64,000 bases of DNA. Source: Streptomyces fungicidicus. GTDB lineage: Bacteria; Actinomycetota; Actinomycetes; Streptomycetales; Streptomycetaceae. The stretch is from NCBI RefSeq assembly GCF_003665435.1, contig NZ_CP023407.1, forward strand, positions 1,736,001 through 1,800,000, written 5' to 3'. Below are positions 1 to 64,000 of the stretch, in pieces (position 1 is the first letter of the stretch; each line of letters starts with the position of its first letter). A model generated the notes under the pieces. The model worked only from the letters and a program-made list of their open reading frames with translations, was not told where the DNA came from and made no database searches. A program made the translations under genes and the position numbers.

Positions 1-102
1 GAGGACGCCGTCCCCGCCACGGAGGACCTGCTGCACGGGCGCTGGCTGGTGCTGCGCCGCGGGAAGAAGAACCTGGCCGCGGTCGAGGTCACGGCCGGCT
101 GA
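1..102 (+). CDS. tyrS: Tyrosyl-tRNA synthetase, C-terminal end (partial)
   Basis: The reading frame is open from base 1 and stops at 100-102, giving the last 33 residues of a protein whose start lies outside the window. The tail contains GRWLVLRRGKKN, which closely resembles the S4 RNA-binding end of bacterial TyrRS (E. coli TyrS ends with a similar LLRRGKKN segment). That domain contacts tRNA-Tyr, and the enzyme charges tRNA-Tyr with tyrosine in the cytoplasm. A strong hairpin follows within 20 bases, as expected at the end of a transcription unit. The assignment rests on this short tail only; another S4-domain protein is the main alternative. Confidence 0.72.
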   Translation, partial: EDAVPATEDLLHGRWLVLRRGKKNLAAVEVTAG

Positions 103-117
103 GCCGGCGGGCTCGCG

Positions 118-157
118 GAAGGGGCGGTCTCCGGCGCGTGCCGGAGACCGCCCCTTC
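118..157. terminator. Bidirectional terminator hairpin
   Basis: A perfect 18-bp inverted repeat (arms 118-135 and 140-157) with a 4-base loop lies between tyrS and the convergent gene that ends at 173. It has no real U-tract, which is common in Streptomyces terminators. The symmetry and position suggest it serves both strands. Confidence 0.8.
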
Positions 158-172
158 GGCGCCTCGGGGGTG

Positions 173-457
173 TCAGACCCGTTGCTGCTCGTGCCGCTTG
201 CGCTTCATCGAGGTGTACAGCATGTCCACGATGAAGACGATGACGATCGCCGCGCCCAGCTGGAAGATGTGCCGGCCCCAGTCGAAGCCGGGGGTCTCCT
301 CGATCCCGAAGCCCCGCGCCATCGAGTTGCCCACGATGGCGCCGAGGATGCCGCAGATGGTGGTCAGCCACAGGGGACTGTGCTGCTTGCCGGGAATCAC
401 CGCTTTGGCGATCAACCCCAGCACGAAGCCCACGATGATCGCCCACAACCAGCCCAT
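173..457 (-). CDS. GlsB/YeaQ/YmgE family small membrane protein
   Basis: A 94-residue hydrophobic protein beginning MGWLWAIIVGFVLGLIAKAV, with about three membrane helices and the glycine-rich spacing typical of the transglycosylase-associated (GlsB/YeaQ/YmgE) family. Members are small inner-membrane proteins linked to general stress; a biochemical role is not established. The frame stays open upstream, but ATG at 457 is chosen because a GAGGAGG Shine-Dalgarno sits 5-7 bases before it. It is transcribed towards tyrS and separated from it by a shared terminator. Family placement is confident; function is not. Confidence 0.85.
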   Translation of the reverse strand: MGWLWAIIVGFVLGLIAKAVIPGKQHSPLWLTTICGILGAIVGNSMARGFGIEETPGFDWGRHIFQLGAAIVIVFIVDMLYTSMKRKRHEQQRV

Positions 458-701
458 GACTGCCTCCTCGTACGGCTTGACGCGAGCATTACGGCCAGTG
501 TCGGCCCGGACGCGGTACGCCGCATGTCGGACAAGCCGCGCGCGCCGCGGCGCGGCCCCGGTGTCCCACGGGCGTGCCGACCCGCCCTCGTGACGGGCGC
601 GGACGCGGCGTAACGTGGACATGTTCGGACCCGGCGGCACGGAGCGGGTCACGGGCGGTCAGGTACGGGCAAGTCCCGATGCGGGCGGACGGTGGAATGT
701 G

Positions 702-1100
702 ATGCGGAAGCAGCATGGCGGCGGCAGCGTCCAGGTGTTCCGGATCACCGGCGCGCGGACGGGTCTGCAGGATGACGTACGGGCGCGGCAGCGCCGGTAT
801 GTGATCTCGATGGCCGTCCGCACGATCTCGGTCATCCTCGCGGCGACGCTGTGGAACGTGGAGCGGCATGTCGCGATCGTGGCGCTGGTGCTCGGCGCCG
901 TGCTGCCGTACGTCGCGGTGGTGATCGCCAACGCCGGGCGCGAGAACGCGCCGTCACTGCCGTCGACCTTCGTGACGACGCCGATGAAGCCGATGATCGC
1001 GCCGGCGCGGACGAATGACGGCTCCGCGGAATCCGATGCGGAAGATGTGGCGTCACAGGCGGCGCCGGGCGCACGAACGGAGCGGCCCGAGCGGTCGTGA
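702..1100 (+). CDS. DUF3099 family membrane protein
   Basis: A 132-residue protein with two adjacent membrane segments (about residues 35-75; core RRYVISMAVRTISVILAATL) and a disordered, polar C-terminus. Sequence and length match the actinobacterial DUF3099 family as I remember it, whose function is unknown. The ATG at 702 is chosen because the conserved block begins just after it; GTG at 699 is equally in frame and no strong ribosome site discriminates. The gene is divergent from the GlsB-like gene across about 240 bases in which I see no other coding sequence. Confidence 0.75.
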   Translation: MRKQHGGGSVQVFRITGARTGLQDDVRARQRRYVISMAVRTISVILAATLWNVERHVAIVALVLGAVLPYVAVVIANAGRENAPSLPSTFVTTPMKPMIAPARTNDGSAESDAEDVASQAAPGARTERPERS

Positions 1101-1255
1101 GGAGCGGGGCGGGAGCGGGAACGCCGGCAAGCGGAAGGCAGTTCCCCGCCAAGCTCAAGAAAACCTCAGATCAATCATGTCCATCCGGGGGCGGTGGCGG
1201 GGTGTGCCGTGACATACTTCGTACGCGCTCCGCATCCCCCGTCGGAGCGACAGAC

Positions 1256-1298
1256 CGACGCCGGGCAGCTCCCCCCGTGGCTGCTCGGCGTCGCCTTT
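1256..1298 (+). terminator. Rho-independent terminator
   Basis: A 14-bp stem with a single G-U pair (arms 1256-1269 and 1280-1293) is followed by CCTTTTC, a rare real T-run in this DNA. It lies downstream of the DUF3099 gene and just before the promoter of the next small gene. Confidence 0.75.
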
Positions 1299-1321
1299 TC
1301 CGGCCGGGTTAGGGTCGGCGT

Positions 1322-1549
1322 GTGATGGTCCCTGATCCCGAGACGCCGATCTGTTCCGCCAAGGGCTGCCGTGCCGCCGCCGTGTGGGTCCTGGCGTGGA
1401 ACAACCCGAAGCTGCACACCCCCGAGCGCCGTAAGACATGGCTCGCCTGCGAGGAGCACCGCGAGCATCTGTCGCAGTTCCTCGGGGTGCGCGGCTTCCT
1501 GAAGGACGTCGTCCCGTTCGACGACTGGAAGGCCCCCGAAGGGGCCTAA
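1322..1549 (+). CDS. Small conserved Cys/His protein, function unknown
   Basis: A 75-residue protein with a C-x4-C pair near the N-terminus (CSAKGC) and a C-x3-H pair near the middle (CEEHREH), a pattern that could bind zinc. It has many Trp and Pro residues and ends in a conserved-looking FLGVRGFLKDVVPFDDW block. I recall similar short proteins throughout Streptomyces, sometimes carrying an unsupported enzyme name; I do not assign a function. TAGGGT at 1310-1315 lies 6 bases before the GTG, so the transcript is probably leaderless from 1322; ATG at 1325 is the alternative start. The convergent moaA stops 12 bases downstream. Confidence 0.7.
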   Translation: MMVPDPETPICSAKGCRAAAVWVLAWNNPKLHTPERRKTWLACEEHREHLSQFLGVRGFLKDVVPFDDWKAPEGA

Positions 1550-1561
1550 GGCCTGTGCGGC

Positions 1562-2551
1562 TCAGCCGCCGATGGCGGACATCGGGCGGTCCGGCTGGAC
1601 GAAGGTCGGGTCGTCCAGGCCCGCTCCGGCCTTCTTGCCCCACATGGCGAGCCTCCAGAGGCGGGCGATCTCCTCGTCGGGGGCGCCGGAGCGCAGCGCC
1701 GCGCGGAGGTCGGTCTCCTCGGTGGCGAACAGGCAGGTGCGCACCTGTCCGTCGGCCGTCAGGCGGGTGCGGTCGCAGGCGGCGCAGAAGGGGCGGGTGA
1801 CGGAGGCGATGACGCCGACGCGGTGCGGGCCGCCGTCGACCAGCCAGCGCTCGGCCGGTGCGGAGCCGCGGGCCTCGTCGCCCTCGGGGGTCAGTTCGAA
1901 GCGGGTGCGCAGGGAGGTGAGGATGTCCCCCGCGGTGATCATGCCGTCGCGCTTCCAGCCGTGCTGGGCGTCCAGCGGCATCTGCTCGATGAAACGCAGC
2001 TCGTAGTCCTGCTCCACGGCCCAGGCGAGCAGGTCGGGGGCCTCGTCGTCGTTGAGCCCCGGCATCAGGACCGAGTTGACCTTCACGGGCGTCAGACCGG
2101 CCTCGCGGGCCGCGGACAGGCCGTCGAGGACGTCCTGGTGGCGGTTGCGGCGGGTGAGGGTCTTGAAGACGTCCGGGCGGAGCGTGTCGAGGGAGACGTT
2201 GACCCGGTCCAGGCCCGCCGCCTTCAGCGCGGCCGCGGTGCGCCGCAGGCCGATGCCGTTGGTGGTGAGGGACATCTGCGGGCGGGGGTCCAGGGCGGCG
2301 ACGCGCTCCACGATGCCGACCAGTCCGGGGCGGAGCAGCGGCTCGCCGCCGGTGAAGCGGACCTCCTCGATGCCGAAAGAGGTGACGGCGATGCCGACGA
2401 GGCGGACGATCTCGTCGTCGGTGAGCAGGTCGGGCTTGGCCAGCCACTGCAGCCCTTCCTCGGGCATGCAGTAGGTGCAGCGCAGATTGCACCGGTCGGT
2501 CAGTGAGACTCTCAGGTCGGTGGCCACTCGGCCGTAGGTGTCGATGAGCAC
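1562..2551 (-). CDS. moaA: GTP 3',8-cyclase MoaA (molybdenum cofactor)
   Basis: A 329-residue radical SAM enzyme that converts GTP to 3',8-cyclo-7,8-dihydro-GTP, the first step of molybdopterin synthesis. The radical SAM motif CNLRCTYC supplies C21, C25 and C28 for the first [4Fe-4S] cluster. A C-terminal cluster site uses C256, C259 and C273, and the protein ends in the essential Gly-Gly tail (328-329). The length is normal. The GTG start at 2551 is preceded by a GAGGGAGGG purine run. No other moa gene is adjacent, so this is an isolated moaA, as often seen in Streptomyces. Confidence 0.96.
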   Translation of the reverse strand: MLIDTYGRVATDLRVSLTDRCNLRCTYCMPEEGLQWLAKPDLLTDDEIVRLVGIAVTSFGIEEVRFTGGEPLLRPGLVGIVERVAALDPRPQMSLTTNGIGLRRTAAALKAAGLDRVNVSLDTLRPDVFKTLTRRNRHQDVLDGLSAAREAGLTPVKVNSVLMPGLNDDEAPDLLAWAVEQDYELRFIEQMPLDAQHGWKRDGMITAGDILTSLRTRFELTPEGDEARGSAPAERWLVDGGPHRVGVIASVTRPFCAACDRTRLTADGQVRTCLFATEETDLRAALRSGAPDEEIARLWRLAMWGKKAGAGLDDPTFVQPDRPMSAIGG

Positions 2552-2653
2552 GTGGGCCCCCTCCCTCGACGCGGATCACTCGTTCCCGGCTACCTGCGAG
2601 CCTACGTGACGCCGCCGACAACCCACAGTGTCCCCGGCCGGCGGGATGACGCA

Positions 2654-2697
2654 CGGCCGCGCCGTACGGACCGGTCGGGGTCCGTACGGCGCGGCCG
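2654..2697 (-). terminator. Terminator downstream of actP
   Basis: A 19-bp inverted repeat (2654-2672 and 2679-2697) with a 6-base loop, immediately beyond the symporter stop at 2708. It is one of the longest perfect stems in the window. Confidence 0.8.
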
Positions 2698-2707
2698 CGG
2701 GGGTGGG

Positions 2708-4336
2708 TCAGTGGGCGCCGGTGCCGGTCAGGGACCGGACCTCCAGCTCCGCGTACTTCTTGGCGTCCGGCTCCTCCTTCGACAGGACGGTGCCGAGCCA
2801 GCCCATCAGGAAGCCGAACGGGATGGAGATGATGCCCGGGTTCTTCAGCGGGAACCAGGCGAAGTCGACGTCCGGGAACATCGCCTTGGGGTCGCCGGAG
2901 ACCACGGGCGAGAAGAGCACCAGGCCGACGGCGACGACGAGACCGCCGTAGATCGACCACAGGGCGCCCTGGGTGGTGAACCGCTTCCAGAACAGGCTGT
3001 AGAGGATGGTCGGCAGGTTGGCGGACGCGGCGACCGCGAAGGCCAGCGCGACCAGGCCGGCCACGTTCAGGTCGCGGGCGAGGGCGCCGAGCCCGATGGA
3101 GACGATGCCGATGAGGACCGTCGCCCAGCGGGCCGCCCTCATCTCCTCCTTCTCGGTCGCCTTCCCCTTGCGGATGACGTTGGCGTAGATGTCGTGCGCG
3201 AAGGACGACGACGAGGCCAGGGTGAGTCCGGCGACCACGGCGAGGATGGTCGCGAAGGCGACCGCCGAGATGGTGGCGAGCAGGATCGCGCCCCAGGCCG
3301 ATTCGACGCCGCCCAGGTGCAGGGCGAGCAGCGGGGCCGCCGTGTTGCCCGACGGGTTGGACGCGATGATCTCGTCCTGGGAGATCAGTGCCGCGGCGCC
3401 GAAGCCGAGGGCGATGGTCATCAGGTAGAAGCCGCCGATGATGCCGATGGCCCAGTTCACGGACTTACGGGCGGCCTTGGCGTTGGGCACCGTGTAGAAG
3501 CGGATCAGGATGTGCGGCAGACCGGCGGTGCCGAGCACCAGGGCGATGCCGAGGGAGATGAAGTCCAGCTTGGTGGTGCCGTCGGCGCCGTACTGCAGGC
3601 CGGGCTCGAGGAAGGCCTCGCCCTTGCCGCTGTTCTCGGCGGCGCTGCCCAGCAGGTCGGAGATGTTGAAGTTGAACTTCAGCAGGACCAGGAAGGTGAT
3701 GAGGAGCGTGCCGCCGATGAGCAGCACGGCCTTGACCATCTGGACCCAGGTGGTGCCCTTCATGCCGCCGATGGAGACGTACACGATCATCAGGACGCCG
3801 ACGAGGGCGACGATGAGGATCTTTCCGGCGTCGGAGGTGATGCCGAGCAGCAGCGAGACCAGGACGCCGGCGCCCGCCATCTGGGCCAGCAGGTAGAAGA
3901 TCGACACCACGATGGTGGAGGTGCCGGCGGCGGTGCGCACCGGGCGCTGGCGCATGCGGTAGGCGAGGACGTCGCCCATCGTGTAGCGCCCGGAGTTGCG
4001 CAGCGGCTCGGCGACCAGGAGGAGGGCGACCAGCCAGGCGACCAGGAAGCCGATGGAGTACAGGAAGCCGTCGTAGCCGAAGAGGGCGATGGCGCCCGCG
4101 ATGCCGAGGAAGGACGCGGCCGACATGTAGTCGCCGGAGACCGCGAGTCCGTTCTGGAAGGCGCTGAACTGCCGTCCGCCCGCGTAAAAGTCGGCGGCGT
4201 CCTTGGTCTGCCGGCCCGCCCAGACGGTGATGCCGAGGGTCGCGACGACGAACAGCGCGAACAGCGTGATGATCAGCGTGCGGTGTTCGCTCGCCTCGTT
4301 CGCGGCGAGGGTGACATGGGTGATCGCGGGGCTCAT
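2708..4336 (-). CDS. actP: Sodium:solute symporter, acetate/monocarboxylate type
   Basis: A 542-residue membrane protein of the sodium:solute symporter family with about 13 helices. It carries the family blocks SVGDYMSAASFLG-like (here SGDYMSAASFLG) and an RFYTVPNAKAARKSV loop, matching ActP-type acetate/pyruvate permeases more than other family members. ATG at 4336 overlaps the stop of the upstream DUF485 gene (ATGA), so the pair is translationally coupled. That pairing (yjcH-actP) is typical of acetate permease operons. It likely imports short monocarboxylates with Na+; the exact substrate is inferred. Confidence 0.88.
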   Translation of the reverse strand: MSPAITHVTLAANEASEHRTLIITLFALFVVATLGITVWAGRQTKDAADFYAGGRQFSAFQNGLAVSGDYMSAASFLGIAGAIALFGYDGFLYSIGFLVAWLVALLLVAEPLRNSGRYTMGDVLAYRMRQRPVRTAAGTSTIVVSIFYLLAQMAGAGVLVSLLLGITSDAGKILIVALVGVLMIVYVSIGGMKGTTWVQMVKAVLLIGGTLLITFLVLLKFNFNISDLLGSAAENSGKGEAFLEPGLQYGADGTTKLDFISLGIALVLGTAGLPHILIRFYTVPNAKAARKSVNWAIGIIGGFYLMTIALGFGAAALISQDEIIASNPSGNTAAPLLALHLGGVESAWGAILLATISAVAFATILAVVAGLTLASSSSFAHDIYANVIRKGKATEKEEMRAARWATVLIGIVSIGLGALARDLNVAGLVALAFAVAASANLPTILYSLFWKRFTTQGALWSIYGGLVVAVGLVLFSPVVSGDPKAMFPDVDFAWFPLKNPGIISIPFGFLMGWLGTVLSKEEPDAKKYAELEVRSLTGTGAH

Positions 4337-4689
4337 GCGCCGCCCTCCATACGGGTCTTGATGGCCTCGGCCTTGGGGTCGAGCTGGGCGGCGGCGTGCC
4401 GGGAGTACCACCACGCGATGAGGAACGTGGTGACGAACTGCAACAGGCCGAAGACCAGGGCGACGTTGATGTTGCCGAACAGCTTGGTGCCCATGAAGCC
4501 GCCCGCGTAGTTGGAGAGCAGGACGTACAGCAGGTACCAGACGACGAAGGCGATGGTCAGCGGGAAGGCGAAGGAGCGGTGGGAGCGGCGCAGTTCACCG
4601 AACTCAGCGCTCTCCTGCACCTCGGTGAACTCCTCGGGGGTGGGGAGTTTGTGTTGTTCCTTCGAGGGGGGCGGTGCTTCGGCGGCCAC
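4333..4689 (-). CDS. DUF485 membrane protein, symporter partner (YjcH-like)
   Basis: A 118-residue protein with a soluble N-terminus containing LPTPEEFTEVQESAEFGEL, then two membrane helices (about residues 40-60 and 75-97), as in the DUF485 family. These small proteins are usually encoded directly upstream of ActP-like symporters, as here. The frame remains open upstream, but the GTG at 4689 is chosen because GGAG of a GAGGAG site sits 7 bases before it, and the extra N-terminal residues are low-complexity. Its precise role with the transporter is not established. Confidence 0.88.
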   Translation of the reverse strand: MAAEAPPPSKEQHKLPTPEEFTEVQESAEFGELRRSHRSFAFPLTIAFVVWYLLYVLLSNYAGGFMGTKLFGNINVALVFGLLQFVTTFLIAWWYSRHAAAQLDPKAEAIKTRMEGGA

Positions 4690-4843
4690 GGAGTCTCCTC
4701 GCGGTGCGGGTGCGGGTCGGACGGGGACGGAAGGCGAGTGTCCTCGCGCTTCCTGCCCAAGGGCACGGCGCCACGCGAGGACCGGTTCAACTCTCCGGCG
4801 TTCTTTTCCGGTGCCGTTTTCCGAAGACGTTCCCGGCAAAACA

Positions 4844-4873
4844 TTGCTGGCCAGCGAGAGCGCGGGATAGCTT
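4844..4873 (+). promoter_or_regulatory. Candidate promoter of the protease pair
   Basis: TTGCTG at 4844-4849 and TAGCTT at 4868-4873 are separated by 18 bases, a plausible housekeeping-sigma promoter firing towards the first protease. The predicted leader of about 80 bases carries a 10-bp hairpin (4901-4910 with 4920-4929, one G-U pair). Confidence 0.4.
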
Positions 4874-4960
4874 CACCCTGCACCACCCCGTCATGTACCT
4901 GCCCGAGCAGCACCATCTCCTGTTCGGGCCGGTTTCGTTTCCGGATGATGTGGAGACCCC

Positions 4961-6490
4961 ATGGCTCATCTGCGTTCCAGACGCCGGCTCGTCCTCGCCG
5001 TGCCCGTCGTGCTGTCCCTGACCGCCTCTCTCGGCTTCATTCCGGCGGCGGCCTCGGCGGCCCCGCGGACCGCGGCGGCCGAGCAGGCGGCGGACGCGCC
5101 CGCCCTGGCGTACGTCGTCAACACCAAGGCGGACCACCGCACCATCGCGTCGGTGAAGCGGGCGATCGCCGCCGCCGACGGGAAGGTCGTCGCCACGTAC
5201 GACCGCATCGGCGTGATCGTCGTGCACTCGGCGAACCCGGACTTCGGCAAGGAGATCCGCGCGGTGCGCGGCGTCCAGTCGGCCGGCGCCACCCGTACCT
5301 CGCCGCTCACCCCGGCCGGGACCACCGACGCGGGCGCCGCCGACTTCGTGACGGCCGCCGAGGCCGCCAGGACGCGGGCCGCCTCCGCGCTGACCCCCGG
5401 CAGCGAGCCCCTCGAGGCCGACCAGTGGGACCTGCGGGCGATCGGCGCCGACAAGGCCGCGAAGATCAACCCGGGCAGCGGCAAGGTGACCGTCGCCGTG
5501 ATCGACACCGGCGTCGACGACACCCACCCGGACCTCGCCCCGAACTTCTCCGCCTCCCAGTCGGCCAACTGCGTCGGCGGCAAGGCGGACACCAGCGAGG
5601 GCGCCTGGCGGCCGTACACGGCCGACGACTACCACGGCACCCATGTCGCCGGTGAGATCGCCGCGGCCCGCAACGGTGTCGGCGTCGCCGGCGTCGCTCC
5701 CGGCGTCAAGGTGGCCGGCATCAAGGTCAGCGACCCGGACAGCGGCCTGTTCTACCCGGAGAACGTCGTCTGCGCGTTCGTCTTCGCCGCCGACCACGGC
5801 GTGGAGATCACGAACAACAGCTACTACGTGGACCCGTGGCTGTACAACTGCATGGACGACCCGGACCAGAAGGCGATCGTCGACGCGGTCAACCGGGCCC
5901 AGCTGTACGCCCAGAAGAAGGGCACGCTGCACCTCGCCTCGGCCGGCAACTCCAACCACGACCTGGCCTCCGACGCCATCGACGACGCGTCCAGCCCGAA
6001 CGACAGCACGCCGGTCGAGCGCACCATCGACCCGTCCGAGTGCTACGACATCCCGACCCAGCTGCCGGGCGTCGTCACGGTCAGCGCGACGGGCGTGCAG
6101 AACCTCAAGTCGTACTACTCCACGTACGGCAAGGGCGTCGTCGACGTCGCCGCGCCCGGCGGCGACCGCCGCTACCAGCTGCCGGACACCCCGTCGAAGG
6201 ACGGCCGCATCCTGTCCACCATGCCGAACGGCCAGTACGCCTGGCTGCAGGGCACCTCGATGGCCTCCCCGCACGCCGCCGGCGTCGCCGCGCTGCTGAA
6301 GTCCAAGCACCCGCGGGCCACCCCGGCCCAGCTGCAGGCGCTGCTGAAGGCCCAGGCGAACAACCCGGGCTGTCCCGAGTCCTACGACCAGGACGGCGAC
6401 GGCGTGCAGGACGCGACCTGCGAGGGCGGCAGCCGGGTCAACGGCTTCTACGGCTTCGGCATCGTCGACGCGCTGCGCGCCGTCAAGTGA
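4961..6490 (+). CDS. Secreted S8 subtilisin-family serine protease (copy 1)
   Basis: A 509-residue preproprotein. A Sec signal peptide (basic n-region, hydrophobic core, ASA-A cleavage near residue 35) is followed by an inhibitor-I9-like propeptide (about 50-115). The S8 catalytic domain then has D182 (VIDTGVDDTHPD), H225 (HGTHVAGE), oxyanion N330 and S433 (GTSMASPHAAG). Near the C-terminus a DQDGDG loop with flanking cysteines resembles a calcium-binding insertion. GGAG at 4952 supports the ATG at 4961. The next gene, 52 bases downstream, is a paralogue with catalytic residues at the same positions, so the pair is a recent tandem duplication and probably cotranscribed. Substrate unknown. Confidence 0.93.
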   Translation: MAHLRSRRRLVLAVPVVLSLTASLGFIPAAASAAPRTAAAEQAADAPALAYVVNTKADHRTIASVKRAIAAADGKVVATYDRIGVIVVHSANPDFGKEIRAVRGVQSAGATRTSPLTPAGTTDAGAADFVTAAEAARTRAASALTPGSEPLEADQWDLRAIGADKAAKINPGSGKVTVAVIDTGVDDTHPDLAPNFSASQSANCVGGKADTSEGAWRPYTADDYHGTHVAGEIAAARNGVGVAGVAPGVKVAGIKVSDPDSGLFYPENVVCAFVFAADHGVEITNNSYYVDPWLYNCMDDPDQKAIVDAVNRAQLYAQKKGTLHLASAGNSNHDLASDAIDDASSPNDSTPVERTIDPSECYDIPTQLPGVVTVSATGVQNLKSYYSTYGKGVVDVAAPGGDRRYQLPDTPSKDGRILSTMPNGQYAWLQGTSMASPHAAGVAALLKSKHPRATPAQLQALLKAQANNPGCPESYDQDGDGVQDATCEGGSRVNGFYGFGIVDALRAVK

Positions 6491-6542
6491 GCGCCGTCAG
6501 ACCGCACTTTCCGCCCGCATTCGTGAACGAACTGGAGACTTC

Positions 6543-8075
6543 ATGACAGCGTCCCTCCCGCGTCACCGCCGCGCGCTCGTCATCCCGGCCGGGATGGCCA
6601 TGGCGACGGCGCTGGCGTTCCTGCCGAACACCGCGGCCACGGCCGCACCGGCCGACGCGGCGCCGGCCGCGGTCTCCGCCGACGCCTCCTCGCTCAGCTA
6701 CGTGGTCAACGTCAAGGGCGGGCACGCCACGTCGGCGTACGTGAAGAAGGCGATCGCCAAGGCCGGCGGCACCGTCGTGACGTCGTACGACAAGATCGGC
6801 GTCATCGTCGTCCACTCGTCGAACGCCGACTTCGCGAAGACCATCCGCACGGTGCGCGGGGTGCAGTCGGCCGGCGCCACCCGCAACGCGCCGCTGCCGT
6901 CGGCGGTCACCGCGGACATGGGCGCCCCGAAGGCGCTCAGCGCCGCCGAGATCGCCCGGGCCGAGTCGGCCGCGGCCGCGGACCAGGACCCGCTCCAGGG
7001 CCTGCAGTGGGACCTGCCCGCCATCAAGGCGGACAAGGCGCACGAGAAGTCGCTTGGCAGCTCCAAGGTGACCGTCGCCGTCATCGACACCGGCGTCGAC
7101 GACACCCACCCGGACATCGCGCCCAACTTCGACCGGGCCGCGTCGGTCAACTGCGTGACGGGCAAGCCGGACACGAGCGACGGCGCCTGGCGGCCGGGCG
7201 CGCAGGAGAGCCCGCACGGCACGCACGTCGCCGGTGAGATCGCCGCCGCCAAGAACGGCGTCGGCATGACCGGTGTCGCGCCCGGCGTGAAGGTCTCCGG
7301 CATCAAGGTGTCCAACCCGGACGGCTACTTCTACACCGAGGCCGTGGTGTGCGGCTTCATGTGGGCGGCCGAGCACGGGGTCGACGTCACCAACAACAGC
7401 TATTACACCGACCCCTGGTACTTCAACTGCAAGAACGACCCGGACCAGACGGCGCTCCTCGAGGCCGTCACCCGGGCCACCCGGTACGCGGAGCGCAAGG
7501 GCGCGGTGAACGTGGCCGCGGCCGGCAACGAGAACTACGACCTCGCCGCCGACGAGATCACCGACCCGGTCTCCCCGAACGACGGCACCCCGTCGGACCG
7601 GGTGATCGACCCGACCGAGTGCCTCGACATCCCGACGCAGCTGCCGGGTGTCGTGACGGTCGCGGCGACCGGCGCCAAGGGCCTGAAGTCGTCGTTCTCC
7701 AACTACGGCCGGGGTGTCATCGACATCGCCGCGCCCGGCGGCGACTCCACGCGCTACCAGACGCCGGAGCCGCCGGCCACCAGCGGCCTGATCCTGGGCA
7801 CACTGCCCGGCGGGTCGTGGGGCTACATGGCGGGCACGTCGATGGCGTCCCCGCACGTCGCGGGCGTCGCCGCGCTGATCAAGTCGACGCACCCGAAGGC
7901 CTCGCCGGCGCTGGTCAAGGCCATGCTGTACGCGCAGGCCGACGCCACCGCGTGCACGGACCCGTACGACATCGACGGCGACGGCAAGGTCGACGCGGTG
8001 TGCGAGGGCCCGAAGAACCGCAACGGCTTCTACGGCTGGGGCACCGCCGACGCGCTGGACGCGGTGACGCGGTAG
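6543..8075 (+). CDS. Secreted S8 subtilisin-family serine protease (copy 2)
   Basis: A 510-residue paralogue of the preceding protease with the same layout. It has a signal peptide ending around residue 36 (ATA-A), an I9-like propeptide, and a catalytic triad D182, H225 and S433 with N329 in the oxyanion hole. A C-terminal DIDGDG loop lies between cysteines. TGGAGACTTC precedes the ATG. The two copies diverge most in the signal peptide, the propeptide-catalytic linker and the 190-215 loop, where substrate preference might differ. No stem-loop separates them, and the unit ends at a strong terminator 34 bases downstream. Confidence 0.93.
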   Translation: MTASLPRHRRALVIPAGMAMATALAFLPNTAATAAPADAAPAAVSADASSLSYVVNVKGGHATSAYVKKAIAKAGGTVVTSYDKIGVIVVHSSNADFAKTIRTVRGVQSAGATRNAPLPSAVTADMGAPKALSAAEIARAESAAAADQDPLQGLQWDLPAIKADKAHEKSLGSSKVTVAVIDTGVDDTHPDIAPNFDRAASVNCVTGKPDTSDGAWRPGAQESPHGTHVAGEIAAAKNGVGMTGVAPGVKVSGIKVSNPDGYFYTEAVVCGFMWAAEHGVDVTNNSYYTDPWYFNCKNDPDQTALLEAVTRATRYAERKGAVNVAAAGNENYDLAADEITDPVSPNDGTPSDRVIDPTECLDIPTQLPGVVTVAATGAKGLKSSFSNYGRGVIDIAAPGGDSTRYQTPEPPATSGLILGTLPGGSWGYMAGTSMASPHVAGVAALIKSTHPKASPALVKAMLYAQADATACTDPYDIDGDGKVDAVCEGPKNRNGFYGWGTADALDAVTR

Positions 8076-8108
8076 TCACGCTCACCCGGCAGTCACGCGG
8101 GAACGGTT

Positions 8109-8145
8109 CGAGAGGGGGCCGGGCGCTCCGCCCGGCCCCCTCTCG
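8109..8145 (+). terminator. Terminator of the protease operon
   Basis: A perfect 16-bp GC-rich stem (8109-8124 and 8130-8145) with a 5-base loop, between the second protease and the next gene. Confidence 0.85.
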
Positions 8146-8160
8146 CGGCATAGTGCGGTC

Positions 8161-9534
8161 ATGACCGACATCACGTCCGTGTGGTCCGCCCTCGGCGGCG
8201 ACCCCGCCCTGCTCGCGCGCGTGTCCCGGGTCGAACGGCCCGGCACGCTCCCCGCCCGCCTGCCCGTACGGGAGTCGGCGCGCTCCTGCGTCGGCGCGTG
8301 CGCGCTGGCCGCCGCCGAGCTGGGGGCCCGGCGTACGGGCGGCGGGGTGCCGGCGGTGACGGTGGACGACGGCGCGGTGGCCGCCGCGTTCACCAGCGAG
8401 CGGCATCTGCTGGTCGGCGGGCGGGCCCCGGAGACCTTCGCGCCGCTGTCGCGGTTCTGGCGGACCGCCGACGGGTGGGTGCGCACGCACGCCAACTACC
8501 CGCACCACCGGGCCCGGCTGCTGGCCGCGCTGGACGTGCCCGGGGACCCGGACGCGGTGGCGGCGGCGCTCGCGGAGCGCTCCGCGCGCGAGGCCGAGGA
8601 GGCGGTGTACGCGGCCGGGGGTCTCGCCATCGCCCTGCGGACGCCCGAGGAGTGGGCGGCGCACCCGCAGGGCGCGGAGGTGGCGAAGCGCCCCCTGGTG
8701 GAGCGGGAGCGGCTGGACTCGGCAGCCGCGCGGGACCTCCCGCCGCTGGGGACGGGCGCGGGTCCGCTGCTGCCCGCGGCGGGGCTGCGGGTGCTGGACC
8801 TCACCCGGGTCATCGCGGGCCCGGTCGCCACCCGGACGCTCGCCCTGCTCGGCGCGGACGTGCTGCGCCTGGACGCGCCGGGGCTGCCCGAACTCCCCGG
8901 GCAGCACGCCGACACGGGGTTCGGGAAGCGGTCGGCGCTGCTGGACCTGACGGCCGACCGGGAGGTGTTCGAGGAACTGCTCGCGACGGCGGACGTGGTG
9001 GTGACCGGGTACCGTCCGGGCGCCCTGGACCGTCTCGGGCTGACCGCCGGGGCGCTGGCCGAACGGCGGCCCGGGGTGGTGGTGGCGCAGCTGTCGGCGT
9101 GGGGCGCGTACGGGCCGTGGGGCGGGCGGCGGGGGTTCGACAGTCTGGTGCAGGTGGCCACGGGGATCGCGGCGACGGAAGGGTCGGCGGCGGGGCGGCC
9201 GGGGGTGCTGCCGGCGCAGGCGCTCGACCACGGCACGGGGTATCTGCTGGCGGCGGGGGTGTTGCGGGCGGTCGGTGAGCAGGTGGAGGCGGGGGGCAGC
9301 AGGGTGGTGCGGGTGGCGTTGGCGCGGACCGCGGGGTGGTTGCTGGCGGGGGCTTCCCGGGGGGACGGGGTGTCCTCTTCCGGTGACGTGGCTGTCGGGG
9401 GGTGGCTGTCGGAGCGGGAGAGTGCGCTGGGGAGGCTGCGGTACGCCTTGTCGCCGGTGGTGTTCGAGGGTGGGCCGCGTGACTGGGGGCGGGGGCCGGG
9501 GGGTTGGGGTGCCGATCCGGCGCGGTGGGTTTGA
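8161..9534 (+). CDS. CoA-transferase family III (CaiB/BaiF) protein
   Basis: A 457-residue protein. The central block LDLTRVIAGPVATRTLALLGADVLRLD is the nucleotide/CoA-binding signature of class III CoA-transferases, which move CoA between carboxylic acids. A candidate catalytic Asp lies in LDHGTGYLLAAG. The first 200 residues resemble the second domain of the fold, so the domain order looks permuted or the protein is a fused half-dimer; I am not sure. CATAGT at 8149-8154 lies 6 bases before the ATG, suggesting a leaderless transcript. Substrates cannot be read from the sequence, and the neighbours give no pathway. Confidence 0.8.
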   Translation: MTDITSVWSALGGDPALLARVSRVERPGTLPARLPVRESARSCVGACALAAAELGARRTGGGVPAVTVDDGAVAAAFTSERHLLVGGRAPETFAPLSRFWRTADGWVRTHANYPHHRARLLAALDVPGDPDAVAAALAERSAREAEEAVYAAGGLAIALRTPEEWAAHPQGAEVAKRPLVERERLDSAAARDLPPLGTGAGPLLPAAGLRVLDLTRVIAGPVATRTLALLGADVLRLDAPGLPELPGQHADTGFGKRSALLDLTADREVFEELLATADVVVTGYRPGALDRLGLTAGALAERRPGVVVAQLSAWGAYGPWGGRRGFDSLVQVATGIAATEGSAAGRPGVLPAQALDHGTGYLLAAGVLRAVGEQVEAGGSRVVRVALARTAGWLLAGASRGDGVSSSGDVAVGGWLSERESALGRLRYALSPVVFEGGPRDWGRGPGGWGADPARWV

Positions 9535-9558
9535 GCGGGCGGGTGGGGTGTCGCTTAC

Positions 9559-9624
9559 CGGCGCTTACAGGGTGCCGCTGCGCCCACCCGTGCCGCCCCA
9601 GCGGCACGACTGCCCGCAGCTGCG
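9559..9624. repeat. Interspersed palindromic repeat, copy 1
   Basis: A 66-base element containing the hairpin CGTGCCGC-CCCA-GCGGCACG (9589-9608) inside a longer conserved unit (CGGCGCTTAC... to ...CCCGCAGCTGCG). Nearly identical units occur at 18335 and 21637. All three lie just after gene ends. Confidence 0.85.
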
Positions 9625-9700
9625 TGGGGGAGGGCGAGTTGTGCGCGGCTGCGGGCTTGCCCTGGTCTGGGGGGCTTGTGAAGATTCCGGGGTGAGTTTG

Positions 9701-10675
9701 ATGAGAACCGGGGTCGGGGTGGACGGTGGGCGGCGGCGGGCCGTCGGGGTGCTCGTGCTGGTGGGGGTGGGCGCCTTGATACCGCTGCTCGGGCCGTCGC
9801 CCGCGCTGCACGGCACCGGGGAGGCCGACGCGCCCGGCACCGGTGGCATAGCCCTGCTGCGGACGGTGCTGTTCGCCGCGCTGTCCGTACCCGTCGGCGA
9901 GCTGTTCGTGAAGCGGATGGCGCGTTCGGTGCCCGGCGCTCCCGCCGCCGCGCCCCGGAGTTGGTCCACCGCGGCGAACTCCGTCGGCTTCGTGGCCGCC
10001 CTCGGACTCGCCTCCGTCGTGGCCACCGGCAACCTGGTTCCCGGCGGCCTCGCCGACATCGACGTCGGCGGTCTCTACGGCTCCAGGGACGGCAAACTCG
10101 CCCTCCTGGAGGTCAACGCGTTCCTCGCGGCGGCCCTGTGCGCGGCGTCCGGCCGCCCCGGCACCCAGGCGTGGCCGCTGGCCGCGGTGATCGTGGCGGA
10201 GGCGCTGCGGGCGCATCCGACGACCGAGTACAGCCCGCTGATCGGCTCCGGGCTGACCCTGGTGCACCTGGTCTGCGCCTCGCTCTGGGCGGGAGGCCTG
10301 CTGCAGGTGCTGCGCACCCTGCGACGGTGGCCGCGGGGGGAGGCGGCCGTCGCGCTGCTGGGGCGCTACGCCCGGGTGGCCGCCGCCCTCCTCGTCGCCA
10401 TCACCGCGACGGGCGTGGGCAGTTCGCTGCGCCGGATGCCGCCGGAGACCGTCCTGGAGCAGCTGACGGACACGGCGTACGGGCGCGTCCTGCTCGCCAA
10501 GGTGGTCCTGATGGCGGGGGTCGCCGCGCTCGCCCTGTGGTCCCGGATCCGGCTGGCCCGCGCGGCGGATCCGCTGACCGCCTGCTCCCCCGCGCGGGCC
10601 GAGGTGTACGCGCTCGGCGCGGTGGTCGCGGTGTCGGGACTGCTGACGGCGCTTCCGGTGCCGATCCGCTGGTGA
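9701..10675 (+). CDS. CopD-like polytopic membrane protein
   Basis: A 324-residue protein with about eight hydrophobic helices. The C-terminal two thirds (LTLVHLVCASLWAGGLLQVL, then TATGVGSSLRRM and YGRVLLAKVVLMAGVAAL) match the copper-resistance CopD domain, which is often found in putative copper importers. The frame is open far upstream into the CoA-transferase gene, so the start is inferred: ATG at 9701 follows GGTGAG, and GTG at 9692 is an alternative. No CopC or copper chaperone is adjacent. Copper transport is a family inference only. Confidence 0.75.
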   Translation: MRTGVGVDGGRRRAVGVLVLVGVGALIPLLGPSPALHGTGEADAPGTGGIALLRTVLFAALSVPVGELFVKRMARSVPGAPAAAPRSWSTAANSVGFVAALGLASVVATGNLVPGGLADIDVGGLYGSRDGKLALLEVNAFLAAALCAASGRPGTQAWPLAAVIVAEALRAHPTTEYSPLIGSGLTLVHLVCASLWAGGLLQVLRTLRRWPRGEAAVALLGRYARVAAALLVAITATGVGSSLRRMPPETVLEQLTDTAYGRVLLAKVVLMAGVAALALWSRIRLARAADPLTACSPARAEVYALGAVVAVSGLLTALPVPIRW

Positions 10676-10780
10676 ACGGGCGCCGGGAACGGGTCTTCGT
10701 GACGCGTACGGACATTCCCGGCATCCGAACGTCCGTGCCCGGCAGGGGACCTGACGGGCCGGGGTGTCGGTCCCGGCCCG

Positions 10781-10786
10781 TATCCT
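10781..10786 (+). promoter_or_regulatory. -10 element for a leaderless transcript
   Basis: TATCCT lies 8 bases before the ATG at 10795, and there is no Shine-Dalgarno before that ATG. This spacing places the transcription start at or next to the start codon. Confidence 0.45.
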
Positions 10787-10794
10787 CGTGAACC

Positions 10795-11778
10795 ATGCTC
10801 GATGACCTCACGACCGCAGCGCCCTCCCCCACCGTGTGGCCGGCCGCGTATCCGGAGGGATACGCGGTCGTCGACGTGGAGACCACGGGGCTGGCCCGGG
10901 ACGACCGCATCATCTCCGCGGCCGTCTACCGCCTGGACGCGCGCGGCGAGGTCGAGGACCACTGGTACACGACGGTCAACCCGGAGCGGGACCCCGGCCC
11001 GGTGTGGATCCACGGCCTGACGAGCGACGTGCTCGAGGGGGCGCCCCTCTTCAAGGACGTCGCCGCGGAGTTCGCGGCCCGGCTCGAGGGCCGGGTGCTC
11101 GTCGCGCACAACGCGGTCTTCGACTGGCAGATGATCGCCCGGGAGTACGCCCGCGCGCGGGGTGAGGCGCCGGTGAGGCAGCGGCTGTGCACCATCGCGC
11201 TCTCCAAGGAGCTGAAGCTCCCGCTGCCCAACCACAAGCTGGAGTCGCTCGCCGCGCACTTCGGCGTCGTACAGCGGCGGGCGCACCACGCGCTGGACGA
11301 CGCCCGTGTGCTGGCGGAGGCGTTCCGGCCCAGCCTGCGGGCCGCGGCGGCGGGGGGCGTACGGCTGCCGCTGCACGAGTGCCGGCCGCTGACGGAGTGG
11401 ACGGAACGGCCGCGCATCGGGCAGCAGGCGGGCCCCGGCGGCTACCGTCCGGCCAGTTGGCGCCCGTCCCGCAAGCGGCCCGCGTGCCCGTACCCCAACC
11501 CGGGCCGGTACGAGCCGGGCGGGCGGCTCAGGCAGGGCATGCGGGTGGCGTTCTCCGGGGACACCTCGACCGAGCGGGACCTGCTGGAGGACCGGGCGGC
11601 CGAGGCGGGCCTGCACGTGGCCACCAGCCTGTCCCGGCTCACCAGCCTCCTGGTCACCAACGATCCGGAATCCGGCACCTCCAAGGTGGTCAAGGCCCGG
11701 CAGTACGGCACGCCGGTCGTCGACGAGGCCGCGTTCGGCCAGCTGCTCGGCGACGTCGAGGCGGCGCGGGAGAACTGA
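10795..11778 (+). CDS. DEDDh 3'-5' exonuclease with C-terminal BRCT domain
   Basis: A 327-residue protein. The DnaQ-type exonuclease domain (about 22-185) has all three motifs: D27/E29 (VVDVETTG), H105-N106...D110 (HNAVFD) and H164...D169 (HxAxxD), with the metal ligands intact. A Pro/Arg-rich linker leads to a BRCT-like domain (about 245-327; GMRVAFSGDTSTERDLLEDRA), which usually binds phosphoproteins or nicked DNA. Proofreading or repair nuclease activity is likely. It is a stand-alone protein rather than a polymerase subunit. The start at 10795 fits the leaderless promoter just upstream. Confidence 0.9.
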   Translation: MLDDLTTAAPSPTVWPAAYPEGYAVVDVETTGLARDDRIISAAVYRLDARGEVEDHWYTTVNPERDPGPVWIHGLTSDVLEGAPLFKDVAAEFAARLEGRVLVAHNAVFDWQMIAREYARARGEAPVRQRLCTIALSKELKLPLPNHKLESLAAHFGVVQRRAHHALDDARVLAEAFRPSLRAAAAGGVRLPLHECRPLTEWTERPRIGQQAGPGGYRPASWRPSRKRPACPYPNPGRYEPGGRLRQGMRVAFSGDTSTERDLLEDRAAEAGLHVATSLSRLTSLLVTNDPESGTSKVVKARQYGTPVVDEAAFGQLLGDVEAAREN

Positions 11779-11877
11779 CCGCGACACCGGAGGGACGACC
11801 GTACGGACGGGTGATTGGCGGGCGACTCGCCCGCCGCCCGCTCGCCCGCGCCGGGCCGACGGCTCACCCTGTGGCCC

Positions 11878-12111
11878 ATGGCGACATGCGAAGTTTGCGG
11901 CAACAGTTACGGAATGACCTTCGAGGTCCACGCACAGGGCTCGGTGCACGTCTTCGACTGCTTCTCCTGTGCGATCCACCGCATGGCCCCGATCTGCGAG
12001 CACTGCAGGGTGCAGATCATCGGCCAGGGCGTCGAGGCGGACGGGCACTGGTACTGCGGCGCCCACTGCGCCCGCGCCGAGGGAAATGCGGGGATCATCG
12101 ACCGGGTGTGA
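11878..12111 (+). CDS. Small Cys-rich (zinc-ribbon-like) protein
   Basis: A 77-residue protein beginning MATCEVCGNSYGMTFEV with three Cys-x2-Cys pairs (CEVC, CFSC, CEHC) and a C-terminal C-x3-C (CGAHC) preceded by GHWYC. This looks like a LIM- or treble-clef-style pair of zinc sites. Related short proteins are common in Streptomyces genomes; no function is established that I know of. ATG at 11878 is chosen because the metal-binding motifs begin immediately after it and the upstream extension is low-complexity. Transcribed in the same direction as its neighbours but separated from them by about 100 and 50 bases. Confidence 0.75.
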   Translation: MATCEVCGNSYGMTFEVHAQGSVHVFDCFSCAIHRMAPICEHCRVQIIGQGVEADGHWYCGAHCARAEGNAGIIDRV

Positions 12112-12150
12112 AGGGACGTACCCGGCTGAAGGCACCCCGCGACCGAGTTG

Positions 12151-12156
12151 TACGGT
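12151..12156 (+). promoter_or_regulatory. -10 element for leaderless SURF1 transcript
   Basis: TACGGT lies 6 bases before the GTG at 12163, with no Shine-Dalgarno present, which fits a leaderless mRNA. Confidence 0.45.
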
Positions 12157-12162
12157 CGTGGG

Positions 12163-12960
12163 GTGTACCGCTTTCTGTTGTCCCGCCAGTGGGTGATCAT
12201 CACACTGGTCGCCCTGCTCCTCGTTCCTACGATGATCTGGCTGGGCTTCTGGCAGATGGACCGCCACGACGAGCGCGCCGCCCGCAACCAGCTGGTCGCC
12301 GACGCGCTGGCCGCCGACCCGGTGCCCGTGGAGCGGCTGGCCGCCCCGGGCCACCGCATCACCCGCACCGAGCGGTACCGCACCGTGACCGCCAAGGGGC
12401 ACTTCGACACCGCTGACGAGGTCGTCGTCCGCCGCCGCGTCAACGCCGACGACGAGGTCGGCTTCCACGTCCTGACCCCGTTCATCCTCGAGGACGGCAG
12501 GGTGCTGCTGGTCAACCGGGGCTGGATCCCCGCGGACGGACCGAGCCAGACCGCGTTCCCCGAGGTGCCCGCGCCGCCGCGCGGCGAGGTCACGGTCGAG
12601 GGCCGGCTGATGCCCGACGAGACGACCGAGGCGAGCGGGATCAAGGACCTCGAGGGGCTGCCGGACCGGCAGATCATGCTGATCGACAGCGAGCGGGAGG
12701 CGGAGCGGCTCGGCGCCCGGGTGCTCGGCGGCTACGTGGCGCAGACGGCGCCCGAGCCGAAGGGCGACGTCCCGCAGCGCCTGGGCGACCCCGGCAAGGA
12801 GAACGCGGCGCTGAACTACGCGTACGCCGTCCAGTGGTGGCTGTTCGCGGCGGCCGTGCCGGTCGGCTGGGTCGTGCTGGTCCGCCGCGAGACCCGGGAG
12901 CGGTCGCGGACGGCGGGCGAGGAGACGGGCGCCGAGGAGACGGAACCGGCGGCGGTGTAG
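12163..12960 (+). CDS. SURF1 family cytochrome c oxidase assembly protein
   Basis: A 265-residue protein with the SURF1 layout: an N-terminal helix (about 8-30), an extracytoplasmic domain containing the family landmark LGFWQMDRHDERAARN and the block VLLVNRGWIPADG, and a second helix (about 222-242) before a charged tail. SURF1 proteins help insert heme or otherwise assemble the aa3 oxidase in the membrane. The GTG at 12163 is preferred over an upstream TTG because of the promoter spacing. No oxidase structural genes lie in the window. Confidence 0.9.
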   Translation: MYRFLLSRQWVIITLVALLLVPTMIWLGFWQMDRHDERAARNQLVADALAADPVPVERLAAPGHRITRTERYRTVTAKGHFDTADEVVVRRRVNADDEVGFHVLTPFILEDGRVLLVNRGWIPADGPSQTAFPEVPAPPRGEVTVEGRLMPDETTEASGIKDLEGLPDRQIMLIDSEREAERLGARVLGGYVAQTAPEPKGDVPQRLGDPGKENAALNYAYAVQWWLFAAAVPVGWVVLVRRETRERSRTAGEETGAEETEPAAV

Positions 12961-12968
12961 CCGGGGCC

Positions 12969-12998
12969 GGGCACGGCCGGACGGCCGGCGCCGTGCCC
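12969..12998 (+). terminator. Terminator after SURF1 gene
   Basis: A 9-bp stem (12969-12977 and 12990-12998), 9 bases after the stop codon. The 206-base gap before the next gene holds no other coding sequence that I can support. Confidence 0.6.
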
Positions 12999-13166
12999 GT
13001 GAAGGGCCGCTCCCTGCTGTGACCTGCGCCGCCCCTCCCGGTTCCGGGCGGTCTGTGCGAGAGTGACGCGGCGCGCCGGACGGATGTGCCCCTCGTCCGC
13101 TGTCATCCGGACGGGCCGTCCGCGCAACTCTCCCCCGAGGGCACAGCACACCAAGGACGGTGATTC

Positions 13167-14729
13167 ATGGCCGACGCCGCCATGACCACGACGTTCCTCG
13201 CCGTGATCGGCGGGGCGTCGCTGCTCGCCGTCACCGCGCGACGGCTACGGCCGAGCGACCGGCTGCCCTCGCTGGAGGGCTGGGCGCTTGCCGACCGGAG
13301 CCTCACGACCGGCTGGACCTGGCTGCTGCTCGGCGGGACGGTCTACACGGCGTACACCTTCACCGCCGTCCCCGGTCTGGCCTACGGCAACGGCGCGCCC
13401 GCCTTCTTCGCGGTGCCCTACACGGTGATCGTCTGTCCGCTCGCGTTCGTGCTGCTCAGCCGGCTGTGGAGCGTGGCCCGGCGGCACGGCTACATCACCG
13501 CCGCCGACTTCGTGCGCGGCCGGTACGGGTCACCGCCGCTGGCCCTGGTCGTCGCGCTGACCGGCATCCTGGCGACGATGCCGTACCTGGCGCTGCAACT
13601 GCTGGGCATCCGCGCGGTGCTCACCGCGGGCGGGCTGTACCCGCACGGCGCCACCGGGGACCTGGTGATGGTGGCGGTGTTCGCGGGGCTCGCGGTGGCC
13701 ACCTACCGGCACGGGCTGCGGGCCCCCGCGGTGATCTCCGCGCTGAAGGCGGTGGCGGTGTTCGTCTCGCTCACCGCCGTCTGCTGGCTGGTGCTGCGCC
13801 GGTTCGGCGGGCCCGGCGCGGTCTTCGACGGCGCGGCGCGCGCCCTCGGCGGCACCGACACGGCCCACTCCCCGCTGCTGCTGACGCCGGGACAGCAGCC
13901 CGCCTACGCCACGCTCGCGCTGGGTTCCGCGCTCGCCCTGCTGATGTACCCGCATGTGCTGACCGCCGGGTTCGCCGCCGACGGGACGCGCACCCTGCGC
14001 AAGGTGTCGGCGGGGCTGCCCGCCTGGACGGCGCTGCTGGCGCTCTTCGGGTTCCTCGGCATCGCGGCCCTGGCGGCCGGGGTGCGGGCCCCCGAGGGCG
14101 GCGCCGAGGCCGCCGTGCCGATGCTGGTCGACCGGCTGATGCCGGGCCCGCTGGCCGGGCTGGTGTTCGGTTCGATCGTGGTGGGCGCGCTGGTGCCGGC
14201 CGCGGTGATGTCGATCGCCGCGGCGACGAGCTTCGTACGGAACGTGTACGTCGAGTACGTCCATCCGACGGCCACGCCGAAGCGTCAGGTGCGGGTCGCC
14301 AAGGCGGTGTCGCTGACCGCGAAGCTCGGGGCGGTGGCGTTCGTGTTCGGGCTGCGCGACCAGGACGCCATCAACCTCCAGCTGCTCGGCGGGGTGTGGA
14401 TCCTGCAGATCTTCCCGGCGGTGGCGGTCGGCCTGTACAGCCGGTGGCTGCACCCGCGGGCGCTGCTCGCCGGCTGGGCCGTGGGCATGGCAGCCGGGAC
14501 GTACCTGGTGGTGCGTGAGGGGTTCTCCTCGATCGTGCCGCTCGACGCCGGGGCGGGACCGCTGGAGATCTACGCCGGGGTCGCCGCCCTGCTGCTCAAT
14601 CTGACCGTCGCGGTGGCCGGCACCCCGGTCCTCGCACGCCTCGGCGTCCCGCGCGGCGCCGACGCCACCGACCTGCCGTCCCGCCTGATGGTCGGGCGAC
14701 GTCCACAGACGGGAGCGAACCACCCGTGA
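13167..14729 (+). CDS. Sodium:solute symporter family transporter
   Basis: A 520-residue protein with about 13 membrane helices, beginning MADAAMTTTFLAVIGGASLL. It has symporter-family features such as WLLLGGTVYTAYTFTAVPGL and a long loop near SFVRNVYVEYVHP, closest in style to MctP-type monocarboxylate permeases. AAGGACGG precedes the ATG. Its stop overlaps the start of the sigma factor gene (GTGA), so it heads a compact run of five genes. The substrate is unknown; the coupling to a sigma factor and a glycosidase is unusual for a carboxylate permease. Confidence 0.85.
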   Translation: MADAAMTTTFLAVIGGASLLAVTARRLRPSDRLPSLEGWALADRSLTTGWTWLLLGGTVYTAYTFTAVPGLAYGNGAPAFFAVPYTVIVCPLAFVLLSRLWSVARRHGYITAADFVRGRYGSPPLALVVALTGILATMPYLALQLLGIRAVLTAGGLYPHGATGDLVMVAVFAGLAVATYRHGLRAPAVISALKAVAVFVSLTAVCWLVLRRFGGPGAVFDGAARALGGTDTAHSPLLLTPGQQPAYATLALGSALALLMYPHVLTAGFAADGTRTLRKVSAGLPAWTALLALFGFLGIAALAAGVRAPEGGAEAAVPMLVDRLMPGPLAGLVFGSIVVGALVPAAVMSIAAATSFVRNVYVEYVHPTATPKRQVRVAKAVSLTAKLGAVAFVFGLRDQDAINLQLLGGVWILQIFPAVAVGLYSRWLHPRALLAGWAVGMAAGTYLVVREGFSSIVPLDAGAGPLEIYAGVAALLLNLTVAVAGTPVLARLGVPRGADATDLPSRLMVGRRPQTGANHP

Positions 14730-15328
14730 GACGCAGACAGCACTCCCAGGCCACCCTGCCGCCCGCCCCCACCCCCGCGGCGGCAGCGGCGGCGGGGCCG
14801 CTCGGGCCGGCGGTCACCGGCCCGGCCGATCTGGAGCGGGAGGCCGGCGTCGCCCGCCTCTTCGAGCTGCACTACTCCTCGATGCTGCGGCTGGCCGTGC
14901 TGCTCGGCGCGGACGACCCGGAGAACGTGGTGGCCGAGGCGTACTACCAGATCTACCGCAAGTGGCGGCGGCTGAAGGACGTGGCCGCGGCGGAGGCGTA
15001 TCTGCGCTCCACGGTCTGCAATCTGACCCGGATGCGGATCCGCCACCTCCAGGTCGCCCGCCGGCACGAGGAGCGTCCGCCGGCGCCGGCGGACGAGATC
15101 GTGGCGTCCGCCGAGAACACCGCGCTGCTCCACGACGACCAGCGGGTACTGCTCGACGCGCTCCAGCACCTTCCGGCCCGGCAGCGCGAGGCACTGGTGC
15201 TGCGCCACTGGCTCGGGCTGAAGGAGAGCGAGATAGCCGCCGCGATGGGGATCTCCCGCGGCTCGGTGAAGACCCACACCTCGCGCGGGATCGCCGCGCT
15301 CACCCAGGCGATGGAGGCGCGGCGATGA
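14726..15328 (+). CDS. ECF-type RNA polymerase sigma factor
   Basis: A 200-residue protein. After a Pro/Ala-rich N-terminus come sigma region 2 (about 42-100; LHYSSMLRLAVLLGADDPENVVAEAYY, IYRKWRRL) and region 4 (about 135-195; LPARQREALVLRHWLGLKE then a helix-turn-helix MGISRGSVKTHTSRG). It lacks regions 1 and 3, as expected for an ECF or SigE-like factor. GTG at 14726 overlaps the stop of the symporter gene, and its own stop overlaps the next start (ATGA). The following single-pass membrane protein is the natural candidate for its regulator. Confidence 0.88.
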   Translation: MRRRQHSQATLPPAPTPAAAAAAGPLGPAVTGPADLEREAGVARLFELHYSSMLRLAVLLGADDPENVVAEAYYQIYRKWRRLKDVAAAEAYLRSTVCNLTRMRIRHLQVARRHEERPPAPADEIVASAENTALLHDDQRVLLDALQHLPARQREALVLRHWLGLKESEIAAAMGISRGSVKTHTSRGIAALTQAMEARR

Positions 15329-15687
15329 CGCATCGAGATGCGACTCCGTCGCGTGGCACCGGCCCGGACCGCACGGACAACGAGCCGGTCCAGCCGCGTC
15401 CGCCGGGCGCCGACCGCACCGAACGGGAACTCCGGGACGCCCTGCGGGCCCTGGCCGGCGGGGTGCTGCCCGACCCGGACGCCTACCGCACGGCCCGCGG
15501 CGAGTGGCTGCGCCGCGAACGCAGGCGGCGGCTGGTCCTCACCGTGCTCGTCGCGGTGGTGTTCGCGCTGGCCACGCTGATCGGCCTGTGGGTGCTCAAC
15601 CAGGCCCCGGCGAACCCCGGCGTGATCTTCAACGGCGACGGCGCGGCGGCGGCCGACGGCCCGTCACTCCCCCGGCGCCTGCCCTGA
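15325..15687 (+). CDS. Single-pass membrane protein, possible anti-sigma partner
   Basis: A 120-residue protein with a charged cytosolic N-terminus (TERELRDALRALAGGVLPDPDAYRTARGEWLRRERRRR), one membrane helix at about 71-91 and a short exported tail. Position and topology fit a membrane anti-sigma factor for the overlapping ECF gene, but the zinc-binding H-x3-C-x2-C motif of ZAS-type anti-sigma factors is absent, so it would belong to another class. The ATG overlaps the sigma stop codon. Function is inferred from context only. Confidence 0.7.
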   Translation: MTHRDATPSRGTGPDRTDNEPVQPRPPGADRTERELRDALRALAGGVLPDPDAYRTARGEWLRRERRRRLVLTVLVAVVFALATLIGLWVLNQAPANPGVIFNGDGAAAADGPSLPRRLP

Positions 15688-15720
15688 TTGCGGCCCCCTT
15701 CGGCCGGGAACCCGCACCCC

Positions 15721-17502
15721 GTGCACCGTATCGAGGACTACGCGCTCATCGGCGACGAACAGACCGCTGCCCTGGTGGGCGTGGACGGCTCCGTGGACTG
15801 GCTCTGTCTGCCCCGCTTCGACTCGGCGGCCTGCTTCGCCCGGCTGCTCGGGAACGAGGACAACGGGCACTGGCGCATCGCCCCGGCCGGCGCGGACCGG
15901 TGCACCAGGCGGTCCTACCGCAAGGACACGCTGGTCCTGGACACCGAGTGGGAGACCCCCGACGGGGCGGTGCGGGTCACCGACCTGATGCCGCAGCGCC
16001 ACCGGGCACCCGACCTGGTGCGGATCGTGGAGGGCGTACGCGGTGAGGTGACCGTGCGCAGCACGCTGCGGCTGCGCTTCGACTACGGCTCGGTCGTGCC
16101 GTGGGTGCGCAGGGCGGACGGCCACCGGGTGGCGGTGGCCGGGCCGGACTCGGCGTGGCTGCGCAGCGTGCCGGAGGTGGACACCCGGGGCGAGGACCAC
16201 AGCACCGTCTCGGAGTTCACGGTGCGGGAGGGCGAGCGGGTGGCGTTCGTGCTCACCTGGCACCCCTCCCACGAGCCGCGGCCCCCGCTGGTCGACCCGT
16301 ACTCCTCGCTGCGGCACAGCGTCACGGACTGGCGCGCCTGGGCGGCCCGCTGCCGCTACGACGGGCCGTACCGGGACGAGGTCGTCCGGTCGCTGATCAC
16401 CCTCAAGGCGCTCACCTACCGTCCCACCGGCGGCATCGTCGCCGCGGCCACCACCTCGCTGCCGGAGGAGCCGGGCGGGGTGCGCAACTGGGACTACCGC
16501 TTCTGCTGGCTGCGCGACTCCACACTGACCCTGAACGCGCTGCTGGCCGCCGGCTACCAGGACGAGGCGGAGGCCTGGCGCAACTGGCTGTTGCGCGCGG
16601 TCGCGGGCGACCCGGGGGACCTGCAGATCATGTACGGGCTCGCGGGCGAGCGGCGGCTGCCGGAGTTCGAACTGCCGTGGCTGTCCGGCTTCGACGGCGC
16701 CGTGCCCGTGCGGATCGGCAACGACGCGGTGAACCAGCTCCAGCTGGACGTGTACGGCGAGGTCGTGGACTCCCTGGCGCTGGCCCGGCGTTCGGGGCTG
16801 TCCGCGCATCCGGACGTGTGGGCCCTGCAGTCGGTGCTGCTGACGTTCCTTCGCTCGGCCTGGCGGCAGCCGGACGAGGGGCTGTGGGAGGTGCGCGGCG
16901 GCCGGCGCCACTTCGTGCACTCCAAGGTGATGGTGTGGGTGGCCGCCGACCGCGCGGTGCGCGCCATGGAGGAGGACCCGGACCTCGAAGGGGACCTGGA
17001 GGGCTGGCGGGAGCTGCGCGAGGAGGTCCACCGGGAGGTGTGCGAGAAGGGGTACGACCCCGAGCGGAACACCTTCACCCAGTCCTACGGCTCACGCGAA
17101 CTGGACGCCGCGCTGCTGCTGATCCCCCGGGTGGGGTTCCTGCCGCCGGACGACCCGCGGGTGCTCGGCACCATCGAGGCGGTCCGCGCGGAGCTGGGGC
17201 AGGACGGCTTCGTGCGCCGTTACACCCCGGACGCCGCCACCCTCGACGGGCTGCCCGGCGCGGAGGGCACGTTCCTGGTGTGCTCGTTCTGGCTGGCGGA
17301 CGCCCTGCACATGACGGGGAGGACCAAGGAGGCACGGGAGCTGTTCGAACGGCTGCTGGGCCTCACCAACGACGTGGGGCTGCTGGCGGAGGAGTACGAC
17401 CCGGCGGCCGGGCGGCTGCTGGGCAACTTCCCGCAGGCGTTCAGCCACATCGGCCTGGTGAACACCGCTCTCGCCCTGTTCGGGGACGAGGAGGCAGGAT
17501 AG
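15721..17502 (+). CDS. Glycoside hydrolase family 15 (glucoamylase/trehalase-like)
   Basis: A 593-residue cytosolic protein without a signal peptide. The N-terminal beta domain starts RIEDYALIGDEQTAALVG, and the (alpha/alpha)6 domain has NWDYRFCWLRDS. The expected catalytic acids fall at E390 (GLWEVRGG) and E557/E558 (LAEEYDP). This is the architecture of bacterial GH15 glucan hydrolases and of mycobacterial-type trehalases; which sugar it cleaves cannot be told. GTG at 15721 with GGGAA 10 bases upstream is chosen, since family members begin here; TTG at 15688 is also in frame. It follows the sigma/membrane-protein pair directly. Confidence 0.88.
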   Translation: MHRIEDYALIGDEQTAALVGVDGSVDWLCLPRFDSAACFARLLGNEDNGHWRIAPAGADRCTRRSYRKDTLVLDTEWETPDGAVRVTDLMPQRHRAPDLVRIVEGVRGEVTVRSTLRLRFDYGSVVPWVRRADGHRVAVAGPDSAWLRSVPEVDTRGEDHSTVSEFTVREGERVAFVLTWHPSHEPRPPLVDPYSSLRHSVTDWRAWAARCRYDGPYRDEVVRSLITLKALTYRPTGGIVAAATTSLPEEPGGVRNWDYRFCWLRDSTLTLNALLAAGYQDEAEAWRNWLLRAVAGDPGDLQIMYGLAGERRLPEFELPWLSGFDGAVPVRIGNDAVNQLQLDVYGEVVDSLALARRSGLSAHPDVWALQSVLLTFLRSAWRQPDEGLWEVRGGRRHFVHSKVMVWVAADRAVRAMEEDPDLEGDLEGWRELREEVHREVCEKGYDPERNTFTQSYGSRELDAALLLIPRVGFLPPDDPRVLGTIEAVRAELGQDGFVRRYTPDAATLDGLPGAEGTFLVCSFWLADALHMTGRTKEARELFERLLGLTNDVGLLAEEYDPAAGRLLGNFPQAFSHIGLVNTALALFGDEEAG

Positions 17503-17506
17503 GGCC

Positions 17507-18262
17507 ATGGATCTTGGACTGAAGGACCGGGTGTACGTCGTGACCGGGGCGACCCGCGGGCTGGGCAACGCCTCGGCGCGGGAGCTCGTCGCGGACGGGG
17601 CGAAGGTGGTCGTCACGGGGCGGGAGGAGGAGTCCGTCGCGGAGGCGGCGGCCGCGCTGGGGCCGGACGCGGTCGGGGTGGCCGTCGACAACGCCGATCC
17701 CGGTGCGGCGGCGCGGCTGATCGCCACCGCGCGGGAGCGGTTCGGGCGCTTCGACGGCATTCTCGTCAGCGTGGGCGGGCCGCCGCCGGGGTTCGTCGCC
17801 GACACCACCGACGAGCAGTGGCAGGCCGCGTTCGAGTCGGTGTTCCTGGGTGCGGTGCGGATGGCGCGGGCGGCCGCGGCGGAGCTGGGCGAGGGGGGTG
17901 TCATCGGGTTCGTGCTGTCGGGGTCGGTGCACGAGCCGATTCCGGGGCTGACGATCTCGAACGGGCTGCGGCCGGGGCTGGCCGGGTTCGCCAAGTCGCT
18001 GGCGGACGAGCTGGGGCCGCGGGGCATCCGGGTGGTGGGGGTGCTGCCGGGGCGTATCGACACGGACCGGGTGCGGGAGCTGGACGCGTTGTCCGCCGAT
18101 CCGGAGGCCACTCGGCGGGCGGCGGAGTCGCGGATTCCGTTGCGGCGGTACGGGACTCCTGCGGAGTTCGGGCGGGCGGCGGCGTTCTTGATGTCGCCGG
18201 CGGCGTCCTATGTGACGGGTGTGATGGTGCCGGTGGACGGTGGGGTGCGGCACGGGTTCTGA
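17507..18262 (+). CDS. SDR-family protein lacking the usual Tyr-x3-Lys
   Basis: A 251-residue Rossmann-fold protein. The cofactor motif TGATRGLG (14-21) and the VSVGGPPPG strand are intact, and the C-terminus ends in a typical PVDGG. At the catalytic site, where most short-chain dehydrogenases have Y-x3-K, this protein reads ISNGLRPGLAGFAKSL, with Asn and Arg in place of Tyr and Lys. I recall a subgroup of bacterial SDRs with this replacement; its activity is uncertain. It starts 4 bases after the GH15 stop and is probably the last gene of the run. Confidence 0.85.
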   Translation: MDLGLKDRVYVVTGATRGLGNASARELVADGAKVVVTGREEESVAEAAAALGPDAVGVAVDNADPGAAARLIATARERFGRFDGILVSVGGPPPGFVADTTDEQWQAAFESVFLGAVRMARAAAAELGEGGVIGFVLSGSVHEPIPGLTISNGLRPGLAGFAKSLADELGPRGIRVVGVLPGRIDTDRVRELDALSADPEATRRAAESRIPLRRYGTPAEFGRAAAFLMSPAASYVTGVMVPVDGGVRHGF

Positions 18263-18334
18263 TGCCGGTGCGGGGCCCTGCGGGGGCGGGTGCCGGTGCC
18301 GGTGCTGGTGCTGGGCGGGGGGTGTTGCGCGGCC

Positions 18335-18395
18335 CGGCGCTTGCGGGGTGCCGTCGCGCCCACCCGTGCCGCCCCAGCGGCACGACTGCCCGCGG
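18335..18395. repeat. Interspersed palindromic repeat, copy 2
   Basis: A 61-base copy of the element at 9559 and 21637, with the same CGTGCCGC-CCCA-GCGGCACG hairpin core. It sits between the convergent SDR and AmaP-like genes, where it could act as a terminator. Four GGTGCC/GGTGCT hexamers (18289-18312) precede it. Confidence 0.85.
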
Positions 18396-18457
18396 AGTGC
18401 GGGGGCGGAGGCGTGGAGTGCGGGGGCGCGGAGTGCGTGGTGCGGGGGTGAGGTGGG

Positions 18458-19036
18458 TCAGGTGACTCGTTCTGGGGGGTGTTTTCGGGTGTGCAGGTGG
18501 AGGGTTGTGGGGAGGGCGGGGAGGGTCGCCGAGGTGCGGGCGTGGGTGAGGGGGCCCTCGGCGAAGGTGCGCAGGGCCGTCGCCGGGTCGATGTGAGGTT
18601 CCAGATGGAGGAGGATCCTCGCCTTCGGCGTGCCTCTGCGGCCGGTGAGCAGGACGCGGGCCCGGGCGACGCCGTCCAGGTGAGTCGCCTCGTCGGTGAG
18701 GGCCTGTTCCAGGGCCCGCCCGCGCAGTGACGCCTCCTCGTCGTCGCCGGTGTCCACCACCACCTCGGCCACTCGCCGCCGGCGGAGCACCGCGAGCAGC
18801 CACCACAGGCAGAGCAGCACCAGCACGGCGAGGAAGGCGATCACGGCCGGCCACCACCACCCCTGGTCCCGCCACCGGGTCCGCTCGGAGTCGCTCAGCA
18901 GCACGTCGTGCCGCCCGTCGTGCAGCCACCACGAGGGCGCCGGCGCGCCAAGACCGATCGCCAGCACCGACCCGCCGAGGGCGACGAGCACCAGCCCCAC
19001 GATCCCGGTCAGCACCCGGTTGATGATGCCGAGCAC
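18458..19036 (-). CDS. Alkaline-shock-type membrane anchor protein (AmaP-like)
   Basis: A 192-residue protein with two membrane helices (about 5-28 and 62-84) flanking a short exported loop, then a cytosolic domain (VAEVVVDTGDDEEASLRGRALEQAL...). This is the layout of AmaP, the membrane anchor of Asp23 in firmicutes. It lies at the 3' end of a minus-strand Asp23 cluster, 2 bases after the DUF6286-like gene. The GTG start at 19036 gives MLGIINRVLTG. The AmaP label is by topology, neighbourhood and partial sequence resemblance. Confidence 0.75.
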   Translation of the reverse strand: MLGIINRVLTGIVGLVLVALGGSVLAIGLGAPAPSWWLHDGRHDVLLSDSERTRWRDQGWWWPAVIAFLAVLVLLCLWWLLAVLRRRRVAEVVVDTGDDEEASLRGRALEQALTDEATHLDGVARARVLLTGRRGTPKARILLHLEPHIDPATALRTFAEGPLTHARTSATLPALPTTLHLHTRKHPPERVT

Positions 19037-19038
19037 CC

Positions 19039-19665
19039 CTACCGCCCCTTCCGGCCGGGCCGCCGTACCCGCAGCGACAGCTCGGGCGGCCGGGCCAGGC
19101 CCAGCCCCCTCACGGCCTCGTTGAGCACCGCGGCCAAGTCGGCCCGTACGTCGTCCAGTTCACGGAAGTGCGACACCGCGCGGACGTCCGCACGGGCGCG
19201 TTTCACCCTGACCCGCACCGCCCGCACGCCGGCCACCTCCATGGCCCGGTCCCGCAGCACCGACTCGGCGGCGTCCCGGTGCAGTCCCGCGCGGACGTCG
19301 GGGTCGGCGCGGCTCATGGGGAACACGGAGCGCAGACCGGGCGTGAGCGCGAGCGCCAGCAGCCAGAGTCCGAGCGCGGCCGCGACGCCGGCCCCGGTCA
19401 GCACCCAGGGGTCGTCCAGGGGCCGTTCGGCGAGTTGCCGGGCGAGATCCCGGCGCCAGCTCAGCGCGGTACGGCCGGCCCGCACCGCCACGACGTCGTA
19501 CAGGAACGCGGCCGCGATCACCAGGATCACCAGCGCGACCAGGCCCGCGGGGACCCGGCGCGCCGACCAGAAGCGCCGCCGGCGGCCGGCCTCGCCGGGC
19601 ACGGCGGTCGCGCCGTCCCCGGCCGGCGGCCTGCCCTCCAGGAGCGTGCCCTCGAGGTCGCTCAT
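19039..19665 (-). CDS. DUF6286-like membrane protein of the Asp23 cluster
   Basis: A 208-residue protein with two helices (about 38-60 and 88-110) and a C-terminal cytosolic domain rich in Arg/Val (VAGVRAVRVRVKRARADVRAVSHF). That domain resembles the Asp23/AmaP fold, and I recall it being catalogued as DUF6286. Start ATG at 19665, preceded by GGGGGAGG, overlaps the stop of the upstream Asp23 gene (ATGA). It probably forms an envelope-stress complex with its neighbours; the role is inferred. Confidence 0.72.
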   Translation of the reverse strand: MSDLEGTLLEGRPPAGDGATAVPGEAGRRRRFWSARRVPAGLVALVILVIAAAFLYDVVAVRAGRTALSWRRDLARQLAERPLDDPWVLTGAGVAAALGLWLLALALTPGLRSVFPMSRADPDVRAGLHRDAAESVLRDRAMEVAGVRAVRVRVKRARADVRAVSHFRELDDVRADLAAVLNEAVRGLGLARPPELSLRVRRPGRKGR

Positions 19666-20042
19666 CGCGTCCTCCCCCGGGACTCCACCGGCCCGGCCGC
19701 CACGTGCAGCCGTTCGACCAGCACGACGACCTCCGGCACGTGCATGTCCGCCAGCGCGCGCACCCGTTCCACCACCCGGCGCCGCACCTGTGCGCACCGG
19801 CCGCCGATGTCGCCCGGATAACCGAGTTCGACGTGCACCCGGACGCGGGCGGCGTCGTGCCGTACGACGACGGTGGCGTGCGGTGGCGCCGCGTCCGGCG
19901 GCAGGGGGCCGACCGCCTCGCGTGCTGCCTGCGAGGCGATCTTCGCGACCACCCGGTCGGCGATCCTGGTCGCCCCGCGCTCGCCCGGCGCCACGGCGGC
20001 CGGACCCCGGCCTGGCTCGGTGACCGTGGTCAACGCCGTCAC
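19662..20042 (-). CDS. Asp23/Gls24 family protein (first)
   Basis: A 126-residue protein with the alternating pattern of the Asp23/Gls24 envelope-stress family: TRIADRVVAKIASQAAREAVG, a strand ATVVVRHDAARVRVHVELGYP, then a helix QVRRRVVERVRALADMHVPEVVVLVERL. Family members are abundant cytosolic or membrane-tethered proteins linked to cell-envelope stress. GTG at 20042 overlaps the stop of the preceding small membrane gene (GTGA), and its stop overlaps the next start, so translation through the cluster is coupled. Confidence 0.85.
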   Translation of the reverse strand: MTALTTVTEPGRGPAAVAPGERGATRIADRVVAKIASQAAREAVGPLPPDAAPPHATVVVRHDAARVRVHVELGYPGDIGGRCAQVRRRVVERVRALADMHVPEVVVLVERLHVAAGPVESRGRTR

Positions 20043-20224
20043 CGCCGCCGTTCGTCACGGGAGCGGAAGAAGTCGCCGAACTCCAGGTCCCCCTCGAGGA
20101 ACCGGCCGACGACGAATCCGACCGCACCCAGGGCCGCCACCAGCAGAAATGCCCCGAATCCGCCGAAGTACCCGGCGAAGGCCAGGGCCATGCCGGCGAT
20201 CATGCCGACCACGGCCATGTTCAT
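20039..20224 (-). CDS. Small membrane protein in the Asp23 cluster
   Basis: A 61-residue protein, almost entirely hydrophobic for residues 4-43 (two short helices, Gly-rich), then a charged tail LEGDLEFGDFFRSRDERRR. Small two-helix membrane proteins of this sort (DUF2273-like) are usually found inside Asp23 operons. GGAG precedes the ATG. Its stop overlaps the next Asp23 start. No biochemical role is assigned. Confidence 0.8.
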   Translation of the reverse strand: MNMAVVGMIAGMALAFAGYFGGFGAFLLVAALGAVGFVVGRFLEGDLEFGDFFRSRDERRR

Positions 20225-20251
20225 GGTGCGCTCCGTTCGCTCGCCGGTTCC

Positions 20252-20746
20252 TCACTGAAGCCGGGTCTCCGGCTCCTCTTCCTCCTCGTCGGGCAGCTTC
20301 ACGTCGCTGACCGCGATGTTGACCTCGACGACCTCCAGGCCGGTCATCCGCTCGACCGCCGCGACGACGTTCTCCCGCACGTCCCTGGCGACGTCTCCGA
20401 TGGACACGCCGTAGTCGACGACGATCTCCAGGTCGAGCGCGGTCTGCAACTCGCCGACCTCGGCCTTCACACCGCGCGTCACCGCCTTGGAGCCACCGGG
20501 CACCCGGTCGCGGACGGCTCCGAAGGTCCGCGACAGCCCGCTGCCCATGGCATGCACGCCGAACACGTCCCGCGCGGCCATCCCCGCGATCTTCTCCACC
20601 ACGCCGTCGGCGATGGTGGTACGGCCACGGGCCCCGGGGGCGCCCGTGCCGCGCCGGGCCTGCCGGCCCTTCTGCGAGGTGCTCTCCGAGAGGGTCTTCT
20701 CCGTGTCGGTGGCCCGCGGCGGGCCACCCTCGGTCATGTCGGTCAT
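20252..20746 (-). CDS. Asp23/Gls24 family protein (second)
   Basis: A 164-residue protein with a disordered, charged N-terminus. The Asp23 core begins RTTIADGVVEKIAGMAARDVFGVHAM, continues through ELQTALDLEIVVDYGVSI and VRENVVAAVERMTGLEVVEVNI, and ends in an acidic EEEEE tail. It is the best match to Asp23/Gls24 in the cluster and is the first gene on the minus strand, so it probably carries the operon promoter. ATG at 20746 with AAGGG upstream is chosen; the open frame upstream is not conserved-looking. Confidence 0.88.
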   Translation of the reverse strand: MTDMTEGGPPRATDTEKTLSESTSQKGRQARRGTGAPGARGRTTIADGVVEKIAGMAARDVFGVHAMGSGLSRTFGAVRDRVPGGSKAVTRGVKAEVGELQTALDLEIVVDYGVSIGDVARDVRENVVAAVERMTGLEVVEVNIAVSDVKLPDEEEEEPETRLQ

Positions 20747-20832
20747 CGCCGTACATCCCTTCGGTCGTCCCCCAAGGACCACGTTATGCGCGGTTGCCCG
20801 GCTTCGCGCCTGAGATGCGTCAGGCTGGAGGA

Positions 20833-21594
20833 ATGACGGCGGACCGGTTGACACGGGCGGTGCGGCAACAGGTGGGGCTGGGCAGGTTCCTGGCCCTCGG
20901 CGGACCACGCGACGGCGGGTGGATCGCGGAACGGGCGGCGGAGGTGGTGCTGCGGCGCGCGGTGACGCGGGACGCGCCGGGCGTACGCCTGGACGGGGTG
21001 CGGATCGGGCTCGCCGGGCCGGAGGCGGTGGGCCGGGCGGGTGAACCGGCCGTGTCGGTCTTGCCGGCCGTGCCGGCTCCGCCGGGTGCTCTGCCTCCGG
21101 AGCCGCTGCGGGTGACGGCGGAGTTCTCGGCCACGGCGGCCCGGCCGCTGCCGGAGACCGCGGAGCGTGTGCGCGCGGTGCTGGCGGAGGGGGCGGTGGA
21201 GCGGATCGGGCTGGACGTGGTGGAGGTGGATCTGCGGGTGGCGGAGCTGCTGGAGGTGGAGCCCGTGCCGTCCGCGGAGGGGGGTGGGGAGGCGGGTTCC
21301 GGGCCGCCGGAGTCCGGTGAGGGCGGTGTCGGCGGCGACGCGGAGGTGGAGCGGGTGGGGGTGGCGGCGCTTGCCGTGCCGGGGGTGAGTCGGCTCACGG
21401 GGGTGCTGGGGAGGTCGGTGCAGGTGAGCGAGCGGGCGTCCGTGGGGGCTCTGCCTCGGCGGCATGTGCGGGTGGATCTCGCGGTTGCGGGGGGTGTGCG
21501 TCCGCTGGATGTGGTGCGGGGGGTTCGGGTGGCGGTGGGGGCGGTGCTGCCGGACGGGCCGACGGTGGCGGTGCTGGTCACCGCGGTCGACTGA
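20833..21594 (+). CDS. Asp23-cluster protein of 253 residues, function unknown
   Basis: This protein is divergent from the Asp23 operon. It starts RAVRQQVGLGRFLALGGPRDGGWIAERAAEVVLRR and contains two segments that resemble the helix-strand pattern of the Asp23 core (about 25-140 and 170-253), joined by a Gly/Glu-rich linker (about 142-175). I recall similar Streptomyces proteins labelled 'nucleopolyhedrovirus P10 family', a name that says little. GGAGGA lies directly before the ATG. It probably works with the Asp23 proteins, but this is inferred from context. Confidence 0.72.
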   Translation: MTADRLTRAVRQQVGLGRFLALGGPRDGGWIAERAAEVVLRRAVTRDAPGVRLDGVRIGLAGPEAVGRAGEPAVSVLPAVPAPPGALPPEPLRVTAEFSATAARPLPETAERVRAVLAEGAVERIGLDVVEVDLRVAELLEVEPVPSAEGGGEAGSGPPESGEGGVGGDAEVERVGVAALAVPGVSRLTGVLGRSVQVSERASVGALPRRHVRVDLAVAGGVRPLDVVRGVRVAVGAVLPDGPTVAVLVTAVD

Positions 21595-21636
21595 GCGGTG
21601 CCGGGGTGTGCTGGGGCGGGGGTGGGGTGCGCGGCC

Positions 21637-21702
21637 CGGCGCTTACGGGGTGCCGCTGCGCCCACCCGTGCCGCCCCAGCGGCACGACTGCCCGCAGCTG
21701 CG
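21637..21702. repeat. Interspersed palindromic repeat, copy 3
   Basis: A 66-base copy of the repeat at 9559, with only a few differences, between two convergent genes. The hairpin core is identical in all three copies. Confidence 0.85.
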
Positions 21703-21723
21703 GAGGCTGGCGGGCGGGCGGGG

Positions 21724-22527
21724 TCAGTCGTCGAGGGTGGCGAGGTCTCGGAGGCGGCGGGTCTGGGCGGCGCGTTCCGCGGTGCGCTGTTCGTCGTAGG
21801 TGCGGTGCTGGGCGCCGCGGAGCAGGGACTTGGTCTCGATGACGGCGTCACGCGGGGCGGCCAGCAGCGCCGCGGCGAGGTCCTGGACCGCCGCGTCCAG
21901 CTCGGCCGCGGGCACGGCGAGGTTGGCCAGGCCGGTGCTGACGGACTCCTCTGCCGTGACGAAGCGGCCCGTCGCGCAGATCTCCAGCGCGCGGGCGTAG
22001 CCGACCAGCCCCACCAGGGGGTGCGTACCGGTCAGGTCGGGGACGAGACCGAGGCTGGTCTCGCGCATGGCAAACTGCACGTCGTCCGCGACGACGCGCA
22101 GGTCACAGGCGAGGGCCAGCTGGAAGCCCGCCCCGATGGCGTGTCCCTGGACGGCCGCGATGGACACCACGTCGTTGCGCCGCCACCAGGTGAACGCCTC
22201 CTGGTACTCGGCGATGGTCGCGTCCAGCGTGGCGTCGTCGCGGTGCGCGAGGTCGATGAACGACGGCTCGCCCTCGATTCCCTCGGGAGTGAACATCTGC
22301 CGGTCGAGACCGGCGGAGAAGGACTTGCCCTCCCCGCGCAGCACCACGACCCGGACGGAGCCGGGCAGCAGCCGGCCCGCCTCGGTCAGCGCCCGCCACA
22401 GAGCGGGGCTCTGCGCGTTGCGCTTGGCCGGGTTGGTCAGCGTCACCGTGGCGATCGCGTCGTCGACGGTGAGCCGTACGCCGTCCTTGTCGAGTACCGG
22501 ACCGAGGTCCTGGGCGGACGAAGCCAT
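21724..22527 (-). CDS. Enoyl-CoA hydratase/isomerase (crotonase) family protein
   Basis: A 267-residue crotonase-fold protein. It has the oxyanion-hole segments FSAGLD (near 70) and AVQGHAIGAGFQLALACDLRV, and the trimer helix ICATGRFVTAEESVSTGLAN. The residue at the first catalytic Glu position of classical hydratases (GGGxE) is Gln here (GAGFQ), while RE in FAMRETSLGLVPD keeps an acid near the second. It may therefore be an isomerase, a hydrolase or a hydratase with altered chemistry. ATG at 22527 is chosen by conserved length; a clear ribosome site is not visible. Confidence 0.85.
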   Translation of the reverse strand: MASSAQDLGPVLDKDGVRLTVDDAIATVTLTNPAKRNAQSPALWRALTEAGRLLPGSVRVVVLRGEGKSFSAGLDRQMFTPEGIEGEPSFIDLAHRDDATLDATIAEYQEAFTWWRRNDVVSIAAVQGHAIGAGFQLALACDLRVVADDVQFAMRETSLGLVPDLTGTHPLVGLVGYARALEICATGRFVTAEESVSTGLANLAVPAAELDAAVQDLAAALLAAPRDAVIETKSLLRGAQHRTYDEQRTAERAAQTRRLRDLATLDD

Positions 22528-22572
22528 GGGGCGCCTCCGATGGGTGCGGTCGTCTAAGTGACTGCACAGTAA

Positions 22573-22604
22573 CCACCCGGCCGGTCAGTCGTCCGACCGG
22601 GTGG
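22573..22604 (-). terminator. Terminator downstream of the Gbn-like gene
   Basis: An 8-bp stem (22573-22580 with 22597-22604) and an inner CGGTC/GACCG pairing lie between the Gbn-like stop and the hydratase start, both on the minus strand. Confidence 0.6.
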
Positions 22605-22632
22605 CCACCATCGGGATCGTGGCGCGCCCGGG

Positions 22633-22854
22633 TCAGGCCGAAGGGGCCTTTTTGCCCCGTGTCGCCCCGCCACGCCCTCGGAGCGTGACGCCCGACTCGC
22701 TGAGCATGCGGTGAACGAAGCCATACGAGCGGCCGGTCTCCTCGGCCAGCGCCCGGATGCTCGCACCGGCGTCGTACTTCTTCTTCAGGTCTGCCGCGAG
22801 CTTGTCGCGCGCGGCGCCGGTCACCCGGCTGCCCTTCTTCAGAGTCTCGGCCAC
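22633..22854 (-). CDS. gbn: Gbn-like small nucleoid-associated DNA-binding protein
   Basis: A 73-residue basic protein: a Lys-rich N-terminus (ETLKKGSRVTGAARDKLAADLKKKY), a helix-turn-helix DAGASIRALAEETGRSYGFVHRML, and an Arg/Gly tail GVTLRGRGGATRGKK. It matches, from memory, S. coelicolor SCO1839 (Gbn), a nucleoid-associated protein reported to bind GATC sites and affect development. GTG at 22854 has AGGAGG 5 bases upstream. An in-frame ATG at 22893 also has a good site (GGAGGGG) and would add 13 residues. GATC sites lie upstream, including four within 56 bases at 23124-23179. Confidence 0.82.
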   Translation of the reverse strand: MAETLKKGSRVTGAARDKLAADLKKKYDAGASIRALAEETGRSYGFVHRMLSESGVTLRGRGGATRGKKAPSA

Positions 22855-22977
22855 CCGTGCCTCCTCATGGGAAGTGCGCTCTGGTCTCCTCATGATCACC
22901 CCTCCCGGCCCTCATGGCCACCCATTCGGCAAGGTCGATGAGACAAGGTTGTGACGACGGGAGCGCGTCCCCACATA

Positions 22978-22994
22978 CGGAATGACAGATTCCG
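22978..22994. promoter_or_regulatory. Palindrome in the gbn upstream region
   Basis: CGGAAT-N5-ATTCCG, a perfect 6-bp inverted repeat about 125 bases upstream of the Gbn-like start. It has the form of a dimeric repressor site; no regulator is identified. Confidence 0.35.
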
Positions 22995-23056
22995 CGGGGT
23001 GCGAGCGGTACCTCCGAACGGGTTCCTCCGCGAAGTACCAGGTCAGAAAGGTGCGA

Positions 23057-23089
23057 CGGCCGAGCCCCGGTCCACCGGGGACTCGGCCG
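23057..23089 (-). terminator. Terminator downstream of the ABC-F gene
   Basis: A 14-bp stem (CGGCCGAGCCCCGG and its complement, one bulged A) between 23057 and 23089, about 110 bases past the ABC-F stop. Confidence 0.65.
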
Positions 23090-23123
23090 CGAAATCCGTG
23101 TAGGACACACCTCGGGATGAGGA

Positions 23124-23179
23124 GATCTCACACGAATGATGGATCACCGATGGGCCGAATGATCCATACGCCGTGGATC
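23124..23179. promoter_or_regulatory. Cluster of four GATC sites with an inverted repeat
   Basis: GATC occurs at 23124, 23142, 23161 and 23176, that is every 15-19 bases. Two of them form the perfect inverted repeat ATGGATCA-N13-TGATCCAT (23139-23146 and 23160-23167). The cluster lies in the 343-base gap between the Gbn-like and ABC-F genes, which holds no coding sequence I can support. Confidence 0.5.
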
Positions 23180-23197
23180 ACGCCTTCGGTCAACCGG

Positions 23198-24796
23198 TCA
23201 GGCGAGGGCGACCAGGTCCGCGTAGTCGGCGCCCCACAGGTCCTCGACGCCGTCCGGCAGCAGGATGATCCGCTCCGGCTGGAGCGCCTCGACGGCGCCC
23301 TCGTCGTGCGTGACGAGGACCACCGCGCCCTTGTACGTGCGCAGCGCGCCGAGGATCTCCTCGCGGCTGGCCGGGTCGAGGTTGTTGGTGGGCTCGTCGA
23401 GCAGCAGCACGTTCGCGGAGGAGACCACCAGGGTCGCCAGCGCGAGACGGGTCTTCTCACCGCCGGACAGGACACCGGCCGGCTTGTCGACGTCGTCGCC
23501 GGAGAACAGGAACGAGCCGAGCACCTTGCGGACCTCGACGAGGTCCAGGTCGGGCGCGGCGGAGCGCATGTTCTCCAGGACCGAGCGCTCGGGGTCGAGG
23601 GTCTCGTGCTCCTGCGCGTAGTAGCCGAGCTTGAGGCCGTGGCCGGGGACGACGGCGCCGGTGTCCGGCTGTTCGACGCCGCCCAGGAGCCGCAGCAGGG
23701 TCGTCTTGCCGGCGCCGTTGAGGCCGAGGATGACCACCCGGGAGCCCTTGTCGATGGCCAGGTCGACGTCGGTGAAGATCTCCAGGGAGCCGTACGACTT
23801 CGACAGGCCCTCGGCCATCAGCGGGGTCTTGCCGCAGGGCGAGGGCTCGGGGAAGCGCAGCTTGGCGACCTTGTCGGACTGGCGGACGTCCTCGAGGCCG
23901 GACAGCAGCTTCTCCGCGCGGCGGGCCATGTTCTGCGCGGCGACCGTCTTGGTGGCCTTGGCGCGCATCTTGTCGGCCTGGGCGTTGAGCGCGGCCGCCT
24001 TCTTCTCGGCGTTCTGCCGTTCGCGCCGGCGGCGCTTCTCGTCGGCCTCGCGCTGCTGCTGGTAGAGCTTCCAGCCCATGTTGTAGACGTCGATCTGGGC
24101 GCGGTTGGCGTCCAGGTAGAACACCTTGTTGACGACCGTCTCGACCAGGTCGACGTCGTGGGAGATCACGATGAAGCCGCCGCGGTAGGTCTTGAGGTAG
24201 TCGCGCAGCCAGACGATCGAGTCGGCGTCGAGGTGGTTGGTCGGCTCGTCGAGGAGCAGGGTGTCCGCGTCGGAGAACAGGATCCGCGCCAGCTCGACGC
24301 GGCGGCGCTGACCGCCGGAGAGGGTGTGCAGGGGCTGGCCGAGCACCCGGTCGGGCAGGTTCAGCGCGGCGGCGATGGTGGCGGCCTCGGCCTCGGCGGC
24401 GTATCCGCCCTTGGTGAGGAACTCCGTCTCCTGGCGCTCGTACTGCTTGAGGGCCTTCTCGCGGGTGGCGCCCTGTCCGTTGGCGATGCGCTGCTCGTTG
24501 TCGCGCATCTTGCGGATCAGCACGTCGAGGCCGCGCGCGGAGAGGATGCGGTCGCGGGCGAGCACGTCGAGGTCGCCGGTGCGGGGGTCCTGGGGCAGAT
24601 AGCCGACCTCGCCGGAGCGGGTGACGGTGCCGCCGGCGGGGATGCCCTGGCCGGCGAGGACCTTGGTGAGGGTGGTCTTGCCCGCGCCGTTGCGGCCGAC
24701 CAGGCCGATGCGGTCGCCCTTGGCGACGCGGAAGGTGGCGCTTTCGATGAGGACGCGGGCACCGGCGCGCAGCTCGATGCCGGAGGCGGAGATCAC
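23198..24796 (-). CDS. ABC-F family ATPase (ribosome-associated, Rv1473-like)
   Basis: A 532-residue protein with two ABC domains and no membrane segment. Walker A motifs are GRNGAGKTT (34-42) and GLNGAGKTT (about 352-360), and signatures LSGGQRRR (about 158) and LSGGEKTR (about 444) are both intact. A basic interdomain linker (about 235-300; QQQREADEKRRRRERQNAEKK) matches the arm that enters the ribosomal E site. It strongly resembles, from memory, Mycobacterium tuberculosis Rv1473, an ABC-F linked to macrolide tolerance. GTG at 24796 has GGAG 9 bases upstream. Its leader contains a 7-codon ORF, suggesting regulation by ribosome stalling. A housekeeping translation-factor role is the alternative. 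Confidence 0.9.
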   Translation of the reverse strand: MISASGIELRAGARVLIESATFRVAKGDRIGLVGRNGAGKTTLTKVLAGQGIPAGGTVTRSGEVGYLPQDPRTGDLDVLARDRILSARGLDVLIRKMRDNEQRIANGQGATREKALKQYERQETEFLTKGGYAAEAEAATIAAALNLPDRVLGQPLHTLSGGQRRRVELARILFSDADTLLLDEPTNHLDADSIVWLRDYLKTYRGGFIVISHDVDLVETVVNKVFYLDANRAQIDVYNMGWKLYQQQREADEKRRRRERQNAEKKAAALNAQADKMRAKATKTVAAQNMARRAEKLLSGLEDVRQSDKVAKLRFPEPSPCGKTPLMAEGLSKSYGSLEIFTDVDLAIDKGSRVVILGLNGAGKTTLLRLLGGVEQPDTGAVVPGHGLKLGYYAQEHETLDPERSVLENMRSAAPDLDLVEVRKVLGSFLFSGDDVDKPAGVLSGGEKTRLALATLVVSSANVLLLDEPTNNLDPASREEILGALRTYKGAVVLVTHDEGAVEALQPERIILLPDGVEDLWGADYADLVALA

Positions 24797-24853
24797 GGAC
24801 AGACTCCAGGGCAGGTGTGGGTGGCGGTGGGCGGCTGAGGACGTTCCCGCCGT

Positions 24854-24877
24854 CTAATGCGCGAGGAGAATGGCCAT
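24854..24877 (-). CDS. Candidate leaderless regulatory uORF (MAILLAH)
   Basis: A short ORF ATG-GCC-ATT-CTC-CTC-GCG-CAT-TAG encodes seven residues, 57 bases upstream of the ABC-F start on the same strand. The -10 hexamer TAGAAT (24885-24890) ends 7 bases before its ATG, so the transcript should begin at this ATG and the peptide would be the first thing translated. An 8-bp stem (24867-24874 with 24882-24889) overlaps it, mostly upstream of the predicted start of transcription. Antibiotic-stalled leader peptides are known upstream of several ABC-F genes; this one is my inference. Confidence 0.5.
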   Translation of the reverse strand: MAILLAH

Positions 24878-24884
24878 GCGAGCC

Positions 24885-24914
24885 ATTCTAACGGGGCGGT
24901 GCAAGCGCTTTTTT
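24885..24914 (-). promoter_or_regulatory. Promoter of the ABC-F leader transcript
   Basis: TAGAAT at 24890-24885 reads as a -10 element. A run of six A residues (24914-24909 on the minus strand) lies where the -35 region would be, in otherwise GC-rich DNA. A-rich tracts near the -35 are a feature of WhiB7-type promoters, but no match to a defined motif can be claimed. Confidence 0.45.
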
Positions 24915-24995
24915 CTGCGTGCGGGTCCCCCGGCCGTCCTCGGCGGCCGGTGCCAAAATGGGCTACATCCGGACATACGGCTGAGGAGTGATCGC

Positions 24996-25409
24996 ATGGC
25001 GGGTACGGGCGGCGGGCGTCCGAGCGTGGTTCCGACACTGCTGTACAGGGACGCGAAGGCGGCGATCCGGCAGCTCACGGAGGCCTTCGGGTTCACGGAG
25101 CTGTCGGTGTACGAGGGCGAGGACGGCACCGTGATGCACGCCGAGCTGGTGCAGGGAAACGGTGCGGTGATGCTGGGCACGAAGGGCCGCGGAGGGGTCT
25201 TCGACACGGCGATGGAGGGAGCGGGCCCTGCCGGGGTGTACGTCGTCGTGGACGACGCCGACGCACACCACCGGCGCGCGGTGGAGCAGGGCGCGGAGAT
25301 CCTGATGCCCCCGACGGACCAGGACTACGGCTCCCGCGACTACCTGGCCCGCGACCTCGAGGGCAACGTCTGGAGCTTCGGCACCTACGCCCCGGAGACC
25401 GGGGGCTGA
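24996..25409 (+). CDS. VOC-superfamily (glyoxalase/bleomycin-resistance-like) protein
   Basis: A 137-residue protein with the two beta-alpha-beta-beta-beta modules of the vicinal-oxygen-chelate fold: VVPTLLYRDAKAAIRQLTEAFGF in the first and VYVVVDDADAHHRRAVEQGAEIL...GSRDYLARDLEGNVWSFG in the second. Such proteins bind small molecules or metals and include isomerases and drug-binding proteins. Here the metal ligands are not obvious, so a specific function is not assigned. GAGGAG 8 bases before the ATG at 24996 sets the start. It is divergent from the ABC-F gene. Confidence 0.85.
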   Translation: MAGTGGGRPSVVPTLLYRDAKAAIRQLTEAFGFTELSVYEGEDGTVMHAELVQGNGAVMLGTKGRGGVFDTAMEGAGPAGVYVVVDDADAHHRRAVEQGAEILMPPTDQDYGSRDYLARDLEGNVWSFGTYAPETGG

Positions 25410-25410
25410 G

Positions 25411-25445
25411 GCCCGGAGCTCCCGTCCGGGTCCGGGAGGCCGGGC
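25411..25445. terminator. Bidirectional terminator
   Basis: Nested inverted repeats GCCCGG/CCGGGC and CTCCCG/CGGGAG form one hairpin between the convergent VOC gene and the next minus-strand gene. Confidence 0.6.
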
Positions 25446-25465
25446 GGCGCCCCCGGGGGCCGGTG

Positions 25466-26842
25466 TCAGCCGCCGGTGTGGACCTGGAAGGCGGCGCGGC
25501 GGACCGCCTTGGCGAGGGCCGGATCGGGGTGGGCGGCGGCGAGCGCGACCAGTACCTGGACGGTGCGCGGGTGGCCGACGGCGCGCACCTCGGTGAGCAG
25601 CGCGGGGACGGTCGGCTGTATCGCGGACTCAAGATGCCTGACCAGCAGGGGGGCCTCGCCGTGGTCGGCGACGGCGGCCGCCGTGTCCACCCACAGCCAG
25701 GTGGCCTCCTCCCGGGTGAGGATCTCGTGGGCGTCCTCGGGATCGGCGCCGTCGTGCTCGGCGAGCCACAGCAGGGCGTAGGGGCGCAGCGTCGGCTCGT
25801 CGAGGGCGGCGCGGACCTCGGGCTCGGCGGGGGCGCCGACCACCCGCAGCGCCTCGAAGGCGAGGCCGCGCAGCAGGGCATCCTCGCCGCGTGCGGCGGC
25901 GATCAGTTCGGTGACGGCGCTGCCGACGGGGCGGGCGGCGAGCCAGGCGCGGTACTCGGCGCGGGCCGCGTTGGGGCGCAGCCGGCCGCAGCCGCGCAGC
26001 ATGTCCTCGGCGCCCTGCTCGATGTTCCCGGCGGGACTCTGCGCGGCGACGCAGATCTGCTCCAGCTTGACCCACACCGCCCAGTTGCCGAGCGGGGTGA
26101 GCGTGGCCTGCCCGTCGCCGTAGGTGAGGGCGCCGACGGAGGCGAGTGCCCGCAGCGCCCAGTCGAGCAGCGGTGCGAGCGGGGCGTCGGCGGCCGGTGC
26201 GGCGAGCGCGGGGCGCGGCCGCTGCAGCGGGACCGCGGGTCTGAGGTCACGGCCGGGGCCGGGGGCCTCGGACGGCGGCGCGTAGTCGACCTCGCACCGC
26301 TCCGTGCGCAGTTCCGTCACGCGCTGCTCGAGGAGGTCGAGGAGCTGGGGCACGGGGACCGGGCCGGCGGAGAGCTGGAGGAAGGAGAGGACCTGCGGCA
26401 TGGCCGTGACGACCTCGGCGACGGCGGCGGCCTCGTACTCCTCGGGCTCCGGGTGGGCGAGCGACCACGCGTCGCAGAGGGCGACCCAGCCGCGCAGTAC
26501 GGCGCTGTCGTCGCGGTCCCAGGCGCGCAGCCGCCAGCCGGGGCGGGCGCTGTCGCCGTGCACCTCGATGAGACCGGCCAGCCGGGCGGTGTCCCAGTCG
26601 GCGCGGACCTGAGCGGAGGTCAGGCCCAGGGCACGGGCCGCCCGTTCGGCGGTCGCGTCGGAGAGGGTGGCCTTGCCGTCGGCGGTGGCGCTGTCCCCGC
26701 CGGGGCCGAGGGCGGCGTCGGCCCAGCGGGCGACGCGGGCCGCGGCGGCCAGACCGGAGCGCGCCATTCTGGCCAGCTCCGCCGGTGCCGGCGTGCCCTC
26801 CGGGGGGCGGGGCGCGGGGCGGCGCGACCGCCGCTGGTTCAT
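25466..26842 (-). CDS. Hypothetical protein, helical-repeat-like
   Basis: A 458-residue soluble protein I do not recognise. The N-terminal third (ELARMARSGLAAAARVARWADAALG, then SDATAERAARALGLTSAQVRADWDTARLAGLIEV) looks like a winged-helix module. The rest is Ala/Leu-rich helices with HEAT-like periodicity (LIAAARGEDALLRGLAFEALRVVG; TVPALLTEVRAVGHPRTVQVLVALAAAHP). No signal peptide or membrane segment is visible. ATG at 26842 is used; GTG at 26917, with GGAAGA upstream, would add 25 Arg-rich residues. Similar proteins occur in other Streptomyces as far as I remember. Function unknown. Confidence 0.72.
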   Translation of the reverse strand: MNQRRSRRPAPRPPEGTPAPAELARMARSGLAAAARVARWADAALGPGGDSATADGKATLSDATAERAARALGLTSAQVRADWDTARLAGLIEVHGDSARPGWRLRAWDRDDSAVLRGWVALCDAWSLAHPEPEEYEAAAVAEVVTAMPQVLSFLQLSAGPVPVPQLLDLLEQRVTELRTERCEVDYAPPSEAPGPGRDLRPAVPLQRPRPALAAPAADAPLAPLLDWALRALASVGALTYGDGQATLTPLGNWAVWVKLEQICVAAQSPAGNIEQGAEDMLRGCGRLRPNAARAEYRAWLAARPVGSAVTELIAAARGEDALLRGLAFEALRVVGAPAEPEVRAALDEPTLRPYALLWLAEHDGADPEDAHEILTREEATWLWVDTAAAVADHGEAPLLVRHLESAIQPTVPALLTEVRAVGHPRTVQVLVALAAAHPDPALAKAVRRAAFQVHTGG

Positions 26843-27084
26843 CGCTCTGGGGGCGGCGGCCAGGGGTCGCGGTCGGACGAGTCGAAGCCTGGAGTCGCGC
26901 GGGATACGGGACGTCACGGGTGCAGTCTTCCGCGTGACGGTCCGAAAACCCAAACGGAATGTCGGCGGGGGCCGTGGAACGGCCCTCGCCCCGGGCCCGG
27001 ATGCAGCCGGAGGGAAGGATTCAGGCCACTGGTTCGACGGTAAACGGAATCCCCGGCACCGCCTCCCCCGCCTCCGGGCCGCCG

Positions 27085-28227
27085 TCACATGAGGGGGGTG
27101 AGGAAGCGCCGCAGGATCTCCTCGTAGGAGTGCGGGTCCGCGTTCCACATCGCCGCGTGCGGGGCGCCCCTGACGGTGTGCAGGGTGATGGTGTTCGGGT
27201 GGGCGGCGGCCAGCCGGCGGGAGAACCGCCAGGGGGCCACCGTGTCGTCGGGGCCGTGGAAGATCTGGGTGGGCACCGTGATCCGGTTCGTGTGCGCGGC
27301 GCCGGGCCTGCGGTCGCCGTACAGGCCGGTGCGGCCCTGGGCGGCGCGCACCGCGAGCGGCAGCAGCGGGGCCGGGGTGCGCCGGGCCGCGGCGAGGGCG
27401 CGCAGGGTCGCCTCCCAGTTGAGCACCGGGGAGTCCAGGATCAGACCGGCGACGCGAGCGCGCACCTCGGAGCGGGCGGCGGCGCGCAGCGCCATGGCCG
27501 CGCCGGTGGACCAGCCGTAGAGGATCACCTGCCGGGCGCCGGAGTCCACGGCGTGGTGGAGCGCGGCGTCGAGATCGCGCCACTCGGTCTCGCCGAGGTG
27601 GTTGAGGCCGTCCGGGGAGCGGGGCGCGCCGGGGTCGCCCCGGTAGGCGGGGGCCAGCACCGGGATGCCGTGGCGGTGCAGGTACGCCATGAGGTTCATG
27701 GTGTGTTCCCGGGTGGCGCCGAGGCCGTGGACGGCGATCACCCAGGTGTCCCGGGCCCCGGGGACGAACCACGCGGGCAGCGGTCCGAGTTCGCCGGGGA
27801 TGTCGAGGGCGGTGCTGTCCAGGCCGAGGGCGGTGCCCGGCTCGCCGGTGTACAGGTTCGGGACGAGCCAGGCGCGGTCGCCGGGCTCCACGGTGCCGTA
27901 GGTGACGCGTTCGAGACGGCGTGCCACGGTGTCGGCGGACTCCGGGGCGCCGGCCAGCACGGGTCCGACCACGGCGTGGAACGCGTCACCGGCGAGGCCG
28001 TAGGTGCCCGGGCGCAGCGCGGCGAAGTCCCGGGTGAGGCTGATCCGGCCGGCGGCGGTGGCGTGGACGGTGAGTCTGGGCTCGGTGGGGAGGGGGCCGC
28101 CCGGGGGCGTCCTGAGGGCGGCGTCGCTGGCGAACCGGCCGGCGGCGACCGCGGCGGCCCCGGCCCCCAGCACGGCGGTGACGGCAGCGGCCGTCGCTCT
28201 GACAGTGCGCACGCTCTCCAGTGTCAT
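27085..28227 (-). CDS. Alpha/beta hydrolase with N-terminal membrane anchor or signal
   Basis: A 380-residue protein. Residues 8-30 form one hydrophobic segment (signal anchor or uncleaved signal). The hydrolase fold follows, with oxyanion motif AVHGLGATREHTM, nucleophile elbow YGWSTGAAM (Ser), a DDTV segment for the acid and PHAAMW for the catalytic His, so the triad is complete. The active site probably faces the outside of the membrane. The substrate is unknown; an esterase or acyl-transfer role is possible. ATG at 28227 is chosen because the hydrophobic segment starts right after it. Confidence 0.82.
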   Translation of the reverse strand: MTLESVRTVRATAAAVTAVLGAGAAAVAAGRFASDAALRTPPGGPLPTEPRLTVHATAAGRISLTRDFAALRPGTYGLAGDAFHAVVGPVLAGAPESADTVARRLERVTYGTVEPGDRAWLVPNLYTGEPGTALGLDSTALDIPGELGPLPAWFVPGARDTWVIAVHGLGATREHTMNLMAYLHRHGIPVLAPAYRGDPGAPRSPDGLNHLGETEWRDLDAALHHAVDSGARQVILYGWSTGAAMALRAAARSEVRARVAGLILDSPVLNWEATLRALAAARRTPAPLLPLAVRAAQGRTGLYGDRRPGAAHTNRITVPTQIFHGPDDTVAPWRFSRRLAAAHPNTITLHTVRGAPHAAMWNADPHSYEEILRRFLTPLM

Positions 28228-28289
28228 GTCGGAACGGGTACCCGGCCAGCGGGCGAACGTGCGGGGTGGCGGGCGGGCGGTCCGGGAGC

Positions 28290-28955
28290 TCAGCCCCGCT
28301 GGCCGTAGTCCCGCAGGCGTTCGCCCACCTCCGCCAGCTGCTCCGGGGTCAGCAGACTCGGGGACAGGGCCGGCAGCGAGGACGCGGTCAGCCAGAGGCG
28401 GCACATCCACTCCAGCTGGGCCGTGCGGTCGTAGGCCAGGTCGAGCGTGGTGCCGTGGGTGACGGTGCCGTGGTTCTGCAGGAGACAGCCGGTGCGGCCG
28501 TCGAGCGCGCGGAGCATGTTCTCGGCCAGCTCGTCGGTGCCGTACGTGGCGTAGCGGGCGACCCGGACGGGTCCGCCGAGCGCCGCGGCCATGTAGTGGA
28601 TCAGCGGCAGTTCGTCGACGAGCGTGGAGACGGCCGTCGCGTGCACGGCGTGGGTGTGCACGACGGCGCGCGCCCCGGTCGTGCGGTAGACGGCCAGGTG
28701 CATGGGCAGCTCGCTGGTGGGGACGAGCGTGCCGAGGACCTGCCGGCCGGTGAGGTCGACACCGGTCACGTCGTCCGGCGTCAGCCGGTCGTACGGCACA
28801 CCCGACGGCGTGACCAGGACGGTCTCGCCGACCCGCACCGAGACGTTGCCGGAGGTGCCGACCACGAGTCCGTCGGTGACCGTCCGGCGCGCGGCCCCGA
28901 CGAGTTCCGCCCAGGCGCGCACCTCCTCCCCGCCCGCCCGCCTTCGCTCGGTCAT
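28290..28955 (-). CDS. Class II aldolase (fuculose-phosphate aldolase-like)
   Basis: A 221-residue protein of the class II aldolase/adducin N-terminal family. Zinc ligands are seen in VVHTHAVHA (two His) and QNHGTVTHG (His), the catalytic Glu is in PTSELPMHLAVY, and the phosphate-binding GTSGNVSVRV loop is near the N-terminus. Such enzymes cleave L-fuculose-1-phosphate or related sugar phosphates, or act as a decarboxylase/epimerase; the substrate here is not known. AGGA 7 bases before the ATG at 28955 sets the start. The alpha/beta hydrolase lies 62 bases downstream on the same strand. Confidence 0.86.
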   Translation of the reverse strand: MTERRRAGGEEVRAWAELVGAARRTVTDGLVVGTSGNVSVRVGETVLVTPSGVPYDRLTPDDVTGVDLTGRQVLGTLVPTSELPMHLAVYRTTGARAVVHTHAVHATAVSTLVDELPLIHYMAAALGGPVRVARYATYGTDELAENMLRALDGRTGCLLQNHGTVTHGTTLDLAYDRTAQLEWMCRLWLTASSLPALSPSLLTPEQLAEVGERLRDYGQRG

Positions 28956-29147
28956 GCCGCGATCCTGCCAGGCGCGGCACGCTTCCGGGTGACGGACGTC
29001 TCTTCTGCGGGCCCTCGGCCGGCCGGGAAAGATCCACCGGAGGCGGCCGGGCCCCCGGGCGCCGGGCCGCCCACGGGGACACGGCCCCGGCCCCGCCATC
29101 CGGCGGAGCGCCCACCCCCTCTTACGGTCACCACGATGCCCATTCCA

Positions 29148-29180
29148 GTTCATCTTCCGTTCACCCTGGTTACCTACGTT
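29148..29180 (+). promoter_or_regulatory. PHO box upstream of the phosphate transporter
   Basis: Three 11-base direct-repeat units read GTTCATCTTCC, GTTCACCCTGG and TTACCTACGTT, matching the PhoP-binding consensus GTTCACC of Streptomyces. A GTTCGA-N13-TCGAAC inverted repeat (29178-29202) overlaps its end. Both lie within 70 bases of the transporter start. Confidence 0.78.
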
Positions 29181-29216
29181 CGACCAGCCAATGACCTCGA
29201 ACGATTGCCTGGGTAA

Positions 29217-30458
29217 ATGGAAAGCTTCTCGCTGATCCTCGCGATTGTGGTGGTAACCGCTCTCGCGTTCGATTTCACGAACGGTTTCCACGACACCGCG
29301 AACGCGATGGCAACGACCATTTCGACCGGTGCGCTCAAGCCCAAGGTCGCGGTGGCCATGTCCGCCGTGCTGAACCTTGTGGGCGCCTTCCTCTCGGTGG
29401 AGGTCGCCAACACGATCTCCAAAGGCCTCGTAGACGAGGCCGGCATCCGTCCCGAGGTCATCTTCGCCGCCTTGGTCGGCGCGATCCTCTGGAACCTCCT
29501 GACCTGGCTGGTCGGCCTGCCGTCCAGCTCCTCGCACGCACTGATGGGCGGCCTGATCGGCGCCACCGTCGCCTCCGCCGGCTTCGGCGCGGTGCACGGC
29601 GACGTGCTCGTCACCAAGGTCCTGATCCCCGCCATCGCCGCCCCGCTGGTGGCCGGCCTCGCCGCGATGCTCGCGACCCGGCTGACCTACCGCATGGGCA
29701 AGAAGGCCAACGGCAAGGCCGCCGAGAAGGGCTACCGCGCCGGACAGATCGCCTCCGCCGGCCTGGTCTCCCTGGCCCACGGCACCAACGACGCCCAGAA
29801 GACGATGGGCATCATCACCCTCGCCCTGGTCGCCGGCGGCACCCTCGCCCCCGACTCCGACCCGCCGATGTGGGTCATCCTCTCCGCGGGCATCGCCATC
29901 GCGCTCGGCACCTACCTCGGCGGCTGGCGCATCATCCGCACCATGGGCAAGGGCCTCACCGACCTCCAGCCGCAGCAGGGCTTCGCCGCCCAGACCAGTG
30001 CCGCGACGGTCATCCTGGCCTCCTCGCACCTCGGCTTCTCCCTCTCCACCACGCATTCCGTTTCCGGTTCCGTGATGGGTGCGGGCCTGGGCCGCAAGGG
30101 CGGTGTCGTCCGCTGGTCGACGGCCACCCGGATGTTCGTCGCCTGGGGCCTGACGCTGCCGGCGGCGGCCCTGGTCGCGGCGCTCGCCGAATGGGTCTGC
30201 GGCTTCGGCAGCTGGGGCACCGCCGTCGTGGCCGTCTTCCTCGTCTCCTCCAGCGCGGCGATCTGGAAGATCTCCCGGCGCGAGGTCGTCGACCACACCA
30301 ACGTCAACGACCACGACGTGCCGGGCGAGGAGCCGTCCGGCGTGGTGACGCAGGCGATGGCCGCCGTGAGCCCGCCCCCGGCGGGCGCCGTGACCGAGGA
30401 GTTCGCCACGATCCCGGCTCCCGCCGACACGGCACCGCCGGCCAAGACCACCGTCTGA
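29217..30458 (+). CDS. Low-affinity inorganic phosphate transporter (PiT family)
   Basis: A 413-residue membrane protein with the duplicated PiT signature: GFHDTANAMATTISTGAL (about 23-40) in the first half and HGTNDAQKTMGI in the second. Ten or more helices are expected. It imports phosphate, probably as a metal-phosphate complex, by the proton gradient. The Ala/Pro-rich C-terminal tail is cytosolic. By context this matches S. coelicolor pitH2, whose expression is reported as PhoP-regulated, consistent with the PHO box upstream. The small membrane gene downstream is probably cotranscribed. Confidence 0.93.
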   Translation: MESFSLILAIVVVTALAFDFTNGFHDTANAMATTISTGALKPKVAVAMSAVLNLVGAFLSVEVANTISKGLVDEAGIRPEVIFAALVGAILWNLLTWLVGLPSSSSHALMGGLIGATVASAGFGAVHGDVLVTKVLIPAIAAPLVAGLAAMLATRLTYRMGKKANGKAAEKGYRAGQIASAGLVSLAHGTNDAQKTMGIITLALVAGGTLAPDSDPPMWVILSAGIAIALGTYLGGWRIIRTMGKGLTDLQPQQGFAAQTSAATVILASSHLGFSLSTTHSVSGSVMGAGLGRKGGVVRWSTATRMFVAWGLTLPAAALVAALAEWVCGFGSWGTAVVAVFLVSSSAAIWKISRREVVDHTNVNDHDVPGEEPSGVVTQAMAAVSPPPAGAVTEEFATIPAPADTAPPAKTTV

Positions 30459-30499
30459 CCGCGACCCGGTAGACCCCGGCACGAAGGAAGAAGAGCACC

Positions 30500-30721
30500 A
30501 TGAAGATCGACTGGGCGGCCCTCGGTTCCGTCTTCGGCGTCAGCCTCGTGGTCACCGTGGCCCTGGTGGCCCTGTTCACCCTCGGCATCAGCGGCCTGTC
30601 CCGCCGCGAGCGGGCCGCCGCGCAGGGCCAGTCCGCGGCCCTGGCGGTCACCGGCGCCTACGCCTGCTTCGCCGCGTGCGCGGCGGCGGTGGCGTACGGC
30701 ATCTACCTGATCATGGCCTGA
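30500..30721 (+). CDS. Small two-helix membrane protein downstream of pit
   Basis: A 73-residue protein with helices at about 5-30 and 48-72 separated by a basic segment SRRERAAAQ. AAGGAAGAAGAG precedes the ATG. It follows the transporter by 41 bases and is probably in the same transcript. I recall a similar gene in the same place in S. coelicolor. No function is assigned; an accessory role to phosphate uptake is only a guess. Confidence 0.8.
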   Translation: MKIDWAALGSVFGVSLVVTVALVALFTLGISGLSRRERAAAQGQSAALAVTGAYACFAACAAAVAYGIYLIMA

Positions 30722-30763
30722 TCCCTCCCCGGTCACCGCGACCGCGGAAGGTCTCCGTCCCAC

Positions 30764-30797
30764 GGGCGGTGCGGGAGCCCCGGCTCCCGCACCGCCC
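30764..30797 (+). terminator. Terminator of the pit operon
   Basis: A perfect 16-bp stem (30764-30779 and 30782-30797) with a 2-base loop, followed by TTC, between the small membrane gene and the cobalamin riboswitch. Confidence 0.85.
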
Positions 30798-30869
30798 TTC
30801 GGCGTGCGCGCGCCCCGCGGTTCCCCCACCGAAGCCCCTCTGTGGGCCTCGGCACACTTCAGCCTCGCA

Positions 30870-31025
30870 GGTCAACGGCAAGTTGACGGCCCTTCCGGAG
30901 CCGTGGTGGACTGCCTCAGCCAATACGGCGGCAGGAGAGGAAGCCGGTGCGATTCCGGCGCGGTCCCGCCACTGTCACCGGGGTGCAGATGCACCCCGGG
31001 AGCCAGGAACTCTCGCCGCCGGTCT
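30870..31025 (+). ncRNA. Cobalamin (B12) riboswitch
   Basis: The aptamer core is plainly visible. GAGGAAGCCGGTGCGATTCC and the following CGGTCCCGCCACTGTCA are the conserved junction of B12 riboswitches, a GC-rich hairpin (GGGGTGCAGATGCACCCC) comes next, and GAGCCAGGAACTC follows. The closing pairing GGCGGC (30927-30932) with GCCGCC (31015-31020) encloses the core. The 5' limit is approximate. It lies upstream of the cob operon, so adenosylcobalamin should repress the genes that make it. The 347-base gap around it contains no other gene except the short ORF at 31069. Confidence 0.93.
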
Positions 31026-31068
31026 CGTCGAACCAGGGCGTGGACACCCTGAGTGAGGACATATCGCC

Positions 31069-31149
31069 ATGCGCGGCTGCCTGTTGAGGTCGACCAGCGA
31101 GACACCGCCCCGCTCCGGGGCCGTTCCCTCCGGATCCGTCACCGGCTGA
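31069..31149 (+). CDS. Candidate 26-residue leader ORF before cobD
   Basis: ATG at 31069 has GAGG 10 bases upstream (GTGAGGACATATCGCC) and runs to TGA at 31147-31149, four bases before the cobD ATG. cobD itself has no visible ribosome site, so cobD translation may depend on ribosomes ending here. The ribosome site of this ORF is the first one after the riboswitch and so could be what the riboswitch sequesters. Whether the peptide (beginning MRGCLLRSTSE) matters is unknown. Confidence 0.5.
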   Translation: MRGCLLRSTSETPPRSGAVPSGSVTG

Positions 31150-31153
31150 ACCC

Positions 31154-32095
31154 ATGGGTGCCGATCGCGTGTTCGCGTACGGCGCCGCCGCCGGCCTCCT
31201 CGGCGACCTGCTCCTCGGCGATCCCCGCCGCGGTCATCCGGTCGCCGCTTTCGGACGGGCCGCGGCCGCCGTGGAACGGGTGCTGTGGCGGGACGACCGG
31301 GGCCGGGGCGCCGTGCACACCGCCGTGTGCGTCGGCGGGACCGTCGTCCTGGGAAGCCTCGCCGCCCGCTCCGTACGCTCCTCCCCCGCCGCCTCCGCCG
31401 CCCTGACCGGCGTCGCCACCTGGGCCGTCGTCGGCGGGACCTCGCTGGCCCGGGAGGCCCGCGCCATCGGGCGGGCGCTGGACGCCGGGGACGTCGAGGC
31501 GGCCCGGGCGTGGCTGCCGCACCTGTGCGGCCGCGACCCCCAGGCGCTGGACGCCGACGGGATCGCCCGCGCGGTGGTCGAGTCCGTCGCCGAGAACACC
31601 TCCGACGCCGTGGTGGGCGCGCTGGTGTGGGGCGCCGTCGCCGGGGTGCCGGGACTGCTCGGGTTCCGGGCCGTCAACACGCTCGACGCGATGGTCGGCC
31701 ACAAGTCCCCGCGCCACCTCCGCTACGGCTGGGCCTCCGCCCGCCTCGACGACGTGGCCGGCTGGCCGGGGGCGCGGCTGACCGCCGTGCTCGCCGCGCT
31801 CGCGGGCCCCGACCCGCGCGGCGCCGTACGGGCGTGGCGCGCCGACGCCGCGAAGCACCCCAGCCCCAACGCCGGGCCCGTGGAGGCGTCGTTCGCCGGC
31901 GCGCTCGGCGTGCGGCTCGGCGGGACCCTCTCCTACGGCGGGCGGGTCGAACACCGGCCCGTCCTCAACGGCGGCGGACGTGCCGTGTCCGTGGCCGACA
32001 TCGACCGGGCGGTACGGCTCTCGCGGCGGGTCGGCTGGCTCGCGCTCGCGGCCGGTGCCGCCGCGCGGAGGGTGACGAAGGGACGTGCATCGTGA
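31154..32095 (+). CDS. cobD: Adenosylcobinamide-phosphate synthase (CobD/CbiB)
   Basis: A 313-residue membrane protein that attaches aminopropanol (or its phosphate) to adenosylcobyric acid to give adenosylcobinamide (phosphate). Family hallmarks are LLLGDPRRGHPVAAFGR near the N-terminus, VESVAENTSDAVVGALVW in the middle, and RAVNTLDAMVGHKSPRHLRYGWASARLDD. About five helices are expected. It is the first large gene after the B12 riboswitch, and its stop overlaps the cobQ start (GTGA). Confidence 0.93.
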   Translation: MGADRVFAYGAAAGLLGDLLLGDPRRGHPVAAFGRAAAAVERVLWRDDRGRGAVHTAVCVGGTVVLGSLAARSVRSSPAASAALTGVATWAVVGGTSLAREARAIGRALDAGDVEAARAWLPHLCGRDPQALDADGIARAVVESVAENTSDAVVGALVWGAVAGVPGLLGFRAVNTLDAMVGHKSPRHLRYGWASARLDDVAGWPGARLTAVLAALAGPDPRGAVRAWRADAAKHPSPNAGPVEASFAGALGVRLGGTLSYGGRVEHRPVLNGGGRAVSVADIDRAVRLSRRVGWLALAAGAAARRVTKGRAS

Positions 32096-33627
32096 ACGGT
32101 GGGGGGCTGCTGGTCGCCGGGACCACCTCGGACGCCGGCAAGAGCGTGGTGACCGCCGGGATCTGCCGGTGGCTGGCGCGGCAGGGCGTCAAGGTCGCGC
32201 CGTTCAAGGCGCAGAACATGTCGCTGAACTCGTTCGTGACGCGGGAGGGCGCCGAGATCGGGCGGGCGCAGGCCATGCAGGCCCAGGCCTGCCGGGTGGA
32301 GCCCACCGCGCTGATGAACCCGGTGCTGCTGAAGCCGGGCGGCGAGCAGTCCAGCCAGGTGGTGCTGATGGGCAGGCCGGTCGGCGAGATGACCGCCCGC
32401 GGCTACCACGGCGGACGCCAGCAGCGGCTGCTGGGCACGGTGCTGGACTGTCTGGAGCAGTTGCGGGGCACGTATGACGCGGTGATCTGCGAGGGGGCCG
32501 GCAGCCCGGCCGAGATCAACCTGCGGCGCACCGACATCGTGAACATGGGGATCGCCCGGAGCGCCGGGCTTCCCGTCCTCGTCGTCGGCGACATCGACCG
32601 GGGCGGCGTCTTCGCCTCCTTCTTCGGTACCGTCGCCCTGCTCTCCCGCACGGACCAGGAGCTGGTCGCCGGGTTCCTGGTGAACAAGTTCCGGGGCGAC
32701 GTGTCGCTGCTGGAGCCCGGACTGGAGATGCTGCACGGCCTCACCGGGCGCCGGACCTACGGCGTGCTGCCCTTCCGGCACGGGCTCGGCATCGACGAGG
32801 AGGACGGGCTCCGGGTGTCGCTGCGCGGCGCCGTCCGCGAGTCGGCGGTGGCCGCCCCGCTCGGCGAGGACGTGCTGCGGGTCGCCGTCTGCGCGGTGCC
32901 GCTGATGTCCAACTTCACCGACGTGGACGCGCTGGCCGCCGAACCCGGTGTGGTGGTGCGGTTCGTGGACCGGCCCGAGGAACTCGTCGACGCCGACCTC
33001 GTGGTCGTGCCCGGCACCCGCGGGACCGTCCGGGCCCTCGACTGGCTGCGGGAGCGCGGCCTCGCGGACGCCCTGCGGCGACGGGCGGCCGAGGGGCGGC
33101 CGGTGCTCGGCATCTGCGGGGGCTACCAGCTCCTCGGGGAGTCCGTCGAGGACGACGTCGAGAGCCGGCGGGGCCGCGTCGACGGGCTCGGCATCCTGCC
33201 GGTGCGGGTGCGGTTCGCCCGCGAGAAGACGCTCACCCGCCCCGTCGGCGAGGCGCTCGGCGAGCCCGTCGAGGGATACGAGATCCATTACGGCGTCGCC
33301 GAGGTGCTGGGCGGGGAAGTGTTCATCTCCGACGACCGGGGACGCGGCCTGGACGGCTGCCGGGTCGGGAAGACCTGGGGCACGCACTGGCACGGCTCGC
33401 TGGAGTCGGACCGCTTCCGGCGGGCCTTCCTGCGCAAGGTGGCCGCCGCCGCGGGACGCCGCTTCGTGCCGGCCCCCGACACCTCGTTCGCCGCGCTGCG
33501 CGAGGAGCAGCTCGACCGGCTCGGCGACCTGATCGAACAGCACGCGGACACGGACGCGCTGTGGCGGCTCATCGAGTCCGGCGCGCCGCAAGGACTGCCC
33601 TTCATTCCACCGGGAGCACCCGCATGA
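32092..33627 (+). CDS. cobQ: Cobyric acid synthase CobQ
   Basis: A 511-residue ATP- and glutamine-dependent amidase that converts adenosylcobyrinate diamide to cobyric acid by amidating four side chains. The N-terminal deaminase-like ATPase domain has the P-loop GTTSDAGKS (about 10-18) and KAQNMSLNS. The C-terminal GATase domain has the nucleophile C342 (GICGGYQLLG) and the His motif GTHWHGSLE. Length is normal. GTG at 32092 overlaps the cobD stop, and its stop overlaps the cobN start (ATGA). Confidence 0.96.
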   Translation: MNGGGLLVAGTTSDAGKSVVTAGICRWLARQGVKVAPFKAQNMSLNSFVTREGAEIGRAQAMQAQACRVEPTALMNPVLLKPGGEQSSQVVLMGRPVGEMTARGYHGGRQQRLLGTVLDCLEQLRGTYDAVICEGAGSPAEINLRRTDIVNMGIARSAGLPVLVVGDIDRGGVFASFFGTVALLSRTDQELVAGFLVNKFRGDVSLLEPGLEMLHGLTGRRTYGVLPFRHGLGIDEEDGLRVSLRGAVRESAVAAPLGEDVLRVAVCAVPLMSNFTDVDALAAEPGVVVRFVDRPEELVDADLVVVPGTRGTVRALDWLRERGLADALRRRAAEGRPVLGICGGYQLLGESVEDDVESRRGRVDGLGILPVRVRFAREKTLTRPVGEALGEPVEGYEIHYGVAEVLGGEVFISDDRGRGLDGCRVGKTWGTHWHGSLESDRFRRAFLRKVAAAAGRRFVPAPDTSFAALREEQLDRLGDLIEQHADTDALWRLIESGAPQGLPFIPPGAPA

Positions 33628-36600
33628 GCACTGTGTTGTTGTTGTCGACCGCCGACACGGACCTCCTGGCGGCCCGTGCCTCCGGGGCCTCCTACCGGAT
33701 CGGCAACCCGGCCCGCGTCGACGTCGCGGACGAGCTGCCCGCGCTGCTCGACGGGGCGGACCTCGCCGTCGTACGGCTGCTGGGCGGCAAGCGTGCCTGG
33801 GAGGACGGGCTCGCGGCGCTCAGGGCGTCCGGGGTCCCGGCGGTGCTGCTCGGCGGCGAGACCGTGCCGGACGCGGAGCTGATGGCCGAGTCGACGGTGC
33901 CGGCCGGAGTGGTGGCGGAGGCGCTGCGCTACCTCGTCGAGGGCGGCCCGGAGAACCTGACCGAGCTGGCCCGGTTCCTCTCGGACACCGTGCTGCTGAC
34001 CGGCGAGGGCTTCGAGGAGCCGCGGAGGATGCCGGAGTACGGCGTCCACGGCGCCCGCGCCGTGCGGGCCGGCCGCCCGACGGTCGGCGTGCTCTTCTAC
34101 CGCGCGCACCACCTGAGCGGCAACACCGGCTTCGTGGACACCCTGTGCGACGCGATCGAGGCGCGGGGCGCCAACGCCCTTCCGGTGTACTGCGGTTCGC
34201 TGCGCGGCGCCGACGCAGGGCTGTACGAGCTGCTGGCGAAGGCGGACACCCTGGTCGCCACGGTGCTGGCGGCCGGCGGCACCCACGCCTCACAGGCCTC
34301 GGCGGGCGGTGACGAGGAGGCCTGGGACATCGGGGCGCTGGCCGACCTGGACGTGCCGGTGCTGCAGGGGCTCTGTCTCACCTCCTCGCGGGCCGCCTGG
34401 GAGGAGTCCGACGCCGCCCTGTCCCCCATGGACGCGGCGATGCAGGTCGCCATCCCGGAGTTCGACGGACGGCTGATCACGGTCCCCTTCTCCTTCAAGG
34501 AGCAGGGCCCGGACGACGTCCCGGTGTACGTCGCCGACCCGGAGCGGGCGGCCCGGGTGGCCGGCATCGCCGTGCGGCACGCGGTGCTCGGGCACCGGCC
34601 GAACGCGGAGAAGAAGCTCGCGCTGGTCTTCACCGCGTACCCGACCAAGCACTCGCGCGTCGGCAACGCGGTGGGCCTCGACACCCCGGCCTCCGCGGTG
34701 CGGGTGCTCGACGCGCTGCGCGACGCGGGGTACGGGGTGCACGGGTACCCCGACAACGGCGACGAGCTGATCCACCGGCTGATCGAGGCGGGCGGCCACG
34801 ACGTGGAGTGGCTGACGGAGGACCAGCTGGCCGCCGCGCCCGCGCGGGTGCCGCTCGCGGACTACCGCGCCTGGTTCGAGAGGCTGGACCCGGCGCTGCG
34901 GGACGCCATGACCGAGGCGTGGGGGGAACCGCCGGGCTCGCTGTACGTCGACGGCGACGACATCGTGCTGGCCTCCCTCCGGTTCGGGAACGTCGTCGTG
35001 ATGATCCAGCCGCCGCGCGGCTTCGGCGAGAACCCCATCGCCATCTACCACGACCCCGACATGCCGCCGTCGCACCACTACATGGCCGCCTACCGGTGGC
35101 TGGAGGCCGCGACGTCGGAGGGGGGCTTCGGCGCCGACGCGATCGTGCACATGGGCAAGCACGGCACCATGGAGTGGCTGCCGGGCAAGGGCCTCGGACT
35201 GGGCGCCGGCTGCGCACCGGACGCGGTGCTCGGCGACCTGCCGCTGATCTACCCGTTCATCGTCAACGACCCCGGTGAGGGCACCCAGGCCAAGCGGCGC
35301 GGGCACGCGACGGTGGTCGACCACCTCGTCCCGCCGATGGCGCGCGCCGACACGTACGGCGACCTCGCGAAGCTGGAGCAGCTCCTCGACGAGTACGCCC
35401 TGGTCTCCGACCTGGACCCGGACAAGGCCCCGGCGGTACGGGCGCAGATCTGGACGCTGGTCAAGGCGGCCGAGCTCCACCACGACCTGCACGTGGACGA
35501 CCAGCCGGACGACGACGACTTCGACTCGTTCGTCATGCACATCGACGGCTATCTCTGCGAGATCAAGGACGTGCAGATCCGCGACGGGCTGCACGTGCTC
35601 GGCGGCGGTCCGGTCGGTGAGCCGCGCGTCAACCTGGTGCTCGCGGTGCTGCGCGCCTCGCAGGTGTGGGGCGGCCGGGCGAACGCGCTGCCGGGTCTGC
35701 GGGCCACCCTGGCCGCGCACTTCGGTCTGGTGGAGAAGGAGCTGCTGGCCGAGCCCGGCGCCCCGCTGAAGGTGCCGGCGGAGCTGACCGACCTGGTGGA
35801 CGGTCCGGCCCGGTCTGCCTCCGACGCGGTCGACCTGCTGGAGCAGCTGTGCCGGCGGATCGCGGAGGGCATGGAGGAGCGCGGCTGGGCCGCCGGGGAG
35901 AGCGCGCCGCTGCTGCGGGAGGTGCTGGGCGCCGAACTCCCGGACGCGGTGGCCGTGGTGGAGTTCGCCTGCACCGAGGTGGTGCCCCGGCTCGCCCGGA
36001 CCACGGACGAGATCGGCCACATCCTGCGGGCCCTGAACGGCGGTTACGTCCCGGCGGGCCCCTCGGGTTCACCGACGCGCGGGCTGGTCAACGTGCTGCC
36101 GACCGGCCGGAACTTCTACTCCGTCGACCCCAAGGCGATCCCGTCGAGGCTGAGCTGGGAGGTCGGGCAGTCACTGGCGGACTCGCTGGTGCAGCGCTAT
36201 CTCCAAGACACCGGTGAGTACCCGAAGTCCGTGGGCCTGACGGTGTGGGGTACGTCCGCGATGCGCACCCAGGGCGACGACATCGCCGAGATCCTGGCGC
36301 TGCTGGGCTGCCGGCCGGTGTGGGACGACGCCTCGCGCCGGGTGACCGGCTTCGAGGTGGTCGGGCCCGAGGAGCTGGGCCGGCCGCGCATCGACGTCAC
36401 GGTCCGCATCTCCGGCTTCTTCCGGGACGCGTTCCCGCACGTCGTGGGGCTGATCGACGACGCGGTGCGGGCGGTGGCGGAGCTGGACGAGCCGGCCGAC
36501 GTGAACTACGTACGCGCCCACGCCGACGAGGACACCGCCGGGCACGGCGACCGGCGGCGGGCCACGGCCCGCATCTTCGGCTCCAAGCCGGGCGCGTACG

Positions 36601-37292
36601 GCGCCGGTCTGCTGCCGCTGATCGACGCCCGCAACTGGCGCTCCGACGCGGACCTCGCCGAGGTGTACGCGGTGTGGGGCGGCTACGCCTACGGGCGCGG
36701 GCTCGACGGGCGGGCCGCGCGGGGCGACATGGAGACGGCGTTCCGGCGGATCGCGGTGGCGGCGAAGAACGTCGACACCCGCGAGCACGACCTCGTCGAC
36801 GCGGACGACTACTTCCAGTACCACGGCGGGATGGTCGCCATGGTGCGGCATCTGACGGGTGCGAGCCCGGAGGCGTACGTCGGGGACTCGGCGACTCCGG
36901 ACCAGGTGAGGACGCGCACCCTGGGCGAGGAGACGCACCGGGTGTTCCGGGCGCGGGTGGTCAACCCCCGCTGGATGAGCGCCATGAGGAGGCACGGCTA
37001 CAAGGGCGCCTTCGAGATGGCCGCGACCGTCGACTACCTCTTCGGGTACGACGCCACGGCCGGGGTCGTGGACGACTGGATGTACGAGAAGCTGAGCGCG
37101 GAGTACGTCTTCGACCAGGAGAACCGGGACTTCATGAAGAAGTCCAACCCGTGGGCGCTGCGCGGCATCACCGAGCGGCTGCTGGAGGCCGCCGACCGGG
37201 GCCTGTGGGCCGAGCCGGACGCGGACACCCTCGAGCGGCTGCGCGCCACCTATCTGGAACTCGAAGGCGATCTGGAGGGCGACGACAAGTGA
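33624..37292 (+). CDS. cobN: Cobaltochelatase large subunit CobN
   Basis: A 1222-residue protein of the CobN/Mg-chelatase H-subunit family, which binds hydrogenobyrinic acid a,c-diamide and inserts cobalt with ATP. Recognisable segments include [60 protein letters not shown] and [22 protein letters not shown] near the end. ATG at 33624 overlaps the cobQ stop. CobN marks the aerobic route. Its ATPase and VWA partners are supplied by the next gene in fused form, since no separate cobS or cobT is seen. Confidence 0.96.
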
Positions 37293-39289
37293 GTACCCCG
37301 TTCCCGTTCACGGCCGTCGTCGGCCAGGACGACCTGCGGCTCGCGCTGCTCCTGAACGCCGTGTCCCCGGCGGTCGGCGGCGTGCTGGTGCGCGGCGAGA
37401 AGGGCACCGCGAAGTCGACGGCGGTGCGCGCCCTGTCGGCGCTGCTGCCGGAGGTCGATGTCGTCTCCGGGTGCCGGTTCTCCTGCGCCCCGGGCTCCCC
37501 CGACCCCGCCTGTCCGGACGGACCGCACGCGCCGGGGGCCTCCGGGTCCCGTCCGGCGCGGATGGTCGAACTGCCCGTCGGCGCCTCCGAGGACCGGCTG
37601 GTGGGTGCGCTGGACATCGAGCGGGCCCTGTCGGAGGGCGTGAAGGCGTTCGAGCCGGGTCTGCTCGCCGACGCGCACCGCGGGATCCTCTACGTCGACG
37701 AGGTCAATCTGCTCCACGACCATCTGGTCGACCTGCTGCTGGACGCCGCCGCGATGGGCGCCTCGTACGTGGAGCGCGAGGGGGTGTCCGTGCGGCACGC
37801 CTCGAGGTTCCTGCTCGTCGGCACGATGAACCCCGAGGAGGGCGAGCTGCGGCCGCAGTTGCTCGACCGGTTCGGGCTCACCGTCGAGGTCGCCGCCTCC
37901 CGCGAGCCCGACCAGCGGGTGGAGGTCGTACGGCGCAGGCTGGCGTACGACGACGACCCGGCCGGTTTCGCCGCCCGCTGGGCCGGCGAGGAGGCCGCCG
38001 TGCGGCAGCGCGTCGTGGCCGCCCGCGCGCTGCTGCCGTCGGTGCGGCTGGGCGACGGGGCGCTGCGGCAGATCGCGGCGACCTGTGCCGCCTTCGAGGT
38101 GGACGGCATGCGCGCCGACATCGTGATGGCGCGCACGGCGACCGCGCTGGCCGCGTGGGCCGGGCGGAGCGACGTGCTGGCGGAGGACGTGCGGCAGGCC
38201 GCGCTGCTGGCCCTCCCGCACCGGCGGCGGCGGAACCCGTTCGACGCTCCGGGTCTCGACGAGGACAAGCTCGACGAGACCCTGGAGGAGTTCGGCGGGC
38301 AGGACCCGGGCGACGGCGACGACGATCCGGAGGACCCGGGTCCCGGCGGTGGCCCCGGCGGGCAGCCGGAGCCGGGGGACGCGCCCGGCGGCGACGGTGA
38401 CACCGCCGCGCGTCCCGAGGCCGGGGAGGGCGGGGAGCCGCGGCCCTCCGGCGCCGGCGAGCAGTCGCCCGTGCGGGCGGCCGAGCCGTTCCGGGCGAAG
38501 GTGCTGAGCGTGCCCGGACTCGGCGAGGGCGCCGCCGGGCGGCGCTCGCGGGCGCGGACCGAGCACGGGCGGACCACCGGGGCCCGGCGGCCCCGGGGAG
38601 CGCTGACCAAGCTGCACCTCGCGGCCACCGTCCGGGCCGCCGCCCCGCACCAGCGGGCGCGGGGGCGCAGCGGGCCCGGGCTGGTGGTGCGCCGGGACGA
38701 TCTGCGGCAGGCGACCCGCGAGGGGCGCGAGGGGAACCTCGTGCTGTTCGTCGTGGACGCCTCGGGTTCGATGGCGGCGCGCCAGCGGATGGGCGCGGTG
38801 AAGGGCGCCGTGCTGTCGCTGCTGCTCGACGCCTATCAGCGGCGGGACAAGGTGGGGCTGGTGACCTTCCGCGGGTCGGCGGCCGAGGTGGCGCTGCCGC
38901 CGACGTCGTCGGTGGACGCGGCCGCCGCCCGGCTGGAGTCGCTGCCGACCGGTGGCCGTACGCCGCTGGCGGCCGGGCTGCTGAGGGCGCACGAGGTGCT
39001 GCGGGTGGAGCGGCTGCGGGACCCGGCGCGGCGGGCGCTGGTCGTGGTGGTGACGGACGGGCGGGCCACCGGTGGTCCCGAGCCGGTGGCGCTGGCCTCG
39101 CGGGCCGCGCGGCTGTTCGCGGCCGAGCAGGTCGCCTCCGTGGTCGTGGACTGCGAGTCGGGGCCGGTGCGGCTGGGGCTCGCCGGGCGGCTCGCGGATG
39201 AGCTGGGCGGTACGGCGGTGACGCTCGACGAGCTGCGGGCGGACTCGATCGCCGGGCTGGTGAAGGACGTGCAGAGGAGGGCCGCGTAA
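37289..39289 (+). CDS. Fused ChlI/ChlD-type cobaltochelatase AAA+/VWA subunit
   Basis: A 666-residue protein. The AAA+ domain has Walker [10 protein letters not shown] (about 36-44), Walker [11 protein letters not shown] and the sensor block [23 protein letters not shown] disordered linker rich in Gly, Pro, Asp and Glu (about 330-400) connects to a von Willebrand A domain with MIDAS D490-A-S492-G-S494 (FVVDASGSM). It combines the I and D subunits of Mg-chelatase-type enzymes in one chain and most likely powers CobN. GTG at 37289 overlaps the cobN stop, and TAATG links it to cobO. Confidence 0.92.
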
Positions 39290-39888
39290 TGCCCAAGGGG
39301 CAGCCGAGTGTGGTGCCGGACGACGGTCTGACGACACGTCAGCGGCGCAACCGTCCGCTGGTGGTGGTGCACACGGGCGTCGGGAAGGGCAAGTCGACGG
39401 CCGCCTTCGGGCTGGCGTTGCGGGCCTGGAACCAGGGGTGGCCGATCGGGGTGTTCCAGTTCGTCAAGTCGGCGAAGTGGAAGGTCGGCGAGGAGAACGC
39501 GCTGCGGGTGCTCGGCGCCTCCGGTGAGGGCGGGACCGTCGACTGGCACAAGATGGGCGAGGGCTGGTCGTGGGTCCAGCGGGACGCGCAGATGGACAAC
39601 GAGGAGAAGGCCCGGGAGGGCTGGGAGCAGGTCAAGCGGGACCTCGCCGCCGAGACGTACCGGCTGTACGTGCTGGACGAGTTCGCCTACCCGATGCACT
39701 GGGGCTGGATCGACACCGATGAGGTGGTGTCCGTGCTGCGGGAGCGGCCGGGGACGCAGCATGTGGTGATCACGGGGCGCAACGCGCCCGGCGCGCTGGT
39801 GGAGTTCGCCGACCTGGTGACCGACATGTCCAAGGTCAAGCACCCCATGGACGCCGGGCAGAAGGGGCAGAGGGGCATCGAGTGGTGA
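39289..39888 (+). CDS. cobO: Cob(I)yrinic acid a,c-diamide adenosyltransferase (CobO)
   Basis: A 199-residue ATP:corrinoid adenosyltransferase of the CobA/CobO/BtuR family, which attaches the 5'-deoxyadenosyl ligand to cobalt. The family P-loop is HTGVGKGKST (28-37). VFQFVKSAKWKVGEENAL, LYVLDEFAYPMHWGW and the C-terminal AGQKGQRGIEW tail are diagnostic. It lies between the chelatase and cobB, overlapping both neighbours by a few bases. Confidence 0.95.
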   Translation: MPKGQPSVVPDDGLTTRQRRNRPLVVVHTGVGKGKSTAAFGLALRAWNQGWPIGVFQFVKSAKWKVGEENALRVLGASGEGGTVDWHKMGEGWSWVQRDAQMDNEEKAREGWEQVKRDLAAETYRLYVLDEFAYPMHWGWIDTDEVVSVLRERPGTQHVVITGRNAPGALVEFADLVTDMSKVKHPMDAGQKGQRGIEW

Positions 39889-41342
39889 CCTCCGTTCCCC
39901 GGCTGGTGATCGCCGCGCCCTCTTCGGGCAGCGGCAAGACCACCGTCGCCACCGGGCTGATGGCCGCGCTCACCGCGCGGGGGCTCGCCGTGTCGCCGCA
40001 CAAGGTCGGGCCGGACTACATCGACCCCGGCTACCACACGCTCGCCACCGGGCGGGTGGGGCGGAACCTCGACGCGTACCTGTGCGGACCGGAGCTGGTC
40101 GGGCCGCTGTTCGCACACGGCGCGCGGGGCTGTGACATCGCCGTGGTCGAGGGTGTGATGGGGCTGTACGACGGGGCGGCCGGTGAGGGGGAGCTGGCCT
40201 CCACCGCGCAGGTGGCGAAGCTGCTCCGGGCGCCGGTGGTGCTGGTCGTGGACGCGTCCTCGCAGTCCCGGTCGGTGGCGGCGCTGGTGCACGGGTTCGT
40301 GTCCTTCGATCCGGAGGTGCGGATCGGGGGCGTGATCCTGAACAAGGTCGGCTCGGACCGGCACGAGGCGTTGCTGCGGGAGGCGTTGGACTCCGTCGGG
40401 GTGCCGGTGCTGGGGGTGTTGCGGCGGGCCGCGCCGGTGGAGACGCCGTCCCGGCATCTGGGGCTGGTGCCGGTGGCCGAGCGGGGTGCCCTGGCGGTCG
40501 AGGCTGTCGCGGCGATGGCCGCGCAGGTCGCCGGCGGGTGTGATCTGGCGGCGTTGGTCGCGTTGGCGCGGAGTGCGGGTCCCTTGGCGGGTGCGGGGTG
40601 GGACGCGGGTGAGGCCTTGGTTTCCTCGCCCCCGCCGCCCCTTCCCTTGCCGTCCCCGGGGGCTCTGCCCCCGGACTCCCGTTCGGCCCTGGACGGGCCT
40701 CGTCCTCAAGCGCCGGACGGGCTGGTGGATGCCGGGCGGCCTGTCAGGGTGGCCGTTGCCGGTGGGGCCGCGTTCACGTTCTCGTACTCCGAGCACGCCG
40801 AGTTGCTGACGGCGGCCGGGGCCGAGGTCGTCGTCTTTGATCCGCTGCGGGACGAGGAGTTGCCCGAGGGGACCGCCGGGCTGGTCGTCGGCGGGGGGTT
40901 CCCTGAGGTGTACGCCTCCGAGCTGTCCGCCAACGAGGGGCTGCGGAAGTCCGTCGCCGAGCTGGCGCTGAGCGGGGCTCCCGTCGCCGCCGAGTGCGCC
41001 GGGCTGCTGTACCTGTGCCGGGACCTGGACGGGCTGCCCATGTGCGGGGTGCTGGACGCCTCCGCGCGGATGTCGGAGCGGCTGACCCTGGGGTACCGGG
41101 ACGCCGTGGCGGTGAGCGACAGCGCGCTGGCCGGCGCCGGGACCCGGATGCGGGGGCACGAGTTCCACCGGACCGTCGTCGAGCCCGGCGCCGGAAGCGC
41201 TCCCGCCTGGGGGATGCGGGGGCCCGAGCGGCGTGTCGAGGGATTCGTGGAACGCGGTGTGCACGCGAGCTATCTGCACACGCACTGGGCGTCCGAGCCC
41301 GGTGTCGCCCGTCGGTTCGTGGAGAGGTGCCGGACGTCATGA
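39882..41342 (+). CDS. cobB: Cobyrinic acid a,c-diamide synthase CobB with repeat-derived linker
   Basis: A 486-residue ATP/glutamine amidase that amidates side chains a and c of (hydrogeno)cobyrinate. The ATPase domain has P-loop APSSGSGKTT (about 12-21) and KVGPDYIDPGYH. The GATase domain has AAECAGLLYLCRDL (nucleophile Cys) and an MRGHEFHRT / SYLHTHW C-terminus. Between them lies a Pro-rich stretch (about 248-284; SSPPPPLPLPSPGALPPDSR) whose DNA resembles an intergenic repeat found at 49205-49291. GTG at 39882 is used; GTG at 39885 overlaps the cobO stop and is as likely. Confidence 0.93.
   Translation: MVTSVPRLVIAAPSSGSGKTTVATGLMAALTARGLAVSPHKVGPDYIDPGYHTLATGRVGRNLDAYLCGPELVGPLFAHGARGCDIAVVEGVMGLYDGAAGEGELASTAQVAKLLRAPVVLVVDASSQSRSVAALVHGFVSFDPEVRIGGVILNKVGSDRHEALLREALDSVGVPVLGVLRRAAPVETPSRHLGLVPVAERGALAVEAVAAMAAQVAGGCDLAALVALARSAGPLAGAGWDAGEALVSSPPPPLPLPSPGALPPDSRSALDGPRPQAPDGLVDAGRPVRVAVAGGAAFTFSYSEHAELLTAAGAEVVVFDPLRDEELPEGTAGLVVGGGFPEVYASELSANEGLRKSVAELALSGAPVAAECAGLLYLCRDLDGLPMCGVLDASARMSERLTLGYRDAVAVSDSALAGAGTRMRGHEFHRTVVEPGAGSAPAWGMRGPERRVEGFVERGVHASYLHTHWASEPGVARRFVERCRTS
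40656..40725. repeat. Repeat element captured inside cobB
   Basis: A hairpin CCGGGGGC-TCT-GCCCCCGG (40656-40674) is followed by a CCTCAAGCGCCGGACGGGCTGG unit (about 40703-40724). The same order (GGGGCTCCGCCCC, then CTCCTCAAACGCCGG then AGGGGCTGG) occurs on the opposite strand at 49205-49291. The copy lies in frame within the interdomain linker. Confidence 0.6.
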
Positions 41343-42070
41343 GCAGCAGGCTGGTCGGGGTCGGGGTGGGGCCCGGGGACCCGGAGCTGGTGACCGTCAA
41401 GGGGGTCAACGCGCTGCGGGCCGCCGATGTCGTCGTCGTCCCCGTGCTGGACACCGGTGAACGCGGGCGGGCCGAGGCGACCGTGCTGCACTACGTGCCG
41501 GCCGCGAAGGTCGTCCGGGTGGTGTTCGCGCTGAACGAGCGGACCGACCGGGCGCGGCGCGAGGCCGCCTGGGACGCCGCCGGTGAGCGGGTCGCGGAGC
41601 TGCTGCGGGAGCACGGGGCCGTCGCCTTCGCGACCATCGGGGACCCCAATGTGTACTCGACGTTCACCTATCTCGCCCAGACCGTCGCCGAGTCGGTGCC
41701 GGAGCTGGTCGTCGAGACCGTTCCGGGGATCACGGCGATGCAGGACCTCGCGGCGCGGTCCGGGGCCGTGCTGACCGAGGGGACGGAACCGCTCACGCTG
41801 GTTCCGGTGACCGCCGGGGCGGCCGTGCTGAAGGACGCGCTTGCCGGGCCGGGGACCGTGGTGGCGTACAAGTTCGGGCGGCAGGCCGGTGAGGTCGCCG
41901 AGGCGCTGCGGGAGACCGGGCGGCTCGGTGACGCGGTGTGGGGGTCGGCGCTCGGGCTGGCCGAGGAGTCGGTACGGCCGGCCGCCGAGCTGGACGGGGC
42001 TCCGCTGCCGTATCTGTCGACGCTCATCGCGCCGCCGCGGCGTGACGGCGGGCGGGGCGGCAAGTTGTGA
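41339..42070 (+). CDS. cobI: Precorrin-2 C20-methyltransferase (CobI/CbiL)
   Basis: A 243-residue SAM-dependent methylase of the tetrapyrrole methylase family. The N-terminal P-loop-like VGVGVGPGDPELVTVKGV, the GDPNVYSTFTYL block and the long form of the SAM pocket (VETVPGITAMQDLAARSG) fit CobI/CbiL, which adds the C20 methyl group. ATG at 41339 overlaps the cobB stop. The frame is open far upstream but only the ATG position gives a normal protein. It ends 17 bases before the convergent ZIP gene. Confidence 0.92.
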   Translation: MSSRLVGVGVGPGDPELVTVKGVNALRAADVVVVPVLDTGERGRAEATVLHYVPAAKVVRVVFALNERTDRARREAAWDAAGERVAELLREHGAVAFATIGDPNVYSTFTYLAQTVAESVPELVVETVPGITAMQDLAARSGAVLTEGTEPLTLVPVTAGAAVLKDALAGPGTVVAYKFGRQAGEVAEALRETGRLGDAVWGSALGLAEESVRPAAELDGAPLPYLSTLIAPPRRDGGRGGKL

Positions 42071-42087
42071 GCCGGGCAGGGTCGTCC

Positions 42088-42816
42088 TCAGTGCGCGACG
42101 CCCACCACCAGCCAGATGAACAGCACCCCCGCGATCGTGCACAGCAGTGTGGAGCGGGCCGGGTGCTCGTGGTGGGCCTCGGGCAGGATCTCGGCCGCCG
42201 CGAGGTAGAGCAGCGCGCCGCCGAACAGGCCCAGGTAGCCGCCGAGCAGCGGTTCCGGGAGGGTGAAGAACAGGGTCGACGCGGCGCCCACGACCGGTGC
42301 CGCCGCGTCCGCGAGGAGCATTCCCAGCGCGCGGCGGCGGGCGTTGCCGTAGACGCGCGTGAGCGTGTACGTGTTGAAGCCGTCCGCGAAGTCGTGGGCG
42401 ATCACGGCCACCGCGACGGCGGCGCCCATGCCGCCGCCGACCTGGAAGGCGGCGCCGATCGCCACGCCGTCCATGGCGCTGTGGCCGACCATCGCTGCGG
42501 CGGCCGTCAGGCCCACCTCGGGGGTCCGGCCGTTCCTCTCCTCGGCGCCGTGCGCGGCCTGCCGGTGGGCCAGCAGGCGTTCCGCCAGGTGGGCCAGGAG
42601 GAACCCGGCGACGAAGAGCAGCAGCGCCGCGGGCACGCCGTACACCTCGTCACCGGCGGCCTTCAGGGACTCCGGGAGGAGTTCGAGGCCGACGACGCCG
42701 AGCATCAGACCGCCGGCCAGGCCCAGCACCAGGTGGCGGCGGTCGGTCACGCGGTGTGCCGACCAGCCGCCGGCCAGCGTCATCAGGAACGCGCCGAGCG
42801 CGACGAGGACCGCCAT
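42088..42816 (-). CDS. ZIP-family metal transporter inside the cob cluster
   Basis: A 242-residue membrane protein with about eight helices. Helix IV has HSAMDGVAIGAAF (H112, D116) and helix V has HDFADGFN (H141, D145), the metal-binding pair of ZIP permeases; a His-rich loop lies between helices III and IV. It imports a divalent metal such as zinc or, given the location, possibly cobalt. The substrate is inferred from position only. It is the single gene on the minus strand within the cob run. ATG at 42816, with GAAGAA upstream, is chosen over an open extension. Confidence 0.87.
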   Translation of the reverse strand: MAVLVALGAFLMTLAGGWSAHRVTDRRHLVLGLAGGLMLGVVGLELLPESLKAAGDEVYGVPAALLLFVAGFLLAHLAERLLAHRQAAHGAEERNGRTPEVGLTAAAAMVGHSAMDGVAIGAAFQVGGGMGAAVAVAVIAHDFADGFNTYTLTRVYGNARRRALGMLLADAAAPVVGAASTLFFTLPEPLLGGYLGLFGGALLYLAAAEILPEAHHEHPARSTLLCTIAGVLFIWLVVGVAH

Positions 42817-42911
42817 GCGTTCTTCGTATCCGATCGGCGGCCCGTCGCGCACGCGTGACAGCCGCTCACCGCCCACCGACTTTGACCACCCTCAGGAGAG
42901 GACCGATTTCC

Positions 42912-43730
42912 ATGGCCGACGCCCCCACCGGCAAGGTGACCTTCGTCGGGGCCGGCCCCGGCGCCGCAGATCTGCTGACCTTCCGTGCCGCCCGCGCCAT
43001 CGCCGAGGCCGATGTCGTCATCTGGGCCGCCAGCCTGGTGCAGGAGGAGGTCCTCCAGCACGCGCGCGAGGGCGCCGAGATCCTCGACTCGGCGACGATG
43101 TCCCTGGAGGACGTGGTGGCCGTCTACGAGCGGGCCCGTGCGCGGGGGCTCAGGGTCGCGCGGATCCACTCCGGTGACCCCGCGCTGTGGGGCGGCACCC
43201 AGGAGCAGGTCGACCGGTGCGCGGAGCTCGGCATCGCGACCGAGATCGTGCCCGGAGTGTCGTCCTTCTCCGCCGTCGCGGCGCTCGCGCAGCGCGAGCT
43301 GACCATTCCGGAGGTGGCGCAGTCGGTCGTGCTGACCCGGCTCGGCGGCGGCAAGACGCCGATGCCGCCGGGCGAGGAGGTCCGCGAGTTCGCGCGGCAC
43401 GGCACCACCATGGCGGTCTTCCTGTCGGCCGCCCGCAGCGGGCAGCTGGTGCGGGAGCTGCTGGAGGGCGGCTACCCCACGTCCACGCCGGTCGTCGTGG
43501 CGTACCAGGCGACCTGGCCGGAGGAGCTGGTGGTCAGGTGCACCATCGGCACGCTGGAGGAGACCGTCAAGGAGCACAAGCTGTGGAAGCACACGCTGTT
43601 CCTGGTCGGCCCGGCGCTCGAGGCGCACGGCACCCGCTCGCACCTGTACCACCCCGGTCACTTCCACGGCTTCCGCAAGGCCGACCCCGAGGCGCGCAGG
43701 GCGTTGCGCTCGGGGGGCGCGCGCACATGA
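42912..43730 (+). CDS. cobM: Precorrin-4 C11-methyltransferase (CobM/CbiF)
   Basis: A 272-residue tetrapyrrole methylase. Family features are VTFVGAGPGAADLLTFRAA, the SGDPALWGGTQEQ loop, EIVPGVSSFSAVAALAQRELT and the PMPPGEEVREFARHGTTMAVFLSAAR block that is characteristic of CobM/CbiF. It methylates C11. GAGAGGA lies 9 bases before the ATG at 42912. Since the ZIP gene is divergent, a separate promoter in the 95-base gap must restart transcription here; none stands out. Its stop overlaps the cobL start (ATGA). Confidence 0.94.
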   Translation: MADAPTGKVTFVGAGPGAADLLTFRAARAIAEADVVIWAASLVQEEVLQHAREGAEILDSATMSLEDVVAVYERARARGLRVARIHSGDPALWGGTQEQVDRCAELGIATEIVPGVSSFSAVAALAQRELTIPEVAQSVVLTRLGGGKTPMPPGEEVREFARHGTTMAVFLSAARSGQLVRELLEGGYPTSTPVVVAYQATWPEELVVRCTIGTLEETVKEHKLWKHTLFLVGPALEAHGTRSHLYHPGHFHGFRKADPEARRALRSGGART

Positions 43731-44962
43731 TCACCGTGGTCGGGATGGGGGCCGGGGCGCCGGTCGACGAGCGGTGCGCGGACGGGGCGGAGCTGGTCGT
43801 CGGCGGGCGGCGGCACCTGGACGCCGTACGGGTGCCGGAGGGGGCCGAGCGGGTCGTGCTCGGGCCCCTCGCGCCCGCGCTCGACACCGTCGGGGAGTAC
43901 GTCGCCGGGGAGCGGCCGGTGGTGGTGCTGGCGTCCGGGGACCCGGGGTTCTTCGGGATCGTGCGGGCGCTGGCCGAGCGGTTCGGGCCGGAGCGGCTCG
44001 ACGTCCGGCCCGGTGTCTCCAGCGTGGCCGCCGCGTTCGCGCGGGCCGGGCTGACGTGGGACGACGCCGTGGTGGTCAGCGCGCACGGCCGGGACCCGCG
44101 CACGGCGGTGCATCTGTGCCGGGCGCATCCGAAGGTGGCCGTGCTGACGGGGCCGGGGGCCGGTCCCGCGGAGCTGGGGGCCGCGTTGCGCGACACCGCG
44201 CGGGTGCTGGTCGTCGCCTCCGCGCTCGGTTCCGCCGGGGAGCGGGTGGAGCGGGTGACGCCCGCCGAGGCCGCCGTGCGGGACTGGGGCACGGCGGTGA
44301 GCGTGGTGCTGTGCCTGGACGAGGCGCGGGCGCTCGGGCCGGTGCGGACGGTCGCGGGCGGGGTGGTGCGGCCCGCCGGATGGGCGCTGGACGAGGCGGA
44401 GTTCGAGCACCGCGACTCCATGATCACCAAGTTCGAGGTGCGGGCGCTGGCCCTGGCCCGGCTCGGGCCGCGCCCCGGTGAGCTGGTGTGGGACGTCGGC
44501 GCGGGCTCGGGTTCCGTGGCCGTGGAGTGCGCCCGGCTGGGCGCCGCCGTCACCGCCGTCGAGAAGGCGCCCGACGGGGTGGAGCGGATCCGTGCCAACG
44601 CCGCCGCCCACGGGGTGGACGTGCGCGTCGTGCACGGCACGGCGCCGGGGGCGCTGTCCGGCCTCGGCGAGGACCCGGACGCCGTGTTCGTCGGCGGGGG
44701 CGGCCGGGAGCTGCCCGCCGTCGTCGCCGCCTGCGCGCGGCGGGCCCGGCGGACGGTGGTCGTCGCCGTGGCCGCACTCGACCGGGTGCCGGCGGCCCGC
44801 GCGGCGCTGACGGACGCCGGGTTCACCTGCGACGGAGTGCTGCTGCAGTCGTCGCGGCTGGCGCCGCTGCCCGGGGACGTGACCCGGCTGGCCGCGGCCA
44901 ATCCCGTTTTCCTGCTGTGGGGCGTGAGGCCCCCGGCGCTCGACGAAGGAGTTTCCCAGTGA
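43727..44962 (+). CDS. cobL: Precorrin-6Y C5,15-methyltransferase (CobL; CbiE-CbiT fusion)
   Basis: A 411-residue two-domain enzyme. The N-terminal CbiE-like tetrapyrrole methylase (about 1-205; LASGDPGFFGIV, RPGVSSVAAAFARAGL) is fused to a CbiT-like Rossmann methyltransferase (about 215-400) with the SAM motif VWDVGAGSGSVAVECARLG and DAVFVGGGG. CobL methylates C5 and C15 and decarboxylates the C12 acetate. ATG at 43727 overlaps the cobM stop, and its stop overlaps the next GTG. Confidence 0.94.
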   Translation: MITVVGMGAGAPVDERCADGAELVVGGRRHLDAVRVPEGAERVVLGPLAPALDTVGEYVAGERPVVVLASGDPGFFGIVRALAERFGPERLDVRPGVSSVAAAFARAGLTWDDAVVVSAHGRDPRTAVHLCRAHPKVAVLTGPGAGPAELGAALRDTARVLVVASALGSAGERVERVTPAEAAVRDWGTAVSVVLCLDEARALGPVRTVAGGVVRPAGWALDEAEFEHRDSMITKFEVRALALARLGPRPGELVWDVGAGSGSVAVECARLGAAVTAVEKAPDGVERIRANAAAHGVDVRVVHGTAPGALSGLGEDPDAVFVGGGGRELPAVVAACARRARRTVVVAVAALDRVPAARAALTDAGFTCDGVLLQSSRLAPLPGDVTRLAAANPVFLLWGVRPPALDEGVSQ

Positions 44963-46641
44963 TCGGCCTCATCTCCGCCACCGCGGCGGGAGCGGCCGCG
45001 CGGGACCGGCTGGCCGCCGCGTGGCCGGACCGTACGCGCGTGTACGAGGGTTCCGTGCCGGACGCCGTCCGGGCCGCGTTCGCCGAGTGCGAGCGGCTCG
45101 TCTGCTTCCTCGCCACCGGGGCCGTGGTGCGGCTGGTGGCACCGCTGCTGCGCGACAAGGCGAGCGACCCGGGCGTGGTCTGCGTCGACGAGGGCGGGCG
45201 GTTCGCGGTGTCGCTGGTCGGCGGGCACGGCGGCGGGGCGAACGAGCTGGCCCGTGCGGTCGCCGAGGTGCTGGGCGCCGAACCGGTGGTGACGACGGCG
45301 ACCGACGCGGCCGGCCTGCCGGGTCTCGACACCCTCGGCCTGCCGGTGGAGGGCGAGGTCGCCGCCGTGTCACGGGCCCTGCTGGACGGGGCGGCGGTGG
45401 CGTTGCGGGCCGAGGTGAGCTGGCCGCTGCCGCCGCTCCCGGTCACCGGCGAGGGCCCGTACACGCTCCGGGTCACGGACCGTCTGGTGGAGCCGGGCGA
45501 GCGGGAGGCGGTGCTCCGGCCGCCCACCCTCGTCGTCGGCGTGGGCGCCTCTAGGGGCGCCCCGGCGGACGAGGTGCTGGACCTGATCGAAGGCGCCCTG
45601 CGGGAGGCCGGGTTGTCGGCGGCGTCGCTCGCGGAGCTGGCCACCGTGGACGCCAAGGCCGGCGAGCCCGGCATCGTGGAGGCGGCCCGGCGGCTCGGGG
45701 TGCCGCTGGTGACGTACACCGCCGGGGAGCTGGCGCGCGTCGAGGTGCCGAACCCGTCCGAAGCGCCGCTGGCCGCCGTCGGCACACCGTCGGTCGCCGA
45801 GGCCGCCGCGCTGGTCGGCGGGGGCGAACTCCTGGTGCCCAAGCGGAAGTCGGCGGGCCGGCCGGCGACGGCGACCTGCGCGGTCGTACGGCGGCCGGGG
45901 CGGGGACGGCTCGCGGTCGTGGGTCTCGGCCCCGGCGCGCGGGATCTGCTCACCCCGCGCGCGAAGGACGAACTGCGGCGCGCCTCCGTGCTGGTGGGAC
46001 TCGACCAGTACGTCGACCAGATCCGCGATCTGCTGCGGCCGGGCACGCGGGTGCTGGAGTCCGGTCTCGGCGCCGAGGAGGAACGGGCGCGCACGGCCGT
46101 CGCGGAGGCCCGGCGCGGGCAGGCGGTGGCGCTGATCGGCAGCGGGGACGCCGGCGTGTACGCGATGGCCTCGCCGGCGCTCGCGGAGGCGTCCGACGAC
46201 ATCGACGTGATCGGGGTGCCGGGTGTGACGGCGGCGCTGGCGGCCGGGGCGATCCTGGGCGCGCCGCTGGGGCACGACCATGTGTCGATCAGCCTGTCCG
46301 ACCTGCACACGCCGTGGGAGGTCATCGAGCGGCGGGTGCGGGCGGCGGCCGAGGCGGACATCGTGGTGACGTTCTACAACCCGCGCAGCCGGGGCCGCGA
46401 CTGGCAGCTGCCGAAGGCCCTCGCGATCCTCGCCGGGCACCGGGATCCGGCGACACCGGTCGGGGTGGTGCGCAACGCGTCCCGGCCCGACGAGTCGAGC
46501 CGGCTGACCACGCTTGCCGCGCTGGACCCGGCGACGGTCGACATGATGACGGTGGTGACCGTGGGCAACACGGCGACCCGTGAGATCGCGGGGCGCATGG
46601 TCACCCCGCGTGGCTACCGCTGGCAGGAGGAGACCCGGTGA
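44959..46641 (+). CDS. cobJ: CbiG-CobJ fusion: precorrin-3B C17-methyltransferase with CbiG/CobE region
   Basis: A 560-residue fusion. Residues 1-300 match CbiG: the N-terminal VIGLISATAAGAAARDRL and FLATGAVVRLVAPLLRDK...VSLVGGHGGGANELA belong to the family, and the CobE-like segment VVGVGASRGAPADEVLDLI follows. Residues about 312-560 form the CobJ/CbiH methylase (LAVVGLGPGARDLLTPRA, GSGDAGVYAMASPALAE, VTFYNPRSRGRDWQLPKAL), which methylates C17 with ring contraction. CbiG opens the lactone in the anaerobic route. Finding it with CobN suggests a mixed pathway. GTG at 44959 overlaps the cobL stop. Confidence 0.92.
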   Translation: MIGLISATAAGAAARDRLAAAWPDRTRVYEGSVPDAVRAAFAECERLVCFLATGAVVRLVAPLLRDKASDPGVVCVDEGGRFAVSLVGGHGGGANELARAVAEVLGAEPVVTTATDAAGLPGLDTLGLPVEGEVAAVSRALLDGAAVALRAEVSWPLPPLPVTGEGPYTLRVTDRLVEPGEREAVLRPPTLVVGVGASRGAPADEVLDLIEGALREAGLSAASLAELATVDAKAGEPGIVEAARRLGVPLVTYTAGELARVEVPNPSEAPLAAVGTPSVAEAAALVGGGELLVPKRKSAGRPATATCAVVRRPGRGRLAVVGLGPGARDLLTPRAKDELRRASVLVGLDQYVDQIRDLLRPGTRVLESGLGAEEERARTAVAEARRGQAVALIGSGDAGVYAMASPALAEASDDIDVIGVPGVTAALAAGAILGAPLGHDHVSISLSDLHTPWEVIERRVRAAAEADIVVTFYNPRSRGRDWQLPKALAILAGHRDPATPVGVVRNASRPDESSRLTTLAALDPATVDMMTVVTVGNTATREIAGRMVTPRGYRWQEETR

Positions 46642-47231
46642 ACCGCGTGGTGCACCCCATCGAGCAGGAGTCCTACCGGCGGCTGCGCGCCCGGCTGGAC
46701 ACCTCGCACTTCCCGCCGCTGACCCGGGCCGTCGTGGAGCGGGTCGTCCACTCCGCGGCCGACCTGGAGTACGCCTCCGATCTCGTCATGGACGAGGGCG
46801 ACCTGGTGGCCGCGCACGCCGCGCTGCACGCCGGGGCGCCGGTCGTGACGGACGTGGAGATGGTCGCGGCCGGGATCACCCGCCGCGAGACCGTGTGCCG
46901 GCTCGGGGACGCGAAGTCCGGTGCCGGCCTGACGCGTTCGGCGCACGCCGTGCGGCTGGCGTACGAGGAGGTCGGGCCCGGCGCCCTGTGGGTGATCGGC
47001 TGTGCGCCGACCGCCCTGGAGGAGCTGCTGGCCCTGGACGTCTCCCCGGCGCTGGTCGTCGGGCTGCCCGTCGGTTTCGTCGGGGCGGCCGAGTCGAAGG
47101 CCGCGTTGCGGGAGAGCGGACTGCCCGCCGTGAGCAACGTGTCCGAGAAGGGCGGGTCGGCGGTCGCCGCCGCCGCGCTCAACGCCCTGCTGTACCACCC
47201 TGTTCCCCCCGCATCCGAGGAGATCCTGTGA
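46638..47231 (+). CDS. cobH: Precorrin-8X methylmutase (CobH/CbiC)
   Basis: A 197-residue protein that moves the C11 methyl group to C12, giving hydrogenobyrinic acid. Landmarks are HPIEQESYRRLRARLDTS, VVERVVHSAADLEYASDL with the active-site His, PVVTDVEMVAAGITRR and VVGLPVGFVGAAESKAALR. Length is normal. GTG at 46638 overlaps the cobJ stop, and its stop overlaps the cbiX GTG. Confidence 0.95.
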   Translation: MNRVVHPIEQESYRRLRARLDTSHFPPLTRAVVERVVHSAADLEYASDLVMDEGDLVAAHAALHAGAPVVTDVEMVAAGITRRETVCRLGDAKSGAGLTRSAHAVRLAYEEVGPGALWVIGCAPTALEELLALDVSPALVVGLPVGFVGAAESKAALRESGLPAVSNVSEKGGSAVAAAALNALLYHPVPPASEEIL

Positions 47232-48142
47232 CCACCCCGCCCGCCCTGCTCATCGCCGGTCACGGCACCCGGGACGACGCCGGAGCGGAGGCGTTCCGCG
47301 ACTTCGTCCGGGAGCTCGGGCGCCGTCATCCCGAACTGCCCGTCGCCGGCGGCTTCATCGAGCTGTCCCCGCCGCCGCTGGGCGACGCGGTCGCCGAGCT
47401 GGTGGAGCGGGGGGTGCGGCGGTTCGCCGCGGTGCCGCTGATGCTGGTGTCCGCCGGGCACGCCAAGGGGGACATCCCGGCCGCGCTGGCCCGCGAGAAG
47501 GAACGCCACCCGGGGATCTCGTACACCTACGGCCGTCCGCTGGGCCCGCATCCGGCGCTGCTGAGCGTGCTGGAGCGGAGGCTGGCGGAGGCGGTGGACC
47601 CCGCCTGGGACCCCGCCGACGTGACCGTGCTCCTGGTGGGGCGCGGGTCGACGGACCCGGACGCCAACGCGGAGGTGCTGAAGGCGGCGCGGCTGCTGTG
47701 GGAGGGGCGCGGTTACGCGGGCGTGGAGACGGCGTTCGTGTCGCTGGCGGCGCCGGACGTGCCCGCCGGTCTGGACAGGTGCGCGCGGCTGGGGGCGCGG
47801 CACGTCGTCGTGCTGCCGTACTTCCTGTTCACGGGCATCCTGCCGGATCGGGTGCGGCTGCAGACGCGGGAGTGGGCGGCGGCGCACCCGGAGACCGGGG
47901 TGCGGTCGGCGGACGTGATCGGTCCGGAGCCGGAGCTGCTGGATCTGGTGTGGGAGCGGTACGAGGAGGCGGTCAAGGGCGATCTGCGGATGAACTGCGA
48001 CTCGTGCGTGTACCGGATCGCGCTGCCGGGCTTCGAGGACAAGGTGGGGCTGCCGCAGCAGCCGCACTTCCACCCGGACGACGACGACCACCACCACGGA
48101 CACGGCCACGGGCACGGCCACGCGCACTCCCATGCGCACTGA
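47228..48142 (+). CDS. cbiX: CbiX-type cobaltochelatase with His-rich tail
   Basis: A 304-residue protein of the CbiX/SirB chelatase family, which inserts cobalt (or iron) into sirohydrochlorin without ATP. Two tandem chelatase halves are present. Catalytic His residues are seen at H12 (GHGTRDDAG) and H78 (SAGHAKGDIP). A CDSCVYR motif lies before the C-terminus, which ends in a metal-binding run alternating His with Asp, Gly and Ala (about residues 280-304; HHHGHGHGHGHAHSHAH). Such tails are typical of metal storage or donation. It coexists with CobN, which is unusual. GTG at 47228 overlaps the cobH stop. Confidence 0.9.
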   Translation: MTTPPALLIAGHGTRDDAGAEAFRDFVRELGRRHPELPVAGGFIELSPPPLGDAVAELVERGVRRFAAVPLMLVSAGHAKGDIPAALAREKERHPGISYTYGRPLGPHPALLSVLERRLAEAVDPAWDPADVTVLLVGRGSTDPDANAEVLKAARLLWEGRGYAGVETAFVSLAAPDVPAGLDRCARLGARHVVVLPYFLFTGILPDRVRLQTREWAAAHPETGVRSADVIGPEPELLDLVWERYEEAVKGDLRMNCDSCVYRIALPGFEDKVGLPQQPHFHPDDDDHHHGHGHGHGHAHSHAH

Positions 48143-49199
48143 TCCGGCGGCCGCCGGGCACGATCTGCGCCACCACGGGGACGCCGAGGTCCGCGACGAC
48201 GGCTCCGCGCTGACCGACCTGGCGGTGAACGTCCGCGCGGACACCCCGCCGGGGTGGCTGCGGGACCACATCGCCGGGTCGCTGTCCGGCCTGGCCGCCT
48301 ACCCGGACGGGCGGGCCGCCCGCGCGGCGGTCGCGGCGCGGCACGGGCTGCCGGTGGAGCGGGTGCTGCTGACGGCCGGGGCGGCGGAGGCGTTCGTGCT
48401 GCTGGCGCGTGCGCTGGAGGTGCGCAGGCCGGTGGTGGTGCATCCGCAGTTCACGGAGCCGGAGGCGGCGCTGCGGGACGCCGGGCACACGGTGGACCGG
48501 GTGCTGCTGCGGGAGGCGGACGGTTTCCGGCTGGACCCGGCGGCGGTGCCCGGGGACGCGGACCTGGTGGTGCTCGGCAACCCGACGAACCCGACGTCGG
48601 TGCTGCACCCGGCCGGGGTGGTCGCGGGGCTGGCCCGGCCCGGGCGGACGCTGGTGGTGGACGAGGCGTTCATGGACGCGGTGCCCGGCGAGCGCGAGGC
48701 GCTGGCAGGGCGTACGGACGTGCCGGGTCTGGTGGTCCTGCGCAGCCTCACCAAGACGTGGGGACTGGCGGGGCTGCGGATCGGCTACGTGCTGGCGGCC
48801 CCGGAGACCGTCGCGGAACTGGAGCGTGCGCAGCCGCTGTGGCCGGTGTCCACGCCGGCGCTGGCGGCGGCGGAGGCGTGCGTGGCGCCGCGGGCTCTCG
48901 CGGAGGCGGCGGACGCGGCTCGGGGCATCGCCGCGGACCGGGATCATCTGGTCGCGGGGCTGCGGGTGTTCGCGGGCCATGGTCTGCGGGTCGTGGCCCC
49001 TGCCGAGGGGCCCTTCGTGCTGATCCGGGTGGAGCGGGGGGCGGCGGTGCGGGGGTGTCTGCGGGGCCTCGGCTACGCGGTGCGGCGCGGGGACACGTTT
49101 CCGGGGCTGGACGAGGAGTGGCTGCGCGTGGCGGTGCGCGACCGTGGGACGACGGACGGCTTCCTGCACGCGCTGAGCCGGGCGCTGAACACCGTGTAG
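48132..49199 (+). CDS. cobC: PLP-dependent aminotransferase CobC-like (threonine-phosphate decarboxylase type)
   Basis: A 355-residue class I/II aminotransferase-fold protein. The PLP lysine lies in RSLTKTWGLAGLRIGYVLA, and VVLGNPTNPTSVLHP and VDEAFMDAVPGE are family blocks. In cob clusters this type supplies (R)-1-amino-2-propanol phosphate from threonine phosphate for CobD; histidinol-phosphate aminotransferase is the alternative. The ATG at 48132 lies 11 bases inside the cbiX gene. It is the last gene of the cob run. Confidence 0.86.
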   Translation: MRTDPAAAGHDLRHHGDAEVRDDGSALTDLAVNVRADTPPGWLRDHIAGSLSGLAAYPDGRAARAAVAARHGLPVERVLLTAGAAEAFVLLARALEVRRPVVVHPQFTEPEAALRDAGHTVDRVLLREADGFRLDPAAVPGDADLVVLGNPTNPTSVLHPAGVVAGLARPGRTLVVDEAFMDAVPGEREALAGRTDVPGLVVLRSLTKTWGLAGLRIGYVLAAPETVAELERAQPLWPVSTPALAAAEACVAPRALAEAADAARGIAADRDHLVAGLRVFAGHGLRVVAPAEGPFVLIRVERGAAVRGCLRGLGYAVRRGDTFPGLDEEWLRVAVRDRGTTDGFLHALSRALNTV

Positions 49200-49204
49200 T
49201 TCGC

Positions 49205-49291
49205 CCCCGCCAGGGGCGCTGCCCCCGGACCGGAGGGGCTGATTCCAGCCCCTCCGGCGTTTGAGGAGCGGGGTCTGGGGCGGAGCCCCAG
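49205..49291. repeat. Intergenic repeat element with terminator hairpin
   Basis: The element contains GGGGCGCTGCCCC, then a perfect 12-bp terminator stem, then CGTTTGAGGAGCGGGGTCTGG and GGGGCGGAGCCCC. Read on the minus strand it has the same order as the stretch captured in cobB. It lies between the convergent cobC and LAETG-protein genes. Confidence 0.7.
49230..49257. terminator. Bidirectional terminator after cobC
   Basis: A 12-bp perfect stem (49230-49241 and 49246-49257) with a 4-base loop, between convergent genes. Confidence 0.85.
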
Positions 49292-49306
49292 GTGGGACTG
49301 ACCCCC

Positions 49307-50239
49307 TCAGTTCCGGTGGCCCCGGCGGGCCAGGGCCACCGCTGCGCCGCCCGCCGCGAGCAGGGCGACCGCGCCGCCCGCGACGTACGGGGTCTTCGAG
49401 GAGCCGCCCGTCTCGGCAAGGTTCGCCTCCTTCGGCTCGGCCTGCTCCGCCCTCGCCCCCTGGGGCCGGACATCGGCGGCTTCGTCAGGAGCGGCCGCAG
49501 GAGCCTCGCACCTGGCCTCGGCCAGGGTCACCGTGCCCTCCACCTCGGCCACGTTGAGCTTCAACGGGTTCACGGACACCGTCAGCCGCAGCGCCGTCGC
49601 GGCCGCCGTCCGCGAGGTGGTCTCGGTCTTCGACAGGTCCAGAGCGACCTCCCCGACGCCCGGCACCTCGACGCGGGTGGGACCGGCGGCGGTCAGCCCG
49701 ACCCGCTTGCCGAGCACCGTCACCGAGGCGGGCAGGGTCGCCGAGGCGTGCGGGGTCTTCCCCGCCTCGCAGACCGCCTTGGACGCGACCGCCTCCAGCT
49801 CGACCACCGACAGCAGCGGCAGACCGGGCACGTGCAGCCGCGCCCCGGCGAGGGTCGTGGACGCCTCGGCCCGGTCGCCTTCCACCGTCGCCGTCGCGTC
49901 GGCGGCCTCCGCCCGCAGCACGCTGAAGGGCCTGCCGCCGTCGACGCCGTCGAGGCCGGCGGTCAGGGCCGTCTTCCGCGCGCTCCCCGGCGCCCGGACC
50001 TCGTTGAGGGAGAGGGCGAGCGGGGCGTGCACGGTCTTGTTGAGCAGGGACACGTCGAGCTCGGTGCGCAGCACGGCGGCGCTCGCGCCGCCGTGTCCCT
50101 CGGTGGCGTGCGCGGAGCCCGCTCCGGCCAGCGCGGCGGGACCCGCGGCGAGGGCGCCGGCCGCGGCGACTGCGGCCCAACGGCGTGCGGGCATGCGGAA
50201 GTCGGTGCTGTTCAAGGTGGTGGAACCCCCAGGAGACAT
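49307..50239 (-). CDS. Secreted LAETG-type (sortase-anchored) surface protein
   Basis: A 310-residue secreted protein. A signal peptide (MPARRWAAVAAAGALAAGPA, cleavage near AHA) is followed by a beta-rich Ala/Val/Thr domain of unknown function. A cell-wall-sorting signal ends the protein: LAETG, a hydrophobic helix and the positive tail RRGHRN. LAxTG motifs are cut by class E sortases in Streptomyces and attached to peptidoglycan. No sortase lies in the window. ATG at 50239 is used; TTG at 50215, with GGGGG upstream, is an equally good start. I recall SCO1860 as the likely counterpart. Confidence 0.85.
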   Translation of the reverse strand: MSPGGSTTLNSTDFRMPARRWAAVAAAGALAAGPAALAGAGSAHATEGHGGASAAVLRTELDVSLLNKTVHAPLALSLNEVRAPGSARKTALTAGLDGVDGGRPFSVLRAEAADATATVEGDRAEASTTLAGARLHVPGLPLLSVVELEAVASKAVCEAGKTPHASATLPASVTVLGKRVGLTAAGPTRVEVPGVGEVALDLSKTETTSRTAAATALRLTVSVNPLKLNVAEVEGTVTLAEARCEAPAAAPDEAADVRPQGARAEQAEPKEANLAETGGSSKTPYVAGGAVALLAAGGAAVALARRGHRN

Positions 50240-50393
50240 GTGTGGGACCCCGAAAGAATGTCCGCGCCGGGAGCGGGCCGTCAGCGTTCCATGCCTTCTT
50301 CACCCCTTCGGGGCGTCTTGGCGCACACATACGATTTCCGGGGCACGGCTGTTCCCCGCCGTCACCCTCGTGCGCACGTACGGCGCACGGTTG

Positions 50394-51485
50394 TCACCCG
50401 ACCACGCGCCCGTTCAGTACCACCCGGCGCGGATCCCTGAGCGTGCGGACGTCCGCGCGCGGGTCGGCCGCGTAGACCACCAGGTCCGCGGGGGCGCCTT
50501 CGTCGAGTCCCGGCCGGCCGAGCCACTCACGGGCCGCCCAGGTGCCGGCCGCGAGCGCCTCGGCCGGCGGGATGCCGGCCTTGGTCAGTTCGACGACCTC
50601 GTCGGCCGCCAGGCCGTGCGGAAGGGTGCCGCCGGCGTCCGTGCCGACGAAGACGGGGATGCCGGCGTCATGGGCCGAGCGCACGGTGTCGTAACGGCGC
50701 TCATGGAGCCGGCGCATATGGGCCGACCAGCGCGGGAACTTGGACTCGCCGCCGTCGGCGAGAGCGGGGAAGGTGGCGATGTTGACGAGGGTGGGGACGA
50801 TCGCGACGCCCCGTTCGGCGAAGAGCGGGATGGTGTCGTCGGTGAGGCCGGTGGCGTGCTCGACGCAGTCGATGCCGGCCTCGACCAGGTCCCGCAGGGA
50901 GTCCTCGGCGAAACAGTGCGCGGTGACGCGGGCGCCCAGCCGGTGCGCCTCGGCGATCGCCGCCTCGACCGCGCCGCGCGGCCAGCAGGCCGACAGATCG
51001 CCCAGGTCGCGGTCGATCCAGTCGCCGACCAGCTTGACCCAGCCGTCGCCGCGCCGGGCCTCCTGGGCGACGTACGCGACGAGGTCGCCGGGCTCGACCT
51101 CCCAGGCGTAGCCGCGGATGTAGCGGCGGGTGCGGGCGATGTGCCGGCCGGCCCTGATGATCTTCGGGAGGTCGTCGCGGTCGTCGACCCAGCGGGTGTC
51201 GGACGGCGAGCCGGCGTCGCGCAGCAGCAGGGCCCCGGCGTCGCGGTCGGTGAGGGCCTGCTTCTCGGCGACGTCCTCGGGGACCGCGCCGTGCCGGTCG
51301 AGGCCCACATGGCAGTGGGCGTCGACCAGCCCGGGCAGCACCCAGCCGTCGACAGTGCGGATGTCGCGGGCGCCGGACGGACGGTCGTAGGAGATCCGGC
51401 CGCCGACCACCCACAGTTCGTCGCGGACCTCGTCCGGGCCGACGAGGATCCGCCCCTTCACGTGCAGCACCGCGCGTTCGCTCAT
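50394..51485 (-). CDS. Amidohydrolase family metal-dependent hydrolase
   Basis: A 363-residue protein with the imidazolonepropionase/dihydroorotase-type barrel. Metal ligands are seen in LVDAHCHVGLD (two His), VTAHCFAED and CVEHATGL (His) and GTDAGGTLPHG (Asp), so the site looks complete. The catalytic chemistry is hydrolysis of a C-N or related bond; the substrate is unknown. ATG at 51485 is preferred; a GTG 9 bases upstream (51494) is also in frame. It follows the amino-acid transporter genes on the same strand with 21 bases between, so it could be cotranscribed and act on the imported substrate. Confidence 0.85.
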   Translation of the reverse strand: MSERAVLHVKGRILVGPDEVRDELWVVGGRISYDRPSGARDIRTVDGWVLPGLVDAHCHVGLDRHGAVPEDVAEKQALTDRDAGALLLRDAGSPSDTRWVDDRDDLPKIIRAGRHIARTRRYIRGYAWEVEPGDLVAYVAQEARRGDGWVKLVGDWIDRDLGDLSACWPRGAVEAAIAEAHRLGARVTAHCFAEDSLRDLVEAGIDCVEHATGLTDDTIPLFAERGVAIVPTLVNIATFPALADGGESKFPRWSAHMRRLHERRYDTVRSAHDAGIPVFVGTDAGGTLPHGLAADEVVELTKAGIPPAEALAAGTWAAREWLGRPGLDEGAPADLVVYAADPRADVRTLRDPRRVVLNGRVVG

Positions 51486-51506
51486 ACCCGGCACACTAGT
51501 CAGGCG

Positions 51507-52298
51507 CTACTCGGATCCGCCCACCTGGTCCGAGGTCTCCTCCTCCACGTCCGCCATGGCCGGGTCGAGGAGGCGGGAGAGGAAGTGGCGGGTGCGTTCG
51601 TGCCGGGGGGCGCCGATGACCTGCTCGGGGGCGCCGTCCTCGACGATCACTCCGCCGTCCATGAACACGACCCGGTCGGCGACCTCGCGGGCGAAGGTCA
51701 TCTCATGGGTGACGACCATCATCGTCATGCCCTCGTCGGCCAGCATCCGCATGACCGCGAGGACGTCGCCGACCAGCTCGGGGTCGAGCGCCGAGGTCGG
51801 CTCGTCGAACAGCATCACCGCGGGGCCCATGGCCAGCGCGCGGGCGATGGCGACGCGCTGCTGCTGACCGCCGGAGAGGGAGGACGGGTAGGCGTCCGCC
51901 TTCTCGGCGAGGCCCACCCGCCGGAGGTTCTCGGCGGCGGCCTTCGCGGCCTCCGCCTTGGTCCTGCGCAGCACCCTGCGCTGCGGCAGCGTGAGGTTCT
52001 CGGTCACGGTGAGGTGCGGGAACAGGTTGAACTGCTGGAAGACCATGCCGATACGGCGGCGCGCGGCATCGATGTCGACGTCCGGGTCGGTGAGTTCCGT
52101 GCCGCCGACGAAGACCTGGCCCCGGGTGGGTTCCTCCAGCAGGTTCACGCACCGCAGCAGGGTCGACTTGCCCGACCCGGACGGGCCGATGACGCAGACG
52201 ACCTCGCCCTGGCCGATCTCCAGGTCGATGCCGCGCAGCACCTCGTTGCTGCCGAAGGACTTGTGCAGTCCGCTGACGCGGATCTCCGGTCGGCTCAT
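51507..52298 (-). CDS. Polar amino-acid ABC transporter ATP-binding protein
   Basis: A 263-residue ABC ATPase of the GlnQ/HisP type. Walker [11 protein letters not shown]-loop [13 protein letters not shown], signature LSGGQQQR, Walker [14 protein letters not shown] and switch His VVTHE are all intact. It energises uptake of a polar amino acid with the permease next to it. ATG at 52298 overlaps the permease stop (ATGA). The gene order (binding protein, permease, ATPase) is the usual one, read on the minus strand. Confidence 0.94.
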
Positions 52299-53131
52299 TT
52301 CACGGCCTCCTGGGCCTTGGCCTCCATACGGCGCACGACGAAGCCGAGCGGGACGGTGATGAGGAGGTAGCACAGGCCGGCCACCAGGATCGGCGTGGAG
52401 TTGGCGGTCTGGCTGGCCAGGTCGCGGCCGTACTTGGACAGCTCGCGCTCCTCCAGGGTGACGCCGAGGAACAGCACCAGCGAGGAGTCCTTGAACAGCA
52501 GGACGAGTTCGTTGGTGAGCGGGGGCAGGATGATCCGGAAGGCCTGCGGGATGATGATGGAGACCATGGCCCGGGCGGGCGAGAAGCCCAGGGAACGGGC
52601 CGCCTCCATCTGTCCCTTGGGCACCGCCTGGATGCCGGCCCGGATCGTCTCCGCCATGTAGGCCGCCGCCACCAGTCCGAGGGCGAGGGCGACCTTGCCG
52701 TAGGTGCCGCCGACGATCTCCGTGCCGGGGAAGGCGAGCGGCACCGCGACGCCGATGAAGATGAAGATCAGCAGGGCGGGCAGACCGCGGAAGATCTCGA
52801 TGTAGATGCCCGCCAGCCAGCGGTACGGACCGACGGACGACAGCCGCATCAGCGCGATCAGCATGCCGAGGGCGAGGCCGACGGCGAAGCCGGTGACCGT
52901 GTAGAGCACGGTGTTCTTCAGCGCCAGCGTGATGACGTCGGGGAACATGCGCTCGGCGATGTCGGCCTGCGCGAACTGGTTCTTCAGCCGTCCCCAGTCG
53001 GCCGAGACCGCGAAGGCGATCACGGCCGCGACGAAGACGACGTACTGGGCGCCGCGCGACAGACCGCGCTTCTGGCGCCGCGTCAGGCCCTTCCTCCTGG
53101 GCTGGAGCTGCGGCTTCTCCGTGTCGGTCAT
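52295..53131 (-). CDS. Polar amino-acid ABC transporter permease
   Basis: A 278-residue inner-membrane protein of the HisM/GlnP type with a cytosolic basic N-terminus and about five helices. The EAA loop reads [23 protein letters not shown], which docks to the ATPase. Only one permease is present, so it probably functions as a homodimer. ATG at 53131. It is 4 bases after the binding-protein stop codon. Confidence 0.94.
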
Positions 53132-53135
53132 CGGA

Positions 53136-53987
53136 TCAGGACGCGGCCGGGGAGGCGGCGGACTCGTCGTAGGGGCCGATCCACTTCTCGTACAGCTTCT
53201 TGTACGTGCCGTCGGCCTCGGCGTCCGCGAGGGCCTTGTCGATGGCCTCGCGCAGCGCCGTGTTGCCCTTCTTCACCGTGAAGCCGTACTCCTCGCCGGT
53301 GTCGATCTGCTCGGCGACCCGGAAGGCGTCCGCGTTGGCCTTGTCCTTCAGCCAGCCCTGGACGACCGGGTAGTCGATGACGACGGCCTTGACCTGGCCG
53401 GTGCGCAGGCCGTTGAGGACGGCGTCGGAGGACTCGAAGGAGACCGGGTCGAAGCCCTGTCCCTTGGCGTAGTCCTCGCCGGTGGTCTGGGCCTGCGCGC
53501 CGAGCTTCACGTTCTTCGCCTTCACGTCGGCGAGGGAGCCGACGCCGCTGCCCTTGTCCACGAGGACGGCCTGGGTGGCGTTGAAGTACGGGTCGGAGAA
53601 GTCGACGTTCTTCTTCCGCTCGTCGGTGATGGTCATGCCTGCCGCGGCCAGGTCGCACTCGCCGGAGTTGAGGAAGGCGCCGGTCTTGAAGTTCTCGAAC
53701 GGCGTGTCGAGGATCTGCTGCTTCACTCCGAGGTCGTCGGCGACCAGGTCGATCAGCGCGACGTCGAAGCCCTGCACCTTGCCGTCGATCTCCGACTGGA
53801 ACGGCGGGTACGGGAGGTGGGTGCAGGTGGTGAGCTGCCCCGCCTTGACGAGCTCGACACCGCCGGCGGCGGTCTTGGAGCCACTGCCTCCGTCGTCGGT
53901 GGAGGTGCAGGCGGCCAGAAGGACCAGCCCGGCCGTCGCGGTGGTGGCGGCCAGGACACGGGTCCGGCGGCCGGGGAGCGTCTTCAA
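53136..53987 (-). CDS. Amino-acid-binding lipoprotein of the ABC transporter
   Basis: A 283-residue solute-binding protein of family 3. A lipoprotein signal ends in the lipobox LLAAC with C27 as the lipid-modified cysteine, followed by a flexible Ser/Gly linker. The binding domain has LTTCTHLPYPPFQSEIDGKVQGFDVAL and GSGVGSLADVKAKNVKLGAQ. The start is TTG at 53987, with AGGAGG 5 bases upstream. It heads the transporter operon behind a strong promoter. The specific ligand is unknown, though glutamate, glutamine or a basic amino acid is typical. Confidence 0.93.
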   Translation of the reverse strand: MKTLPGRRTRVLAATTATAGLVLLAACTSTDDGGSGSKTAAGGVELVKAGQLTTCTHLPYPPFQSEIDGKVQGFDVALIDLVADDLGVKQQILDTPFENFKTGAFLNSGECDLAAAGMTITDERKKNVDFSDPYFNATQAVLVDKGSGVGSLADVKAKNVKLGAQAQTTGEDYAKGQGFDPVSFESSDAVLNGLRTGQVKAVVIDYPVVQGWLKDKANADAFRVAEQIDTGEEYGFTVKKGNTALREAIDKALADAEADGTYKKLYEKWIGPYDESAASPAAS

Positions 53988-54019
53988 GGGAGCCTCCTGT
54001 CAGGGAACTGTGGGTTCTG

Positions 54020-54050
54020 ATTATAAGGAGAGGTTTGAGCACCTCAAACC
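54020..54050 (-). promoter_or_regulatory. Promoter with palindromic operator for the amino-acid transporter
   Basis: TATAAT (54025-54020) and TTGAGG (54047-54042), separated by 16 bases, form a near-consensus promoter, rare in this genome. A perfect palindrome GGTTTGAG-CAC-CTCAAACC (54032-54050) covers the -35 and half of the spacer, an ideal position for a repressor. Confidence 0.7.
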
Positions 54051-54168
54051 AAAACCTTGGTCACGGGGCCTCCGGACCTGAGAACCCTCCGGTCGAGCGG
54101 CGCCCGGAGGGACGGATACCCTCGACTGCGTCGTCCCCACGCAGCCGCGAAGCGAAGAGAGCACCGCC

Positions 54169-55269
54169 GTGACCCACCTCCTCCTCGATCTGCCCCCGCT
54201 GGGCGCCGCGCACTTCGCCTCGATCGAGGACCGGGTGGCACGGCTGCTGAGCACCGGCCAGGACGTCGTGATCATGCAGGGTGAGGCGCTGCTGCCGCTG
54301 GAGGGCGCGATCCGCGCGACCGCCGGGCCCGGCACGACCGCGCTGAACGTCATCACGGGCCCCTACGGGCAGACGTTCGGCGACTGGCTGCGCGACTGCG
54401 GCGCCACCGTGATCGACCTGACGGTGCCGTTCCACACGGCGGTGACGGCCGAGCAGGTCCGGGCCGCCTTCGTGGAGCACCCGGAGATCGACTTCGTGTC
54501 CCTGGTGCACGCGGAGGCGGCCACCGGGAACACCAACCCGGTCGCCGAGATCGGCGAGGTGGTCCGCGCGCACGGGGCGCTGTTCTACCTGGACGCGGTG
54601 GCGTCGATCGGGGCGGAGCCGGTGCTGCCGGACGCGTGGGGCGTGGACCTGTGCGTGATCGGGGCGCAGAAGGCGATGGGCGGCCCGGCCGGCGTGTCCG
54701 CGGTGTCGGTGAGCGCGCGCGCGTGGGCGCGGATGGCGGCGAACCCCCGGGCGCCGCGCCGGTCGTACCTGTCGCTCCTCGACTGGAAGGAGCGCTGGAT
54801 CGACGGCGGGCGCAAGGCGCTGCTGCACGCCCCGGCGCAGCTGGAGATGCTGGCGCTGGAAGCGTGCGTGGAGCGGATCGAGGCGGCGGGGCTCGACGCG
54901 GTGATGGCGCGGCACGCGTCGGCCGCGGCGGCGACGCGTGCGGGCGCGGCCGCCATGGGCGGGGGTCTGGAGCCGTACGTGCGGGACGCGGGTGAGGCGG
55001 CCCCGGTCGCGACGACGCTGCGGGCGCCGGCCGGCACGGTGGCCTCGGAGCTGGTGGCCCGCGCCCTGGCCGTCGACCCCGCGCTTCCGCTGGCCGCGGG
55101 CGGGGGCGCCCTCGCCAAGGAGATGATCCGGGTCAACCACTACGGGCCCCAGGCGACGGCGGGTGCGGTGCGGGCGTGCCTGACGGCGCTGGGCACCGCT
55201 CTGACGGACGCGGGCGTGACCGTGAACACACAGGCCGCCCTGAAGGCGGCCGAGGAGGCCTGGCACTGA
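54169..55269 (+). CDS. Class V PLP-dependent aminotransferase
   Basis: A 366-residue protein of the serine:pyruvate/alanine:glyoxylate aminotransferase group. The PLP lysine lies in VIGAQKAMGGPAG, and ALNVITGPYGQTFGDWLRD, SLVHAEAATGNTNPV (the substrate/PLP phosphate region) and LFYLDAVASIG match family blocks. GTG at 54169 is chosen as the first codon that gives the conserved N-terminus. It is divergent from the amino-acid transporter, across 181 bases with the operator described at 54020-54050. The substrate is not known, and a role with the transporter is possible. Confidence 0.86.
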   Translation: MTHLLLDLPPLGAAHFASIEDRVARLLSTGQDVVIMQGEALLPLEGAIRATAGPGTTALNVITGPYGQTFGDWLRDCGATVIDLTVPFHTAVTAEQVRAAFVEHPEIDFVSLVHAEAATGNTNPVAEIGEVVRAHGALFYLDAVASIGAEPVLPDAWGVDLCVIGAQKAMGGPAGVSAVSVSARAWARMAANPRAPRRSYLSLLDWKERWIDGGRKALLHAPAQLEMLALEACVERIEAAGLDAVMARHASAAAATRAGAAAMGGGLEPYVRDAGEAAPVATTLRAPAGTVASELVARALAVDPALPLAAGGGALAKEMIRVNHYGPQATAGAVRACLTALGTALTDAGVTVNTQAALKAAEEAWH

Positions 55270-55337
55270 CCGCCGGCCGGGGTCCGCGGTCCACCGCGCC
55301 CGGCACCACGCTCCTCCTCGCAGGCAGCGGGTTCGTT

Positions 55338-55374
55338 CGACGCCCGCCGGGGCTCCGTCCCCCGGCGGGCGTCG
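55338..55374 (+). terminator. Terminator after the aminotransferase gene
   Basis: A perfect 15-bp stem (55338-55352 and 55360-55374) closes the unit that precedes the ectoine genes. Confidence 0.85.
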
Positions 55375-55775
55375 TGCTGTCCGCCCCCGCGCGGGGATGG
55401 GCGGCGGGACGGATTCACAGTGCGTGAATTCATGGGGCACATAGAGTTTCCGGAATCATTCGCACGCATTACCCTGCGAATATTCTCCCGCTTATTTCGA
55501 TATTATCCGGCGAGCGGCTTCCCAGATTCTTCTGCCCGGTTTTCCGGACCCTAAACGCCACGGTTTCGCAAGCGTTTCAGGCACCGTCACCGGAGTTACA
55601 TACTTGTGACCGGCTTCACACACTGACCGTTTCGCACCGTTTTATGCCGGGACAAATGGTACACCTCGTCGGCTCCTCGCGCAGCGCGCCCGCTCGCGCG
55701 ATAACACAGAACAAGCCAGCGCGTAACCCCGCCACAAGATGCATTTTCGAATTTACCTCGGTAAGTTCAATTGCC
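55375..55775 (+). promoter_or_regulatory. AT-rich regulatory region upstream of ectABCD
   Basis: About 400 bases without any supported gene and visibly richer in A+T than the rest of the window. It holds an inverted repeat ATTCGCA-N10-TGCGAAT (55458-55481) and TTACC-TC-GGTAA (55753-55764) only 11 bases before the ectA ATG. TAAGTT at 55762-55767 could be the -10 of a leaderless ectA mRNA, since ectA has no Shine-Dalgarno. Osmotic and temperature induction of ectoine genes is known in Streptomyces; the specific sites here are inferred. Confidence 0.6.
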
Positions 55776-56282
55776 ATGACTGCCGCACAAGCAGACCTGC
55801 AAATCGACCGCCCCACCGTGGCGGACGGAGCCGTGCTGTGGCGGATAGCCAAAGACTCGAAGGTCCTCGACCTGAACTCGTCGTACAGCTATCTGCTGTG
55901 GTGCCGTGACTTCGCCGCCACCTCGGCCGTCGCTCGCGACGAGAGCGGCGAGCCGATCGGCTTCGTCAGCGGATACCTCCGGCCGGACAGCCCGCGCACC
56001 CTGCTCGTGTGGCAGGTCGCGGTCGACGCGTCGTACCGCGGACGCGGCATCGCCGCCGCCCTGCTCGACGGACTGGCCGCCCGGACCGCCGCGGAGCACG
56101 GCGTGGACACCGTGGAGACCACCATCACACCGGACAACACCGCGTCCGAGCGACTGTTCACCGCGTTCGCCGAGCGTCACGGCGCCCTGCTGGAGCGCGA
56201 GGTGCTGTTCGACGCGGGCCACTTCCCCGACGGACCGCACGACCCCGAGGTGCTGTACCGCATCGGCCCGCTCGTGCGCTGA
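55776..56282 (+). CDS. ectA: L-2,4-diaminobutyrate N-acetyltransferase EctA
   Basis: A 168-residue GNAT-family enzyme that acetylates the gamma-amino group of L-2,4-diaminobutyrate, the second step of ectoine synthesis. The acetyl-CoA site is [41 protein letters not shown] is the EctA substrate-binding segment. The frame is open upstream to 55644, but the ATG at 55776 gives the family's usual N-terminus. First gene of the ectABCD run. Confidence 0.96.
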
Positions 56283-56350
56283 GCGCGCGGCCCGGCCCCC
56301 TGATCTTCCGACTCCCTCTGACCTCCCACGCCACCGAGGAGCGATTCGTC

Positions 56351-57622
56351 GTGACCATCACCCAGCCCGACCTCAGCGTATTCGAAACCGTCGAGTCCGA
56401 GGTGCGCAGCTACTGCCGCGGCTGGCCCACCGTCTTCGACCGTGCGCACGGCAGCCGCATGTACGACGAGGACGGCCACGAGTACCTCGACTTCTTCGCC
56501 GGAGCCGGCTCGCTCAACTACGGGCACAACAACCCCGTGCTGAAACGGGCGCTGATCGACTACCTGGAGCGGGACGGCGTCACCCACGGCCTCGACATGT
56601 CGACGACCGCCAAGCGCGCCTTCCTGGAGTCCTTCCAGAACTGGATCCTGCGCCCGCGCGACCTGCCGTACAAGGTCATGTTCCCGGGCCCGACCGGCAC
56701 CAACGCCGTGGAGGCCGCGCTGAAGCTGGCGCGGAAGGTGAAGGGGCGCGAGGCGATCGTGTCGTTCACCAACGCCTTCCACGGCATGTCGCTGGGCTCG
56801 CTCGCCGTGACCGGCAACGCCTTCAAGCGGGCCGGCGCCGGCATCCCGCTGGTGCACGGCACGCCGATGCCCTTCGACAACTACTTCGACGGCCAGGTCC
56901 CGGACTTCCTGTGGTTCGAGCGGCTCCTCGAGGACCAGGGCTCCGGCCTCAACAAGCCCGCCGCCGTGATCGTCGAGACGGTGCAGGGCGAGGGCGGCAT
57001 CAACGTGGCCCGGCCCGAGTGGCTGCGCGCCCTGTCCGAGCTGTGCGCACGCCAGGACATGCTGCTGATCGTCGACGACATCCAGATGGGCTGCGGGCGC
57101 ACCGGCGCGTTCTTCTCCTTCGAGGAGTCCGGCATCACGCCCGACATCGTCACCGTCTCCAAGTCGATCAGCGGCTACGGGCTGCCGATGGCCCTGACCC
57201 TGTTCAAGCCCGAGCTGGACGTCTGGGAGCCGGGCGAGCACAACGGCACCTTCCGCGGCAACAACCCCGCCTTCGTGACGGCCACCGCCGCCCTGGAGGC
57301 GTACTGGGCAGACGGGTCCGCGATGGAGAAGCAGACCCGCTCGCGCGGCGAGCAGATCGAGCAGGCGCTGATCGCCATCACCGAGGAGAACCTCGCCGAC
57401 GTCCGGGAGTACCGCGGCCGCGGCCTGGTGTGGGGCATGGAGTTCCACGACAAGGACCGCGCGGGCCGGATCGCCCGGCGCGCCTTCGAACTCGGGCTGC
57501 TCATCGAGACGTCCGGGCCCGAGAGCGAGGTCGTCAAGCTGCTGCCGGCACTGACCATCACCCCGGACGAGCTGGACGAGGGTCTCACCACCCTGGCCCG
57601 CGCCGTCCGGGAAACCGCCTGA
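56351..57622 (+). CDS. ectB: Diaminobutyrate-2-oxoglutarate transaminase EctB
   Basis: A 423-residue class III aminotransferase that makes L-2,4-diaminobutyrate from aspartate-semialdehyde using glutamate as amino donor. The PLP lysine is in [16 protein letters not shown], and [15 protein letters not shown] and [19 protein letters not shown] are EctB hallmarks. GAGGAG 9 bases before the GTG at 56351 sets the start, 68 bases after ectA. Confidence 0.97.
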
Positions 57623-57657
57623 CACACACACCCGAGCCGAGGAGGCATCGCAACACC

Positions 57658-58056
57658 GTGATCGTCCGTTCGTTCAAGGAGATCGAAGGCACCGACCGGC
57701 ACGTGAAATCCGCGTCCGGCACCTGGGAGAGCAAGCGCATCGTCCTCGCCAAGGAGAAGGTCGGCTTCTCCGTCCACGAGACGATCCTGTACGCGGGTAC
57801 GGAGACGGACATGTGGTACGCGAACCACATCGAGGCCGTCGTCTGCACCAAGGGCGACGCCGAGTTGACCGACCGCGAGACCGGGAAGACGTACCACATC
57901 ACGCCCGGCACCATGTACCTCCTGGACGGCCACGAGCGGCACACGCTCAAGGTCAAGGAGGACTTCCACTGCATCTGTGTCTTCAACCCGCCCGTGACCG
58001 GACGGGAGGACCACGACGAGAACGGCGTCTACCCGCTGCTCACCGAGGAGGTGTGA
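57658..58056 (+). CDS. ectC: Ectoine synthase EctC
   Basis: A 132-residue cupin that closes gamma-N-acetyl-diaminobutyrate to ectoine. Typical segments are [34 protein letters not shown] and [22 protein letters not shown] at 57658 follows GAGGAGG with a rather long 12-base spacer. It lies 35 bases after ectB. Confidence 0.97.
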
Positions 58057-58062
58057 GTCAAC

Positions 58063-58959
58063 GTGACCACGACCACGCACGTCACCGACCTCTATCCGAC
58101 CCGCGGTGCCACCGAGGTGGCAACCCCCCGGCAGGACCCGGTCGTCTGGGGATCCCCGGACACTCCCGGCCCCGTGACCGCGAGTGATCTGCAGTCCCTG
58201 GAGCGCGACGGCTTCCTCGCCGTCGACCAGCTCATCGGACCGGACGAGGTGGCCGAATACCGGCGCGAGCTGGAGCGGCTCACCTCCGACCCGGCGATCC
58301 GCGCGGACGAGCGCTCGATCGTCGAGCCGCAGTCCAAGGAGATCCGGTCGGTCTTCGAGGTCCACAGGATCAGCGAGGTGTTCGCGAGGCTGGTGCGCGA
58401 CGAGCGGGTCGTGGGACGCGCCCGGCAGATCCTCGGCTCGGACGTGTACGTCCACCAGTCGCGGATCAACGTCAAGCCCGGTTTCGGCGCGAGCGGCTTC
58501 TACTGGCACTCGGACTTCGAGACCTGGCACGCCGAGGACGGCCTGCCGAACATGCGCACGATCTCGGTCTCGATCGCGCTCACCGAGAACTTCGACACCA
58601 ACGGCGGTCTCATGATCATGCCGGGGTCGCACAAGACGTTCCTCGGGTGCGCGGGGGCCACGCCGAAGGACAACTACAAGAAGTCCCTGCAGATGCAGGA
58701 CGCGGGGACACCGTCCGACGAGGCGCTGACGAAGATGGCGTCGGAGTACGGCATCAGGCTGTTCACCGGCAAGGCCGGCTCGGCGACCTGGTTCGACTGC
58801 AACGCCATGCACGGCTCCGGCGACAACATCACGCCGTTCCCGCGCAGCAACGTGTTCATCGTGTTCAACAGCGTGGAGAACACGGCGGTCGAACCGTTCG
58901 CGGCGCCGATCCGGCGCCCCGACTTCATCGGGGCGCGGGACTTCACTCCGGTGAAGTAG
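58063..58959 (+). CDS. ectD: Ectoine hydroxylase EctD
   Basis: A 298-residue iron(II)/2-oxoglutarate-dependent dioxygenase that converts ectoine to 5-hydroxyectoine. The facial triad is H149-x-D151 and H250 (YWHSDFETWH; CNAMHGSGDN), and GFYWHSDFETWHAEDGLPNM and SVSIALTENFDTNGGLMIMPGSHK are the EctD signatures. Length is normal. GTG at 58063 follows the ectC stop by a few bases, with GAGGAG in the 3' end of ectC. Both ectoine and hydroxyectoine production can be expected. Confidence 0.97.
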   Translation: MTTTTHVTDLYPTRGATEVATPRQDPVVWGSPDTPGPVTASDLQSLERDGFLAVDQLIGPDEVAEYRRELERLTSDPAIRADERSIVEPQSKEIRSVFEVHRISEVFARLVRDERVVGRARQILGSDVYVHQSRINVKPGFGASGFYWHSDFETWHAEDGLPNMRTISVSIALTENFDTNGGLMIMPGSHKTFLGCAGATPKDNYKKSLQMQDAGTPSDEALTKMASEYGIRLFTGKAGSATWFDCNAMHGSGDNITPFPRSNVFIVFNSVENTAVEPFAAPIRRPDFIGARDFTPVK

Positions 58960-58974
58960 GCACATCACAGGACT

Positions 58975-59018
58975 GCGGGCCGGGCCTCCTCGTGTGGGAC
59001 AGGGAGGCACCGGCCCGC
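58975..59018. terminator. Bidirectional terminator after ectD
   Basis: A 15-bp stem with one bulged A (58975-58989 and 59003-59018) between convergent ectD and the aminotransferase-like gene. Confidence 0.8.
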
Positions 59019-59028
59019 TGCCGTGCGT

Positions 59029-60081
59029 TCAGCCGGACAGCGCCTCCAGCAGCCGGTCCACGTCGTCGGCCGTGTTGTACAGGTGGAAGGACGCGCGCAG
59101 GTTGCCCGCACGGTCCGACACCTGGATGCCGGCCTCGGCCAGCTCCGGCTGGAGGCGGCCGAGCCCGGGCACCGACACGATCGGCGAACCGGGAGCGGGC
59201 ACGGGCGTGTGGCCCCGCTCCGCGAGCCCCGCGCGGAAGCGGTCGGCGAGGGCCAGGTCGTGGGCGCGGACAATGTCCACGCCGATCTCCTCGACGAGTT
59301 CGAGGGAGGCACGCAGCCCCGCGTAGCTGAACAGGGCGGGGCTGGAGTCGAACCGCCGGGCCGAGCCCGCCAGTTCGGCGACCGGTCCGTAGCAGCTGGC
59401 CCAGGGCTGCTCCGCCCCGACCCAGCTCGCCTGCACCGGCGGGAGGTCCCCGAGGTCCTCGGGCACCACGAGGAACGCCGCCCCGTGCGGGCCGAGCAGC
59501 CACTTGTAGGTGATGGAGACCGAGTAGTCGAACGCGCCCGCCTCCATCGGCAGCCAGCCGGCCGCCTGGGAGAAGTCGACGTAGGTGCGCGCCCCGTGCG
59601 TCCGGGCCGCCTCGCGCAGCGCGGGCAGGTCGGCGATCCGGCCGTCGGCGGACTGGGCGGCGCTGACCGCGACCAGCGCGGTGCCGGGCCGCACGGAGTC
59701 GGCGAGCCGCTCCAGCGGCACGGCCCGCACCTTGAGGTCGCCGCGGGTGTGGAACGCGTTGAGGACGGAGGTGAAGTCGTCCTCGGCGGTGAGGACTTCG
59801 GCGCCCGGCTGCAGCGAGGCGGCGATCAGCGAGGTGTGCAGGGCGGCCGTGGCCCCGGCCGCCACCCGCCCGGCGGGGACGCCGGCCAGCCGGGCGTACG
59901 CGCCGCGGCACGCCTCGACGTCGGCGAACAGCGGGTCGAGCGAGCGGCCCTCCGCGCGCAGCCGCACGGCGTTCTGGACGGCGGCCACCGCGCGGGCGGG
60001 CAGGAGGGCGTTGCTCGCGGTGTTCAGATAGGTGTTCTTCGGGGTGAACTCGGCACGGACGAGGTTCTCGAAGGTCTCCAT
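59029..60081 (-). CDS. Class V aminotransferase (cysteine desulfurase-like fold)
   Basis: A 350-residue protein with the class V PLP fold: NTYLNTASNALLPARA at the N-terminus, AGATAALHTSLIAASLQPGAEVL, and a PLP lysine in YSVSITYKWLLGPHGAAFL. It has the same start and end lengths as the SCO1868-like proteins that usually follow ectD, as far as I remember. The reaction is unknown; a lyase or desulfurase is possible, but no nucleophilic Cys is apparent in a desulfurase-like loop. ATG at 60081 is preferred; ATG at 60117 would add 12 residues. Confidence 0.8.
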   Translation of the reverse strand: METFENLVRAEFTPKNTYLNTASNALLPARAVAAVQNAVRLRAEGRSLDPLFADVEACRGAYARLAGVPAGRVAAGATAALHTSLIAASLQPGAEVLTAEDDFTSVLNAFHTRGDLKVRAVPLERLADSVRPGTALVAVSAAQSADGRIADLPALREAARTHGARTYVDFSQAAGWLPMEAGAFDYSVSITYKWLLGPHGAAFLVVPEDLGDLPPVQASWVGAEQPWASCYGPVAELAGSARRFDSSPALFSYAGLRASLELVEEIGVDIVRAHDLALADRFRAGLAERGHTPVPAPGSPIVSVPGLGRLQPELAEAGIQVSDRAGNLRASFHLYNTADDVDRLLEALSG

Positions 60082-60177
60082 GGCACCACTCTGCGGCCCC
60101 GGCACCTCCCCGTCCATTGCCGAATCCTGCGCGATATCGCAAAGGAACGCTTATGCGTACGCGCTGACCTGCGCGCT

Positions 60178-60888
60178 CTACTTCTGGGGCACCGCGCACC
60201 CGTCCGGGCCACAGGCCTGCGCGTCGCCGCCGACGGCCGTCAGCGGCGGGCGCTCGCCCCAGGCCTGGGTCAGCGCCTCGGTGAACACCTCGGCGGGCTG
60301 GGCGCCGGAGACACCGTACTTGCGGTCCAGCACGAAGAACGGCACACCGCTCGCGCCGAGCTCCGCGGCCTCGCGCTGGTCGGCGCGGACCTCGTCGGCG
60401 TACGCGGTGGGGTCGGCGAGGACCTCGCGCACGGCGTCGGCGTCGAGTCCGGCGGCGACGGCGAGCTCGACGAGCCGTCCGTCGTCGTCGAAGACGGACC
60501 GCTCCTCGGCGAAGTTCGCCCGGTACAGCAGGTCGAGCAGCTCCTCCTGGCGGCCCCGCGCACGGGCGAGGTGCAGCAGGCGGTGCATGTCGAAGGTGCT
60601 GCCGTGGTCGCGGCCGCGGGTGCGGTAGGGCAGGCCCTCGCCGGCGGCCTGGGCGCCCAGGTTGTCCTCGCCGGCCTCGGCCTGCGCCTCGCTCATGCCG
60701 TACTTCCTGGTGAGCATGGAGATGACCGGCTGGACGTCGCCCTTGGCGCGGCCCGGGTCCAGCTCGAAGGAGCGGTGCACGACCTCGACCTGCTCACGGT
60801 GCGGGAAGGCGGCCAGCGCCTTCTCGAAGCGGGCTTTTCCGACATAGCACCAGGGGCAGGCGATGTCGCTCCAGATCTCGACGCGCAT
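60178..60888 (-). CDS. DsbA-family (FrnE-like) thiol oxidoreductase
   Basis: A 236-residue protein of the DsbA/2-hydroxychromene-2-carboxylate isomerase family. The N-terminal CPWC active site (SDIACPWCYVGKARFEKAL) is followed by an alpha-helical insertion and a second thioredoxin strand with the cis-Pro GASGVPFFVLDRKYGVSGAQ. The C-terminus has two more cysteines (ACGPDGCAV). No signal peptide is visible, so it acts in the cytosol, as FrnE does. GGAGAGA upstream supports the ATG at 60888. Confidence 0.9.
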   Translation of the reverse strand: MRVEIWSDIACPWCYVGKARFEKALAAFPHREQVEVVHRSFELDPGRAKGDVQPVISMLTRKYGMSEAQAEAGEDNLGAQAAGEGLPYRTRGRDHGSTFDMHRLLHLARARGRQEELLDLLYRANFAEERSVFDDDGRLVELAVAAGLDADAVREVLADPTAYADEVRADQREAAELGASGVPFFVLDRKYGVSGAQPAEVFTEALTQAWGERPPLTAVGGDAQACGPDGCAVPQK

Positions 60889-60969
60889 GAGTCGGCTCTC
60901 TCCAGGGTCGTACGGCCGCGGAGACTCCCTCCGCAACTGGATGAACGTTCAAGCAGCCGTCTTCATTCC

Positions 60970-61578
60970 TCAGCTGCCGTCCCGCAGGTCGCGCGGCCAC
61001 TCCGGCCGGAACGCGAGGTGGTCGAACGTGACCACACAGCCCTCCCCCATCGGCGACTGCGCCAGGAAGCCGACCAGCGCGGCCCCGGTCTCCTGCTCGT
61101 CGCCGAGGGTGAAGAGCCGGACGAAGGTCCAGCGCTCGCCGTCGCGGGAGGCGTGGAAGGCGAACGCGCGGCCGGTTCGGCTGACCCGGAGCCAGAAGGA
61201 ACTGCCTTCGACGGTGAAGGAGTTGACATCGTCGGAGTGGCCCCGGGTGACCACCGTGCAGACGGTGGGCACGTCCGGGGAGTACTCCAGGCAGAGCTTG
61301 GCCCAGGCCCGCTCGCCGACATGGACGTAGAGCACCCCGGCGTCGAAGGCACCGGCGAACCCGACGGTGACCCGGGCGATCAGCTGGAAGTCCCCCTCGG
61401 GCGCGCCCAGCAGTCGCGGCGCGTCGGAGGCGGGGTCCAGTGCCTCGCCGGTGGGCGGCACGAAACGGTCCTGCCGGGGGCCGGCCCATCCGGTGAGGAC
61501 GCCGTCCTCATAACCCCAGTGCCCGTCGGGGCCATAGGTGCGCAAGGGAAAGGGCAGTTCGGGGATCTTGATGTCCAT
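60970..61578 (-). CDS. DUF1349 family protein
   Basis: A 202-residue beta-sandwich protein that starts MDIKIPELPFPLRTYGPDGHWG. The central FAGAFDAGVLYVHVGERAWAKLCLEYSPD and VTRGHSDDVNSFTVEGSSFWLRVSR segments match the DUF1349 (concanavalin-like) family, whose members are cytosolic and of unknown role. Start ATG at 61578. It lies 81 bases upstream of the DsbA-like gene on the same strand. Confidence 0.83.
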   Translation of the reverse strand: MDIKIPELPFPLRTYGPDGHWGYEDGVLTGWAGPRQDRFVPPTGEALDPASDAPRLLGAPEGDFQLIARVTVGFAGAFDAGVLYVHVGERAWAKLCLEYSPDVPTVCTVVTRGHSDDVNSFTVEGSSFWLRVSRTGRAFAFHASRDGERWTFVRLFTLGDEQETGAALVGFLAQSPMGEGCVVTFDHLAFRPEWPRDLRDGS

Positions 61579-61631
61579 GGCAGGATTCTCGCAGGCGGGG
61601 CACGGTTCCGGGGCCCGGACGGCGGTCCCGG

Positions 61632-62240
61632 TCAGCGGCCCTGGAAGGCGTCCAGGGCGACGGCCTGGGCGATGGCGAGGCGGGGGTCGAGACCGGGCCC
61701 GGCCAGGTCGACCACATAGCGGTCGCGCGGCCCGAACTTCTTGTCGACCCTCATCACCGGCTTGCCGTCCGTCTCGAAGTCGAAGTGGTACGGCCAGACG
61801 AACGGCACCAGGTCCAGCGGCAGGAAGTTCCAGACACGGCGGAGCAGGGCCACGAACCGGTTGCGCTCGCGGCCGACGACCGGGGGCGAGTCCTGCGGGC
61901 GCAGGACCCACGTCGAGCGCAGCAGGGAGGCGAGGAACCTCTCCTCGAACACGCCGAGGGAGCCGCCTTCCGCGTCCCGCACGGTGTAGCCGTCGCCGGC
62001 GTCGGCGCCGGTGGCGAGGAGGCTGCGTTCCCTGACGGTGAAGAGGACCCGTTTCCTGGACTCGTCGGTGTAGAAGGTCATCTCCTCGTCGAGCGAGAGC
62101 CGCCCGCGCTCGGCGAAGGCGAGGACCCTGCCGTCGGAGCCGTCCGGGAGCAGCTCGCTCACGGTGTACCGGTCGCTCTTGAGAGAGGTCTTCTGCCGGA
62201 CGGTGAAACGTCCGCCCGTCCGCTGTGCCGCACTGTCCAC
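61632..62240 (-). CDS. LURP-one/scramblase-like protein
   Basis: A 202-residue protein with the twelve-stranded pattern of LURP-one-related/phospholipid scramblase-like proteins: GRFTVRQKTSLKSDRYTVSEL, VLAFAERGRLSLDEEMTFYTDE, VLFTVRERSLLATGADAGDGYTVRDAEGG, then VWNFLPLDLVPFVWPYHFDF. No membrane segment is clear. GTG at 62240 is chosen because GGGGAG lies 7 bases upstream; the longer open frame up to 62474 is low-complexity. Function in bacteria is unknown. Confidence 0.72.
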   Translation of the reverse strand: MDSAAQRTGGRFTVRQKTSLKSDRYTVSELLPDGSDGRVLAFAERGRLSLDEEMTFYTDESRKRVLFTVRERSLLATGADAGDGYTVRDAEGGSLGVFEERFLASLLRSTWVLRPQDSPPVVGRERNRFVALLRRVWNFLPLDLVPFVWPYHFDFETDGKPVMRVDKKFGPRDRYVVDLAGPGLDPRLAIAQAVALDAFQGR

Positions 62241-62449
62241 CGTGTCGCTCCCCGAGGCCGTCGGTCCCTGCCGCCGCCCCTGTCGGCGTCCGGCGGAGCC
62301 ATCCTCACCGCGCGCCCCCGCCCGGAGCAGTCTCCATAAGTCGCCGTCCGCAACGACCAAAGGTGACAGGGACGTTGGCGGCCGGTTGTTCACTTTCGTC
62401 GTACGCCGGCACACCGAAGGGGGGACGCGGGCGCCCGGGGGCCGCCCTC

Positions 62450-62455
62450 TATCGT
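62450..62455 (+). promoter_or_regulatory. -10 element of the sensor kinase gene
   Basis: TATCGT lies 6 bases before the GTG at 62462 and there is no Shine-Dalgarno near it, pointing to a leaderless mRNA. Confidence 0.5.
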
Positions 62456-62461
62456 CTGCGC

Positions 62462-64000
62462 GTGGACGCAGCACAGACCCCCCTTGCCCGCCGACCGCTC
62501 CGCTCCCGGCTCGCCGCCGCCTCCCCGTGGCCCCGCAAACGCATCGCCGGAGAGGTGGTGCTCACCGCGGTGCTCTCCGGGACGGCGGGGCTCCTCCACA
62601 CCACGGAGAGCGGATCCGGGGCGCGGGGCGCCGCCATGGCGCTGGCGGTCGCCGTACTGTCACTGGCCCGGCGCGCGCTGCCGGCGACCGTGCTGATGGT
62701 CTCCTCCGCGCTGGCCGGTGCGGTGCTCGGCGCGAATCCGCTGCTGGTCTGCGCGAGCTGGTCGGCGGGCAGCCGCATCAAGCGCCCGTGGCGGGCTCTG
62801 GGCGCGTACGCGGCCGGGCTCGCGCTCTACTTCGTCGCAGCCTTCTCCGACACGGCCGGCGTCGAGGAGCTCGGACTGCCGGTGCTGCTGACGGCCGTGG
62901 GCGCGGGTTCCTACCTGGTGCTGGCGGTCGTGCCGGGGCTCGCCTCCCGGTACCGCGCCCAGCGCCACGCGCTGCTGGACGCGCTGCAGCGGCACAACGC
63001 CCAACTGGTGCGCGAGCGGGCGATGGTGGCGCGGCAGGCCCGGCTGCTGGAACGGCAGCGCATCGCCCAGGACATGCACGACAGCCTCGGACACCAGCTC
63101 GCCCTGATCGCCGTGCACACCGGGGCGCTGGAGGTGGACCCCGACCTGGGCGACCGCCAGCGCGAAGGGGTGGGCATCCTCCGGGAGGCCTCCAGGGCGG
63201 CGATGCGGGAGCTGCGCGAGGCCGTGGGCATCCTGCGGGACGGCGTGGCCGAGCCCGCGCCGGACACGGAGGAGTCCGGACCGGCGACGGCCCGGGTGGC
63301 GGCCTCCGTCGACGCGCTGGTCGAGTCCTCGCGGGCCGCGGGCGCGACGGTGGAGCTGCGCCGCACCGGCACCGAACGGCCCCTCGCGCCCGCGGCCGAC
63401 CACGCGGTGTACCGCATCGCCCAGGAGGGTCTGACCAACGCCCACAAGCACGCGCCGGGCGCGCCGATCACCGTGGCGCTGCGCTACGAACCGGACAGCC
63501 TGGTGGTCGAGGTGGCCAACGGGCCGGTGCCGCCCGGCGCGCCGGCCGGGCCGCCCGCGGTCAGCGGCGGCCAGGGGCTGACCGGCCTCGAGGAGCGGGC
63601 CCGGCTGGTCGGCGGCATGGTGCACACCGGCCCCGCGCCCGGCGGGGGTTTCCGGCTCGCCGGGGTGCTGCCGTACGGCGGCGGGGGCCGGGCCCAGCCG
63701 GACGGTGCGACTTCCGTCGTCGCGGACGACGACTTCCGGGGGCAGACCGGCGCGGGCCCCGCGGGCGACGGTGGAGCGGTCAACGCACACCGTTCCGATC
63801 CGCAGAAGGAGTTCGCCTCCATCATGAGCAGCAAGAAGAACATCGCCCTCGGGTGCTCACTCACCGCCGTGGCCCTCGTCGTGGGCGCCGGCGCCCTCCT
63901 GTTCTGGGGGATGGGGAAGCTGATGGACGAGGTGGAGAAGGGCGTCATACCGGCGAGCGTGTACGAGTCGGCCGAGGTCGGCGACGCCGAGGCGGACCTC
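62462..64000 (+). CDS. Sensor histidine kinase (NarL-type) with C-terminal membrane extension, partial
   Basis: A two-component sensor kinase of the NreB/DegS type, open to the end of the window (513 codons seen). About five or six N-terminal helices (about 30-160) precede a HisKA_3 dimerisation domain with H206 (RIAQDMHDSLGHQLALI). The ATPase domain has the N-box N326 (YRIAQEGLTNAHKHA) and a GQGLTGLEERARLVGG G-box. The frame continues through a Gly-rich linker into a further membrane helix at about 461-482 and an exterior stretch, which is unusual. Any response regulator partner lies outside the window. Confidence 0.85.
   Translation, partial: MDAAQTPLARRPLRSRLAAASPWPRKRIAGEVVLTAVLSGTAGLLHTTESGSGARGAAMALAVAVLSLARRALPATVLMVSSALAGAVLGANPLLVCASWSAGSRIKRPWRALGAYAAGLALYFVAAFSDTAGVEELGLPVLLTAVGAGSYLVLAVVPGLASRYRAQRHALLDALQRHNAQLVRERAMVARQARLLERQRIAQDMHDSLGHQLALIAVHTGALEVDPDLGDRQREGVGILREASRAAMRELREAVGILRDGVAEPAPDTEESGPATARVAASVDALVESSRAAGATVELRRTGTERPLAPAADHAVYRIAQEGLTNAHKHAPGAPITVALRYEPDSLVVEVANGPVPPGAPAGPPAVSGGQGLTGLEERARLVGGMVHTGPAPGGGFRLAGVLPYGGGGRAQPDGATSVVADDDFRGQTGAGPAGDGGAVNAHRSDPQKEFASIMSSKKNIALGCSLTAVALVVGAGALLFWGMGKLMDEVEKGVIPASVYESAEVGDAEADL

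Follow-up and report, generated by a model that had tools for sequence, protein, structure and literature searches.

A leaderless-looking micro-ORF upstream of an ABC-F gene in Streptomyces and other genera: a candidate translation attenuator

What is the role of an ORF of seven codons that begins directly after a -10 element and ends well short of the ABC-F gene that follows it? The question is raised by a locus on the minus strand of the window, by which we mean the whole 64,000-nt stretch of DNA that was analysed. Read directly from the sequence, TAGAAT at 24890-24885 is followed by the 7 bases GGCTCGC and then by an ATG at 24877, which opens the codons ATG GCC ATT CTC CTC GCG CAT (peptide MAILLAH), closed by TAG at 24856-24854. 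This upstream ORF (uORF) with its stop is ATGGCCATTCTCCTCGCGCATTAG (24877-24854), and 57 bases lie between the stop and the GTG at 24796 of the ABC-F gene, the Shine-Dalgarno GGAG of which is at 24807-24804. The predicted leader of the window is 81 nt, and a six-A tract is present at 24914-24909. An earlier note on this DNA had set out the layout from TAGAAT to GTG, and it is exactly as described there. Positions 24600-25200, searched against Rfam, had no hit with an E value of up to 1. The features discussed below, in which P1 and P2 are predicted pairings and the counts refer to 81 Streptomyces-type loci, are as follows.

24854..24877, minus strand: leaderless-looking seven-codon uORF MAILLAH with stop TAG, read directly and found in 81/81 loci
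24885..24890, minus strand: -10 element TAGAAT, with TANNNT in 81/81 loci
24901..24914, minus strand: conserved A-tract (24914-24909) and TTGC (24904-24901) upstream of the -10, both in 71/81 loci
24865..24877, minus strand: 5' arm of P1, the predicted anti-Shine-Dalgarno, formed by the first 13 nt of the uORF; from MFE pairs with 24795-24807 and own-versus-swapped tests
24795..24807, minus strand: 3' arm of P1, from GGAG (24807-24804) through the first two bases of the GTG; from the MFE and own-versus-swapped tests
24820..24854, minus strand: P2 hairpin region directly 3' of the uORF stop, with exact arms GGCGG (24851-24847) and CCGCC (24834-24830), the MFE partner being shifted
23198..24796, minus strand: ABC-F ATPase gene, 532 aa, ribosomal-protection-like (NCBIfam NF000355)
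22633..22899, minus strand: HTH_58 gene, 88 aa, downstream neighbour (PF19575)

With regard to the gene itself, the protein matches NCBIfam NF000355, the ribosomal-protection-like ABC-F model, at 391.7 bits against a cut-off of 380, and it is likely to be an antibiotic-protection ABC-F of that kind. The best match to a solved structure is PoxtA at 272.7 bits, with YbiT near at 265.3, and the likely functional class on this evidence is that of OcrA and PoxtA, the phenicol-oxazolidinone ABC-F proteins. The gene is nearly universal in the window's class, being found in 189 of 197 genomes. An HTH_58 gene is in the same locus in all of the best 80 of at least 595 matches, and in 20 of 30 loci of family f4, which we guess to be Mycobacteriaceae. 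An enoyl-CoA hydratase gene adjoins the HTH_58 gene in those same best 80 of at least 595 matches (80/80) but in only 2 of the 30 f4 loci.

Our Streptomyces-type set consists of the best 80 of at least 595 matches together with the window, 81 loci in all; by title the 80 matches comprise 78 from Streptomyces and one each from Streptantibioticus and Kitasatospora. Every one of the 81 has a short ORF in the arrangement TANNNT-N6/7-ATG that stops before the ABC-F start. The spacer between the -10 and the ATG is 6 nt in 38 loci and 7 nt in 43, and the main forms of the -10 are TAGACT (48) and TAGAAT (25). Seven codons is the length in 75 loci, with 8 codons in three, 9 in one and 10 in two, and the commonest peptides are MAILLAH (33), MAILLVH (11), MAFLLVH (6) and MANLLAD (6). 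A sequence-only model of promoter plus uORF, built from 40 rows and applied with a threshold of E up to 0.01, matches 388 of 392 Streptomyces genomes. The four genomes without a match include two that are 78-81% complete and one in 1140 contigs, leaving one (G547) with no obvious excuse. The match is directly upstream of the ABC-F gene in all nine genomes that show both places among the matches listed. In 464 kb of the genome to which the window belongs, 231 genes by a crude prediction are preceded by 50 nt or more, and just one of them, the ABC-F gene, has a micro-ORF of this kind. The earlier note had named conservation of the seven codons across Streptomyces as a check, and the short ORF passes it. 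The same note had given a role to an 8-bp inverted repeat, AGAATGGC/GCCATTCT, which is indeed present in the window; it is kept in 4 of the 81 loci and is therefore incidental.

Conservation extends upstream of the -10. The A-tract is found in 75 and the TTGC in 76 of the 81 loci, at fixed distances, the TTGC coming about four bases after the A-tract and the -10 about 8 bases after TTGCAC. A loose pattern for this arrangement finds a single exact match across the whole 7.67-Mb genome, at the ABC-F locus itself. A promoter of WhiB7 type had been suggested, and the A-tract and TTGC do resemble the published WblC motif with its -35, which in the part of the literature that defines it is GAAAWY-N3-TKGMNN followed after 16-19 bases by the -10 TANNNT. 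However the spacing differs from the published one, so this is not a standard WblC promoter and only the resemblance of the upstream elements stands. As to the start of transcription, the mean -10-to-TSS distance given for S. lividans in the relevant part of PMC8079986 is 6.3 nt. The spacing of 6-7 nt found here fits this value and so supports a start at the ATG; we infer that transcription begins at the first base of the uORF, which would make the uORF leaderless.

For a view beyond the genus we used the upstream DNA of 70 loci, one per genus, drawn from the ABC-F matches listed, family f4 not being in this sample. The rule was TANNNT-N6/7-[AG]TG opening an ORF of 2-10 codons that ends before the gene. 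This layout is present in 25 of the 70 genus representatives, compared with a mean of 0.55 and a maximum of 4 in 300 rounds of dinucleotide shuffles, and is far beyond chance. The spacer is 6 in 14 of the loci and 7 in 11, with counts of 0-4 at other spacers from 2 to 15. All 25 uORFs have 5-7 codons, and their peptides are unrelated (MSAPD, VLRCEP, VRTTS, MMPVAD, MSITD, MSSCT and others). Within a family they can be recognisable: in f19 MMPVAD recurs in 9 of 11 further loci, with one MMTVAD. In f17 the micro-ORF is present in 25 of the 28 readable loci, with 4-7 codons in these, and in 4 of 7 others, and its peptides take M-x-[AT]-P-D-like forms. Further readable loci of f28 and f14 have it in 4 of 5 and 4 of 7 cases respectively. 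Loci L218 and L219 are fragments and were left out, as were L211, L212, L252 and L253, for which the script found no start; another script showed short ORFs at L252 and L253. The ABC-F gene does not need the uORF layout, since by the rule 45 of the 70 genera are without it, as are all 30 loci of f4. The idea that the ABC-F gene is itself leaderless where the uORF is missing was dropped, as this applied by the rule to just 7 of the 70 loci.

The strong conservation of the A-tract and TTGC in Streptomyces, and their resemblance to GAAAWY-N3-TKGMNN, could also be read at the level of DNA, as a promoter or operator for a regulator such as WblC/WhiB7 with the ORF incidental. We consider this very unlikely: the spacing to the -10 argues against a WblC operator, most of the divergent loci keep the start, the stop and the shortness without the A-tract/TTGC block (as judged by eye), the uORFs of 7-10 codons all stay in frame to a nearby stop, and the complementarity to the ribosome-binding site (RBS), to which we now turn, peaks at +1.

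The new finding is that, as judged by sequence, the ORF is complementary to the region of its own ABC-F gene that holds the Shine-Dalgarno and the start codon. At its beginning (AUGG..CUCC) the uORF pairs, in the predicted fold, with GGAG..CCGU, which comprises the Shine-Dalgarno and the first bases of the GTG, so that the uORF is a predicted anti-Shine-Dalgarno arm; the hairpin that follows its stop sits inside the P1 stem in the predicted folds. At least 4 uORF-RBS pairs are present in the MFE of all 81 Streptomyces-type loci, with 13 in the window, and 4 of 24 divergent leaders have fewer than 4. The uORF can pair almost as well with the GC-rich linker as with the RBS (-12.95 and -14.09 in 17 leaders), and the case for P1 therefore rests on the specificity of each uORF for its own gene, as seen when uORFs are swapped between loci.

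Among 24 genera the duplex energy is -14.26 kcal/mol for own partners and -10.85 (sd 0.57) for permuted ones, none of 10,000 permutations being as low (p 1e-4). One locus with the layout, L119, had been left out of these and the other analyses of the 24 divergent leaders as a judged chance hit; with it restored as a check (25 genera) z is -5.9 and the permutation result is unchanged. By family, 11 of 12 favour their own pairing (Wilcoxon p 0.0017), and the own RBS with a reversed uORF gives -10.11. With an 18-nt segment slid along the leader, z reaches -6.1 at +1 and -4.4 at +7; at all other positions it stays between -2.6 and +1.0. A larger sample of family f17 (25 loci, of which two come from genomes already used among the 24 genera) gave a like result, with z -3.4 and p 0.0016; its weakly pairing loci L246, L249, L250 and L263 are at -7.0 to -8.5. 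The Streptomyces-type set, with 26 distinct 5' arms, gave z -3.7. On refolding, 9.08 uORF-RBS pairs are expected with the own uORF and 5.95 (sd 0.81) with a swapped one. The clearest compensating change sets AAAUCUCC opposite GGAGUAUUU in one group, and AUUUCUCC opposite GGAGUAAAU in L073, the bases concerned being AAAU-CUCC with GGAG-U-AUUU on the one hand and AUUU-CUCC with GGAG-U-AAAU on the other. Compared column by column, the 22 unique arm pairs from Streptomyces show modest covariation, with a best z of 2.5.

A hairpin after the uORF also brings to mind transcription attenuation, in which the uORF would control P2 as a terminator and a stalled ribosome would prevent termination, as in lmrC, vmlR, vgaL and probably tiaA/are5sc. 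This is the usual mode for ARE ABC-F genes according to the sections of PMC12421871 and PMC10201436 that deal with regulation. It gains some support from an exact complementary P2 arm of at least 5 bp after the uORF stop in 75 of the 81 loci, a raw count with no chance control, and from divergent locus L088, which has a terminator-like hairpin followed by TTTT. However no intrinsic terminator with hairpin and U-tract was found in the Streptomyces-type linkers, TTTT being present in none of 81 and in 1 of 24 divergent ones, a count that covers U-tract terminators but not U-poor ones. Furthermore the excess of complementarity joins the uORF to the RBS, a pairing for which termination has no need. 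We thus regard transcription attenuation as unlikely here.

We propose instead that the locus is probably a translation attenuator: a ribosome stalled by a drug on the micro-ORF would free the start site of the ABC-F gene. The transcript would begin at the ATG of the uORF. As long as the micro-ORF is free of ribosomes, the 5' end of the transcript would fold over the ABC-F RBS to form P1, with hairpin P2 drawing the two arms together, and the protein would hardly be made. A ribosome on the micro-ORF would cover the 5' arm, and if it were slowed by a drug acting at the peptidyl-transferase centre P1 would be held open and the ribosome-protection protein would be made. A ribosome footprint is 28-30 nt. 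The whole ORF, with its 4-7 codons (as many as 10 in a few Streptomyces-type loci) and its stop, is about as long as one footprint or shorter, and a ribosome at almost any codon would thus cover the anti-Shine-Dalgarno arm, which would make the peptide sequence dispensable, as is seen across families: there the peptide appears free to change, while shortness and pairing are kept. With regard to the earlier note, its proposal of attenuation by drug-stalled ribosomes is well supported insofar as it concerns attenuation, given the conserved short ORF and its predicted role as anti-Shine-Dalgarno arm, and it falls away for the inverted repeat.

A broader reading, which we put forward tentatively, is that the uORF may be a peptide-blind sensor of ribosome occupancy: in many actinobacterial families the first 15-24 nt of the ABC-F transcript would be at once a complete leaderless gene, small enough for one ribosome to enclose, and a lock on the ABC-F start. 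Any parked ribosome would open it, whether held by phenicols, by oxazolidinones or by other drugs of the peptidyl-transferase centre, the peptide would be free to evolve while shortness and complementarity are retained, and some entire families may have lost the element or never had it.

Two other readings keep the uORF as a translated element. In one it would be a nutrient attenuator that senses charged tRNA, like the leucine, tryptophan and cysteine leader peptides. MAILLAH is leucine-rich, and leaderless LeuL, TrpL and IlvL are known in S. lividans from the part of PMC8079986 that treats them. There is no regulatory codon common to the families (compare MRAPD, MMPVAD, VIRTS and MSSCT) and the regulated gene is a ribosome-protection-like ABC-F, both of which argue against this reading, and we hold it to be highly improbable. 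In the other, the uORF would sense nothing: it would be a constitutive start-stop element, and its only effect would be on the basal level of translation, through reinitiation or coupling. The ORFs are certainly very short, and the uORF stop is mostly 50-130 nt ahead of the ABC-F gene, and in the Kitasatospora locus (L080) only 14 nt before its start. Most of these distances are long for coupling, however, and the ABC-F gene usually has a Shine-Dalgarno of its own (a simple rule picks one out in 79 of the 81 Streptomyces-type and 18 of the 24 divergent leaders), which is the very element that is paired, and we think a constitutive element quite unlikely.

If translation attenuation is the right reading, what would the inducer be? 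Drug induction and the class of drug are both things that we infer, and our best guess, a weaker one made from homology, is that phenicols and oxazolidinones are the most likely inducers, since mycobacterial OcrA protects against both (PMC9159947, in part) and chloramphenicol and linezolid stall ribosomes after Ala, and less so after Ser or Thr (PMC8987054, in part). A sensor for these two drugs based on the penultimate residue is an attractive idea. At position 2 the Streptomyces-type uORFs have Ala in 79 of the 81 loci and Thr in the other two, and the M-x-[AT]-[PS]-x uORFs of f17 have Ala or Thr at position 3. However the excess of Ala, Ser and Thr is weak in the 24 divergent uORFs: by residue it is 32 of 86 internal positions compared with 23.3 (p 0.026), and by peptide 20 of 24 compared with 16.1 (p 0.065). 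We therefore set the idea aside. The alternation at position 3 in f17 is also explained by RNA pairing, as G or A at the first base of the codon both pair with U in P1.

Masking in silico gave results that differ between leaders. With nt 1-16 masked in the 81 leaders, the cost of opening the RBS falls from 9.0 to 6.4 kcal/mol, a mean fall of 2.65 kcal/mol compared with 0.79 for a linker mask, and the fall is at least 2 in 39 of the 81. Mean Shine-Dalgarno unpaired probability in these leaders goes from 0.05 to about 0.2, with a gain above 0.3 in 8. In the window leader the opening cost goes from 7.8 to 6.9 with the start masked or 7.5 with the stop masked, and the unpaired probability from 0.02 to 0.08-0.09. 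For the 24 divergent leaders the opening cost falls from 6.7 to 6.3 (start) or 5.6 (stop), although it rises in 8 of the 24 under the start mask; masking of nt 1-16 gives them a mean fall of 0.5 kcal/mol, and mean unpaired probability goes from 0.29 to about 0.4. Static folding, which is a weak test for GC-rich RNA, thus predicts little opening in the window leader, and the switch is not demonstrated for that leader.

Translation attenuation, uORFs of ABC-F genes and leaderless leader peptides are each already known. A full-text search of open PMC papers, a collection that mostly excludes subscription papers, found no description of this leader in the text it covers. If the proposal is true, a ribosome-protection-like ABC-F found in 189 of 197 genomes of the class would have a cis-acting drug switch, and the mycobacterial genes for linezolid protection probably belong to the ABC-F group concerned. 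Leaderless translation, which is common in actinobacteria, would then be able to act as a sensor of antibiotics. To look for conserved peptides would moreover be the wrong way to find such switches, shortness and RBS complementarity finding them where the peptides do not align.

It remains to compare the locus with known systems. In Erm and Cat the RBS is sequestered until a ribosome stalls on the uORF, and the ErmC- and Cat-type attenuators and that of CplR of Clostridioides all have a short uORF, as here, and an RBS so sequestered, as proposed here. CplR is itself an ABC-F gene, with a drug-inducible translation attenuator as outlined in part of PMC10201436. The present case differs from these in that the uORF is itself the predicted anti-Shine-Dalgarno arm, is leaderless-looking and footprint-short, and has a peptide that is not conserved across families.

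The genes tiaA and are5sc, and reportedly lmrC, are Streptomyces ABC-F genes as well, with short uORFs and with a response to drugs of the kind proposed here. According to the relevant part of PMC12421871, tiaA and are5sc belong to another ABC-F subfamily, ARE5, and have leaders of 194 and 232 nt with predicted terminators and uORFs (MVGDDDISG and MLV) that have their own ribosome-binding sites. In contrast the leader predicted here is 81 nt and without a U-tract.

LeuL, IlvL and TrpL of S. lividans and the polycysteine uORFs of mycobacteria are leaderless short ORFs that serve as regulatory sensors, as is proposed for the present uORF. The polycysteine uORFs are said to be leaderless and to sense amino acids. 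The S. lividans leader peptides have 12-29 residues and also sense amino acids (PMC8079986, in the part concerned).

OcrA (Rv1473), MAB_2736c and PoxtA are likely to be of the same functional class as the present gene, Rv1473 and MAB_2736c being set beside it by description and not by sequence; such a leader is not among the features given for OcrA and MAB_2736c in the portions of PMC9159947 and PMC12633451 that describe them. Lastly, the leader uORF of whiB7/wblC offers a case of uORF-mediated response to many ribosome drugs in actinobacteria. That uORF controls a trans regulator by attenuation (PMC13236596 and PMC12421871, each in part), whereas what is predicted here is control in cis of a single effector gene.

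His or Asp is the final residue in 78 of the 81 Streptomyces-type uORFs, the predicted leaderless micro-ORFs upstream of ABC-F genes, and among the 24 divergent uORFs from other genera the residue before the stop is Asp in 8, Ser in 6 and Pro in 4. Slow termination is possibly one reason for such a preference, which may alternatively be a by-product of the predicted pairing of the uORF with the Shine-Dalgarno site and start of its own ABC-F gene.

At L088 a VMLAV micro-ORF is followed by a terminator-like hairpin and TTTT, and then by the ABC-F start, which suggests transcription attenuation in this lineage. At L116 a four-codon GTG ORF (VGRA), 6 nt downstream of TAAGCT, overlaps the ABC-F start codon and is a possible coupled variant. 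In some genomes (L168, L176-L179 and L181) of f4, a family with no micro-uORF in 30 loci, a TAGACT-like -10 sits 8 nt upstream of the ABC-F GTG itself, so that in these genomes ABC-F is possibly leaderless in its own right and has this arrangement in place of the uORF.

Two further features lie at or near the uORF in the window:
24870-25409, plus strand, longest frame of a divergent glyoxalase-family gene (PF00903 match)
24901-24914, minus strand, A-tract and TTGC, at constant distance to the -10 in Streptomyces

The longest glyoxalase-family frame is antisense to part of the uORF, but the gene itself probably begins only at an ATG close to 24996. The A-tract and TTGC block resembles a WblC site with its -35, but lies about 9 bp too near the -10 for the WblC arrangement.
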